A stretch of DNA of 64,000 bases from Siphonodentalium dalli. Taxonomy: Eukaryota > Mollusca > Scaphopoda > Gadilida > Siphonodentaliidae. Of the stretch, positions 1-64,000 are shown one piece after another; positions within the stretch are counted from its first letter, which is position 1, and each line of letters starts with the position of its first letter. The stretch spans positions 204,250,978-204,314,977 of the forward strand of contig CP136066.1 of assembly GCA_032622095.1 (NCBI GenBank), written 5' to 3'. Position numbers and translations under genes: made by a program. The notes below the pieces were generated by a model. The model had not been told where the DNA came from. It saw only the letters and a list, made by a program, of their open reading frames with translations, and did not search any database.

Positions 1-277
1 ACTGAGAAGCTATATGTTTCAAACAGTTAATTATCTCAGTGAGTTGACTGTTTAAAGCCACTTGGCAGTTTGAAGGGACGAATTTTGCCCGCTTTGTTAC
101 ATTACGGTCCGGTTCCAGGGATCAACATAGGTCGACAAACAAGTTCAGGATTATTATACGGACGCTTTATGATACAGAAAGACGGTTGTTTCACCCTGTG
201 CGGAAAATTGAAAACAGATGGAAAATTGCAGAACTCATGTAATTTCGAGTTTGGTCCTTCACCTACAGTGAAGTGCA
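1..277. other. Unassigned sequence left of M6
   Basis: An open frame at 70-360 (+) crosses this stretch and runs into the left end of an M6 repeat. I recognise no domain. The overlap with a mobile repeat and the absence of any family signature make a real gene unlikely. Confidence 0.3.
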
Positions 278-281
278 TTAA

Positions 282-795
282 AGATACGGGCGGCGTTGGC
301 GGTGGGTATGCTGTTAAAATATTCAGCTCCGTCAAAAACCGCCATAAACAGAAAGAATAGTAAAATATAGACAGACTTTGTTCTTATACCAATCGTAAAT
401 ATAGCATAAACAGTATGTTATTGTCAAATGTCTTTCCTTTGTTATGTAAACAAAAGCAAAAAACGTTACAGAACCTGTTTAGATCCGGATATGGTAAACA
501 TAAAGAGCGTTATTTGTTGCTGTTTTCCTGATATGGAAATAACAAAGAGCGTTTATATCATGTGTGTGTGATTAACCAATAGAATTGCGCTGTGTTCTGT
601 AAACAGAAGCAAAACTTCTGTAACACGAGCAGGTTCTTGTTTACGTATACCACCGTCCGTCTTGACTACAATACACTATTTACGCGCTGATCATGTTTGG
701 CATATGAACAAAGCTATATATTTTTTAATATTCCTTCTGTTGGTGGTGATTTGAACAAATAGGACTATTTCTGTAAACGAACGCCGCTCGTGCCT
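282..795 (+). mobile_element. M6 MITE-like element, copy 1
   Basis: The element is flanked by TTAA at 278-281 and 796-799. It shares an ordered series of blocks with an inverted copy at 8853-9310: a GGTGGGTATnCTGT block, an AAAAACCGCCAnAAACAGAAAG block, a GACAGACTTTGT block, then sequence about AAAGAGCG repeats and a CGTGCCTTTAA right end. No coding capacity is seen. TTAA flanks fit piggyBac-type target choice, but the AG-starting terminus is not the classical CCC type, so the superfamily is inferred. Confidence 0.6.
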
Positions 796-799
796 TTAA

Positions 800-2326
800 G
801 GAACACGTAATAACTAAGTAATATATTCCCCGCGTTATTATTTGTCAAAACTTCAAAAAGTTCCATTGTTTGAACTGGTGGAATATGATCGCTACGGGCG
901 AAAGCCAGAGTGGAGATTCATGGCATGATCTAAACCCCACTCCAAATTCGCATTAGTAAATGCATGAGTTTGCGAGCTAATTAGAGTTCGATCGTATATA
1001 ATTTATGTCGCAGGATGCACCTTTGCGCCATTGGCCATGGTTGCAAGACGATGTTTCCAGTCAATTTGCCGATAAACATTTACCATTGGAAAGCAGGTAC
1101 CCAGTGTGAACTTGAACATTGATGCATCGCCTGTCAATTAGTAAGATGGTTTTTCCTGTTAACACCGCTCATATACCGTACACCAAAAATATCCCACACC
1201 CAATAATTTACGCATTCAACGCAGAAATTAATGCAGTGTATGTTTTCATATACATATGTCATTCGATAATGGCCCCAGAGCCACAATAGATGTCGTATTG
1301 TGTCGATAAGTACTCCACATAGATACGTCAATGACAGGTGTGTTCTCTCAGTGCATGCGACCACCTGAATATGTCTCATCGCACACACCTTTGGGAGCTC
1401 GGCTGACATCACAGAGCTTCATCTGCACAAAGGTCTACCCTATATAGATGTACAATTTGCATAACGGTAAGTTATGCCTGTCTTCTCTGTCCGTCTGTCT
1501 GAATGTCTGGAAATGTTTTTGGATATTCTGGAAGGAATATATGTCCCTAATATGTGTTTGAAATTTCACGCAAAAACTATGGAAGATAACAAAGTTATAA
1601 TTTATAATAGTGTAAAAGACCCACTCTATTTCTCCCACAGTAAATGCATGCGGGCGATAAGCATTATGGTTGTGTTTGGATACTTTCCATCCCAGAATGC
1701 AACAGTCAAAATGTTATCCGTGAAATGGTCTATGTATGAGTGCCTGACCGTAAATGCCTGTTTGACAGTCGTTCTTCATCACCGTGTGTTTGCCCGTATG
1801 CATGCACGTACGGACGGTTCTATGCCCGCCTGCTGATATCTGAGTCCATGTCACTCCTCTCTCTCGGTCTGTCGATTTCTAGTTTCTACCCTGTTGGTGT
1901 CTGAAAATAGAATGCTTATATCTGTCTTAATTCTTAATACTTAATTCTTCGCGTCTTTACATTCTATATGTTGTATAACTCTTCGTTAATGGAGGAAAAT
2001 AAAGATATGCACATTTTGCATAAAGGCAAACTATGCAAGAAGTTTTCGTTTCATCGAAGAGTAGGTACATAACGAATTTCACCATGTGGGTGACCTGGTT
2101 CCGGTATCTGGGTAAGTTTTCCAGTTGCTTTCCGCGAGTTTGTGGTTTCTACGTGTAGTGGGTGAGTTCATGGTAAAAACAACCATATGTGCGGCCTTTC
2201 CTCCACCTGGCTGAAACGACGACAAACCACAACAAGATGCACAACAACAATGTTAACTCATTTTAGGGCAAACAATGCTAAAAGTGTTCGCCTCGGCAAA
2301 GAGTATGCACATAACAAATCACACCG
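800..2326. other. Unassigned AT-rich sequence
   Basis: No repeat of this window and no recognisable gene. The longest open frame, 1474-1836 (+), 120 codons, has no family signature and looks like a chance frame. Confidence 0.4.
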
Positions 2327-2400
2327 TGGCTCAGTTGGTAAGATGCATGGCGCACGAAATTTAGCTGTCCAGCGACGACAAAGCTGGTTCCAATCCTGAT
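2327..2400 (+). repeat. Possible tRNA-derived SINE head
   Basis: TGGCTCAGTTGG at 2327-2338 resembles a tRNA D-arm / Pol III A box, and GGTTCCAATCC at 2386-2396 resembles a B box. The spacing fits a tRNA-like promoter. A related degenerate patch lies at about 2085-2110. I could not fold a complete cloverleaf or place a tail, so this is a SINE head at best. Confidence 0.4.
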
Positions 2401-3072
2401 CAGCGCGGAGCTGTTCTTTTGTTGATGTGGGATTTTCATTGCATATTAATGATCTGAAAAGTTGGCTGGGTTGAGACACCCCAATTCGCCTGTCGCCATG
2501 CCACTAGCCATCTCCATTCTCAACGACTCTGCCATTTCCGCACTGAATACATAACCCTTCCCATAAAGAGAAGCCATATCTGCCGGGCTATTTCAGTCAC
2601 GGGATTGACCGTGCGCATAATACCGTTACTGACATGCAGTGGATAACTTGTGCTCCATTCACATACATGTGTCAACGACTCAAAGTCATCGACTTAATAC
2701 CAGGGTCGTATATTGTAACATTGTGCGAATATGGTTTCTATTTATGGAAGAGGTTATTTCCTCAGCGAGTCGTTGTGAAAGTAGCCATCCCCTTTCTGGT
2801 TGATCAACACGTTCTGGTGCGACCTGTTTGTCATCTGTGGTCGATGATTGATTGATAGTTAAACGCTAAATTGTTCCGGCCAACTATTCTCGTGAGTTTG
2901 ATCACCTGTTATTGTTCTTTTGATTAGTAGTTTGCTCTGCATGCTATCCCATTACGCTGGTACCGTGGAACGAACCGGAACAATAAATAAATTACAGCTG
3001 AACAAGCACCCAAGCCAATACTTCACTGATATGAATATACCAGCCAATGGATGGGGTGCGCGCAGAGATGGA
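2401..3072. other. Unassigned sequence
   Basis: Nothing recognisable. The open frame at 2634-2855 (+) shows no domain. Confidence 0.35.
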
Positions 3073-3075
3073 TAA

Positions 3076-3488
3076 GAGTACGTTCATATACTGGCAAGTT
3101 TGCACGGTATGGTTTGCAGGCATTTTGTCGTAGAAAACGACATGATGGCAGTATATGAACGGAAACAAGCATATACAGTGTATCTGTATCACAGCTAATT
3201 ACGTGCGAAGTAAAATCTCCGTAGTTCCACCTGTAGCGATTATACCGGAATTTGCCTTGACATGGCATGCAATTATCTCGCAAGAATAAGTCATACAGAT
3301 ATTTGAAGGCAAATTACAGTAACACCGTTACCAGTGGAACTACATAAATTTTACTTCTCATGTCGTTAGCTTTGGCAAAGATGCATGTTATGTTCATGTT
3401 TCCGTTCATATTCTGGCACCATGTGGTTTTCTATGACGAAATACCTGCAAAAAATACCGTGCAAACTTGCCAGCGAATGAACGTACCC
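3076..3488. mobile_element. M8 palindromic MITE, copy 1
   Basis: Almost the whole element is one inverted repeat: the left arm (GTACGTTCATA, CTGGCAAGTTTGCACGGTAT, GTAGAAAACGACATG) is mirrored at the right end. A second copy lies at 47163-47575. Flanks are TAA on the left and TTA on the right, degenerate versions of the TTA pair at copy 2. A 3-bp TWA duplication with GGG-starting TIRs fits PIF/Harbinger MITEs, an inference from termini only. Confidence 0.65.
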
Positions 3489-3491
3489 TTA

Positions 3492-4289
3492 AGAGTTAAC
3501 TACGGCCACAGTTTACTTGTGGTGGGAAACCATTCAACTAACATTTCGTGCTATCCTTCTCCGAGTCAAAATGACTGGTCGCAAATCTAGAATCATTCGA
3601 CTTCTGAACGTCATGCAGTATTCTGATCAATGTATCACCTAACACGAAAGAAAAAAAATATTCCACCACAATTTAGCATACGACTTGAAACTCGTTCGTT
3701 CTGAAATCTGTCACATGCCATATGATTTCATAGTATAAGCATTTATTTACTAAATGGATTCTTCAATTCAGTTATAAGAATGTACATTGGAATGGTCTAT
3801 CATCCAATTGGAGGGATGTTTAGGTAGTACAAACATACGGCAGATAATACAAATGCAGAAAAATTCCTATTAATTGGTGAGCAATTTGAAGATAAATTCA
3901 ACACAATGGTCGTTTATTTAATTATTTATATGAAAGACACATGGCGGTTTGCGCTCCAAACTACACCTAATAATATTCGCTTTTGACTTTTCCCCGGTAT
4001 TGAAATATGTTGATAAATACCTGAACTACCTTTCTACGAAGTTTGTATGTCTCAGAAAGACGCATTGAAGCCGGTGGTGCGGCAAATTATTTCATCGTCC
4101 TTAAAAATTTCTTTTGAGAATTTTTTCTGGGATTACATAACTTTACCTACTTTTGAAAAATCATATAAAAAATTCAAAAATCAATACACCAACATTCTAA
4201 TAGAACAAGTTCAAGGCAATCCGTGAGATAAATGTCTATTAATTCCAATTTCGCAACAAATCACACCTGAGAATAGTTTTAAAGATACA
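3492..4289. other. Unassigned AT-rich sequence
   Basis: No gene or repeat recognised beyond short A/T runs. Confidence 0.35.
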
Positions 4290-4585
4290 TAATCCGAACT
4301 AATGTTCCCAAATGACTATTTTTTGGCTTCGGGGTAAACAATATTAGATTCGACTCGGAACCCACCCATCAAAGCTCAGAGTGATCAGATATCGATTTTT
4401 ATAATCTGATATTTCTCACCACCTGGAATATTTGGCGGCCTAGAAAATATTCGACGAGCCGACCGACATATACTATCAATACCAAATTGCGTTGAACAAA
4501 CACATTTTAGAAACTTTTATACTAGAATTGACAGTGGTTAGCATTATTTTTTGGTAATTAATCGATTCTGTTTTGAAAGAAATGT
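4290..4585 (+). repeat. Decayed M1 fragment
   Basis: Shares with M1 a GGCTTCGGGGTAAA block, a CCCACCCATCAAAGCTCAGA block, GTGATCAGATATCGATTTTT, and a TGACAGTGGTTAGCATTATT block followed by TAATTAATCGATTCTG. Termini are lost or unrecognisable, so this is an older copy than those at 35.0 and 39.7 kb. Confidence 0.6.
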
Positions 4586-5157
4586 GGATGTTGCTCTGAA
4601 GATTTGCACGAAACTCCCCATTCAAAAAATCAAAATTGATCATTTCCTCTCTTCCTTAACTGCGATGGCGTTTCAATCTTTTTGACCTAAAGAGAAATCA
4701 CGCGTTTTCTGGCTTACACAGCGTGGTGTGACATGGTGTCCCAACACTGGTTCACATCTGATGTTTCCAGAATATCGACGCTTGTTCTTCCATCCTCATT
4801 CGATCGTTTATCGGGATACGTGAGGATACGTGACTAATTAAGCACAGCGGAGGTCGTGTTCTGAAGGACGTACTTTGTTGCACTCTTCTCCGTATCGGGG
4901 TTTGTGTCGGCTTTAACAACTCTTTGAACGTGGAGTCATCATCTATCCCAAGTGAACAGACCGACATTTAAATTGGCACACAATATTCAGCCAGTTCCGA
5001 CCGCCAAGTAAATATAATAACTGTTTTATTGTCACGTTCTTGGAGATATAGGTCGATAAATACATTAAATACATTCTTCAATTCGAACTATACACGAAAT
5101 ACTTACTGACAAGCAGTATCTTCTTTATGTTTATTCAACGAACGCTTGTTATCTTAA

Positions 5158-5730
5158 AGGGATATACTGTACTCAAATATTGTTGTTGGTTTCTAAAGTC
5201 TCCGAGTCGTAGAATACGGTAACAAGATTTCGATTATTTGAAAGTCTGTTGAGTACGAAGTAATGTTACGGATGACAGATTGGTCGGAATGCGAAAATAC
5301 AAATTGTCATTGTCGAGTAATTTTTGTACAGTTTTCAAGCAAATGTATCAAATAAATGTTATATTATATGTATACGAGTACATTATACTCATTTAAGTTA
5401 TGGTATGGTCATTAGCCAGTGAGTGGCTTGGGTTTGCGCCCCATATCAACATAATTTTTTACACGATCATGTGTGTCACGCGTTTCCCAATCCACTATCC
5501 GCAAATTAATTTGATTACGTCTTGTACACGGAAATTCGTAATTTAATTTATGGCTCCAGTCATAAATTCAATTTATATCAAATTATTAACTTCGATTTCA
5601 AGATAAAATATTAACCTGAACGTTTACAGAATACATCTTCGACTCAAAATTACTTATTTTTCTATATATTATCGATATTAGATCGTTGTTATTACCGGGA
5701 CATTTATTGAAAATGGCGTACATTATCCCT
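5158..5730. mobile_element. M7 putative TTAA MITE
   Basis: Bounded by TTAA at 5154-5157 and 5731-5734. The left end reads AGGGATATACTGTAC and the inverted right end AGGGATAATGTACG, a short imperfect TIR. No second copy in the window, so the call rests on termini and target sites alone. The interior holds no gene. Confidence 0.4.
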
Positions 5731-5734
5731 TTAA

Positions 5735-6144
5735 CCGTATCTATACAAAATACTTATTTCCAAGTAGTTCCCTTAGGAACTATTCAGATGATAAGTTTAG
5801 GTCTTGTGTCAAATACGACAAAAGTTCACAAAAACAAACCTTGTAAGTGCCTGAATAAACCTGCGCAATTCAAGGATTCTGGACGGGTGGCGTGTAATAA
5901 ACACAGAACGACATGTGTGTGTTAATGGGTTTGTCGATACTGCACCTACATGTGCGTCGCGGAAGGATATAACTCGAGACTCTGCCTCTCGTTCTATCCT
6001 TACGCTCTAGCACTCAACAGATTTTCATCGACACACTCGTGTCATTCTGCATATGTATATGTGGTCTTTGACGATCATTGGAATGTGTTTTTGTTGATTC
6101 TTGGAATGTTCGTTGTGATGATTACAATTACTCTTAAAACAAGT
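5735..6144. other. Unassigned sequence before an inverted repeat
   Basis: No feature recognised. Open frames here (5686-5925 and 5950-6273, +) show no domain, and the second runs into the inverted repeat. Confidence 0.3.
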
Positions 6145-6617
6145 GTGTATAAATTTTACACAATATGTTTTAATTTTGATCTTAAACATAATTGTGTAGA
6201 AATGACACATGACATATGTGTCGGTGGAATTTTCTCAACATTGAATATGAGTGAATATGCGAGTATATTATAGTTAGTAGATGAGATATGTTCTATTTGA
6301 GACTCAAACCTCGTAAAAGCACCATATTAAAAATCTGGCAGCAGCTTTAAAACTTTGTGCTACACAATTATGTGAAGTTTAGTTTTGACACAAACACAGT
6401 GTATAACAAATTTACAACTGCTGCCAATGTTTTGTTCTGTGGTAGCCTTTGTGAGTTTTGTGTCTGCATTAAAACACATCTCTTCTGATAACTATGATGA
6501 ACTCACATATTCAATGTTGAGAATATTACACCGACAGATGTATGTCATGTGTTATTTCTACACAATTTTGATTAAGATCAACATTAAAGCATGTTGTGTA
6601 GAATTTATTCATATTAT
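6145..6617. repeat. Inverted repeat, about 110-bp arms
   Basis: The left arm, about 6145-6256, contains a TTGTGTAGAAATGACACATG block and TTCTCAACATTGAATATG. The right arm, about 6500-6617, is its diverged reverse complement. The loop is about 240 bp. The structure fits a degenerate palindromic MITE; no second copy or clear target duplication was found. Confidence 0.5.
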
Positions 6618-6845
6618 TCAAAGAGTGATGTGAGGAAAGAGTCACGGTAAGATAAGATAACATAAGATTTATTTGCATAAACACCAATAAAGGCAGTATG
6701 CTAAGAATACAATGCATAATAAAACAATAATTAATAAATAATTGCATGTGAACATGGCATGTCTATAATAATAATAACTACATGCATGTGTTTTATTGTG
6801 TGATGGCGTGCATAATATTCATTCCGAACGCTTATTAAAGTCCAC

Positions 6846-6890
6846 ATATTATTATTATTATTATTATAATTATTATAATTATTATTATAC
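6846..6890. repeat. (ATT)n microsatellite
   Basis: Interrupted ATT/AAT trinucleotide run. Confidence 0.9.
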
Positions 6891-6899
6891 CAGCAAAAT

Positions 6900-7815
6900 G
6901 TGTTGCCCATATCCAAAAATAGAGTGGATGAACATGCTTGTTAATGAAAATTATCAATAATAACTCTGTCGTGATGGAATGAAAATTGGTCATCTCCAAA
7001 TTTTATTATTAATTACTTGTAAGTCGAAGTTATATACTAATTTTAAAGGGGAGAGAATCCACTTTTGTTTTGTAACCTCGTAACAATTGTCATCCCCATG
7101 AATATGTATATACACGTGAATATGTATATATTATCTATTTCAATGTATACCCCCACCTGTTATATTATGTATTATAATCTCAAACACTGTTTTAACAGTT
7201 TAATGGGAAATAACCATATTGTATTGCATGTTCATACGGGCACAAGCACCTAAATGATAGCATGCAGGTATAATGAGATTACTCATTATTCACAACCTTG
7301 GATTCGCCAACACTGAGTGAATGCACGTACTGTAGTTTGTCTATATTGATTGATTGTTTGCATATAGCCTCTTTGCTAAAGGGAACAAATGCCGAACAAT
7401 GTCTCATTGCTTGTCTGTGTTGTCTCACTAACCGGAACACACATCAACCATCCGGATCCTTGAATTGGACCGGGAACCATTTGATTTTTTTCCACATTTA
7501 GAGTTTCTTGTGTTTACCAACCGGGGTACCGGTATATGCAATACATGGATTCGTCTCATGACTAATGGTCGAGTGTTGAATAAACTGTCAATATACAGAA
7601 CCATGACCACAACGTTACCACGGCCAATAGAGATAAGACTCTTAAACCGGCTGTCGGAAGTGCACGTACCAACCATTTCGCTATAAGCATATTTCCATTC
7701 CTTTTTGGATTTGTGAAGAATGTCGTCCTGAAATCAAGGCTATCCCATCGCATGCATGGTGCACTTGAAACATGCTACCACTTTTTGACACATGTTTGTG
7801 ACAATTTTTTGTTTC
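6900..7815. other. Unassigned sequence
   Basis: Overlapping open frames on both strands at 7428-7753 have no recognisable motif. No repeat of this window was identified. Confidence 0.3.
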
Positions 7816-7819
7816 TTAA

Positions 7820-8184
7820 AGTGATGTGAAACACTCCGGTATGGTGATCAAATAGAAATGGAGAATAATTTTTCTCAAAGTAGTTATTTTTTACAATTAT
7901 TATATCCAAATTGACAACACACACCGTAATTCTTACATATTCATTAAATGTAGTGACCCCCCGATGGCGAAATCGGTTTCGTTAGGTTATCGCCGATAGT
8001 TGCGTCCAAAATCGAGAAGTAAATATTTACAATCGAGCGTAGTTCAGACGATGTTTTCTATGAAGTGGTACTGTCGATTTGTTTGAGATTTTCGGCAATA
8101 TTAGTAGAATGCTACATTCCCCCAGTTGGCATAGCTCCCGAATACTAACTTATCAGTTTCACGCACCCGAACAATAATATGTCT
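7820..8184 (+). mobile_element. M3 MITE, copy 1, abutting M2
   Basis: TTAA at 7816-7819 on the left; on the right TTAA 8185-8188 is also the left TTAA of the M2 element. The sequence AGTGATGTGAAACACTCCGG to the end matches, inverted, 12536-12902, including a GATGGCGAAATC block and GTAAATATTTACA. Non-coding. Confidence 0.65.
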
Positions 8185-8188
8185 TTAA

Positions 8189-8629
8189 AGGCCCACTTAA
8201 ATTTCGATTGACCAGATTACGTTATAAACAACACATCCCATATTATATACCATTTGGAAGAGGAACCAAAAATATATCTATTCCATCAGAATACGGAACA
8301 GCTGTGGCATTGGAGCGTCCACCAAGTGATAGAGGTTCTCAGATTCATTCCAAGACCCCCCCCCCCTTGTTAACCCAGAATACACCAGAATTCAAACTAA
8401 GAGATAGAGTTATTCCCCTTCCATTGAGAATAGTAGACTTTATAGTACAGTCTAGATCAAAATTAATCACAGAATATACCTCAGTACCTCGACAAAAACA
8501 ACATGTTCCCAGTTTATTCGACCGGATCAGTTGATAATACAATGTTTTGGAGCTCTCTCTTTCAAATTGTATATAATATGGAATATGGTGTATATAATGT
8601 GATCTGGTGATTCGAAAATTAAGTGGCCT
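8189..8629 (+). mobile_element. M2 MITE, copy 1
   Basis: TTAA at 8185-8188 and 8630-8633. The left end AGGCCCACTTAA and right end TTCGAAAATTAAGTGGCCT are inverted repeats. Other copies are at 35601, 40238 and 60897. The 108-codon open frame inside it (8208-8534) is chance reading through a repeat. This copy has only half of the central hairpin seen in its sisters. Confidence 0.75.
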
Positions 8630-8852
8630 TTAAAGATTCTCTGTCTGATTTGACACCACATGTACGTCTTCAATATCATAAACTATTAGTTCATAAACTA
8701 ATTATTAATAATTACTTCAATATATAAACTAATTATAACTAATTAGTTCGGATCCATGAGCCCATTAATATGAGATTTCGGTCGGCAAATATCGAATTTC
8801 CAAAAAGGAAGTTTATTTTGAAATTTAGTCAGCCTGGCGACAATTTCATTAA

Positions 8853-9310
8853 AGGCACGTGTGGCCTTAATTGTCGAAAATATTCATATTTGTTCCAAAC
8901 ACCGTAAACAGAAAAACATTAAAACGCACATAGTTTCGTTCATATATACCATGACCATCGCGTAAACAGCAAGAGCCTGATTGGGTTACAGAGGACAGCA
9001 CAATGCTACTGGCTAATCACACACAAATGGCATACACGCTCTTTATTAGTTCCATATCAGGAATTCACCAACAAAGAACGCTCTTTATGTTTACCATCAT
9101 AATATAAACAAACACCAGAAAAGTAACTTTTCATGCTTTTGTTTACATAACAATGGTTAAACACATGAGAATAACATACTGTTTATGCGATATTTCTTAT
9201 TTATATACGGACAAAGTCTGTCTACATTTTGATGTTCTTTCTGTTTGTGGCGGTTTTTGACGGGTGGAAATATTTTGACAGGATACCCACCTCCAAGGCC
9301 AACCGTACCT
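8853..9310 (-). mobile_element. M6 MITE-like element, copy 2
   Basis: Reverse-strand copy of the 282-795 element. TTAA flanks at 8849-8852 and 9311-9314. Read on the minus strand the ends are AGGTACGGTTGGCC and GGCCACACGTGCCT, so the TIRs are better kept here than in copy 1. Confidence 0.7.
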
Positions 9311-9510
9311 TTAACCGTGTTTTATAAAGAGCGCCCACATGCTCCCGCCACTTAAAAGCGGGACAAATGTGTTATGAATAATGATATTTCGAATTCGTTT
9401 TCAACGTTAAATGGTGATTCTTGCGTGTATTTTCTCGATGTTTGCGTCACGCGAATAGTGAATGCAAGTGGTTTTCGTTTTTATTTTGTCTGGTAAGCTG
9501 AACACATTAA

Positions 9511-9982
9511 CCCTTTACCCAACAGAACGGCCCTGTGCCAATGCATTCTCTTATATATGCGAGTCTACCATAGGTCGCCTCGCATATATAAGAGAATGCA
9601 TTGGCTTAACATATTAAAAATGATAAAATTGTCAAAGAATGTAGAAAAATATTATAAAAGTTGTTAAAAAATGTAAGAAAAAATTATAAAATTGTTAAAG
9701 AATGTAAGAAAAAATGGTAAAAAGTGTTAAAAAAAGAATTTTTAGGCCAATGCATTCTCATGCGAGGCGACCTATGGTCGACTATGCGAGGCGACCTATG
9801 GTCGACTCGCATATATAAGAGAATGCATTGGCACAGGGCATAACTGTAACCATCACAATGTGGTCAATGAACCGGTTCCAATTATATCCTATTTGTATGG
9901 TGTTATTGAGACAGGCCGAAGATATTTTAGGCTGTTGAAGCTTTATTTGGGCGTTTTTGGCCGGTTTTTATTGGGTAAAGGG
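9511..9982 (+). mobile_element. M4 piggyBac-like MITE, copy 1
   Basis: TTAA at 9507-9510 and 9983-9986. The left TIR is CCCTTTACCCAACA and the right end is GGGTAAAGGG, with a decayed TIR interior. A CCC-starting TIR with a TTAA duplication is the piggyBac hallmark; there is no transposase gene, so it is non-autonomous. The right subterminal part holds a GGCTGTTGAAGCTTTATTTG block shared by all four M4 copies. Confidence 0.8.
9531..9838. repeat. HP double-hairpin module in M4 copy 1
   Basis: Begins CCCTGTGCCAATG and ends with its reverse complement. The first hairpin is at about 9539-9604. The second, at about 9748-9831, is rearranged: the upper arm is shortened and the centre GCGAGGCGACCTATGGTCGA is present twice, a local duplication at the hairpin tip. 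Confidence 0.8.
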
Positions 9983-10045
9983 TTAACACAGAAACTTTAG
10001 ACTTATTTAGAGCCAAATCGGACAGGGCATCTTCAAAGATTTCAC

Positions 10046-10712
10046 ATCAATGTCGAATGGCTGCTCTAAATTCAATGTCGAATGGCTGCTCTAAATTCAA
10101 TGTCGAATGGCTGCTCTAAATTCAATGTCGAATGGCTGCTCTAAATTCAATGTCGAATGGCTACTCTAAATTCAATGTCGAATGGCTGCTCTAAATTCTA
10201 AGAACAGAAAAAAAACCTCATCGATTTAGTTTAGTTATATAATCATTGTAGATCATCGTCGTTTCAGTCACATGCCAGCGACGATGTTTCTTTAGTCAAC
10301 GAACAGTGATGACCTGGAATAGCTTGCCAGATATGATTGTCAGTGCTGGAGCGTTAACTCATTCAGTGCCAGTGGTCGATCTCATCGGCCCTAATTTACG
10401 GTCTGTAGAGTGCCCGGGCCGATAAGATCGGCCCTAAATTCAATGTCGAATGGCTACTCTAAATTCAATGTCGAATGGCTGCTCTAAATTCAATGTCGAA
10501 TGGCTGCTCTAAATTCTAAGAACAGAAAAAAAACCTCATCGATTTAGTTTAGTTATATAATCATTGTAGATCATCGTCGTTTCAGTCACATGCCAGCGAC
10601 GATGTTTCTTTAGTCAACGAACAGTGATGACCTGGAATAGCTTGCCAGATATGATTGTCAGTGCTGGAGCGTTAACTCATTCAGTGCCAGGGGTCGATCT
10701 CATCGGCCCTAA
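10046..10712. repeat. 25-bp tandem array with duplicated flank
   Basis: A 25-bp unit (containing CAATGTCGAATGGCTGCTC) repeats about six times to 10198 and about three times at 10436-10515. Each array is followed by a nearly identical segment of about 200 bp (10195-10392 and 10513-10711), so the whole block is itself a tandem duplication. A short inverted repeat, ATCTCATCGGCCC / GGGCCGATAAGAT, lies between the halves. Confidence 0.85.
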
Positions 10713-10914
10713 AAAAATTTTGGTTGAATTTTTTTTTTTTTGGGTTGAATTTTTTTGGGTATGCTTAAGCATGCTATAGCGAATTTAAAAACAAACTGGA
10801 TAAGTCCTTAGGGGCATGTTATAACTCAAAACTATCACCAAGTATTCATAGTAATAATTTTGATGCCCATGAAAAACGTAAGATTCCCTGGCACTAAACC
10901 TACAAAATAAGCCT

Positions 10915-11491
10915 GGAACTGAAACGGTAAGCGTTGCCGGTGGGTATTGCTGTTAGAATAATCACATCCGGTAAAAACGCCATAAACATAAATATATTCA
11001 AATCTTGTTCTTATACCAAACATAAGTATCTCGTAAATTTCTTGTTATATTGTCACGTCATAGTACTCTGTGTTGTGTAATCAAACGACATGTTATGTAT
11101 ACGTAAAGCGTATGTGACCACCAAAACACTCAACACCGGGAAGATCCCACTATCGGAACTTTGGCTAGAAATTCCACCATGTTGTTTACACCGTATACCG
11201 ATATAGCGTTTGCTAATACTTGTCTCCCAATATTTGGGTGTTGAATGGGTCACCGTGAATCACTCTCCTAAAACATCGACACGGTATTGAGTGTTTTGCT
11301 TTAATATCGCTTACTATTTACGTGCTTTATACAAACAAACGCTCGGCTCACACAAAGTATGTTTTGTGGATACTATCGCATTCATACTATCATTGTACTA
11401 TGTATACTATTGGTATATTGTTGAAGAAATTTTCATAATTTGGTAACTGTTAGTTCTAAATTATGACCCATAACGAAGGCCATACGTGCCT
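10915..11491 (+). mobile_element. M6 MITE-like element, copy 3
   Basis: Right end GGCCATACGTGCC followed by TTAA at 11492-11495. The left end is degraded but keeps the GCCGGTGGGTATTGCTGTTA block near 10936. The interior has diverged strongly from copies 1 and 2. Confidence 0.5.
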
Positions 11492-11499
11492 TTAACATA

Positions 11500-12165
11500 A
11501 ATCAAAAAGATGATTGGTTCATTTTTATAGCAACAGAAATATGACTTTTATTGCTGGCTTTGAATTGTTGTAATATTTATATTATAGCATAACCAAATGC
11601 AATACCTGCATGGGACTAAAAGTCTAATGACTCGTCCCTCATTAAATTGATATTGATATCAGTGGTTATATAGGTAGAAGCAAGTCGCACCGAGGGTTGA
11701 TTTCACTCCTGTGCACATAGCATTGACCATCCCCAAGATTTGCCCACAGTTGGCAACATGCAGGTTACTTCAGCTTTCCGTTGATAACAAATCCGAGCTT
11801 TGTTGGAATGGAACCAGCTTCCCCGTCGCTGGACGACTTGTGATGTCATAATGAATTTTTTTCAGCATCCATTGACATGAGGCACATGAATTCAACAGAA
11901 TCCCAGCCATTTGATACATATCATTGTATACATCTAGTGGAATACAAACGGAACTAATCTTGTTGACGTCGCCAAGAAAGATGACGTACATTATACGTCA
12001 ACGACCCGCTTCGGGTGATGCCCCGATATTTACTGACTATTCATCAGACTTTTAAAAAAATTCACAATTAAGGTAGCTATATTATCAATGAAGGTGACAG
12101 TCATGGATTGAAATTATATATCAGACACAACGGTGTAGAATAAATACAGAACACAACTTGCATCA
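11500..12165. other. Unassigned sequence
   Basis: No feature recognised. Confidence 0.35.
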
Positions 12166-12168
12166 TAA

Positions 12169-12297
12169 TCTCGAATCTTTTATCGAACTTGTTGCGGGCG
12201 GCGCATGTATACATGTAGTTACATTTCGCTCGAAATCAGCTCTCGCGAAATAAATCCCTGCGCCGCATCCGCAACTCATTCGATAAAAGATTCTCGA
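12169..12297. repeat. Palindrome, 36-bp arms
   Basis: The left arm starts TCTCGAATCTTTTATCGAAC and is mirrored by GTTCGATAAAAGA-like sequence ending at 12297. Inner arm blocks are GCGGGCGGCGCA and TGCGCCGCATCCGC. The loop is about 55 bp. Probably a small foldback element; no second copy seen. Confidence 0.6.
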
Positions 12298-12535
12298 ATA
12301 AGACGCGCGTTGTGTTCGGTCGATATGCACCGTGTACCGTGTCCGGTTCATCCTTGACTTCCATTTTAAGCTTATGTAGACTGGTATCTTTATTAGTACG
12401 GTGGATTATTCTCGGACAAGAACGCGGTATGGTGAAATTTAACCAAAGCTAGTTGTAGTTCAGTGCATTTATTGTTTTTTCTCATACTAATTGGGAAATC
12501 GGTGAATTTGCGAAAATTTAGTTAAAGACATGTTA

Positions 12536-12902
12536 TGGACTTGTTCAGGTTCGTGAAATTGATAAGTTAATATTTATGCGATATGGCAACTTGGGTAATG
12601 TAGCATTCTACTAACGTCGTCAAACATTTCAAAGAAATCGACCATACCACTCCACAGAAAACATCGTCTGAACTACGCTCAATTGTAAATATTTACATCT
12701 CGATTCGGGATGAAACTTTTGGCGATAAACTAACCTAATTGATTTCGCCATCGAAAGCCAATGCATTTAATTAATATATAAAAATTACCATGTGTGTTGT
12801 GACTGTTGTCAATTTGGATTAATATTCGTAAAAAATTACTACTTTGGGCAAGATTATTCTCAATTTCTATTTGATCACCTTACCGGAGTGTTTCACATCA
12901 CT
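12536..12902 (-). mobile_element. M3 MITE, copy 2, abutting M1
   Basis: Inverted copy of 7820-8184. TTAA 12532-12535 on the left; the right TTAA 12903-12906 is shared with the neighbouring M1 element. Both M3 copies therefore abut another TTAA element through a single TTAA. Confidence 0.65.
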
Positions 12903-13323
12903 TTAAAGGTACTCAATCCGATTCGACGGTCCCCATATCATCAGATTCCAACAACAACAACAACAACATTTTTTGAAATGCCGCTTCAGTTATCAGAATC
13001 GATTAATTGCCCAAAAATAATGCTAACCACAGTCACCTATAGTATAAAATTGCCCAAAACCTGGCATTTATCAACGTTTTGTTCAACGAAATTTTGCCGG
13101 TTGTCAAATATCTGACACAAAAAAGCCACTGGATTTTTAGAGTTATCGATCTTCATCCGCTATCTGGTCAGATAAGTTCCTCTCGTCGACAGTTTACTGG
13201 GCCACTTCAAATTAAAATAATAGATTTCAATCATCGATATCTGATCACTCCTTGGTTTGATGGGTGGGTTCCTCGACTCGAATCAAATATTTTATACCCC
13301 CGAAGCCAAGGAAATAGTAATTT

Positions 13324-13743
13324 GTGACCCGCCATATCAAATCCAGTCGTAAGTCGGGATTTTTTTTACCCTGTGCCAATGCATTCTCTTATATCTATAG
13401 GTCGCCTCGCATATATAAGAGAATGCATTGGCCTTACAATTTTTTATCAAATTTTTAGGACATAAAATAAAAAAAACATCCATTACCCTGCAGGGAGCCC
13501 TACACATATATAGAAGCATATAGAAGAGTGTCTGCTCATGTTTGTCTGGGGCTCTGTATGGGTGAAATTATAAAATTGTTAAAAAATACAAAAACAAATT
13601 ATTAAAATTGTAAAAAATTGTTAGGCCAATGCATTCTCTTATATATGCGAGGCGACCTATGGTCGACTCGCATATATAAGAGAATGCATTGGCACAGGGT
13701 AAAATAAAACCCGACTTACGACTGGATTTTATATGGCGGGTAC
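13324..13743. mobile_element. M5 element, copy 1, inside M1
   Basis: TIRs GTGACCCGCCATATC and its complement (right end slightly diverged, GGGTAC). The flanking 4-bp repeat is ATTT at 13320-13323 and 13744-13747. The empty site reconstructs intact M1 sequence. Non-coding; it carries an HP module. Confidence 0.75.
13369..13699. repeat. HP module in M5 copy 1
   Basis: Flanked by TA on both sides (13367-13368 and 13700-13701). The first hairpin, about 13376-13431, is partly collapsed: the upper left arm after TTATAT is missing. The second hairpin, about 13625-13691, is full length. Confidence 0.8.
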
Positions 13744-13779
13744 ATTTGCGAGCGTTAATTCGGACTGAGCACCTTTAAA

Positions 13780-15110
13780 TGTTTATGTTTATAAATATAT
13801 TGAGGCCGGTATAAGTACTTTGTTTTTAATATTCTCTCAATGTAGATTACGGCACTTTGCACGAAACAGCAAAATGTAATTAATGCACTTTGCAACGCAT
13901 CCCATTTATCATTCTGAAATGAGCCGCATAATTGTTCTATAATCACAGCACGCCAAACGAAAATGTGTGCTCGAGTAGGTCTAATGAGAGAACAAGTCGA
14001 TATTGTAATTTCGCTTGGTCTATTTAAATATCCTAGAATACAAAAGATTTCATTTTGAAATTATATCTACAAGTACTGGTACCTTGAACTTGGCTGCGAT
14101 TCCATACACTTAGATTACGTGGTTACGTTCGATGTTCCGATGATTACACAATTGATCAACGTTGGTCTGAGAAACTTGGATTAACAACAGTTAATGAGGT
14201 TATCAAATTGAACATATCTAATTATAAGTTGTATGAATTGAATGGTAATACATTTATAGACTCACGAGCTGAATCAGGGAGCCTTTATGGTCATTACGAT
14301 GTATAATAATATAATTTTCATGTTAAATTACGCATAGGATATTTCTGTCTATTAGGACTATAACAGCGTCATCATGCAGAACATTTGTGCACTAGGAGGT
14401 AGCTGCCCCTATTTGCGCTTCGCGCACATTTTGATGCAGAACCTTTATTCAGTGACGGCCCATGTCTGCTCTTTGTGCACATTTTGTTCGTTTTACACAT
14501 TTTGATTAAAAGGAAAATAAATGACATTTTGTTTTTCAATGAATGTTGTTTACATTGAACTCCTTGCTCAATTTGTGCTAAAATAGTTTTTTTTTAATTT
14601 AAATAATTTTTATATTATTAGTGTATAACGCACATAAACTGTCGGCCTTGACAAAAGATTAATTAAAATAACGGTAAAAATTCAACATCAAAGTCTAGCG
14701 CGTTTTGCCGTCAGTCGTAGAAACGGCTACACATATACATTTAACATATCTGATGATATACTGACGAAGACAATGGCAAAACGTCAGGCATGAACAAATT
14801 CTATTATTCATTATTGAACTTATTCTAAATCCACATTGTTATCTACTTCCAGCTGTAAGACCAACCTGTAGGCTGTATTTCGTACATTGTACATATAACT
14901 CGTATACAAATCCAAGCAGCCAAAAACAATAGTATCAATTGAGACTTTCAGTTCCGGAACCGGTACCGATAGGTCTGGAACCGTTGGTACTTTGAGAAGC
15001 CTGATTGTAGTACAGGTACATAAATGATATTTTATTAGTTTAGCAACACGGTGAGCACGAACGTTAGCAGTTCTACGATGTCACAATCCGGATATCAACT
15101 TGAAGATGGA
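13780..15110. other. Unassigned sequence before Penelope fossil
   Basis: No gene recognised. The missing upstream RT core of the Penelope-like element was not identifiable here. Confidence 0.3.
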
Positions 15111-15114
15111 CACA

Positions 15115-15500
15115 TCTTTACAATCTGTAAATTTTTTGGACGTTACCGTTAATATCACTGATGGAATTTAAACTAACAACATGTGCTTATCGCAAACCAA
15201 CTGACAAGTTCACATTCCATCCAGACAGTGTCCACCCCTCGCACACCAAGGCAATCGTTAAATTCAGCCAGGCGTTAAGATACAACAGAATATACAGTGC
15301 CAAACATTCTTGTGATTCCGAATTACAATATATTCATATGGATTACGACAGGAAGATGGTGAACACAAAAATCAATAAAGCCGCCGAGAAAGATAGGACC
15401 GAGCTCTTGAAGTATAGATCTTTGTACTCAAACACATCCAGAGTGCCATTAGTTGTAAGATATAACCCAGCACTTAATATAATTGCAGATATGGATGGCC
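15115..15500 (+). pseudogene. Penelope-like RT fragment
   Basis: Conceptual translation gives FLDVTVNITDG, then after a one-base frameshift near 15160 KLTTCAYRKPTDKFTFHPDS, VHPSHTKAIV, FSQALRYNRI, and, further on, NTSRVPLVVRYNPAL. These are the conserved blocks C-terminal to the catalytic palm in Penelope-like retroelements (thumb and linker before the GIY-YIG nuclease). The palm with its aspartates and the nuclease are absent, and small indels disturb the middle. The call rests on these family motifs and is confident for family, not for clade. Confidence 0.75.
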
Positions 15501-15600
15501 TTCGCGATGGGCATTGCTGTTAACAAAAAGATACACCCGTTAAAACCTCCATAAACAGAAAGATTATTAAACTATAGACAAATTTTGTTCTTATACCACT
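15498..15600 (+). repeat. M6 partial copy 4
   Basis: Shares GGGCATTGCTGTTA, the CCATAAACAGAAAGA block and the TTTTGTTCTTATACCA block with M6. It abuts the Penelope fossil directly. No right end. Confidence 0.5.
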
Positions 15601-15603
15601 ATA

Positions 15604-15880
15604 GAGCCCTCGGACTATTGAATATCGGACTATTGAACTCTCGGACTATCGAACCCTCGGACTGTCGAACACTCTGCTGTTGAACCTCGGATTATTGAAC
15701 CCTCGGTTATCGAACCCTCGGACAATTGAACCCTCGGTTATCGAACCCTCGGAATATTGAACCCTCGGACTATTGAACCCTCGGTTATCGAACCCTCGGA
15801 CTATTGAACCCTCGGACAATTGAACCCTCGGACTATTGGACCTCGGATTATTGAACCCTCGGACTTTTGACCATTGGACT
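15604..15880. repeat. Minisatellite, GAACCCTCGG units
   Basis: Short variable units of the type CGGACTATTGAACCCT or CGGTTATCGAACCCT repeat irregularly. The minus strand reads openly through it at 15646-15984, giving a low-complexity peptide of RGFNNPR-like repeats. That frame is a by-product of the array. Confidence 0.85.
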
Positions 15881-15889
15881 AACGCACTA

Positions 15890-16725
15890 ACGAACAAATC
15901 ATATATGGATGAAGTGATTAGTTGTTCACTAACATGGTCAGTGGATACCACCAGGTTACTTCCATTTGTTGAAAGATGAAACAATAAGTTATTACTAGCC
16001 TGTATTGCTGAAAACTTCTTCCGGTGTCACATGGCATCTGAACGCTATAAAATGAGCTATTTACCCCCGCCATTCAAACTAAATCGCAGACAAATTTTAA
16101 GAAATTATTTCTACAAAAGTTATTGCGAATGAGTATGTACGTTGCTAATGATTATGTACGTTGCTAATGTGTGTGTACATTTTGTCACGTTAACCATGTC
16201 CAGCAAGATTATTTTTAGCATATACTAAACCTCCTTTGTTGAATTTCACACCACGTCAGTTTTCAAAAATTCAGTAAGAGTTTCCTTACAAGCGATCGCA
16301 TTATCATACCGTATTATCGCTATTTTACTTACACTAGACCAAGTAAAATTTATCACTGTCGATTGAGAATGAATTGAAGTAACCTTAAATATGATTTGTT
16401 TTGCAATCGCTTAAATAACAGTCCATTCTGCGATTGCGGATCGAGAGCTTGAAACTGTCAAACACTTTTAAAACCATGCATTGTCGGAAATTCGAATGCG
16501 AAATTCGAACTGTGACGAGAAGTGAACAATGCAACATGTCGGGCGTATCTTAAAAACCCATACAGCTTGTTCATGTGCATGCACAGTATCGGTTGTGCTT
16601 AGAATTGAGAAGAAGTTATAAACATTTATTTGCTCAGTGAGGTTTCTTAAAGAGCTCGCTCTCCAATGGGTTTCTTAGACTTAGACCAAGACCCAGTTTC
16701 TATGGGAAGATAATTATTGGTGCAC
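15890..16725. other. Unassigned sequence
   Basis: No feature recognised apart from a short direct repeat, GTACGTTGCTAATG, near 16136-16170. Confidence 0.35.
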
Positions 16726-16729
16726 TTAA

Positions 16730-17198
16730 AGGTACTCAACCCGTAAAGAGGGTCCCCATCTCAACAGATTCCAACAACAACAATCCGATCAGAGGGTCCT
16801 ATATCACTATTTCTTTGGCTTTGGGGGTAAAAAATATTTGATTCGAGTCGAGGAACCCATCAAACAAAGCTCAGAGTTATTAGATATTGATTTTTGAAAA
16901 TTCTTATGTTCTCGAGATGAGTACTTATAACTGCCGTCAATTTGGTAACATGCTCGAGATTTTACGCCAAAATTCTATTCAAACAGACAAGGATGGATAA
17001 CTCTATAATCAAGTGGTAATAATTGACTACGTACTGGGCCAGAAAGAATTCCCGATAATGAAAAATAATAGATTTCTAAAATCGATATCTAACAAATCTG
17101 AGCTTTGATGGGTGACTTCCTCGACTCGAATCAAATATTTTTGACCCCCGACGCCATTGAAATAGTAATTGAGAGGAGTTTTATCGGGTTGAGTACCT
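16730..17198. mobile_element. M1 MITE, copy 2
   Basis: TTAA at 16726-16729 and 17199-17202; ends AGGTACTCAACCCG and CGGGTTGAGTACCT form a perfect TIR. The two halves share inverted subterminal blocks (GTGGGTTCC/GGAACCCA type and ATCGATATC type), so this copy is partly foldback. Non-coding. Confidence 0.75.
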
Positions 17199-17402
17199 TT
17201 AAATGTTTACAGTAATCTAAGATTGCTATAATTTAGTACTGAAAGATATGTTTCAATTCCAAAATCGTGCTTAATAATGCGATATGTTCTACATTTTTCA
17301 ATAGTTGATATTTCACTTCGCCATTCACTTACAATTTTACTCTCAAGATTATTTCTAATAATGACCTTAGCTCACTGCATACTAGCTTCATCTATCAGCT
17401 GG

Positions 17403-19215
17403 CTATCTAATCCGTGTGTGCAATCCAGTAACATATGCTAGTATGAAATTGTATTTCTTTTGTGTGTATCTGATGTAATAAGGTTGGTCCAGTAATTGAG
17501 CATTCTGCTTTTGATGTCGACACCCAGTGGATGTACGCCTGTTTCCCCATACACCAGGACAGTTGGAGTACTCGGCATTAGTCCAAGGACATACTTGAGG
17601 AATTTCAATTGTATTTTCTCTATTGTTTAAAAAAAATTGCGCTTGATATCCCCAAACTTCGCATCCATATAGTAAAATGGGCTTCACAGTTTTAGAAAAT
17701 AATTCAATTTGTATATCGACTGATATGTCAAATTTTCTTGCTTTGTGTAAGAGACCAAACATTGATCGATTAGCTTTCGATATCATCGCTTTGCCGTAAG
17801 AACCATTTCTTGTAAATCCTATACCTAGATATTTCAATTGTGATACGACTTGTAAAGGTTCTTTGTTCAGTAACATACGTGGACTTGGTGATTTGTCACA
17901 TCCAAATATAATCATTTTGGTTTTTGTTACGTTTACATTTAGCTTCCAAAATAAGCAATATTTCTGAAAATTGTTTCAATGCAATTCGCACATCTTTCGC
18001 CGATTCAGCGAAAACTACTGTATCATCAGCATATAGTAAAAACTATTATTTTTAAATATATTCCAATCTGATCGAAAGTATCATTTTCTATCAGTTTGAG
18101 ATTTGGGACTGCACGGTGAGGAAATTCCTGAGATCGTTCAGGTATAGAGAAAAAAGAAAAGATGATATATTCTCGCCTTGTAAAACACCGCGGCAATATG
18201 CTCCAGATACGTTGTTTCCAATTTTTACTCTGGATTTCACTTGGTTATACATATTTCTTAAAAATCTAAAGCATCGTCCATTTATACCACCCGTTAGTTT
18301 TTGCCAACGTCTGTCATGCCAAACAGTATCAAAAGCTTGTTTGAAATCGATGAATGTGCAAATATAATTTCCGCTTTGGCCTGCGATAGATGTTTGTGAA
18401 AAAATGCAAGCATAAGATATGATCAATGGTAGAGAAATTCTTCCTGAATCCAGCTTGGTTCACAGTAGTGAGATTCGGTGACTCTACAAAATCAGTCAGC
18501 TGTGCATTTATGATACGCGTGACCAACTTGCCAAGACAGCTAAGCATAGCTATAGGTCAAAAGTTTTCAGGCAATGTGTGGTCACCTTTATTCTTATACA
18601 ATGGAACTACTAACAAACATTCCGATAAGCATCCTGAATTAAAAATCAAATTAAACCAATCAGTATGTATCGGCAGCATATGATCTATATAGTGCACTTG
18701 ATGTGTTCGTTCCGCACGTTATCAATTCCATGACTACGCCCATTATTCAGATAGGGTACTGCATTCAAAATTTCATTTTGTGTAATAGACATATCAAGAA
18801 TATCATTATCTTCATATAAGGAATAGTTTTTAATCAAATAATTTTCGTCATTTTCTTGCTTGTTTTTCAAATATTCATATCCATACATGTCATTGGTGTT
18901 TAGTTGTTCTTGACTTTTATGCCCCGTGTACATATATTCCAAAATTCTTCTCGTGAATTAATTGTATTCGCTATCGGAATTCAACTTGACATTTGTTTCG
19001 TATGGACTGATATACTTTTTTAGTGTTTTCTTGTATAATTTACTTTCGTCGTGTAAGATAATTTTATTATCTGGCGTAGGTAGTTTTGAGTACCGTTTTC
19101 GTGCGTTATTATAACGTTTACGTACTTGTCGACAATCGGTATTGAACCATGGGTTATTTCTATCTGCATCTATGTATTCACTTTTTGTTCGCCAAAAGTA
19201 TCCCTAGCAGCAGAC
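17403..19215 (-). pseudogene. LINE reverse transcriptase, degraded
   Basis: Read on the minus strand from 19215 down: a linker reading NPWFNTDCRQVRKRYNNARK; RT fingers with NQAGFRKNFSTIDHI (about 18450-18480); FIDFKQAFDTVWHDR, carrying the first catalytic Asp; GVLQGENISSFLFSLYLNDL; YADDTVVFAES with the YADD core at 18022-18033; then the thumb, LKYLGIGFTRNGS and VKPILLYGCEVWGY. At least three frameshifts separate these. In motif B an expected PQG reads LQG. The apurinic endonuclease and ORF1 are missing, so it is 5' truncated. Clade is not assignable by eye; the thumb resembles L2/RTE-like LINEs. Confidence 0.85.
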
Positions 19216-19239
19216 TCGAATAGCTAGCAAATCTTATTA

Positions 19240-19393
19240 CCAATCATACTTGATGTATGCTGCGTGGGACGCGGGTGATTGCAGACCATATAATTCATCA
19301 TTATTATTGTAAGTCTCTATTTAATATATAATGTATTTTGTATTTGACGTTATGTGTCTATAATTGAGAATAAAATATTGTTTACACTAACTA
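19240..19393 (+). repeat. Possible LINE 3' tail
   Basis: AATAAAATATTGTTTACACTAA at 19370-19391, followed by short CTAA repeats, resembles the tail of the inserted fragment at 32389-32626 (AATAAAAATATGTTTACACT). It lies in opposite orientation to the neighbouring LINE RT, so it is a separate insertion. Confidence 0.35.
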
Positions 19394-19399
19394 ACTATT

Positions 19400-20335
19400 G
19401 AGTACTAGATATTCCAAATTATTTGTTTGGAAATCAACGGTATGTGAATTTGTAGTACAGTAGAAACAACAACCTTACAATTTAGACCCTTAGGTTACTA
19501 AATACTCACTGATGAGTAGTTCTCCAATCCCTTGGGTACTCATTGGCGAGTAGTTCCCTTGGGGAATATTCAGAAAATAAATTCAACAAAGGCATTCGGT
19601 AGTTTGTTGCAGTTATTATCTTAATTTTTCCAATCAATCACCGAGGCCACTATTATTAAAATTCGTGTTTTCTCATTCCTACCCGATGTAAAAGTTTGGG
19701 TAGGTAGGTCATATGATATATGTTTTTTTATTTCCTCGTTTTCGACCTGATTTTCATCTATTAGTAATCCCATCAATTAGGAGGCGTTGTTTTAGGTAGG
19801 GAATTGGCCTGAAGGCAGATCTCTTATTTTCTGCAATTGTGTTATCAAAACACCCCTCCAAATTAATATTAGAGCATTCCAATGTATACTTTGATAACTG
19901 AATTTAGTATATGTTACACACTTTCCCATCGTAAAAATAGGTTCATATTGGACCTAAATATTCACATAGGTCCATATTGGACTTATTTGATTCTGAAATA
20001 AGCCCAGATCAGACTTATACCCGTTATTCCGTTGGTTGGCAGGGGCCACTGTGAAAACACGTTATAAAAAATGTACATCTAGTTAGTCGTGAGTTGGTTT
20101 ACTCATATTATTTGCCAGCTTTTTCTCGTGAAAATAAGCGTAATACTGACTTATTTCATATCTAATTATTCACATATATGGCTGTATTAATGACCAGCGT
20201 TTAGGCCCAGATAGGGCTTATTTCGCATCTAAATAATGCCAATTCTAAGTAGATTATCTACATAAAACAAGTTTTCTTATATGCAGATAATGTGCTGGTT
20301 TTCGGGATAACAGGCTGAACATTAAGGAGACATAT
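19400..20335. other. Unassigned sequence
   Basis: Only short local repeats are seen (GAGTAGTTC near 19520-19560; a GGTCCATATTGGACTTATTT block near 19970). No gene recognised. Confidence 0.35.
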
Positions 20336-20340
20336 CTGCC

Positions 20341-20643
20341 TAAAGGTGTCTGTTTTTGTTTATTGGGTAAGTTTCCACAAATGTCAAGCTCACATAATCT
20401 GAAAACATTTTCAGTTTGGCCTTTGATGCACACCAACAAAGGTTATTATCATTGAGGCATGTAGAACACATTTACACCATTGTAATAATTTGCTTTTAAA
20501 GGTGTCTGTTTTTGTTTATTGGGGAAGTTTCCACAAATGTCAAGCTCACATAATCTGAAAACAATTTCAGTTTGGCCTTTGATGCACACCAACAAACTTT
20601 ATCATTGAGGCATGTGGAACACATTACATCATTGTAATAATTT
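20341..20643. repeat. Tandem duplication, about 155 bp
   Basis: The block starting TAAAGGTGTCTGTTTTTG at 20341 recurs at 20497 with few differences. Both copies end in CATTGTAATAATTTG. Stop codons appear in all frames, so it is not a duplicated exon with an intact frame. Confidence 0.85.
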
Positions 20644-20649
20644 GTTTTC

Positions 20650-21925
20650 GCGATATAGATTTCTGTATTCCAGATCACAAAAAAACAAGCCTCGGTCAGT
20701 GAATAGATGAATTATTATAGAGTTAGTTATCTTTGATGGGAAGATTAATTTCAAAAGGGACTCGGAAATGTAGGATTAGCTCTCTTTGACGACCGAACGT
20801 CAAAGGCGTCATATGAAGTCCAACTCGCCGAATTATATGGTTTACGGCGAGTTGATATTGATATATAAAGCATGGCGTTTTCATACTGGTCAAAGTTTTT
20901 AGACTCTTCTGGCGTATTTGAATTAGCAAAGAATTATTATCTCCTAATGAAGGTGTTTCATAACATTGACAGCACATGTTCTGGAAAGCTGGAAAGCTGA
21001 TCCTGAGTGAGCTGGGTTTGATGTCCCGATGGGATACTTAAACTGGGCTCACGGGGATGGAGTTCACGATTATTAAATCACATCTAATTGAACACTTGGT
21101 AAAACTGTTTCGTGAGCTGGAAGAATAAAATTAATCAACAGCAACTTTATATAGTAACATATTTAGTGAAGCTACTGTGTATATGCGTCAAGCTGACAGA
21201 ATGTCATCTTTCACCCAACCGACAGCTTCAATTTACAAATACCGTTTTGTGTCTTTTAGAGTTAATCGTTTCTCATGAAGTTTCTGTTTTGAAGCAACAT
21301 GATCAAAATGAACAAGATGTATTGTAGTGACTGGCTCAATTTGAATGGAATGTTTTGGAACAACACATTTTGAATTCATAGTCCCATGTGGATACGAACG
21401 ATCAGTTGCAGCATGTGATCCTTGTCAGTTAGAACATTGTTTTTTTGGTTTTGTGCAATTCATATGGTCGAAGCGTTATCTGACATGCACTTAGCATGGC
21501 ATATAGTCAGCAACCTGCAACTGATGATGATCTTATAAAAAAAATTGGCATCTTTTTAACTAATTGGGAGTAATTTAAATTTTTTTTTTATAAATTTTAC
21601 TCTGGCATTAAATGAAATCTTGTTTTCGTGGGGTACGTTTTAAAACTATTTTCAAAATTCCAATAAACCGCTCCAGGATCCAGCTTCCATCTCAAAATTC
21701 ATGTCATCAGAACGAGGAGCAATTTGTCTGCGAGAAATTGGGACCTTGGTCATCATCATATTTAGCCTCCAATATTTTTAATATGTCTAGCAGACAACCT
21801 CCCCTGTCTTTTGACATCCATACATTAATGCATCACCTTCATTATGTGGGGATATTATATGACGGATAGGTTGTAAGCCATTATTTCTTTGACTCCATTT
21901 ATGTTGACAAACGGAAAGGCCGTAA
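20650..21925. other. Unassigned sequence
   Basis: No recognisable gene. The open frame 21612-21869 (+) has no family motif. The right part may belong to the LINE ORF1 remnant beginning at 21932. Confidence 0.3.
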
Positions 21926-22102
21926 TGTCCGTCAGCCAGTTCTCCATTCTGACTTGTTATTGACATTCCGGAGGGCTAGGTGTGATTTTCGTTGACCCGG
22001 CAGATGTGTTACCTTGTCAGGCACCCACTTACCTGTATTGGTTAACCTATAATTTGTGCAATCCATGTGGTCATGTCCGGAATCAGAACAGCGTGCACAT
22101 AT

Positions 22103-22560
22103 GTCACCCGCCATATCAAATCCAGTCGTAAGTCGGGATTTTTTTTACCCTGTGCCAATGCATTCTCTTATATATGCAAGTCGACCATATGCCGCCTCGC
22201 ATATATAAGAGAACGCAATGGCCTAACATTTTTTTTATCATTTTTTAAAAATAAATGTTTCTTACAATTTTTAGGACATAAAATAAAAAACATCCATTAC
22301 CCCGAAGGGAGCCCCACACATATATAGAAGCATATAGAAGAGTGTCGTCTGCTCAATTTTGTCTGGGGCTCTGTATGGGTGAAAATATAAAATTGTTAAA
22401 GAATACAAGGAAATATTATTAAAATTGTAAAAAATTGTTAGGCCAATGCATTCTCTTATATATGCGAGGCGACCTATGGTCGACTCGCATATATAAGAGA
22501 ATGCATTGGCACAGGGTAAAAAAATCCCGACTTACGACTGGATTTGATTTGGCGGGTCAC
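22103..22560. mobile_element. M5 element, copy 2, inside ORF1
   Basis: TIRs GTCACCCGCCATATC and its complement GTGACCCGCC at the right. Target duplication ATAT at 22099-22102 and 22561-22564. The spacer between the HP hairpins holds a GGGAGCCCCACACATATATA block near 22309 and its partial complement TGTCTGGGGCTC near 22361, a second internal inverted pair. Confidence 0.8.
22148..22516. repeat. HP module in M5 copy 2
   Basis: Flanked by TA dinucleotides. Both hairpins are complete, about 22155-22221 and 22442-22509, with a few substitutions in the first (for example GAACGCAATGG for GAATGCATTGG). Confidence 0.8.
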
Positions 22561-22729
22561 ATATGGTTTCTCTGCTTTCACAATGTTCCTGACCATGACC
22601 ATATCCATGACAATTAAAAGATTGTAATGGATTTAGAACATAAGAACTTAAATTTACCTCCAAGTACCCAACCAACAATGCTGGTGGGTGTTCGCATCGA
22701 TTGAAGGTCAGAAGATAACTATTCAAGGG

Positions 22730-23870
22730 AACGTTTTGTACGTCAACTGTCTTTGAAAATCTACGGACTTCTGTAACTCACTGTGGTCCTTGATAAGTAC
22801 AAAATTTTCGCAGACCAAAGTCATGTGTGGGCCCGGTGTAGAATATGCCTACCGCCCCACTGCGAGATAAGAATCCCCCAATGTGGCACCCTATTTGCAG
22901 TGGATGCATCCAGTGGGGTGTGGTGTAGGAGTCATGGATATACTAGGGCGGTCGTATCACGTGAGTCATCGACCTGCGGATACGGCTTAGTTCGTGGTCC
23001 TCTTTGATAATACAGCTCTTAAAGACGAGCGAGTGAGTTGGCCCGGCTCAATCAATCGGCTAGTAAAGCTTCTATACAGTGTTTGAGATTACATTTATGT
23101 TATATGTTGTATGTTGTTTCTTTCGTATCCTGTCTCCTTCCATTTGGTCTTCATGGCTGCGGGTCACCGCTTTGGCTAAGTGTAAAGTCGTTGTCCGACA
23201 TAATTCGACGGATAGTCCGAGGCGGTTGCTGGGCTTGTTGTCGAGTATTTGCTTTTCATATGGCAACTACAAAAAACCCAAAAAAACATAAAAACGAAAA
23301 AGAAAGATTAATAACTCGCTAAGTTCCACTGATACTGATGTCTATCCTCAGTTCTTGGTTTTGATCCGAATGTCAAGAGACCTTCTGTATTTGTCATTGA
23401 TAAAACGCTACAAAGCATAGTCCGACAATTAAAATCTGTCAAACCAGTATGGTAAGTAATGGATGTTGGTTTTGTTGCGCTTTGTAGAGTATGGACACCA
23501 GTTGGTCTGGCAGTGTTATGCCTGGAACTCCATAATCCATACTCGATGGAACAATCAAATGCTTACTAATCAGGTCAGGCACATCCTGAATCCAAATATT
23601 ATAGTTATTTTCTATTATAGTTTAACTTGACGGTGCTAAATCCACCAGTTCCCTGCTTTGTGGATTACTATGCGATCGTGCATCCCAGTGAATAGCCAAA
23701 TTGCACTCGTAGGAACATTACAGTCGCCCGATGAAATATGTTTTGCAACCTTTTGCGCTGGCTTATTTTTAGTTAACAATGACACAAGATTGACTTTCTA
23801 ATTGACATTAACATGATCATCCAATCGCTCCTTCAAAACAAAATTTAGACCGATTGAATGTTAGTTGACC
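22730..23870. other. Unassigned; possible ORF1 remnant
   Basis: Minus-strand sequence near 23640-23760 can be read as gag-like fragments in shifting frames (HWDARSH and NPQSRELVDLAPS-like pieces). This could be the upstream part of the zinc-knuckle ORF1. The similarity is weak. Confidence 0.25.
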
Positions 23871-23877
23871 TCATTAA

Positions 23878-24338
23878 CCCTTTACCCAACAGAACAGAAC
23901 GGCCCTGTGCCAATGCATTCTCTTATATATGCGAGTCGACCATAGGTCGCCTCGCATATATAAGAGAATGCATTGGCTTAACACATATTAAAAATGATAA
24001 AATTGTCAAAGAATGTAGAAAAATATTATACAAATTGTTAAAAAATGTAAGAAAAAATTATAAACTTGTTAAAAAATGTAAGAAAAAAATGGTAAAAAGT
24101 GTTAAAAAAGATCTTTTTAGGCCAATGCATTCTCTTATATATGCGAGGCGACCTATGGTCGACTCGCATATATGAGAGAATGCATTGGCACAGGGCATAA
24201 CTGTAACCATCACAATGTGGTCAATGAACCTGTTCCAATGATATCCATATTTGTATGGTTCTATTGAGACAGACCGAAGATATTTTAGGCTGTTGAAGCT
24301 TTATTTGGGCGTTTTTGGCCGTTTTGTTGGGTAAAGGG
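23878..24338 (+). mobile_element. M4 piggyBac-like MITE, copy 2
   Basis: TTAA at 23874-23877 and 24339-24342; TIRs CCCTTTACCCAACA and TGTTGGGTAAAGGG, apart from small indels. GAACA is duplicated just inside the left TIR. Confidence 0.85.
23903..24195. repeat. HP module in M4 copy 2
   Basis: Both hairpins are complete, about 23910-23976 and 24122-24188, with a single G for A change (TATGAGAG) in the second. The spacer is A/T-rich with repeated GTTAAAnAATGTAAGAAAAAA units. Confidence 0.85.
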
Positions 24339-24342
24339 TTAA

Positions 24343-24890
24343 CATGTGCCACCCCACCCCATGCCTAATCTTTCGCACGGATCGAGACATGTTATTTCGT
24401 CACATAAACTATGTTTTTAATATTTTGTTTTGTGAAATACGACGTTGGGTTATGCCTCTTGTATCGAATTCACAATTGATATTAATAATTGGTTTAAACA
24501 ATATTTATTTGTCCCAAATGGAATATATAATTAATTAGATGCTTGTATATAGTCAATATTGTGCATATAGCGGTCAGTGAAAAGTGGAAGTTAAGATTGG
24601 GTAAGATGAAGAAAAACAGTATGACGAGGATTAATGAACTGATGAATTATAGTTTAGTGAGAGAGAAAGAAAAAAAAACACAAAGACATATATTTACAAT
24701 GATCACCTCTTTTGTGCATATCAGTTTATTTTACCTTATGAAGTTTGAACTATATATATGAGTCCAGTGAAGTCACTAGTGTGTCGGTACCTTTATATGG
24801 CTTTGAGTCCTACGATTATTACCACGTTATTAGGAATGTAAATTCTTTTTCTTGGATAATTATTATAATAAGGTAGTGACGTTATTGCCA
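24343..24890. other. Unassigned sequence
   Basis: No feature recognised. Confidence 0.35.
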
Positions 24891-24894
24891 GTCT

Positions 24895-25160
24895 GAAACA
24901 AAAGCTACGAACGACACCGGTTGGTAATTGATAAATAGTTTTGTGTTGCCTCAGATATAGCATTATTTAGTCTTTTTGGGAAATGATGTAGATCCCTTTA
25001 GTAGAATATGAGATCTCCGCAGATTTTGGTCTAATACAGAAAATATTTAATTTCTTATTTTTATATATCTGGGACAATAAAGTAGAAAGTGGTCAGCAGT
25101 CTCGACTTCCTTGCATGCGCATTTATCAGTTAAGTGGTTGCGTTTGAGCTCAGCATTAAA
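24895..25160 (-). pseudogene. LINE C-terminal Cys/His fragment
   Basis: Minus strand reads DKCACKEVETADHFLLYCPRY, then stops and frameshifts and a KGSTSFPKKT piece. The pattern CxC-x(n)-HFLLxCPxY is the zinc-binding-like C-terminal segment found after RT in several LINE clades. The RT is not preserved upstream. Confidence 0.6.
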
Positions 25161-25164
25161 GACA

Positions 25165-27160
25165 AACTGAACACTACATTAGTTGCTTTAGTTTCCCGAA
25201 CTCAACTAATCTATTTATGTTCCCACTAAATAGCAAAGCAAAAATCCCGTCGAAATATACCAGCCATTATCTTTAATTTGTCTGCGAAAAATGTCGCCAG
25301 AGTTTTGTTTTGGTTTCACAACTCGCGCCACGTGGTCGATGGAGGGATACATGCGGAAATAGGTATATCGGAATATGATGGTAAAGTGATAGAAATATCA
25401 ATTTAAATACGTCAAAATATCACGTTTTTTTTTTCCTAGTAAATAATAAAATTAGCGATTAAAACGGCACGTTTTGCACTGTTGCTTTGTCTCTATAACC
25501 GATTATTTAGCTGTTAGGCAAAAAGAAGTTGTAAATTTCAATGTAAAACAGTTCTTGTGATAGAATCATGGAAAATACCGGTACACGAGAATTATATACA
25601 TTCTGGAGTTATCTATCTAAAAACCAATGGGATTGCCTATATATATACTCCTATTCCCCACTTTGAGGTACAACACCACTTATCAATATAATGTTAAATC
25701 ACAGGTTTAGACATTTCCTCATAACAACAGGGGCGAATCTAATATATTCCACTCTTATATTATCGATACATGAGACCTTACCTGAACTCATCTTTGATAT
25801 ATCATAGTTCAAGACGTCAGAATTAAGATTACTGACTATCGAAAAATTATTTCATCAACGCGTGCATTGGACGAATCATAATAATCGCGAAATTGCGAAA
25901 GATTTGGTATTGTTTTAGAATTCTTTCCCTTTTGACGTCCCAGCAAATTTCAACAATCTTTGGTATTCACGGATGTAGACGATCGTAGCTTTTCACCGAC
26001 GCTTGTATAATATTTATATTTACTTTTTCAAAGCGAGGTTTTATAAGTTCGCCGAGCGTCATCTATATGTACGACGCGCACGAATACAATCACAACTGCA
26101 ACCCACTTTAGGTATGCTGTAATCCCGCTGAAAAGCATATGCAAAGTTGTGAGTAGGATTATATGTACCCATACCCACTAGGTGTTTGTCTGCTGTGTAT
26201 GGGGTGCATGCCACCGCAATAATAAGCAAAGCACACCCCCCATTCCGAACCATGACCGACGACAGTAACTTACCTTGTTTTCTTTTGTGAGTTGTGTGTA
26301 TGTATCATTATGAATATCATTTTGAGCCATGAATTATTGTAATCTAGTGGCCTGATTGGTGCTTGTATGGAATCCCGTTGTTGTAATCTGTCGTATTCCG
26401 GTTTTATACTACGGGCTCATCTATAGGAAGAGGGTGCAATGCCATCCATTTGGCTTAAGGTCGGTCGGGGCTCTTCAAATCTCGATGGTGCAGTGGCCGC
26501 ATTCACTCATATATGGGTGTCAGAATCCATTCACCTGGTTGTGTATTGCGGTCAGAGGGTGCAACTGAGGCCAGACTCGATTACTTAGTGTGTTTTCGGA
26601 GATATGAGTGTGTCAGATGTTGTTTCCGATTGTATGTATTGGTGATTATGATTTGTAATTTGTTATTAAGGGCATGTGGACTAATTGATTTTGTGATGCA
26701 TGTGTAATAATTTTACAATATTAGCATGTTTGTTAGTTGTTGAAGGAGATAATTATTCAATGGCTTATAATACGGGTACGCAAAGCATTTCCTACTCCGT
26801 CCGGTGGCATTCAAACACGACCCGGAGCCATCTAGAGCGTAAGCCCGCTAAGCATATTTTTTATATTAGTGTTAGTCTTGTTAGGTGGTCGATATTGCGG
26901 TTTTGCCATGTTTGTAGGGTTAATATAGGTGGTGACTTATTTATACTAGGGGCTGAGTATTGGGTCTTAATGGGGACTTGATTAGCTACCGGGTGGCGTG
27001 GCCAATCCACTGTGTTCGGCGAGAGCACTTTTTGAAAAATACCTGTAGGGATGTCTGATGAAAATGACCTGTTTGAGGTATTGAGGTGTAGCTGAAATGA
27101 ATTTCCGATTAGTGGACTTACCACCCATTTGTCTGAACTGAGTTAGTAGCCTAATCGATA
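25165..27160. other. Unassigned sequence
   Basis: No convincing gene. The 64-codon minus-strand frame 26059-26253 has a hydrophobic N-terminus and an upstream GTAAGT, but no family match. The frame 26861-27124 (minus) could be a tail of the LINE fossil at 27.5 kb; it has no recognisable motif. Confidence 0.3.
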
Positions 27161-27165
27161 TCGAT

Positions 27166-27340
27166 TGTTTATTTGTTGTAGATGTAGATGTAGGCCTGTT
27201 TGTTGTAGATGCAGACGTAGGCCTGTTTGTTTGTTTGTTGTAGATGTAGATGCAGGCCTGTTTGTTTGTTGTATATGTAGATGTAGGCCTGTTTGTTTGT
27301 TGTAGATGTAGATGTGGGCCTGTTTGTGTGTTGTTTGTGT
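27166..27340. repeat. Tandem repeat, GTAGATGTAGATG units
   Basis: Units of roughly 30-40 bp contain GTTGTAGATGTAGATG and AGGCCTGTTTGTTTG, repeated about five times with length variation in the GTTT run. Confidence 0.8.
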
Positions 27341-27492
27341 CTGTTGATTGCTAAACGTTTATTGAATTTGAAGTGTATTAATAAGGCCGTTGAGAGAGAT
27401 TATCCTGGCAGAGCACAGAAAGATCACAAAACTCGCTGGTCTGGTGCTCATGTTGTTTTTGGACAGTATTGTTTTCCTGAGTTCGAGTTATA

Positions 27493-27960
27493 TTAATGTA
27501 CTGCCTTGTAGTCTAGATAGAGTGTAGCTGCTAGTGTTTTAAGTTTAACATGAAGCTGTGGTATGTCGGCTGTATTGTGGACTGTCCTGATGGGGGTTCG
27601 TATATATCCTGGAGTGCCATTCTCAGGGTTTTGTTTTGGATTACTGGAAGCTTGTTGATATGAGTGTAGATTTGGGTGAGTTGATGATAATGATGGCCCC
27701 ATATTCCATGATTGGACGTATAAATTGCTTATAAAGCTTAATTAGTTACTGGATTAAGTTTCCATGATGTTTCCCTAAAAACCCAATTATCTGGTTGGCC
27801 CTGGTTGTAATGTTTTTAATGTGTTCATGAAAGGATAGTTTTTGTTCGAGAGTTGTTCCCAGAAGTGTTGCCTCTTGGTTTGTTCCACAATAAGCGACAC
27901 ACACGGTAATTTCGCTGACACGTCGGTCAGGTGACGGCTTGTGTGGACAGATCCTAATTG
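27493..27960 (-). pseudogene. LINE RT thumb fragment (Jockey/I-like)
   Basis: Minus-strand translation across frames yields ATLLGTTLEQKLSFHEHIKN, ITTRANQIIGFLGK, LIKLYKQFIRPIMEYGA and IQNKTLRMALQDIYEP. These match the thumb region of Jockey/I-type LINE RTs (KLSF..HI...RANQ...GFL; LY...IRP..EYG). Several frameshifts. The palm is missing. Confidence 0.7.
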
Positions 27961-28082
27961 AGTATTACATACTCTCATCGTATGACGTATGACAATACAT
28001 ATTGAGAAGAAAGCTGTGAGAATTCACAATGACATATATGAATATATTGGTATATAGCATAGTGGTGATATTAATATAAATC

Positions 28083-28290
28083 GAAGTGTAGCGAATGGCG
28101 CTTTCGCGAACAATGACAAGTTTTTGAGCGGGAATTTCTTACAATTCAGTTCCCGATAAAGGGGACGCCACTCTAATAAAATGTGTTTAAGTCTAGGTCA
28201 TATGTAAGATTTCAGCCGAATAATGTGACACTGCCGGTGCACAATTAAGCATTTTGATGCCAAAATTGTCCAATTATCACATCCTAGGGA
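28083..28290 (-). repeat. Direct repeat, 3' end of DIRS-like element
   Basis: Shares with 34365-34575 the blocks CGAACAATGACA, GCGGGAATTT, CCCGATAAAGG, CACTGCCGGTGCA and TTTTGATGCCAAAAT, in the same order and strand. Confidence 0.75.
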
Positions 28291-29017
28291 ATGTAATAAT
28301 AGGACATATTTTTGGCATCAAAAGTTGTTTATTCGATAAACAATAACCAACTAGTTAAATACATACATTAATGAAACAACTTTCACACATCTTTCTCACA
28401 TCCACTCAACCTACCAATTATACACAGGAAATGATGTTTTTCTGTCAATAAGCCGCAGGCCACCATAAATTAATACTGATGTCGTCCGGGGGAGCCAAAG
28501 GCTGGTAGATTCATCTGGACTATCAAGTCAGTGGCGTGAAGATGCTGTTCAAGCTATCTCCTGAAAGGGAAGTAAGGGAGAAGACATCAGTATAAAGTTT
28601 ATTTAAATACAAAGAAAGAAACTAAGTTGATGATCAATATCAATATAATACACATACAGGGTAGTCATAGCTACTCTAATATCCCTCGTTACATAATAAT
28701 TCAAATTATCATTATTATAATTAATGGCAATTGTGTTAACTGCTTAATCAATGTAATACTCATGAATATTAGCACTCATTACAATAACCCGGTGTTCACT
28801 ATAATTCATAGCAAATGTGTTAACATTATAATCGCGCACATGGATATTATCATTAATGATCAATATGTTAACTAAATAATCAATGTAATACTCTGACATG
28901 AATAGTATAACTAATTACACAGTGTCCAATTATGACTATAATTCATGATAATTTTGGCAAAAATTTCACAACTTGAATGAAAATATTTCTCAACACCCTG
29001 GTGCCTTCATAGTTTAA

Positions 29018-29409
29018 CCCTTTACCCAACAGAAGGGCCATGTGCCAATGCATTCTCTTATATATGCGAGTCGACCATAGGTCGCCTCGCATATATAAGA
29101 GAATGCATTGGCTTAACACATTAAAAATTATAAAATTGTTAAAGAATGTAAGAAAAAATGGTAAAAAGTATTAAAAAAAGATTTTGTTTAGGCCAATGCA
29201 TTCTCTTATATATGCGAGGCGACCTATGGTCGACTCGCATATATAAGAGAATGCATTGGCACAGGGAATAACTGTAACTATCACAATGTGGTCAAAGAGC
29301 CGGTTCCAATGATATCCATATTTGTATGGTTCTATTGAGACAGACAGAAGATATTTTAGGCTGTTGAAGCTTTATTTGGCCGGTTTTGGCCGGTTTGTTG
29401 GGTAAAGGG
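29018..29409 (+). mobile_element. M4 piggyBac-like MITE, copy 3
   Basis: TTAA at 29014-29017 and 29410-29413; TIRs intact. It lies in the non-coding 3' part of the DIRS-like element. Confidence 0.85.
29038..29266. repeat. HP module in M4 copy 3
   Basis: Two full hairpins, about 29045-29111 and 29193-29259, with a short spacer. The outer edge is mutated on the left (CCATGTGCC for CCCTGTGCC). Confidence 0.85.
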
Positions 29410-29894
29410 TTAAATGGAGGACTTCATCATTGGCAGCAAAAAGTCGCCTCAGAGGAATATGTGTAACTTTTTAAACAAAAGATTTGGATGTTCTGACAAT
29501 TTTAACATGCCTATCGGAACAACGTGGATAATTGCTTGTTTACATCAATGATTTTTTCTTCAGTATATTTAAATATTTTGGCCTTGGCAATAAGGATGAA
29601 ATGACCAATCTACATGAGGTATTAGTTAAAACCACTGTTATCAAATCGTTAAACAATGCAATTATATGTTCTACTGAATGACTGTATAGTATTTGTTCCA
29701 ACATGAATTATTATATAATTATTTGGAACTGATACTCTCCTTATTTGAGAGAACGAATCTTGTCAATATCTGAATTTTGGCTCCAGAATGCGGATCGACT
29801 TCAGTGTTGTTCACGCCTGTGACGTATTTGCAAATAATGTCTGACATGAGTAGAACTGAATTGGAACCTACAATTTTATATTAATTCTAACATT

Positions 29895-30783
29895 CTACAT
29901 GTTTCTGATATATGTACTTAAGGCTTGAGACATTTTCATCTTATCTTCCAAATCAATTTCCAAATAAACTTTGTATGCATCGGTTCTCCAATCTCCGTGC
30001 AACTGTATCAAATCGTAAGGAACACCACACATAAAGGCTGTTGTAGCTCCACCTCTTCTAAAACTGTGGGAAGAGTAATTATGTGGATCACGATTAGTTT
30101 TCTCAATCAACAATTTCAATTTTCTTTGGAGTTGTGGATATGTAACTACAACAGAGCTTTTTGATTTCTTAATCATAAAGGCTGGTTCTTCGTTAACTCC
30201 TGGTACTAATCTACACATGTTAATGTAGGCTTCCACGGGACACAAAGGTGAATTTTCAATTGGAATCAATGGTAATTGTAGTTGTCTCTCTCCAAACTGA
30301 TTTGACTTTGACCGTTTTAATGTCACAACCAAGATATTACCCTTTATTGAAATATCACCCCTGATTGTTCTGATCGAATTCTCTAAATGAATTAGGCACT
30401 AAATTAGATTTGCGTGAAAAAGTGAAAAAGGCGAGAAGAAACAAACACCAAAAGGTTGCATCATGGGGATCTTCACAATTTAAAAATGCATACAATTCCA
30501 GTAATAGTTCTGGTATGATTGGAGAAGCTCGATTAACTGCATGTGGATTCAATATGACAATGCATTGGAACATTAATTTATTATGATATGAATCAGTTGG
30601 AAATTGAATATCCAATAAATGTAAGGTTTTCACCCCTGCGACATAGTTTTTAATTGATTGTACTGAAACAAATGACCTACTTAAACTGCACAAATATAAT
30701 TGTATAAGCTTACTGTTAGCAGGCAATGGATTGAAAATGAACAATTCACAAAATAATGAATATGCCTCAAATTGAATTTTCAA
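29895..30783 (-). pseudogene. DIRS-type tyrosine recombinase
   Basis: The enzyme would insert the circular DNA intermediate of the element by site-specific recombination. About 296 codons. The N-terminal SAM-like part is 30783 to about 30450. The catalytic Arg lies in FFTFSRKSNLVP near 30385-30420, the His-x-x-Arg box in SSHSFRRGGATTA near 30040-30070, HGDW follows, and the nucleophile region is DAYKVYLEI near 29955-29980. All four catalytic positions remain recognisable. One frameshift near 30357 separates box I from the rest. The stop at 29895 follows a short C-terminal tail, as in relatives. This is the best kept gene of the element. Confidence 0.85.
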
Positions 30784-30974
30784 ATTTGAGTGTGCCTTTA
30801 GCGAAAGCTGCTTTCGTGGAAAGTATAACTTCTTTATTCAATTTTCTGATAACAACATCTGGAATGAAAATTGTTAAGTTGTTCCAATTCAATTCAAACT
30901 TCACCAATTATGCTCAAATTTGAATAACTTATCAGGAAATGTAATTTCCACTACATTCCTGTTTGATACCAGAT

Positions 30975-31627
30975 TCATGAATATTCTAGCGTTAGTCTTT
31001 GACCATCTAGATAATAAATCTGGGATCCGGTTGCTAGAACCGCTTTTGTGGATAGCCTTAATGTCAAACTAATGCCTAGCTGCAATGAACTGAATCTCTC
31101 TAAGATATGACTGCATGAACATATTATGTGTAGCCCCAGAATTGAGAACTGACACAGACACAAAATTATCACACAAAACATGGAAATTTTGCGTCCTGTA
31201 TATATCTGACCCCAAATTTTAAAGCTAATCAAAACAGTTAATAATTCTAAACAATTAATTTGCAAACATTCTGTACGAATATATTCCAGAAACTCTCTAT
31301 GAAAATAATCATCTCCACTCCACAGGATGAAAGTGTAGCATCACATGCTAACTGTACATCCGATTCAGACCAATCTTCTAACATCATCATGTAAATACCA
31401 TTATAATCTTCGAGAAACTCTGACCACAAGGCCAGGTCTTTTCTCGCGAATCTAGGAATCGGAGTCTTGTGCTGTTCTAATTCAAAGTTACGCAACCATG
31501 TTAATAAGCGTGAGACAAAAAGTCTCCCCGGTCGAACACATGATGAAATAAAGTTAAGTTTTCCCAGCAAAGACTCCAATTCCTCCGATGCCATTTTCTT
31601 CCTTTTCCATGATTTTACTAGATTCAA
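30975..31627 (-). pseudogene. DIRS-type RNase H domain
   Basis: Degrades the RNA strand during element reverse transcription. Minus strand: the connection LALWSEFLEDYNGI, then SDVQLACDATLSSCGVEM with the first catalytic Asp, INCLELLTVLISFKIWGQ with the Glu, and, after a frameshift, HVLCDNFVSVSVLNSGATHN with the next Asp, then REIQFIAARH. DLLSRW-like remnants lie at about 31005. At least two frameshifts. Confidence 0.75.
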
Positions 31628-31817
31628 TTCTTAATTCAAGTTTGTTTAGATCAAATTGGATTCCAAAAAAATTTCGTATTATTTTTGAAGGTGCACTAAT
31701 ATTTTCTACCGATTCCTCTCAGCAGCAGTTGTCCAAAATTGTCTTTAAAAAATTAAAAGACGCTTCAACCTTTTCTTCAAGTTCACAACCTGCAGGATCA
31801 TCCATGTACTTGATTAA

Positions 31818-32199
31818 CCCTTTACCCAACAGAAGGGCCCTGTGCCAATGCATTCTCTTATATATGCGAGTCGACCATAGGTCGCCTCGCATATATAAGA
31901 GAATGCATTGGCTTAACACATTAAAAATTATAAAATTGTTAAAGAATGTAAGAAAAAATGGTAAAAAAAGATTTTTTTTAGGCCAATGCATTCTCTTATA
32001 TATGCGAGGCGACCTATGGTCGACTCGCATATATAAGAGAATGCATTGGCACAGGGCATAACTGTAACTATCACAATGTGGTCAAGGAGCCGGTTCCAAT
32101 GATATCCATAGTTGTATGGTGTTAGTGAGACAGACCGAAGTTATTTTAGGCTGTTGAAGCTTTATTTGGCCGGTTTTGGCCGGTTTGTTGGGTAAAGGG
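31818..32199 (+). mobile_element. M4 piggyBac-like MITE, copy 4, in RT
   Basis: TTAA at 31814-31817 and 32200-32203, with intact CCCTTTACCCAACA TIRs. The empty site, CACTTAATCAAG on the minus strand, restores the RT reading frame two codons before YMDD. This is direct evidence for a TTAA target duplication. Confidence 0.9.
31838..32056. repeat. HP module in M4 copy 4
   Basis: The cleanest example. Hairpin 1 at 31845-31911 and hairpin 2 at 31983-32049, each 67 nt: a 26-bp perfect outer stem, one T/C mismatch, a 5-bp CGACC/GGTCG inner stem and an ATA loop. Hairpin 2 is the reverse complement of hairpin 1. Open frames on both strands run through the module and give QCILLYMR and YKRMHW peptides, which are artefacts of the palindrome. 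Confidence 0.9.
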
Positions 32200-32388
32200 T
32201 TAAGTGGAATCCTGCTGTATTCATCATGTAACAAATCCAATCAGTCATTGATTGCCATTTAAATGCACTACTTCTCAAACCCATAGGTAACACCCTGTCA
32301 TAATAAATTTGACCTTGCCAGTTGCCACTGATACCCTAATAAATGTACATCACATACGTCTACTGGTATCTGTCTGTAACAGCGCCTC

Positions 32389-32626
32389 TAACTCAAATGT
32401 AGTTATATATCTCTACTCCTCCTAAACCATTATTTCATTCCCTTCCCGTCTGATCGATACCCTCCCTCACTTATTCAGGAAGGGACATGTCGCCAAAGAG
32501 GAGAAGACTTCATATAAGCCCTCGGGCTTGTTGTCTGATCCTCATTTCCAAAATTAACTCTTATATATGTCATCTGTGTATTATGTCAATTATTTGGTTT
32601 GGAAATAAAAATATGTTTACACTAAG
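32389..32626 (+). mobile_element. Truncated LINE 3' end in DIRS RT
   Basis: A 238-bp insertion flanked by an 8-bp duplication AGCGCCTC (32381-32388 and 32627-32634). It ends AATAAAAATATGTTTACACT plus a short AAG tail. The empty site restores YKRDLRRCYRQIPVD in the RT. The 3' terminal AATAAA and the target duplication fit a 5'-truncated LINE or SINE. Confidence 0.65.
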
Positions 32627-32790
32627 AGCGCCTCAAATCTCGCTTGTAAATGACTGAACTGTATGGATTTACCTTAGTCATATTCACCAGACTATCAACT
32701 GATGCAGATAGTTTATAATTCACACCCAAATAGGTATTTTTTGGATGTGTTGATTCAAGATCATATTTATCGGAAAACTTAAATCCAAAA

Positions 32791-33640
32791 TCACTCGCCT
32801 TTCCCTGGAATCTTTCTTTGGAACAGATTCAAAGGTGATAAGAAGCTTGTATCGAAAGGAATTTTATCAAATGGACCGATAATAGCCTTATAAGTCTTCT
32901 CTTTGGTGAGATATCTCTCCATGTCAACAGGAAATAAAGTAACACCCTTGTTGTTTCCAGATTTAGTTCTTTCTGGTCTCTGTGTGATTCCAATTGGGAA
33001 ACCAAATTCTATAAACCCACAAAGATGTTTATTTTCATAATCCTTTAACATACACTTGAAAAATTCCACTTTCTTTCTAGAATAAACTGGTATTCTACAT
33101 TCTAGATAGTTGGGTTTACCAGATTGTCTGATAATAATATTGTCACTTACAACTTCGTCTTCGTACCTAGAAGCACCACTGAACAAAATCTCATTGTCCA
33201 GTTTAGTTTCTTCAGTGGTACCTATATAAGAATTATTTGATTCATCATTGGAAGTCTGAGATTGTCTGACAATAATGTCTCTTAGAGTGTTATCGTCACA
33301 TTCAGTATTACAACTTAAACCAACTGCACCATTGCGAACTTTCCCATTTTCTAATCTCAGTTCCTCATTGGTATCACAGTAGGAAATATTTGATTCCTCA
33401 TTTGAAAGCTGAGATTGTCTACCAATAATGTTTCTTACAAATGTATCATTACATTCAGTATCATAACTTAAATCAACAACAACATTGGTAGAATTCTCAT
33501 TTTCCAATTTCATTTCACTGTTAGTACCAACATCAGAAGCATTTAATTCATCATTGGAAAGCTCAGAAATGTCACCACATGTTACTATAGAACCAGCTGC
33601 GTTCCGAATATCACTTGTGATTATTCGATTTAGTTATATA
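32791..33640 (-). pseudogene. DIRS gag C-terminus and RT start
   Basis: The open 240-codon frame (33513-32791) carries internal repeats of about 48-50 residues, each with (L/M)xLENE, a TECxD and a R(Q)SQxSNxES-like block; a fourth decayed copy lies upstream at 33514-33640. The last 105 residues read FFKCMLKDYENKHLCGFIE, then NNKGVTLFPVDMERYLTKE and IGPFDKIPFDTSFLSPLNL, which match the conserved N-terminal RT region of DIRS elements. It therefore spans the gag/RT junction. Function of the repeats is unknown. Confidence 0.65.
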
Positions 33641-33736
33641 GGTATAGCTGTGACAATTTTCTCAAGGTTTGAATTGCGAATTGTATTACTATCACCAATA
33701 TTGTTTATACACCTATACATGTCACATTGGGATTAC

Positions 33737-34175
33737 TCACGATTTTCTCATTTGTAGTTTCAATACTTTTACTACCTTATTTTGAAACTGTCGCGCTGAT
33801 TTCTGTGCTTCTGCCAGTTCTCTTCGAGATTTCTGCACCTCCAGCTCGTTTTGACATCTTCTTCGGATCAAAACTTCAGGCATTTGTCGAAAGGCCTGTG
33901 TTTTTCGACGATTTTCCTCGATTTCAGCATCCATTTCTTCCATTTAGATCGCGTCCTTGTAAATGAACTCGCTGATATCATTTTCGGTTTCCTGGTTGTA
34001 GATTGGGCCGGTGACACACACTGGTCTCACCTTTTGTACTTTCTTCATCGCTCTGATCTACTTCGGAAATTAACTCTATCTTCGGAGATTTCGAGACATA
34101 ACGATCCCCGGTTTCATTATAACTTTTATAGTCTATGGTTTGTTTAGCACTAGCTCCTTTGCCTCTACCGCTCAT
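33737..34175 (-). pseudogene. DIRS gag-like N-terminus
   Basis: Starts with ATG at 34175 (MSGRGKGASAKQ), an acidic Ser/Glu-rich stretch follows, then after a frameshift near 33960 a heptad-rich, charged segment (IEENRRKTQAF, RRELAEAQKSARQFQNKV) that looks like a coiled coil. Position 5' of RT and the coiled coil suggest a gag-like structural protein. No zinc knuckle is seen. Confidence 0.55.
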
Positions 34176-34364
34176 AGTTATGCGTAACTGGCAATTTTAT
34201 TGTCTATAATATCCTAACGTAGCTTAACACGATCTTGTCAAAGACTCAAAGTCAAATAATATATTCCATGTGCGGTACAAGCACAATATATAACGTTTTG
34301 TAAAGTTACATTGACGTCGATATCGAAAAAACAGTCAATTCGAATTGGATCCATTATACTGAGC

Positions 34365-34575
34365 GTAGTCAAAGCGAAGTCAAAAATCGAACAATGACAC
34401 ATATTTGGGCGGGAATTTGTTATAATCATTTTCCCGATAAAGGAAAGCTACTCTAATGAAATGTGTTCAGGTCTAGTTCATATGTCAGAGATCAGCCGAA
34501 TAAGGTCTCATGGCACTGCCGGTGCATAATTAAGTATTTTGATGCCAAAATAGTCCAATATATCATAATCTAAGT
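34365..34575 (-). repeat. Direct repeat, 5' end of DIRS-like element
   Basis: Partner of 28083-28290, same strand, clearly diverged, so the insertion is not recent. Confidence 0.75.
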
Positions 34576-35046
34576 TATCTATGTGAATAAACGGGATAAT
34601 TGTATATTCATAAACAAGCTTGAGGTATAACGGCAGCCATGCGTGTAGACAATAGTATATACTTTGATTTTATTTATTTCGTCAGGGGTGTGGGTAACAC
34701 ATTGTTAAGCCTCAGGGGTTGTTTATGGTTTTCACATGGTTTTCTGAAATGTGCTGAAGGGTACACATGGTTTTCTGAACTGTGTGGAAGGATACACATG
34801 GTTTTCTGAAATGTACTGAAGGGTACACAGGGTGTTCTTGAATGTACTTAGCGTAAACAATATGTATGTACCCAAGATATACAATCTCGCATACATAAAT
34901 AATTATCAAGATACTAAATATATTTGATCGAGGATATAGGGAATCTGATATAAAGCATTATATAAATGCGTATTCTATGGGTTATCTCCCGATGTATTAA
35001 AGTGACCATTTCATAGGAGTATAAATTGTTGTATTTGTATACTTAA

Positions 35047-35467
35047 AGGTTCTCAATCCGAATTAACGCTCGCAAATTACTATTTCCTTGGCTTCGGGGT
35101 TAAAAAATATTTGAACCCACCCATCAAATCTCAAGGTGATCAGATATCGATGTTTGAAACTATTATTTTAATTTTAGGTGGCCCAGTTAACAGTCGACGA
35201 GAAGAACTTCTCTGACCAAATTGCGGATGAAGATCGATAACTCTAAAATCTAGTGGCTTTTACGTGTCAGATATTTGACAAACCGGCAAAATATCGTGGA
35301 ACAAAACGTTGATAAATAACAGGTTTTTGGCAATTTTATACTATAGTTGACTGTGGTTAGCATTATTTTTGGGTAATTAATCGATTCTGATATCTGAAGC
35401 GGCATTTAAAAAAAAATTGTTGTTGGAATCTGATGATATGGGGACCGTCGAATCGGATTGAGCACCT
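35047..35467. mobile_element. M1 MITE, copy 3
   Basis: TTAA at 35043-35046 and 35468-35471; ends AGGTTCTCAATCCG and CGGATTGAGCACCT. Full-length. Confidence 0.8.
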
Positions 35468-35600
35468 TTAATGTTGGCCTTGCACTTTTATGGGAAGATT
35501 TAGGGATATATACTTCTGTATACATACAAATATACATACAATACTGTGAGAGACGTATACAAGTGCAGCATGTGCTACTATTTCATAATATGCGTGTTAA

Positions 35601-36079
35601 AGGTCCACTTAATGTTCGAACCCCCAGATCACATTATATAAAACATATTTTATATTATATACCATTTGAAAGGGGAAGCTCCAAAACATTGTATTGTCAA
35701 CTTATTCGATGTAATAAACTGTGTACATGTTGTTTTTGTTGAGAACCCGACGTTTGTTCCGTGTTGAAGTTTCTACACGAAGTCTATTATTTTCGATGGA
35801 AGGGGGATAACTCTATATATTTAGATATAGATGTATTCCCCTTCCATTGAAAATAAGCTATAATTTGAATTCTGTTGCATTCTGGGAGCCATAACGGGGG
35901 AAATGATTTTATGATTTTATACTATTTTGTATTACTCTATGGGCACCTTCTGAGACACAGGCGTTCCAAATGGTGATGAATTATAGTATTTTAATCATAT
36001 TTTATGGCATAGATTGTTATTGAAACCGTATATGAAGGCACTATACAAATAATCTGTGACTCGAAAATTTAGTGGGCCT
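35601..36079. mobile_element. M2 MITE, copy 2
   Basis: TTAA at 35597-35600 and 36080-36083. Ends AGGTCCACTTAATGTTCGA and complementary. The centre (about 35785-35870) is a hairpin with arms of about 25-28 bp around ATGGAAGGGG / CCCCTTCCAT. Confidence 0.8.
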
Positions 36080-36234
36080 TTAATACACAGACCGCGTATT
36101 CCCAATGTCATTTCCCATTGGTATGTTTAATACTCACCTAAATTTGTTGTTGAGAATTGATCACTGTCTTATGAACCGCTTCGATTTGTCAATAATTTTC
36201 AGAACATGTTTAAATATTTTAACGTGTTCATTGT

Positions 36235-36430
36235 ACTTCAACGTGATGGATCAATTTAATGTCTCGCGACAATGACAATTCATCAACGCTCTGACGTCTT
36301 TGTTCCGAATATATTTGACACTCAGAGAATAATGAGTCGCTGTCTCGATGTCTCCACACAATGATTCACCAGATGTGTCTATCTTACAGACATACAAATC
36401 TGTTCCATTACGGATTAAAATTCCGTCTCA
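36235..36430 (-). pseudogene. Ig-like exon fragment, copy A
   Basis: Minus strand reads NGTDLYVCKIDTSGESL and ATHYSLSVKYIR, resembling the F-G strands of an immunoglobulin-fold domain (D-x-Y-x-C, later SLSV). An upstream TGA makes this copy closed where copy B is open. There is no full domain, Trp or splice-site proof, so this could be chance. Confidence 0.25.
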
Positions 36431-36869
36431 TATCAAATTATTTCGGGCTCCGCGTGTATAATGTTCGCCGATTCTTGGTATACATGGGCCATGGGCGTTT
36501 TATTTATAGAAATGGGAATTTTTGGGACGGATTAAAAGTCGAACTGCGACCCGGAGGCCGAGTCCGGTAAAAGGTGTAGTTGGGAATTATGGTGAGATGC
36601 ACGGGAAACCTTCAGTGATAAGCCGTATATAGTTGTTGTAATAATTTGAAGGATTAGTTGTTTTAACGGAATTATGAGTCAGTCATTCGCAAAACCAATA
36701 TATTTTATATTCTATAATTACAATCATGGGTATATAACATATGATCTTGAGCGCGTTACCATTTCTGACTATGGTTTTCTTGTTCTAATAATAGCATCGA
36801 GTTACTGGGCATAAGCATCATATGTGTCATTCACACGCCAAAAAAATATGAGATATAATATTATGCTAT

Positions 36870-38260
36870 AGCAGGGTTTCCGCCAGGCCGGCTGCGGGTC
36901 CGCCGCCCGGACCCATTTCCCCTGCCGACCTTTGCCATGAAATCCCGAACATACACAAATAAATGACGTTATTAAAAACTTATTCAGTCTTGTCTGTCTC
37001 GGCAGGCTATATATATATATATGATATCTAATCCTATTTGCATTAATAATGACCAAATGGAATCGACACAGTCCATCTTCAGAAAAAAAAAATAACAGCA
37101 TGAACAAACCATAAATAGTGACACCCCACAAATAGTTCCACTGGATTCCCCAACGTGATTGGTGGGGAATTCCCTATCAAGGGAGATATCATTGGTTCAA
37201 TTTACTTCAGAGTATGGGAACGTGGATCATAAAAACTGCCTCATTTATTATCTTGACGTGAATATTGACGTTTGGACTAATTTATTCATCATTATTCCAA
37301 CTTGTATAAAACATGTGTATAATTTGAGGCATGAGGAAACACACAAATATCTTATCATTTATAGTACCGGTAATGTAAAATTGCGACTTGGCTTACTGTT
37401 GTTTTAGGGCAATGGATCGTTAATTTAGTGGTGGCCTCATTGTCGCGAACTGAAGCATGAAAATGCTTGGGCTAATGGCGATCATCATAAAAGAATCTTT
37501 GTGCAACATACACAAGTTCGCGTCACTGCCCAATTCACAGTAAGAGTTTGTCTAATGCTCGTTCCCGGGCTGGCTTAGATAATCATTCCGATGTGACATC
37601 ATCTAGTAGAAGTTTGCAGTTAACTGTGTCACAATAATAGAGATAATCAAAGCTATTTACCGCAGTCATTGAATATCATGCACATGTCCACGATTATTAG
37701 TCAAGTCAAGGACGCCCAATGTTTTGCTGGTCTTTTGCAGTTGAATTATCAGATACTAATACATATAATTTTATATAAATGTGTGAGACAGGGAATAAAA
37801 TAAAGACACAAAGACAGAGTGAGAATGGGTTTGTTTATTTCTTTTTTTTAATAACGGATTTATCATCTTTTTAGATTTAGTTTGCGCCGACATTTTGTCT
37901 TGTTGCTTACCTGTGATCGCTGTTTGTTTATAATAAATTCAAAATCCTGATGAAAAATGACCATAAGTCGCAGGAAGTTTTTAATAAGGGAAATTGGGTT
38001 AGAGAATTGCGACTTAGTGCCACCGCAGACGCTACGATTAAAATCGTAAGTGGGGAAAATCGTAGGTGGAGAAATCGTAGCTTGCCCGCAGACGCTACGG
38101 TGCTGCGATGTTTGCAGCTACGATTTTATCAACGTGATCGATCACATGATAGCAAAATGTTATACCACATTCTCCGCATTATGCAACTAAATACATATGA
38201 CATGTATATCAATGTTCTAAACTAGCAAGTTGATGTTGAAAGTTCAAGTGAAATTGAATA
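36870..38260. other. Unassigned sequence
   Basis: The left edge starts CAGGGTTTCCGCC right after GCTATAG and contains GGGTCCGCCGCCCGGACCC, a small hairpin, so a second hAT-like end is possible. A small inverted repeat, ATTCCCC/GGGGAAT, lies at 37143-37167. Near 38020-38120 the words CGCAGACGCTACG and AATCGTA recur. No gene recognised. Confidence 0.35.
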
Positions 38261-38265
38261 TTTGA

Positions 38266-39172
38266 CATACATGTTGTTATTTTGGTGTTCGAGCACTTGA
38301 ATATAGCGCTTTTGTGCATAGGTGTTAGACCTTGTAACGTGGTTTTAACAATCTGGGTTTTATAAAGCCATGGTCTAGAATTTTGATATGATGGCATGTG
38401 GTCCATGATAACTTAACCAAATGTTAAACATCGAATATTTTGTTTGGCATGTTTAATGGCGCTTTTATGTGCGTTTTAGAGGCCCATGTGGAATTTCCAA
38501 GATGATCGGCATTTGGAAGCGCGTCGGTGCGAGGGTTTGAGGCCCATGATGATAATCAAGATATACTAGTGCTCGGCATTTAGAACTGGCATCGAGTTTT
38601 GGTACGCGAGTGATATGCTTTAGTAGTAATGTAATGCTTTAGTGCGAAGGCGTCATGCCATTATTATAGCATGTTGTTATTTTGGTGCGCGTCGGTGCGA
38701 GGGTCTGAGGCCCATGATAATAATCAGGATACTATGCATTTGGAAGCATGTCGATGAGAGGGCGTGAGGCCCATAATAATTCTTAAAATGCTCGGTATTT
38801 TGAAGCACGTCTGTGTGAGGGTTTGAGGCTCATGATAATACTCAAGAAGCTCGGCATTTGGAAGCATGCCGGTGCGAGGGCGTGAGGCCCATGATAATTT
38901 TCAAAATGTTCGGCATTTTGAAGCACGTTTATGTGAGGGTTTGAGGCCCATGATAATACTCAAGAAGCTCGGCATTTGGAAGCATGCCGATGCGAGGGCG
39001 TGAGGCCCATGATAATTTCCAAGATGCTCGGCATTTGGAAGCACGTATGTGCGAGGGTTTTGAGGCCCATGATAATACTCAAGATGCTCGGCATTTGGAA
39101 GCATGCCGGAGCAAGGGCGTGAGGCCCATGATAATACTCAAGATGCTAGGCATCAGTGATTATGTATGTATA
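38266..39172 (+). repeat. Minisatellite element, copy 1
   Basis: A unique head of about 210 bp (38266-38475) precedes an array of about 59-bp units of the type GAGGCCCATGATAATACTCA ... CTCGGCATTTGGAAGCATGCC, with older degenerate units first. The same head and array recur at 58738-59650. Open frames through the units (EAHDNTQDARHLEA) are by-products. Confidence 0.85.
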
Positions 39173-39236
39173 TAGTGGACTCCGGCGCGGCTTGATGGCA
39201 ATGATGGTGTTATCATTATTGGAGAATTGGGAATAC
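39173..39236 (+). repeat. 64-bp terminal motif, copy 1
   Basis: Starts TAGTGGACTCCGGCGCGG and ends GAGAATTGGGAATAC; contains AATGATggtgttATCATT, a 6-bp hairpin 24 bases from the end. Three copies in the window, with unrelated flanks beyond the motif, each followed by T. Confidence 0.8.
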
Positions 39237-39683
39237 TTGTATATTCATAAACAAGCTTGAGGTATAACGGCAGCCATGCGTGTAGACAATAGTATATACT
39301 ATGATTTTATTTATTTCGTCAGGGGTGGGGGTAACACATTGTTAAGCCTCAGGGGTTGTTTATGGTTTTCACATGGTTTTCTGCAATGTGCTGAAGGGTA
39401 CACATGGTTTTCTGAACTGTGCGGAAGGATACACATGGTTTTCTGAAATGTACTGAAGGGTACACAGGGTGTTCTTGAATGTACTTAGCGTAAACAATAT
39501 GTATGTACCCAAGATATACAATCTCGCATACATAAATAATTATCAAGATACTAAATATATTTGATCGAGGATATAGGGAATCTGATATAAAGCATTATAT
39601 AAATGCGTATTCTACGGGTTATCTCCCGATGTATTAAAGTGACCATTTCATAGGAGTATAAATTGTTGTATTTGTATACTTAA

Positions 39684-40104
39684 AGGTTCTCAATCCGAAT
39701 TAACGCTCGCAAATTACTATTTCCTTGGCTTCGGGGTTAAAAAATATTTGAACCCACCCATCAAATCTCAAGGTGATCAGATATCGATGTTTGAAACTAT
39801 TATTTTAATTTTAAATGGCCCAGTTAACAGTCGACGAGAAGAACTTCTCTGACCAAATTGCGGATGAAGATCGATAACTCTAAAATCTAGTGGCTTTTAC
39901 GTGTCAGATATTTGACAAACCGGCAAAATTTCGTGGAACAAAACGTTGATAAATAACAGGTTTTTGGCAATTTTATACTATAGTTGACTGTGGTTAGCAT
40001 TATTTTTGGGTAATTAATCGATTCTGATATCTGAAGCGGCATTTAAAAAAAAATTGTTGTTGGAATCTGATGATATGGGGACCGTCGAATCGGATTGAGC
40101 ACCT
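39684..40104. mobile_element. M1 MITE, copy 4
   Basis: Paralogue of 35047-35467; TTAA at 39680-39683 and 40105-40108. Confidence 0.8.
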
Positions 40105-40237
40105 TTAATGTTGGCCTTGCACTTTTATGGGAAGATTTAGGGATATATACTTCTGTATACATACAAATATACATACAATACTGTGAGAGACGTATACAAG
40201 TGCAGCATGTGCTACTATTTCATAATATGCGTGTTAA

Positions 40238-40716
40238 AGGTCCACTTAATGTTCGAACCCCCAGATCACATTATATAAAACATATTTTATATTATATACC
40301 ATTTGAAAGGGGAAGCTCCAAAACATTGTATTGTCAACTTATTCGATGTAATAAACTGTGTACATGTTGTTTTTGTTGAGAACCCGACGTTTGTTCCGTG
40401 TTGAAGTTTCTACACGAAGTCTATTATTTTCGATGGAAGGGGGATAACTCTATATATTTAGATATAGATGTATTCCCCTTCCATTGAAAATAAGCTATAA
40501 TTTGAATTATGTTGCATTCTGGGAGCCATAACGGGGAAAATGATTTTATGATTTTATACTATTTTGTATTACTCTATGGGCACCTTCTGAGACACAGGCG
40601 TTCCAAATGGTGATGAATTATAGTATTTTAATCATATTTTATGGCATAGATTGTTATTGAAACCGTATATCAAGGCACTATACAAATAATCTGTGACTCG
40701 AAAATTTAGTGGGCCT
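40238..40716. mobile_element. M2 MITE, copy 3
   Basis: Paralogue of 35601-36079; TTAA at 40234-40237 and 40717-40720; central hairpin at about 40422-40507. Confidence 0.8.
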
Positions 40717-40835
40717 TTAATACACAGACCGCGTATTCCCAATGTCATTTCCCATTGGTATGTTTAATACTCACCTAAATTTGTTGTTGAGAATTGATCA
40801 CTGTCTTATTAACCGCTTCGATTTGTCAATAAATT

Positions 40836-41072
40836 TCAGAACATGTTTAAATATTTAACGTGTTCATTGTACTTTAACGTGATGGATCCATTTAATGTCT
40901 CGCGACAATGACAATTCATCAACGCTCTGACGTCTTTGTTCCGAATATATTTGACACTCAGAGAATAATGAGTCGCTGTCTCGATGTCTCCACACAATGA
41001 TTCACCAGATGTGTCTATCTTACACGCATACAAATCTGTTCCATTACGGATTAAAATTCCGTCTAATATCAA
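40836..41072 (-). pseudogene. Ig-like exon fragment, copy B
   Basis: A 78-codon open frame on the minus strand with IRNGTDLYACKIDTSGESL and THYSLSVKYIRNKD. Resembles the C-terminal half of an Ig domain. Open here but closed by a TGA in copy A. Weak call; no exon boundaries proven. Confidence 0.25.
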
Positions 41073-41469
41073 ATTATTTCGGGCTCCGCGTGTATAATGT
41101 TCGCCGATTCTTGGTATACATGGGCCATGGGCGTTTTATTTATAGAAATGGGAATTTTTGGGACGGATTAAAAGTCGAACTGCGACCCGGAGGCCGAGTC
41201 CGGTAAAAGGTGTAGTTGGGAATTATGGTGAGTTGTAATAATTTGAAGGATTAGTTGTTTTAACGGAATTATGAGTCAGTCATTCGCAAAACCAATATAT
41301 TTTATATTCTATAATTACAATCATGGGTATATAACATATGATCTTGAGCGCGTTACCATTTCTGACTATGGTTTTCTTGTTCTAATAATAGCACCGAGTT
41401 ACTGGGCATAAGCATCATATGTGTCATTCACACGCCAAAAAAATATGAGATATAATATTATGCTATAGG

Positions 41470-42008
41470 CAGGGGGGGGGGGGGTGAAAAATTTTCCGGC
41501 ACGTATGCCGGGGTAGGTGGGTGGTCAAAGCCACCAACAAGCAATTTTTTCCGCAACTAAAAAAAAATATTCCTGCTTGTTTTTTAGTGTTTTGGCAATG
41601 AGTTGGGCTTCAAAACCACTTTGAATGAGAGAAATAATGTAATTCTAACTGTAAACTGACTGCAGGCAGTTATCGTGTTGTATTTTGTTGTAAATTTTGA
41701 AATCCAAGATGGCCGCTGGCAGCCATGTTTTTTCGGCCGAATGACCTCAAAATGACTCATTCCAATTTACATGTCCATGTTAACATCCATGATAAATAGT
41801 ATGCAGATAAATTCATATACAGCTGTTTACAGTGAATTTCCCCCCGCAAATCTCTGTTTTAGTGTTAAAAGGGGGGTGGGTGTAAAAAAAATGGTCGGAA
41901 AAAACTGCCGAAAACGGAAACAAATTTGGCGGTGGGGGTGGGTGGGTACAAAAAATGATCGAAAGGGAAAAAATGCCATACGTGCCTGAAATTTCCCCCC
42001 CCCCTCCT
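41470..42008. mobile_element. hAT-like non-autonomous element
   Basis: Flanked by GCTATAGG at 41462-41469 and 42009-42016 (8 bp). Ends CAGGGGGG and CCCCTCCT with subterminal GGCACGTATG / CATACGTGCC, giving an imperfect TIR of about 40 bp. CAGGG-type ends and 8-bp duplications are hAT traits. A run of 13 G sits near the left tip. No transposase. Confidence 0.65.
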
Positions 42009-42140
42009 GCTATAGGTAGAAAAATAGTCACACGCAAATGTGGTATTTATTGGGGAAACTCATCATTTATGGACAAGTTTGAACACGATTATGGTATTAT
42101 GTGATGAGTCTGCATTGTCGACGACAAAAGTATTATTTAA

Positions 42141-42436
42141 AGGTACTCAATCCGATTTGACGCTCCTAAATTACTATTTCTTTGGCCTTGGGGGTAAAAA
42201 ATATTTGATTCGAGTAGAGGAACCCACCCATCAAAGCTGAGAGTGATCAGGTATCGATTTTTGAAGTTTGTTAATTTTTGGAGATATGGACCAGAACCAC
42301 TTGCTCAAACGGACAAATTGCGGTTGTAAGATGGATAACTTGAAGTGGTTACTATTAACAATAATAACCACTTGATTTTAGAGTTATCCATCTTACACCC
42401 GCAATTTGTCTGTTTGAGCACGTGGTTCTGGTCCAC
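42141..42436. mobile_element. M1 rearranged into a palindrome
   Basis: TTAA at 42137-42140 and a normal M1 left end (AGGTACTCAATCCG). From 42287 the sequence is a palindrome with arms of about 70 bp (TGGACCAGAACCAC outermost, then CTCAAACnGACAAATTGCGG, then AAGATGGATAACT) around TATTAACAATAATA. The usual right TIR is missing. Confidence 0.65.
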
Positions 42437-42570
42437 ATTGTCAGATCGTAATTTAACCTGCTAAACCCCATTCTGAGTCGACAATAATGAATTGGAGCTG
42501 TCCTTGAATAATAACAGCAATAAGAAGGCGGTTTTTTGCCTTTGCTGCATTTATTATTTAATGTTGCTTT

Positions 42571-42575
<5 letters not shown>

Positions 42576-42617
<42 letters not shown>
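42576..42617. repeat. (AT)n microsatellite
   Basis: About 20 AT repeats, directly preceding the 132-bp array. Confidence 0.95.
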
Positions 42618-42618
<1 letters not shown>

Positions 42619-43345
42619 TAGAAGGTTACCCGACTTCGTCCGGGCTTTGACCTTGAATTGTCAAGGTCAAGTGGGGTCACGATTTGACAGTCCAAAACAC
42701 TGCCCGGACAAAAGTACCCGACAAACGTGCCCGTCGAAATCCATCCGGTTTTACCCGATTTGACCTTGAATTGATCATTTTGAAGGTTAAGGTCAGGTCG
42801 GGGTCACGATTTGACCCGTCCAAAACACTCAGTGGACAAAATTAACCCTCTGTATAAAATTTCGTCGAAATCCCCTCAAAATTGGCGATTTGACCTTGAA
42901 TTGACCCGATTTCAAGGTCAAGGTCACGTCGCACGGGCAAATGAATATGCTTATGAGACTCCCCATACGAAAGTACCACCACATACCAAGTTTCGTCGAA
43001 ATCCCGTGATATTCGGGAGTTTGACCTTGAAATGACCCGATTTCAAGGTCAAGGTCACGTCGCACGGGTAAATTAATAGGTTTATGCCACTCCCCGGCCG
43101 AAGGTACCCCCACATACCAAGTTTCATCGAAATCCCGTGATATTCGGGAGTTTGACCTTGAAAATACGCGATTTCAAGGTCAAGGTCACGTCTCACGGGC
43201 AAATTAATAGGACCATGTCAATCCCCGGCCGAAAATACCCCCACATACCAAGTTTCATCGAAATCGGCTAGGCCGTTTTCTAGTCCATCGATTACAGACA
43301 GACACACACACACACAGACCGATCTTCCAAAAATATATAATAGAT
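42618..43345 (+). repeat. 132-bp array with LINE/SINE-like tail
   Basis: Units of about 132 bp start near TTTCGTCGAAATCCC (42857, 42990, 43122, 43254). Each carries TTTGACCTTGAA and TTTCAAGGTCAAGGTCACGT. The end, GAAATCGGCTAGGCCGTTTT, then CAGACAGACACACACACACA and AAATATATAATAGATATA, resembles 3' tails of RTE-type LINEs and their SINEs. The minus-strand open frames here are repeat by-products. Confidence 0.7.
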
Positions 43346-43970
43346 ATATATATTATATCTCACGTGACTTTCGCGCATTCCGATTGGCTGCACACTGCTA
43401 TACTATTTTACGATAGTACCCCAGTAGCATCCCTAAATGCCTACTATTCTTTTTCTATTTATAATAACAAACCCATTTCGCGAAATCGAGTTGCCGCCTG
43501 AAGATACGGCAATCTTAAACTATACCTTGTACGATACTTGTTGCAATATCGGTACATAATTCGATTTATCGGTGAATTGTAATGATCTTACAACTGTCTG
43601 ATCATAGCTAGCCAATGTATTTTATAGTTTGTCCGTTTAGTTGACAAGCGGCAAATCCAATTGTTGTAATGCCAGTGGACGTTATTTATAACTTCCTTTT
43701 CCGTTCTAATCGAAGTTAAGCAAGTTAACTTTTAACATTTCGCCAAAATGTCTTTGCTAATGACGTATTTATAGAAATACATGCCTGAATCGCGAAGAGA
43801 TACTGTTACTTGTAACTTATAACATAGTTATGCTTCCCTGCTATCGTCAAAAGATTGCCAAAAATTGTAAAATCAGAGACCAGTTTCCAAAATTCACGGT
43901 AAATAAAAATGTGACAAAATCAGACACAGTAATTGTGTGAGATTTGGCACCAATGTTCGATATAATATAA
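43346..43970. other. Unassigned sequence
   Basis: No gene or repeat recognised. Confidence 0.35.
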
Positions 43971-43973
43971 TAA

Positions 43974-44071
43974 ATAATGAATGTCTTGTCGTTGACTATG
44001 CCAAAATAGTGGTTCTCAAGGAGGAATAGTCCACGAGCCTGCGGCATAGTCAACGACAATACATTCATTAT
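43974..44071. repeat. Palindrome with 29-bp arms
   Basis: Arms ATAATGAATGTCTTGTCGTT... (43974-44002) and its complement at 44043-44071 with one mismatch. The outer TGACTATGCC / GGCATAGTCA edge of the loop continues the pairing weakly. Confidence 0.75.
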
Positions 44072-44189
44072 CTATATAATATATATCATATATCATACCA
44101 CACATTTCTTGTATAGCGCACATATCACCGATGTTTCAAGAGGCTTGACAACATTAAAATAAATAAACAAATTCCAAAACTTACAGTTC

Positions 44190-44545
44190 AGACATGCGAT
44201 AATTATGTAGCCCACATTGAAAGCTGGTTCATTAGTTCCACGCCAAAATGTTCAGAATAATATTCCGTGAATAAATGAGTTTTCAAAAGACCTTTGAATT
44301 CATCATATCCGGGGCATCTGCGGCTGAACACCGGTAGAGAATTCCAGAGAGAGTCTATGGAAAACGATATCTCACCGAAACTACAGCATTAAGTCATCTG
44401 AGATGCATATATTCACATATCTTTCATTGAGGTATTGTGGTGCACAGTTATTTTGATGAATTATAAGTCGTTGTGAGCACATTGAACATAATCCGCGGGG
44501 AATCGGGAGCCAATGTAGTGTGAAATTCAGCTTCATATTTTTATT
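44190..44545 (-). pseudogene. LINE RT C-terminal remnant
   Basis: Minus strand, several frames: RIMFNVLTTTYNS, then CAPQYLNERYV, then LWNSLPVFSRRC-like and DEFKGLLKTHLFTEY. These are the blocks that follow the thumb in CR1/L2-type LINE RTs (H..LPI..RI.FK...L.YK; APQYL; WN.LP; FK..LKT.LF). Stops and indels throughout. Confidence 0.6.
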
Positions 44546-44551
44546 TAAAAT

Positions 44552-44630
44552 TCGAGCTTGGCGGTTCGGTAATCGGTCCTCTAAAAGTAAACAAATCTCC
44601 GTATATAATGTTCATAACCGCCAAGCTCGA
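44552..44630. repeat. Inverted repeat, 15-bp perfect arms
   Basis: TCGAGCTTGGCGGTT at 44552-44566 pairs with AACCGCCAAGCTCGA at 44616-44630; loop 49 bases. A related ACTGCCAAGCTTGC lies at about 44902. Confidence 0.6.
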
Positions 44631-44639
44631 CTATAAATA

Positions 44640-45640
44640 ATAACCAGTTTCGAATAAAAAAACTTGGTACAACTGGTGTTTAAAAAGAGAAATCGGCCAA
44701 AAATCGACAAGAAATCTGCGTAAAAAGACGATGTTTTGTTTTTGTGACCACGCCCCCTATTAACCAACCAATCGGGGACATTACTGCCAATATTGTCCAC
44801 TAATTTACGAAAATGGGCCATATAAGTCATAATTCACGCGAAAACAGCGTTTAAAAATCTTTTAAAATTTTCAAACCGCCAAGTCAAGCCAAACCTCAAA
44901 AACTGCCAAGCTTGCATTTTATCCACTCTCTCGCTAAACAGTGTTTACATGTGTCATTTTCTCCGAACGCTGTGTGTGCGATTATGTGACCGATCAGGAG
45001 GAATACAAATTTTTCCTCTGGAAATTGTGAGCAAAGTTTCCATATACCGATCGTTCGTAGCGTGGGGTGAATGGTACGGAATGCTGCTAAAGAGGAGTCG
45101 GCAGATACGATTATATATACCAGTCAAGTTCATCTAACTTCTGTACATGTAGCTGAGCGTACCAAACGTTTCCACGCCACGACTAATGGAAATTGATTGG
45201 AAATAGCATACTCAGTAAGGTGATGTTCAATATTATATTTACATTTATTACATGATCCTACCCTTATTCCATTCAATAAACCCATTCTATAAATTGTGAT
45301 ATTAAACGTTCGTTTAATAACAGGAAATAGTGCCAGGTGACCTTTGACTTCCGGTTTGTCGACCTGTTAACATTCCGTACGCTACGTCTCAAAATACTAT
45401 GGCTTCCAATATTTTTCCAACAAACTATTACGAATGAAGAGTTTGAAAAGTTATGTCATTAAATATACGCCATTAAATGCGTTAAAAAGTCTGTATTTAT
45501 CTGGGACTATTTCGTTACGCGGGTAAACAACGAATAGTTACGTGAAACGTCATCGCATGCCTTATAGAAGCCGACGTTAATTTCGCGTCACATTTGTCGA
45601 TTTAAGTTTGTTTTGTCGATGTTATGGATCATGTAATAAA
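44640..45640. other. Unassigned sequence
   Basis: No gene confirmed. Minus strand near 45200-45290 reads SCNKCKYNIEHHLTEYA, a possible relic of a LINE C-terminal Cys/His segment, too weak to call. Confidence 0.3.
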
Positions 45641-45644
45641 TAGA

Positions 45645-45789
45645 ATCTACAACTCGTCCCCAGTTTATAGCGGAAATTACAAAACTCGTCCAGTAAATTA
45701 GGTCTGGACCTCGCCAAAGGCTCGGTCCAGACCTAATTTACTGGACTCGTTTTGTAAATTCCGCTATAAACTGGGGACTCGTTGTAGAT
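45645..45789. repeat. Long palindrome, about 70-bp arms
   Basis: Arms start ATCTACAACTCGTCCCCAGT and GGTCTGGACC closes the stem near the centre (CTCGCCAAAGGCTCG loop). Nearly perfect. No other copy in the window. Confidence 0.8.
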
Positions 45790-45849
45790 CCTCTATATAT
45801 AGAATGCACCACATGTCATAAATTAAAGCTGTTTCATCAGTTGACAGAT

Positions 45850-46002
45850 ATAGAGGATCTCACATGAGTTTCTATTTTATACGGAATTTATCAACCGAGT
45901 TCACTAAATTCGATTTGAGACGAGGTTTACCGAGGCTCAAATAGAATTTAGAGGACGAGGTTGATAAATTACATATAAAATAGGACGAGTGTGAGATACC
46001 TT
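45850..46002. repeat. Long palindrome, imperfect arms
   Basis: The left arm has GATCTCACATGAGTTTCTAT, AATTTATCAACC and AATTCGATTTGAGACGAG; the right arm is its diverged complement ending GAGTGTGAGATACC. The loop contains ACGAGGTTTACCGAGGC. Confidence 0.7.
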
Positions 46003-46437
46003 TTATCACATGATCAAATAAACGCGAAGCAATGCGAAATATCCATCGAAAACAACGATAAAAACCGCAGCGATCGCAAGTCATTTGAAGAACGATGTGA
46101 CGTCATCGCACGCGCTGATATTAAACGTGTCTCTTATCGATAATTATGAAACTGCTTTTATGGGCAAATTATGTGATAAATTAGGTTCCAGTTCACTGCC
46201 ATATAACCCTGACGGAATAACTATTGTTCTGTAAAGTTTGTATGAACTTTGAGGAGAGATATCACCAGGATATAGACCAACATCGGAGAGGCCGAAATAT
46301 GCCCCCTTTAATTGTGTACATATAGCATCGACAAATTTATTGTTGAAATGGGATTTGGATAGCAGAATTCCAAGGTGAGTATAGGAGTCAACTGCTCTGA
46401 GAAAGGATGATCGAAATGGCCACGATCTTGCACATAT

Positions 46438-46855
46438 GTGACCCGCCATATCAAATCCAGTCGTAAAGTCGGGATTTTTTGTACCCTGTGCCAATGCATT
46501 CTCTTATATATGCGAGTCGACCCTATGTCGCCTCGCATATATAAGAGAATGCATTGGCCTAACAATTCTTTATCATTTATTTTAAATAAATGTTTCTTAC
46601 AATTTTTTGGAAATAAAATAAAAAACATCCATTACCCTGCAGGGAGCCCCACACATATATAGAAGCATATAGAAGAGTGTCGTCTGCTCATGTTTGTCTG
46701 GGGCTCTGTATGGGTGAAATTATAAAATTGTTAAAGAATACAAGAACAAATTATTAAAATTGTAAAAAATTGTTAGGCCAATGCATTCTCTTATATATGC
46801 ATTGGCACAGGGTAAAAAATCCCGACTTACGACTGGATTTGATGTGGCGGGTCAC
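46438..46855. mobile_element. M5 element, copy 3, inside LINE RT
   Basis: TIRs GTGACCCGCCATATC and its complement, intact at both ends. ATAT at 46434-46437 and 46856-46859. Confidence 0.85.
46484..46812. repeat. HP module in M5 copy 3, hairpin collapsed
   Basis: Flanked by TA on both sides. Hairpin 1 at about 46491-46557 is complete. Hairpin 2 (46778-46805) is only 28 nt: the left arm to TTATATATGCATTGG, with the centre and most of the right arm deleted. Confidence 0.85.
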
Positions 46856-47162
46856 ATATTTCGGCTTCTTGTTTGGATCCATTGACCATTATGACTGAGT
46901 TAGTTTTGCATTTTACGTCGTGATTTCAGGGTTTCCCAAAACCGACACTTCTTATAGATCATGTAACCAGACGAGCTGCTTCGTGTGCGTGCCAGTGTAA
47001 ACAATATTCATTATTAAATGAAACATATTAACACAAACACAATACAAACACCTATATATACTTATAGATTGAGAAAGAGGATTGGACAACAAGCTAATAG
47101 CTTTTTAAAAGTCCTCTCCTCGGACACGTGCTGCTACGTATTGGACAGCTTCTACTATGTTA

Positions 47163-47575
47163 GGGTACGTTCATACGCTGGCAAGTTTGCACGGTATGTT
47201 TTGCAGGCATTTCATCATAGAAAACCACATGGTGCCATAATATGAAAGTAAACGTGCATATACTATGCATCTTTACCAAAGCGAACGACGTGAGAAGTAA
47301 AATTTATGTAGTTCCACTTGTAACGGCACTACTGACATTTGCCTTCAAATACCTGTATCATTGATTCTTGTGAGATAATTGCGCGCTATTTACAGGCAAA
47401 TTCCGGTAGCATGGCTACAGGTGGAATTACGGGGATTTTACTTCGCATGTAGTTAGGTGTGGTACAGATGCATTTTATATGCTTGATTCCGTTCATATTC
47501 TGGCACCATATCGTTTTCTACGACGAAATGCCTGCAACCCATACTGTGCAAACTTGCCATTGTATTAACGTACCC
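47163..47575. mobile_element. M8 palindromic MITE, copy 2
   Basis: TTA at 47160-47162 and 47576-47578; GGGTACGTTCATAC mirrored at the right end. Same architecture as 3076-3488 with moderate divergence. Confidence 0.75.
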
Positions 47576-47849
47576 TTACTCTCTTCTATGATACAGTTAT
47601 CCCAGACTGAAATGTGCTTGAATCATTCGCTTCAAAACAACTAATATCACAATAGTTCGTTCCATTACAGTTAGTTTCAAAATGTTCAGAACAGTGGTAC
47701 CGACTTTTCTTTCACAACCCCCTCCATGTATTACCTTCCTATAAGCTTACTATTTCAACACATATTGTAAACTCGTCTGTATAATTAAAATATACCAGCA
47801 TTTATTAAACCTATTGTTTTACGAACACGGCCACTTGCCATTCGCGCTT

Positions 47850-48055
47850 TGATCAGTTTTCAGCGTTTGGTGCAAAGCACATTAGCCGAAAACTTTTGTA
47901 TTCACTGTTCATGGTAATAATGAGTGAGCGATCAATTATCGCTTCGTGCATGAACAATGAAAATAGGTCACGCTATTATAGAGCGTGTGGTATCATTTCT
48001 AGCCTAATCGTCTTGTATGTCGGGTCAACTCCAAATTTTTTGTTCGCTACCTTAT
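47850..48055 (+). repeat. Dispersed repeat R9, copy 1
   Basis: From TGATCAGTTTTCAGCG on, nearly identical to 59906-60105. Contains AGTTTTCAGCG / CCGAAAACT as a terminal hairpin. An open frame (SERSIIASCMNNENRSR) is kept in both copies, which may only reflect recency. Confidence 0.75.
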
Positions 48056-48287
48056 GTTTCTGGTTATGGTCCGACTGGATAATATACAGCAGAGAACTCA
48101 GACATCCGACTGTCATATACCAGAGTAATGACCAATTGGTGGAAGAGATCTTCAAGTCGAACATTTTGTGTTCGCATTTATAACTGATGATTCAATTCGA
48201 GGGAATGCATGAGGCAGTTGGTTACACGCAGATGATCTCAGCGAACAGACAACAGTATGGACGAGTACATTCATGGATGCTTACCAA

Positions 48288-50008
48288 TAGGATAGGATAG
48301 GATAATTTTATTTACAATATACACACATGGAAAGTACAATTACAAATAAATATAATATTGATAGACTATACATGTATATTGCTAGGGGTGATATAGTCAT
48401 GACTGACTGTCTTCCTATCACCCCTGGGTGTGGTGACAGATTATATGATGAAGATGGCCGAATTAATTTGTTAGGGCGATGGTACGAAAAGTGGTTCATA
48501 TGTATGGGCACCTACTTGGTCGATATACTGAATGAATACTATGAATATTCATGTGTGAGTGGAACCGAGTAGGAATAATGTCAGTGAGGTTTTGGGAATG
48601 TTTTTTTGTTATCAGAAAATTATGTATCGTTTGTGCAATCAGGGCATCTTCGGTTTTTGCATCGCACGCTAGCTGGATAGGTATTAATGATATCCGTTTT
48701 CAAACGTTTTCGGAACGCATGTCTTGATTGTTTAGAGGTATATTTACTTTCAAGGGAATTCCACATAAATGGGAATGAATGGTATGGGAGAACTTTAGAA
48801 AAAGAGATGGTCCTGAATTTGTTTTGTACTATAGGATTAGGTTGTCGTCTATTTGGTTCTGCTCTCTTGTCATACATACCAGAAAAAGACACTGGTAAGC
48901 GATCGTAGTACCAATCATGCATGAAAATGGATGCATGTAATTTATGTAAATCATTTATTTTTAAAATGTTTTCTTGTTTGAAAAGAGGATCGGTGTGACT
49001 TCTATATTTTTTGTTACATATAATTCTCATGGCTCGTTTTTGTAATAAATATAGTTTCTTCACTGCTGGCACATGTCCCCATATTTGGATGCCATAAACT
49101 AAGTGGCTTTGAATTAGGGCGAAGTATAATGTTTTGAGAGCCTTGCTCGGGAGAAAATGTTTAACTTTATTAATGCAATAAATTGCATGTGCCATTTTTG
49201 AGCATACAATAGAAATGTGTTTATTAAAGGTCAGGTTTTCATCTATATGGATACCTAAAAATTTGGCAGACGATTCGCTCCGCATGTTCCCTATCCGTAG
49301 AAGTTCGGCTCCATTGAGATATATTTTAATTGTATTCCATTTTTTGTCATTGTTTTGTGGATGCAAGAGCATATAATTGCTTTTGTTAGCATTGATGGCT
49401 AGTTTGTTGCAGCAACACCAGTCAGATAGATTTCTTAATTCGTTATTGACATAACTTTGGATTAACGCTTCATTTTGTCCACTGGCCATAAGGGTTGTAT
49501 CGTCGGCATATGATAAGAGATCCATAGTAGTTGCATTTGACATATCGTTCACGTAGAGGAGAAAAATTATGGGCCCGAGTAAGGAGCCCTGAGGAACACC
49601 ACATGATGTTTTTAGGAGATTTGACTTGCTTCCATTGAATTCTACGTATTGTCGTCTCTCATTGAGATAGCTTCGAAACCAGTTGTTTGCCATGCCTCTA
49701 ATTCCATAATGTTCAAGTTTTGTAAGTAAGATTTCGTGGTTTATTGTGTCAAAAGCTTTGGACAGATCAAGAAAAAGGGCTACGGTGGAATCTTTCGTGG
49801 GCTTGTCGTTATTTTTTACAACATGATCCAGTAGATGAATGATGGGATGAAAAGTTGAATGGTTTGGGCGAAATCCGTACTGATGTTTAAATAAGATGTC
49901 CGATTCATTAAGAAAATCAACTAAACGTTTTTGCATGAGTTTTTGGATCGAATCATACGATTTGCATGGAATGAATCGGAATAAGATGAGTATAGTAGTT
50001 GCTTGCAT
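48288..50008 (-). CDS. LINE reverse transcriptase, 462 codons open
   Basis: The longest open frame of the window: coding part 50008-48620, 3' UTR to 48288. RT copies LINE RNA into DNA at the nicked target. Motifs in order: [20 protein letters not shown] (fingers), [20 protein letters not shown] (motif A Asp), [21 protein letters not shown] (motif B; PQGS), [13 protein letters not shown] with YADD at 49499-49510, [28 protein letters not shown], then LVYGIQIWG and the C-terminal [19 protein letters not shown] and [10 protein letters not shown]. The N-terminus is odd ([20 protein letters not shown]) where relatives have a PIS-L-P motif, so the 5' end is truncated or rearranged; no endonuclease. 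The tail has AATAAA and TATCC repeats, as in CR1/L2/Jockey-type LINEs. A recent but defective copy. Confidence 0.88.
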
Positions 50009-50009
50009 G

Positions 50010-50962
50010 TTTTTGTCAGTGCGACTTGGTGAAACACGTTTTAGATAGCGATATAGCAGAATAAGCTATGTGTTCAGTTATTGTGAGGTCAAAAGTAAAC
50101 AGCTTTACTACACAACTACATATAGTCACTGATACATGTACATACATGTAAATTTATTCCAGGTGTTATATATACGTATGCGCCTATGTATGCGCGGAAG
50201 TATATAATTGGACAAGAACGCCAATAATGTTTGATAGTAATAAATAATAAATTTAGAAAATTCCAACCAAGAGATTAATAATCAAGTTAAAAATGTGATA
50301 TTTTGTGGTATGTTGATTATATCTGATTAGTCACTCAGTATGGTGTTCAGCTGTTTTGAATGTGCCCAATCCAGTGAAGTGCATTTCCATTTTGCATGTA
50401 AACGTTTAAAAAAAATACAAATTAATGCTAATATTTTATGCGTTTTTGCTATGCATATTGCTGATTTTGGACCCATTTTGATGTGGGGGGGGGGGAAATG
50501 AATGGGGAATTAGCATGTTAATATAATGACATGGTATCGTGTGATACATTTGTTTGCATGACATATTTACGGTGAGCTAAATAATCACGAGCATATATAC
50601 GGTGTATGTATAAGTGTAGGGAAAATGGAGGCTATGTGTCTTGACGAGACACGCCATACAAGAAGCAGTGTAGTTATATGCATGCGTATGCATGTGATAT
50701 ATGCCTGTTTGCGTGTGTATATATATATGTGGTATATAACGTGCGAGAACCGTTTTATTCTCGGACAGAATTGACATCGTATAATTCAGTCAATATATCG
50801 AAAGCGCTATATCAATTATATAATAAATCGAATTATTAACGATGATCGGCTGCAAGGAAAAGACAACGGGATTAGATTTGTTGTTGTTTGTGGTATATAT
50901 CATATATAAACATGTTTGTTTTGAGATCATACAAACCGTCTATAAGTCTGAAGTAATGACGT
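50010..50962. other. Unassigned, GT/AT-rich sequence
   Basis: Contains TGTGTATATATATATGTGG-like stretches and GCATGCGTATGCATG. Similar texture to 57.3-58.7 kb on the far side of the foldback element. No gene. Confidence 0.35.
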
Positions 50963-50965
50963 TGT

Positions 50966-52255
50966 AGGCCAGGAAAATATGGACAAAGGTGTCTTCTGGA
51001 GAGGGAATTTATGAGACCTACATTTTTGGTTAGCGTAAATACTAAATTTTCGGAATCCGTATGTTGGATTTGTCAGATAGGCGGACTTTTTTTCTCACCG
51101 CGTGGTTTCTTGCGGCACCCGATGAAAAAATCGGTCATTTTTTAAATAAAGCTGACATTTTTGACAGAGTATTTTCACACATTTTGAGAAGAAATATTCG
51201 TCCAATATTGATACCTGAGAGTGGGGCGATAACCAGAGTAGGGTAATACATGTAACCATTGAATCTAGGAATTGCAGTCATGACGTCATGTGACGTCAAA
51301 TAATATTTTTGGCGTGACAAATATGACGATTTACGCAAAGCGTTGTCTTTCGTTTCTTTTAAATCATAAAGTAAGACGGATATGCCGCATTGTTTTATAC
51401 CATGGGAAACTACTGCCAATTGGCTATATTTATGTATATAATGTATCGCTTTAGGCCGCATTATTTTTTATCAGAGGCAGAAAAATCAACCCTCCCCCCT
51501 AAAGTTAAGATGCGCCATGGTGTGGTATAAGGCACACATAACTCACGGTTACATGTCAATAGGCTTAATTAACACAACGGCCGTTGAAAGTCTGCTAAAG
51601 AATGTAATAATATATAAATTTATGTCGGCAATCTCGAACATTAAAGTAGAAACAATATATAATGTACCCCCAAACCCGAAAGTTTAATAAATTTTAGAAT
51701 TTTTCCAAAAAAAGTGATATCAAACGCATTTTTTTTAAATTTTCTTGAACGCAAAACAAGAAAAGAATTGTAAGGGTGGAGATAATTGATGTATACGGCA
51801 ATTTCATTCCACTTTGGATTAAAAAATGACATACTAACCCAAAATGGCTGCCAATATGGCAGCCGCAATATAGATGGAAATTGGGAAATATGTAAGAACG
51901 CACATTTACTTGCTTAAATGGCTTAACTAACAAAGCGGTCGTTGATGAACTGCTAAACTCTAGTTTAATGTATATATCCCAATCTACAAACTCGAACAAT
52001 AAGTGAAAATATTACACAATGCACCTCCTGGCACATTTAAAAAAAAATAAAATTTAGGCATTTTTCTCCAAAAATAACCTAAAACCATTTTTTTGGTCAT
52101 TTTCTCGGAAACCATAACGCACAGAATGTAGCGTGGTGGAGATGTTAGGTGGGTACGATAATTCAATGTTGTTTTTAGATTACAAAATGGCTTACTAACC
52201 CCAAGATGTCTGCCAATACTGTGGTCAGAATAAATGGTGAAATATGTCATGTTTC
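50966..52255 (+). repeat. Left arm of foldback element
   Basis: Includes AGTCCGCC/GGCGGACTTTTTTT near 51077, AAACTACTGCCAATTGGC near 51408, and two diverged direct subunits around 51560-51660 and 51917-52000. Confidence 0.8.
51281..51298. promoter_or_regulatory. Twin CRE-like sites, left arm
   Basis: TGACGTCATGTGACGTCA: two perfect 8-bp palindromic cAMP-response elements separated by TG. The same pair exists in the right arm. CREs bind bZIP factors of the CREB/ATF family; use here is inferred. Confidence 0.5.
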
Positions 52256-52332
52256 ACTTTTATCGCCGTCACTGCCGCCATCTAATGTCTCACACAACCC
52301 AAAGTATTATATTCATTGTATCATGTTACTCC

Positions 52333-53325
52333 CAGAGACGTAGCGACAGGGGGGGGGGGGTATGGGGGTGTCTCACCCTAAACTTTGGTCAAAATTTTCA
52401 ACAGTTGGAAACTTCATACCTGCCAAAACGTTAGTTGGAAATTTTCCATCAACAATTAGTTGAAAATGTTATTGTAGTTTGATTTTCAAACAATTTATTG
52501 GGGGAATTAATCGTTTTAGGACCAATATTTGCATATTTTCCTATTTTTGGTTGAATTTTTTGACTGATGGTCATCAGTTGGAAATTTTCCAACCTTAGGG
52601 GGGTGACAGGTTGGAAATTTCCAACACTTGGAAAGCTTGTGTCCTGCTGGTCCCTACCCCGTGGGCAGTCAAAAAACTGCTAGTTAATTTAAGAAAACAA
52701 TAGTGTCATACATTTGGTCAACATTGTCATTGGAATTGTCATCAGTTGGAAATTTTCGCACACCGGGCCGAACCATAGTCGGCCCGGTGTGTCATTGTCC
52801 CTCCATGGCCAATATAAAACGGCTAGTTTAACAACACAATATTTTACTACATTTGGTCAAACTTGTGGACTGAAATGGTCATCAGTTGGAGAATTTACCA
52901 ACCTGAGGAGGGGTATAAGGTTTGAAATTTCCAACACTAGGGAAGCTTCAGTTGAGGCTAGTCGAGATGCTAGGATTTGCGATTTTTTTGTATAGTTTTC
53001 AAAATTTTCTCACACCGGGCCGAAAAACCATGGTCATCCCGGTGTGTCATGTCCGTAGCCGTATGTATTTGTCTGGAGTTAGACCACTAGATGATAGGAT
53101 TTATGCAATTTTTCAGGTTAAAATATCTGAATGTTGTCATACCGGGAATATAGAACCATGGTTTATGAATATATAGGATATTAGGCATGAGTACTGAGGT
53201 GCAAGGGGGTGGAAATGGAATTATGCAAAACTTGTGTGTGGTGTGATTCTGATTCAAGGGGGTGCAGTTGGAATTTCCCCAGGGTGTACACCCCACCCAA
53301 CGGAGACCCTCTAGCCACGTCCCTG
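52333..53325. mobile_element. Non-autonomous hAT element
   Basis: Perfect 8-bp duplication GTTACTCC at 52325-52332 and 53326-53333. Ends CAGAGACGTAGCGACAGGGG and, inverted, CAGGGACGTGGCTAGAGGG, typical hAT termini. The interior repeats CATCAGTTGGAAATTTTC blocks and twice carries a GC-rich hairpin, CACACCGGGCCGA / TCGGCCCGGTGTG (52762-52793; diverged at 53012-53045). No transposase gene. Confidence 0.85.
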
Positions 53326-53333
53326 GTTACTCC

Positions 53334-56005
53334 GGGACATCATGATGCGCAATTCTATTTAAAATATCTACCAGAATGGTGCCCATTATTGACGAATCAT
53401 GCATTCATGAGTATTCGTGCTCAATTAATCCGTGTCCCTTGAAATAGGTGGCACTTTGAGCGAGGTATTTACAGATGAACAGGATTGTTTAAAACAGAGA
53501 AGCGAGTAACAGTAATACATTGAATGCGTGATTGTTATTTATGCCAGCCACCTGTGACACAATAAATATGATATTACCTAAACCCGAAAATAGAAGGTCA
53601 ATATTTCTCACTGAATATTATTCCAAGTGCTACCAGATATGATGGCACATAACTACATATGAGGTGGATATGGCGTGGATACCATTATCGAAGTCTGGGC
53701 TAGACGAGGTTGATGTGGGTTCACACCGACTTGATTGGGCGAAAATTGGGACCGATTTTAAAGCTAGATGTGAGATAAGGAAAACATCGCATTGTACCAT
53801 CCGATAAATACATGAACACTTCGATAATAAATGATAATTTGTTCACACTCACTGATTGACACTGAATCAATCACATTTGAAGCAATGATTTTGATTTTGA
53901 GTCAGTGCCTCGATTAATCTGTTATATACAATGTACAATTGCTGTACAACCGCTTCGACACACAGAAGACGGTCGTGATAACACAGAGTGAATTTTCCAG
54001 ACCCTAAATCACCATCGCCGCTTTCATTGACTAGTGTCCAATAACGCAGAGAAGATGAGATTCAGAAAACGATAGCGCTCGTTGTACAAATTTAGTTCAG
54101 ATTTTGCATCTTCCGAAAAAATATCTTATCAGTGATAAACATAAGAATAGTCATGTCCAGAATGAGAATCCCTCCTGTGTGCCTAATTTAATTATGCAGT
54201 TTCCGTTGAACAAGATCGCCATGAAGGACCGCTTTATTTGCAATATATGAACGCGATAACCTACAGAAATATCAAATTTTTTATTTCCAACTTGGTGGAA
54301 AAGTAAACTTGTCTACGTTATGTTACACCTGAACGTGTCATATTCAGACCAGGAGACCTGTTGCTGCTGCAAGTACCATTTGTGTTTATAAAGTAAAACC
54401 CATGTCATTATGAATCAATCGGGCTGTATTCGATATTCGTATTTACAGGCAACACCGGTTGAAAACAATATGGCGAATAATTCCTCGTCCTCATATCGTC
54501 CCGATTGTATAAAGACATATGCATGTATTCATCACACGCTGTTCAGTAAATACTAAACTACGGCTATCGTGTCAAGTTACTTAATTCGCTCAGCACATTC
54601 GGAGTTGTTATGGATGAGTTATCGTAGATCAGATTCTGGTCTGCACAGAAGTTGTTACTATATATCATTTTTGAGATGCAGCGACACATTACACCAAGAC
54701 TCGTGATCCCATTTTGTTTTACCCATTTGTACATCAAACACTACCACAATTTAATATCAGGATACGCACTACACACGGTCCACTCACGTCGCGCATAGTG
54801 GGATAACTATAGATCCATTTGAATTTAACTGCAACACATCTGGCTTTATAGATATGCCGGGCGGGTGGAATTATAATGCTTTAATCATGAACGGCCATAA
54901 TCAAAATATGGTATGTTTTCAGACATCCGACCTGCTGGCATCAGCAGGTCTCTAACCGCATTATCTTTGGACTTATCTAGAAAGTTATTATACGCCTCCT
55001 GGTATCAACCTGCGTATGGCATGTATAACAATAATTGCAATTGTCGTCCTTTTTATTTTGGTGTTATAATGAGCTAAAACTTACACTGGGATACCAAAAG
55101 TCCAAAATGTATCAATCTACATGATAAAACTCCATGCCAATACTCCGATATATACGCTGTTTTCTGAATGCACAGCCTTCCAGAAGTAACCCTAACTACT
55201 CATCAGCATAGACAGATATGGATAATATGACTGTTCATCTAGCGTGGGATAAGTGTCCATATTTGGGGTATCTCGTCCTACAAGCAATTGTTCAGTCACT
55301 TCTGGAAATCAGGAGTGCACATGGGATGACACGAGACTCCAGTACTATACTATACAGAGTAACATACAATCGAAATATATAGGGACATATTTTGACAGTT
55401 TATGTGATTTACCACATCGCTGGTATTTTCGTTGTTGGAAATATCGCTCAGAGCCTTGACTACGAGTCTATTGAGTGATGATGAAACTGAACGAACATGT
55501 ATGATGTGACGGTTTGATAATTTGCTGGACTGGGCAGCAATTGCTATTGGTCAATGAGATCCATTTATTCTTACTTTTAGAACGGTATGCATGAGACCCA
55601 ATTTATCAGTAGCTCCGTTCTTGTAACCACGCCTAGGTGATGGAGGGTAACTAACGATTCGTATCAACATGAGTTATTTGATGAGATATATATCCGAATT
55701 GGTTAATTGGTTAATTCTGTTATTCGCGGTCGAATGTTGTTACAAATAGCCATAGAGATTGCCAAGTATGCTTAAATGTCGTGTTATATTTAATATAACC
55801 TACATAATTCCCTTATTCTTACTTGACAAATCTTCCTTCAGCGCGAATGAATGCAATATTTGTCGATCCTCTCACTCGTGTGTGTTAATCTGGTTGCTAT
55901 TTTAATAGAACTGGCCACTTTTACGTCCTAGTAATGCAAAATTATATGAAAATAATAGGACTATTGGTTGTATATGACATTTCATTGCGATGGTGGTGTT
56001 AATTG
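53334..56005. other. Central part of foldback element
   Basis: Non-repetitive sequence between the arms. The open frame 55253-55459 (+) has no recognisable motif. Either cargo or remains of a former transposase gene too decayed to identify. Confidence 0.35.
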
Positions 56006-56009
56006 CGAC

Positions 56010-57293
56010 ATGACAGATTTTACAATTTCCATCCATATACCGGTCACCGTATTGGCAGCCATCTTGTGGTTAATATACCATGTAGTAACCGCCGACGGCA
56101 TGACATTATCGTACATTCAAATTATATCCACCCACACTACATTATTGTCTTGATACATTTCGAGAAGATGACAACAATAGGTTTTCGATTAGTTTTAATT
56201 GGACTAAACTAATAAATATTTATTAAACATTGGGGCCAGGAGGTGCTTTGTGTACCGGTTTTACTTAAATGTTCTACTCAATGGATCGGGATATATATAC
56301 TACATACAACTGTAGCAGTTTATCAACGACCGTTGTATTAGTTAAGCCATTTTGGCAAGTAATCGTGCGTTTTTACAACTTTCACAATTCCCACCTATAT
56401 ACCGGCCACCATATTGGCAGCCATCTTGGGTTATTAGATCAGTTTTTAAACCAAGACAGAACGAAATTACCGTATACACTAATTATCTCCACCCTTAATG
56501 TATCATTTTCATTTTTGCCTCCCGGAAGAAGACAAAATAAATTTTAGATTATCTTTTTTGGGAAAAAATAAAAAAAAATTTAGTCAGGATGTACAAAATG
56601 TAATATTTTTACTTTAATGCTCGACTGTGTCGATCGAAACATATATATTAGACAATACCTTTGCAGTCCATCGACGGCCGTTGTGTTAATTTCGCAATTT
56701 GACACATATTCGTGCGTTATGTGTGCCTTACACCACAGCCTGACGCCTCTCAGCTTTAGGGGGGAGGGTTGATTTTTCTGCCTTTGATAAAAACTAATGC
56801 GACCAACAGCGATAAGTAATATATTAGAACGTAGCTAATTGGCAGTAGTTTCCCATGATATAAAATAAATGGGCATAACCATCTCACTTCTGATGTTATC
56901 AGAAACGAAAGGCAACGCTTTGCGTGAATCGTCATATTCTTCTCACTCTAAACATTATTTGACGTCACATGACGTCATGACTGTCATTCCGAGATTCAAT
57001 GATTACATGTATTACCTTAATATGTTTATCGCCGCATTCACAGGTATCAACATTGGATGAATATCTCTTCTCAAAATGTGTGAATATACTCTGTCAAATA
57101 TGTCGGCTTTATTTAAAAAATGACCACTTTTATCACCAGGTGCCTCAATAAATCCACGCGGTGCAAAAAAAAAGTCCGCCTATCTGACAAAGCCAACATA
57201 CTGATTCTGAAAGTTAAGCGTTCATGCTAACCAAAATTGTAGGTCTCATAAATTCCCTCTCCAGGCGACACCTATGTCCATATTTGCCTAGAC
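56010..57293 (-). repeat. Right arm of foldback element
   Basis: Inverted copy of 50966-52255. CRE pair at 56960-56977; GGGGGGAGGGTTGATTTTTC near 56758 pairs with the left arm at 51480. Confidence 0.8.
56960..56977. promoter_or_regulatory. Twin CRE-like sites, right arm
   Basis: TGACGTCACATGACGTCA, the exact reverse complement of the left arm pair, intact although flanking arm sequence has drifted. Confidence 0.5.
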
Positions 57294-57299
57294 TATTGG

Positions 57300-58735
57300 G
57301 TGAGAACCCATGATAAGCTGGTTTTCCTGTTCATTTGTAGAACATGGGTATATAAATTTGAGATCGGAGCAAGCGCGTGGCGCAGATATTGGTGTTAATG
57401 ACATGTTTCTTGAACATGGTCTGACGATATGATATTGTGAAAAAAATGTGTACCTTGTGTGCGTACATATGTATCTAACAGAATAAGAAGTGTATATGCA
57501 CGATTATATATGTCATGTATTTTTGAAAATAATGAGGTTGTATTGTTGGGGGTAATTGGGAATGTGTGTATACATTGTATATACATATCGGAATTTTGAG
57601 GAAGGTTGTTTGGTACATTGTGAATAAAATTTGCTTTGCAGATACGATACGTCCGATAATTGATCATGGTGTATTTGGAACCAAATTATGGGGATCTATG
57701 TTGCGGTGGTGTATAACATAAGCAAAACAACATAGACGAATGGACAGCTACAATTCGTGAATTCATCGATGGACATTCGAGTGGAAATAAGCTTAAAACG
57801 GAAAAGTAACTATGGTTGGCGGTGGTATATATATGTTTATATACATTGTATAGACTCAAAAATTATAACATTTGTTAGTAATGTTATTGAACTGTTTATA
57901 TGACGGGCACGTCTATTTAATATGTATGAAGAAAATGTTATTTGATATTCCCCCATATATAGATGCTTGTTGATGTGAGCAGGGACTTTGTAATGTTAAT
58001 TTTGTTAACGCATATAAAGGTGTTCGATTGTACCGATGCATGGTTATGGTGTGTACACGCATATACGGTGGAACACTATATAAACACGAAATGTATATAT
58101 GAGGGCGTGAGGCCACTGAAATAAATGATAATAAAGAACGCGGGCAATAGACCGCATGATATATATCAACATTAAACGTTGTGCGTTTGTCTGAAGGACA
58201 TGAGATATAACGACTATATTTTTACGCGGGCCCGATGGTAAAAACTAAATAGTTTACGTTTATGCTTTACGAAGACGCACTGTTTGTTATACGATTAAAT
58301 GGTGTGTGGGCAGAGACCCCCGATATAGTAACACTAAATTGTGTGTGCGAACGCCCGTATATATAGTGTGCGCGGGTAGAAACGGTTTTTGATATGGTGA
58401 CGAAAATATTATTGGGTGCGAAGCTGAAGGATGCTATGATATGGATATGTGTTGTTGACATAAACGCTTAAATATATAATGAGTGGCCGTGAGTGCCTAT
58501 AATTGCGTGCGACATGACATATGGTCGTCAGCTTGATATATGCAAAACTAATGTGCGGCCGTTGATCAGGTCGAAAACATGTCAGTGATTTTGTGGTATG
58601 TACAATAGGTCGTGGTAATATGGATTTAGCACGGATTTTCGTTATAAGAACTTGAATCGCGTTTTGGTACGAGAGCGATATGCGAAGGCGATATGCCATT
58701 ATTAGAGCCTACGATTGTGTATTGATGTTAAAACC
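57300..58735. other. Unassigned, degenerate GT/AT-rich repeats
   Basis: Many GTGTATATAT and GCGATATG words. The last part, GTTTTGGTACGAGAGCGATATG near 58650, resembles 38594-38616, so this may be an eroded extension of the minisatellite locus. Minus-strand open frames lack motifs. Confidence 0.4.
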
Positions 58736-58737
58736 GA

Positions 58738-59650
58738 TATACATGTTGTTATTTTGGTGTTCGAGCACTTGAATATAGCGCTTTTGTGCATAGGTGTTAG
58801 ACCTTGTTAACGTGGTTTTAACAATCTGGGTTTTATAAAGCCATGGTCTAGAATTTTGATATGATGGCATGTGGTCCATGATAACTTAACCAAATGTTAA
58901 ACATCGAATATTTTGTTTGGCATGTTTAATGGCGCTTTTGTGTGCGTTTTAGAGGCCCATGTGGAATTTCCAAGATGATCGGCATTTGGAAGCGCGTCGG
59001 TGCGAGGGTTTGAGGCCCATGATGATAATCAAGATATACTAGTGCTCGGCATTTAGAACTGGCATCGAGTTTTGGTACGCGAGTGATATGCTTTAGTAGT
59101 AATGTAATGCTTTAGTGCGAAGGCGTCATGCCATTATTATAGCATGTTGTTATTTTGGTGCGCGTCGGTGCGAGGGTCTGAGGCCCATGATAATAATCAG
59201 GATACTATGCATTTGGAAGCATGTCGATGAGAGGGCGTGAGGCCCATAATAATTCTCAAAATGCTCGGTATTTTGAAGCACGTCTGTGTGAGGGTTTGAG
59301 GCTCATAATAATACTCAAGAAGCTCGCCATTTGGAAGCATGCCGGTGCGAGGGCGTGAGGCCCATGATAATTTTCAAAATGTTCGGCATTTTGAAGCACG
59401 TTTATGTTAGGGTTTGAGGCCCATGATAATACTCAAGAAGCTCGGCATTTGGAAGCATGCCGATGCGAGGGCGTGAGGCCCATGATAATTCACAAGATGC
59501 TCGGCATTTGGAAGCACGTATGTGCGAGGGTTTTGAGGCCCATGATAATACTCAAGATGCTCGGCATTTGGAAGCATGCCGGAGCAAGGGCGTGAGGCCC
59601 ATCATCGCCGCCCATGATAATACTCAAGATGCTAGGCATCAGTGATTATG
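58738..59650 (+). repeat. Minisatellite element, copy 2
   Basis: Head and array near-identical to 38266-39172, same orientation, about 20.5 kb away. One extra CATCATCGCCGC insertion near 59602. Confidence 0.9.
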
Positions 59651-59841
59651 TATGTATATATGCACATGTATATGTGGATTGTTGTAAGGTGTCTGTAACA
59701 TGGGCAAACACGAATTAATGTTCATGTAGAATACACAAATATGATCAACTTTTCGGTATAATGGAATATATTTTCTCATTATTAGAAGATTAAAGTTTAA
59801 TATTTAATGATTCCAACTACCAATTCTTTGTAATGGATCTA

Positions 59842-59905
59842 TAGTGGACTCCGTCGCGGCTTGATGGCAATGGTGGTGTTATCATTATTGGAGAATTGGG
59901 AATAC
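59842..59905 (+). repeat. 64-bp terminal motif, copy 2
   Basis: Same motif as 39173-39236 with few changes, separated from its minisatellite by about 190 bp and followed immediately by R9. Confidence 0.8.
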
Positions 59906-60105
59906 TGATCAGTTTTCAGCGTTTGGTGCAAAGCACATTAGCCGAAAACTTTTGTATTCACTGTTCATGGTAATAATGAGTGAGCGATCAATTATCGCTT
60001 CGTGCATGAACAATGAAAATAGGTCACGTTATTATAGAGCGTGTGGTGTCATTTCTAGCCGAATCGCCTTGTATGTGGGGTCAACTCCAAATTTTTTTGT
60101 TTCAA
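59906..60105 (+). repeat. Dispersed repeat R9, copy 2
   Basis: Matches 47850-48055. With the 64-bp motif at 60665-60728 it may form one element of about 820 bp (59906-60728). Confidence 0.7.
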
Positions 60106-60664
60106 ACATTTCAGTAATGTTATGGATTGACGGTTCAATAACGTAATGAGATGCGTATGTTGAAACTATATCTGATAAGCATATATTCTTATAACGCATG
60201 AAATCATGCATATTATAGAAAGTTGACGTTGAAATTTTTTTTTTTAATTATCATTAATAAAAGTTAATTGTAACTTTGAAATGTGCATATCGCACCTTAT
60301 TCAGGAAGTAATAGTTTTATATGTAGTCATTTATATTAAACGCATATAAGTGTGTCATCCGATCACGATCATAGTGTATATATTCGAACATGTTATATAT
60401 GTTAATTTATATTTGTATTATATAGTGTGTACACAGGTTTGTGTTGCACAATTGATCAATTAGAATGAATTTCCGAACATTCGAGCTGCGTTAGTGATCT
60501 TGGTTTCGGAAAGCAGGTTTCCATCGTTTTTCCCAAGAGGTTTTTCGTTGGTTTTTCCTGACCGCCAACGCAGACACAGTAGGATGTAATTAACCTGTAT
60601 GTGAAGACGTGTCCGTCCCTTAACTTGTAAGCATGTATACCAATAAACGCTGATGTCGACCCCA

Positions 60665-60728
60665 TAGTGGACTCCGGCGCGGCTTGATGGCAATGATGGT
60701 GTTATCATTATTGGAGAATTGGGAATAC
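60665..60728 (+). repeat. 64-bp terminal motif, copy 3
   Basis: Identical in length to copies 1 and 2; preceded by unrelated sequence and followed by T. Confidence 0.8.
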
Positions 60729-60896
60729 TCTTTATTTCTACAATCTTTCTACTTGTCTGAGGAGATAGCGGAAAACAAGCAGATATCTGTTTGCTGCTAG
60801 ATCATCTTCCTCTTTTTCTATTACACCCATGTTTCATCATCAACATGTTATTCATCACTATTGTAATACTAATTGGGGCAAACAAATATTGTTTAA

Positions 60897-61383
60897 AGTC
60901 CCCCTTAATTTTCGAGTTTAATTCCCGATTATTGTTTTTATAATGCCTTGATATACGGTTTTAATAACAATATATGCAATAAGATATGATTAAAATACTA
61001 TAATTCATCACCATTTGGGACGTCTGTATCTCAGAACATTCCCATGAAGTAAGAGAAAATAGATCAAATCATTTTCCCCGCTATGGCTCCCAGAATGCAA
61101 CATAATTCAAACAAGTTTATTTTCAATGGAATGGGAATAATTCTATATCGAAATATATAGAGTTATTCCCCCCTCCATTGAAAATAATAGACTTTGTGTA
61201 GAAACTTCAGCACAGAACAAACGTCGGGTTCTCAACAAAAACAACATTTTCACAGTTTATTAAATCGAATAAGTTGAAAATACAATGTTTTGGAGCTTCC
61301 TCTTTCAAACGGTATATAATATGGCATATATTTTATATAATGTGATCTGGTGGTTCGAAAATTAAGTGGCCTAAAGTGGGCCT
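60897..61383. mobile_element. M2 MITE, copy 4
   Basis: TTAA at 60893-60896 and 61384-61387. The central hairpin at about 61118-61192 has arms around CAATGGAnTGGGAATAA / TTATTCCCCCCTCCATTG. The right end has a small duplication (AAGTGGCC and AGTGGGCC). Confidence 0.75.
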
Positions 61384-61387
61384 TTAA

Positions 61388-62893
61388 ATGAAATGTGATT
61401 GAAGGGTACACAGCCTGCGCAGGTTTAGAAATCTCGTTCGTGATGCCGCTGTTTTCGTCTGCCTCGATTCCTGCCAGAATAATTGTTTACGTTTCAAGAA
61501 GAAATATCATGAGCTGATAACAAATTGCTAATGGGCACCAGACTTTCATTAACACGATTGACGTAACTGCGTCAGCACCGATAACCCGATATTCTTATCC
61601 TAAAACAAGCAATTATGTAATAATTCCCTACTGAGCTATAGGTATTGATGTTATGGAAAGACACCAGCACGTGAATGACACCGACACGCAAAGCGCCGAG
61701 GTTGTTATGAGAGCGCTTGTGTCTTTTTACAGCATCAGTACCGTAACGGTTGAGCGAAATTATCTTACCCACGGCTGGAGTGAGACAACACATCACTGAA
61801 CTTTGCGAAATCGACCACGCCCTGTTCGTATGCTCTTCTCCAGCCGCTCTCATCATCAGAAACTCTTTTTGGGAAGGGATTATCTCTCGTTTCGGCATAC
61901 CCGAATATGTTTTACCTTACATCGTTAGCCAAAGATGATTTGGTAGCAACCCTCCTCAGGAAGTTCTCTGGAAATCCTAACAGAACACATATCGCACTGC
62001 CTCAAGGAACTAGTACTATATTCTGCGAAGTTTATGTACGTTCTCAGCACAATGATCAGGAATGGCGTACAGCTACCCGTGTCACGTCCATTGTAATTAT
62101 CTTCTCAACACCGACGCATGTTGTAACGACTAACTTTCATATCTGTTGGACAAATCGGATTTTCCTGCAACAAAAGCTGTAGTGAACATTCAAGTGCATA
62201 TATGCTTCACTCTCGTGGTTTCCAACACCTCTCCATAATTGTACATAACGGCCCACCACACTGACCAGGGGAGCCCACTTTAATCCAACCGTAATTATAT
62301 GTCATGTATATCGATCTCTCCTATACTTGGAGGTAATAAAGATATCTCATGTCGGAATAGACTGAACACAATTCGTCAGTACCCAATCAAACTTGATCAC
62401 CCCTAACCAATAAGTCTTGACCAGTTACGTTTATTATCGACAGTCGCAGAGAGTTTCAATATTAAATTGTTGCGTGCGTGCGCCTGTACCTTCAAATGCA
62501 CTAAATGTTAAAGATGTTGTATTAATGGGGCCGACCTGCATCGATCGGATGATGCCCACTGCTTGTCTTCCTTCTCATGAGTGCACGAATGTACTGGCGC
62601 ATCGCATGTTTGTTCTTATGGACCAATTTGCATTTATTCTTCTTTGGTATAGAAACGTGAGGGCGCATTCAGGCGATCCGTGATCAACATGTAATTCATG
62701 CACAAATTGTATGTGTGCTTGTGAAATATTGGAGTATAGTTATGTTGCATGCATATAATTGTGTGTGTACGTGAGTTCGGGTAATTGAGTGAGTGTCTGC
62801 GAACTTATGCGCATGTGTGTGCGTGTATGGGTTGCTCGGTTTACATGTGCGCGCGAGTGTGGAATGTCAGCTCACGTGAGCCTGTATACTATA
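61388..62893. other. Unassigned sequence
   Basis: Open frames (61572-61898 minus; 61907-62182 and 62417-62683 plus) show no recognisable domain. The region 62750-62860 is rich in GTGTG/GCGCG words. Confidence 0.3.
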
Positions 62894-62895
62894 AG

Positions 62896-63031
62896 TTACA
62901 CGGCTTGTTGATGGGGGATACGGTGTGGTATGCCCCGGTAGATGCTCGTATCCCCCGAAGCGATAGCCGAGGGGGATACGAGAGTCGACCGGGGCATACC
63001 ACACCGTATCCCCCATCAACAAGCCGTGTAA
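62896..63031. repeat. Long palindrome, 61-bp arms
   Basis: Arms begin TTACACGGCTTGTTGATGGG; only a few mismatches near GGTAGATGCTCG / CGAGAGTCGACC; the loop is about 14 bases between CCCCC and GGGGG. Unique in the window. Confidence 0.85.
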
Positions 63032-63365
63032 TGTATTTATCCCCGGTCAAAATTAACAAGATATTCCCACAGACATAAAGCGCGGAAACGAGCAACGAAC
63101 AGTAACTCTATTTGATTAGACTGCTCATACGATGAATATATTTATATAGCTGTTTCCACAATTTGTCCATAAATACTTGCTGGCCTCGCTTACTTTTGGA
63201 ATCTATATGTTAGAAGATATAAAAGAGAGCAATACACTTCAAAAATAGTAATGGTAAATGAGTCAGACAACGTAAATAAATGAAGCAAGAGTAGCAAGAT
63301 AACATCACACCAGGAATCAACGTGGCTTTGAAAGATGTACATTAGACCTTCAAACTTTTGCCAGG

Positions 63366-64000
63366 TCATAAAAATTCTACTAGGAGCATACGAGATTGTT
63401 ATGACCTTGTAAAATCTGTCTTCTCTATATAGCGACGACAGTTTTTGCCGGGTAATATCAGTTTTACACGGGTCATACGAGATTGTTATGTCCTTGTAAA
63501 ATATGTCTTCTCTATATAGCGACGACAATTTTTGCGGGGTAATATCACTTTTACACGGGGCATACGAGATTGTTATGACCCGTGTAAAATCTGTCTTCTC
63601 TATATAGCGACGACAATTTTTGAGGGGTAATATAATTTTTACACAGGGCATACGAGATTGTTATGACCCGTGTAAAATCTGTCTTCTCTATATAGCGACG
63701 ACAATTTTTGCGGGGTAATATCACTTTTACACGGGGCATACGAGATTGTTATGACCCGTGTAAAATCGGTCTTTTCTATATAGCGACGACAATTTTTGCG
63801 GGGTAATATCAGTTTTACACGGGGCATACGAGATTGTTATGACCCGTGTAAAATCTGTCTTCTCTATATAGCGACGACAATTTTTGCGGGGTAATATCAG
63901 TTTTACACGGGGCATACGAGATTGTTATGACCCGTGTAAAATCTGTCTTCTCTATATAGCGACGACAATTTTTGCGGGGTAATATAAGTTTTACACGGGG
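63366..64000. repeat. 88-bp satellite array, runs off window
   Basis: Units of 88 bp (87 in the first two) start near CATACGAGAT at 63387, 63474, 63561, 63649, 63737, 63825 and 63913. Each unit has TTTTACACGGG and CCCGTGTAAAA, an 11-bp perfect inverted repeat with a 19-base loop. The minus strand stays open through the array (repeating SLYREDRFY), a by-product. The first units are the most diverged, so this is the array edge. Confidence 0.92.

Follow-up and report, generated by a model that had tools for sequence, protein, structure and literature searches.

A hairpin module carried by several MITE families in the genome of Siphonodentalium dalli

Conserved domains are shared among SINE families. 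Three of them, V, CORE and Deu, are presented as highly conserved in the accessible text of PMC6887750. These domains resemble the hairpin module described here, which is carried by MITE families designated M4, M5, M7 and M8, in that one conserved unit occurs in elements with different ends; they differ from it in belonging to retroposons of many species and in having no perfect hairpins, whereas the module resides in DNA transposons of one genome. MER6/MER6A, as far as the same text describes it, is a Tc1/mariner MITE carrying a V-SINE domain (PMC6887750). As in the hosts of the module, a foreign unit joined a MITE and was amplified with it as a composite. However, MER6/MER6A represents one host lineage with hundreds of copies per genome and a SINE cargo, whereas the cargo here is palindromic, is found in four families at the least, whose target duplications are of two kinds, and exceeds 10^5 arm copies. 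AgaP2-P12MITE of Anopheles gambiae is a composite MITE with ends from two P subfamilies, and the accessible part of its report describes no shared internal hairpin unit (PMC1562414). Its likeness to the module hosts is that of a MITE with parts of different origin.

The termini of piggyBac-type elements read CCYT. According to the accessible portion of PMC5199201, piggyBac-type MITEs use a TTAA target and Tc1/mariner-type MITEs a TA target. M4, M7 and M8 resemble the former by their TTAA targets and CCCTT ends, with membership judged by the termini only; piggyBac-type MITEs are not defined by a hairpin module. The module itself resembles Tc1/mariner-type MITEs in being palindromic and, in M5 and at a further locus named L004, bordered by TA, and differs from them in the absence of TA in M4 and M8. 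Nested and chimeric MITEs are already known; what marks the present case is a single cassette, its ends fixed, shared by four or more families with two kinds of target duplication. The accessible text of the literature searched, including PMC5199201, PMC4455052, PMC10294476 and PMC12368964, describes no hairpin unit common to several MITE families.

For the 64-kb stretch of DNA analysed (the window), a sequence-only reading had listed seven double-hairpin modules, four within M4 (TTAA, CCCTTT) and three within M5 (GTGACCC, 4-bp duplications), and all were found at their predicted starts and in their predicted hosts (Table 1). TTAA is present at both ends of 4/4 M4 copies, while the M5 copies possess GTGACCC-type ends and the 4-bp duplications listed. 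Both families have the features of MITEs: (i) a length of about 390-480 bp; (ii) TIRs; (iii) TSDs; (iv) many copies; and (v) a non-coding character, judged by size. The window also retains the pre-insertion sequence of M5a, at 35077..35074 and 39714..39711 in the two copies of a local duplication, which confirms the 4-bp duplication and indicates that the M5a composite moved as one unit. Repeats at 34733-34845 and 39370-39482 and in their surroundings recur 4637 bases apart throughout, a pattern resembling a local duplication.

Table 1. Module copies and their host elements in the 64-kb window
Feature	Position	Strand	Description
M4d host	31814..32203	+	TTAA at both ends, CCCTTTACCC termini
M4d module	31838..32056		CCCTGTG and 69-nt hairpin, AT-rich spacer, inverted hairpin and CACAGGG
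M4d left hairpin	31844..31912		27-bp stem, then a T/C mismatch, 5 bp and an ATA loop
M4d right hairpin	31982..32050		Reverse complement of the left hairpin, mismatch included
M4a host	9507..9986	+	Module 9531-9838; 31-bp repeats between hairpins; right hairpin partly duplicated
M4b host	23874..24342	+	Module 23903-24195
M4c host	29014..29413	+	Module 29038-29266
M5a host	13324..13743	+	TSD ATTT; module 13369-13699; left hairpin minus 11 nt
M5b host	22103..22560	+	TSD ATAT; module 22148-22516; TA both sides; ~100-bp core between hairpins
M5c host	46438..46855	+	TSD ATAT; module 46484-46812; right hairpin minus 39 nt

The intact hairpin measures 69 nt and consists of a 27-bp outer stem, a single mismatch, a further 5 bp and a 3-nt loop, which corrects the 67 nt and 26-bp stem given earlier; the second hairpin of the module is the reverse complement of the first, including the mismatch. 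The outer stem, previously called always perfect, keeps all 27 bp in 9/14 window hairpins. Damage takes the form of internal deletions (11 nt in M5a left, 13375-13432; 39 nt in M5c right, 46777-46806), a partial duplication within 9746-9832 (M4a right), several substitutions at 22154-22222 and one substitution at 24121-24189. Among the window copies compared by eye, the hairpin consensus is identical in M4 and M5 across 75 nt. Folding energies of the two intact M4d hairpins are -36.1 and -38.9 kcal/mol, whereas shuffled sequences average -6.9 and -7.4 (z of -14.3 and -14.5), and the double-hairpin structure is far above chance level. Scanning the window for perfect stems of at least 14 bp with loops of 0-20 returned 12 rows: 10 of the module class, one unrelated hairpin and one (TA)21 run. 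The unrelated one, at 45688-45746, is a separate long hairpin with a 23-bp perfect stem and a sequence unlike that of the module. An exact search of viral contigs with the module 27-mer gave 0 matches, and an Rfam search at gathering scores also gave 0. A DNA search of the genome itself likewise returned 0, with the commonest words left out of that search.

The AT-rich spacer between the hairpins matches between M4 and M5 over 43 aligned bases (81-86%, BLAST) and is therefore part of the module. A wider common ancestry of M4 and M5, with the module as a shared interior, would agree with the common spacer. However, the outer parts of the two families gave no BLAST match at E≤1, their target duplications differ (TTAA versus ATAT or ATTT), and the termini of M7 and M8 are different again; the lack of outer similarity led to the rejection of this ancestry, which is highly improbable. 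One 11-base T-run match connects an M5 arm with the spacer of M4d (E 0.9).

The genome searched (2,226,750,531 bases in 9 contigs) contains 123,984 exact occurrences of the 33-nt arm start (62,101 + 61,883; reversed control 0) and 163,536 of the 17-nt arm start. Each module contributes one or two arm starts, hence modules are fewer than starts. Twenty 10-kb stretches, taken as an unbiased sample, held 10 exact 33-mers, which is 50 per Mb compared with 55.7 genome-wide; the window holds 9, or 140 per Mb. BLAST (E≤0.01) located 21 hairpin places in this sample, confined to 7/20 stretches. By eye, 19/21 lie within M4, M5, M7 or M8, and the other two form one module (L004:6946-7303) outside the known hosts. 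The 14 sampled elements, also assigned by eye, comprise two M4, three M5, two M7, six M8 and this one, which is possibly a free unit and could also be an M5 with its termini lost. Free units are uncommon in the sample.

Restriction of the module to two host families, as first described, was thus too narrow: M4 and M5 are confirmed as carriers, and the hairpin is also present in M7 (TTAA, CCCTTTGAGTGCCAGG ends, a single hairpin) and M8 (TTAA, CCCTTTCATGACTGGAGC ends and variants). The TTAA of M7 and M8 copies has one base altered in several of them. The hairpin carriers are at least three TTAA-type MITE families (M4, M7, M8) together with M5, which answers the question posed beforehand of whether the module ever lies outside M4 and M5.

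A TTAACCCTT terminus is situated 15-45 bp from an arm start in 64,055 places; the first 100 of these, classified by eye, are 47 M4, 15 M8 and 38 M7, with 10 of the M7 belonging to a single tandem array. Genome-wide, there are 12,511 M5 junctions and 12,141 M7 junctions, the latter expected to fall largely inside the 64,055 places. A host was assigned for only about half of the 163,536 starts, the remainder including M4 right ends and diverged copies. A simple host rule applied to all 135 hairpin places in the loci analysed gave 24 M4, 9 M5, 25 M7, 15 M8 and 62 unclassed; inspection by eye showed a few slips of the rule, among them window 46800 and 23903, and many of the 62 look by eye like damaged hairpins, M8 arrays or units repeated within a single tandem array. 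Loci L021-L050, selected for containing an exact arm, do not form an independent sample, since many of them overlap or are tandem-array copies. One of them, L049, shows a further host context with one hairpin. On contig C1, over C1:735735-920855 (L030-L046), exact arms are regularly spaced by ~14.6 kb and ~11.2 kb, which suggests tandem segmental arrays carrying M4 and M7 copies.

The unit has fixed ends, YCCTGTGCC ... GGCACAGGR, and differing host sequence stops just before YCCTGTGCC on the left and right in M4, M5 and M8, on the left in M7, at both ends of L004 and in L049; the first bases are altered in some copies, e.g. M4c, the right end of L004 and L006:463. TA borders 6/11 observed context ends (two in M5, two in L004, one each in M7 and L049), and its presence on both sides of the module, claimed beforehand for M5, is true of all three window copies. 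The 5/11 ends without TA belong to M4 (GG/CA), M8 (AA/TC) and the left side of L019, a rearranged M5 end; the M4c module has GA on its right side. The TA borders and the start base common to all hosts favour the mobile unit with CCCTGTGCCAATG ends suggested by the sequence-only reading, whereas the lack of TA in M4 and M8 and the low frequency of free units speak against it.

The reading preferred here, for which the chances are about even, regards the module as an old palindromic MITE-like unit that entered the founders of at least four MITE families and is now a passenger amplified by its hosts. Such a unit would at first have moved by a cut-and-paste step of its own, presumably duplicating TA on entry, and would have inserted into founder copies of M4, M7 and M8 (TTAA target, CCCTT-type ends) and of M5 (4-bp AT-rich target, GTGACCC ends), with a separate uptake probable for each host family. 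Each composite would then have been amplified by the transposase of its own host, the module travelling as a passenger. The single hairpin of M7 may be a remnant of two, and M8, judging by its most diverged hairpins and its tandem arrays, may be the oldest carrier. M4, M7 and M8 are probably moved by piggyBac-type transposases, to judge from their termini. Matches to the PF13843 (DDE_Tnp_1_7) transposase number at least 128 in the genome (best E 2.2e-94; control 0/14 genomes), many of them with open frames of 500-670 aa. The module has apparently reached tens of thousands of places, mainly as a passenger.

An insertion into TA at the centre of the M5 palindrome predicts empty palindromes, and the genome contains 0 exact matches to an empty M5 palindrome, against 12,511 filled M5 arms, which counts against TA insertion. 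Clean empty M4 copies also number 0; nine short candidates matched the pattern, and 9/9 have module remnants. The filled M5 arms and these M4 remnants favour amplification of the composites with the module inside. TA-flanked starts preceded by C or G occur 510 times genome-wide, against 163,536 arm starts, a pattern that misses any unit with A or T in that position, L004 among them, and is therefore not a full count. Four of the 510 were opened: three are mutated M5 or M7, and one (L054) presents a new context.

Internal deletion and collapse occur in the hairpins. Single hairpins flanked by CCCTGTG on both sides are found 622 times genome-wide; considered as solo insertions, they were rejected after three had been opened, 3/3 being inside M4 sequence, and they are collapsed hairpin pairs on the evidence of these three. 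In M8 the hairpins are mostly diverged, matching the window hairpin at about 78-95%, with one at 98.7%; at the overlapping loci L028/L029, including L029:509-2731, they are arranged in tandem arrays of 97-bp units. A somewhat unlikely alternative to an independent unit is that the hairpin is native to M8, an old TTAA family, as its internal repeat, and that M4, M7 and M5 acquired it through recombination or template switching, helped by hairpin breakage and without any transposition of the hairpin unit itself. It would account for the greater divergence and the arrays in M8, the proneness of the hairpins to deletion and collapse, and the missing TA border in M4 and M8; exchange of this kind is not expected, however, to break at one identical base in several families, M8 flanks have not been carried along, and TA stands on both sides in M5 and L004.

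Divergence from the family consensus was compared in unselected copies (6 M4, 5 M5). In M4 the hairpin arms are less diverged than the host arms (7/648 versus 41/1097, p=0.0007), as is the whole hairpin (8/828, p=0.0001). The corresponding values in M5 are 3/433 versus 10/500 for the arms (p=0.10) and 12/556 versus 10/500 for the whole hairpin (p=1.0), where the loops are variable (9/123). Variable columns among the window copies number 7/150 versus 19/170 in M4 (p=0.04) and 6/100 versus 5/84 in M5 (p=1.0). The lower hairpin divergence could stem from selection, from recent spread or from arms homogenising one another.

These values bear on the idea, also raised by the sequence-only reading, of a functional cassette, to which M4 lends support and M5 does not significantly. 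It is distinctly unlikely that the hairpins are kept by selection because they help any carrier to transpose or survive, whether as a transposase-binding palindrome, as an escape from silencing or as a source of small RNAs. Apart from the M4 arms, this explanation draws on the position of the left hairpin unit, which begins 15-45 bp inside TTAACCCTT in M4, M7 and M8, and on the exact TTAACCCTT termini in 264 kb, 18/23 of which lie within 520 bp of a hairpin (of the five others, one is an M4 cut by the stretch end). Set against it are the M5 values, the movement of copies with damaged hairpins such as M5a, though the damage may be later, the fact that the same signal would arise if the four arms within an element homogenised one another, and the possibility that carrier success is hitch-hiking. 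A broader version, likewise unlikely though a little less so, would make the hairpin unit a portable core domain for DNA transposons, acquired by different MITEs and raising the success of its carriers. By analogy, such a non-coding cassette might work with at least two kinds of transposase, as a counterpart of the conserved SINE domains, and this too is unlikely. The data agree with a passive passenger as well as with a helpful cassette.

With arm copies exceeding 10^5 in a single genome, the cassette constitutes a natural experiment on MITE success. If it helps its carriers, it would be a domain that DNA transposons share; should it give no help, it shows the reach of a passenger once its own mobility is largely gone. 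Hairpin instability could also be studied on the numerous deletion and collapse products that occur here naturally.

Several other features were recorded in the window. Near M4d, open frames on the minus strand (29895-30783 and 31247-31627) resemble, by eye, a tyrosine-recombinase (DIRS-like) element, and a 462-aa open frame at 48620-50008, also on the minus strand, resembles by eye a non-LTR reverse transcriptase. One 59/118-bp tandem repeat is present both at 38679-39153 and at 59152-59602, and an 88-bp tandem repeat at 63386-64000 reaches the window end.
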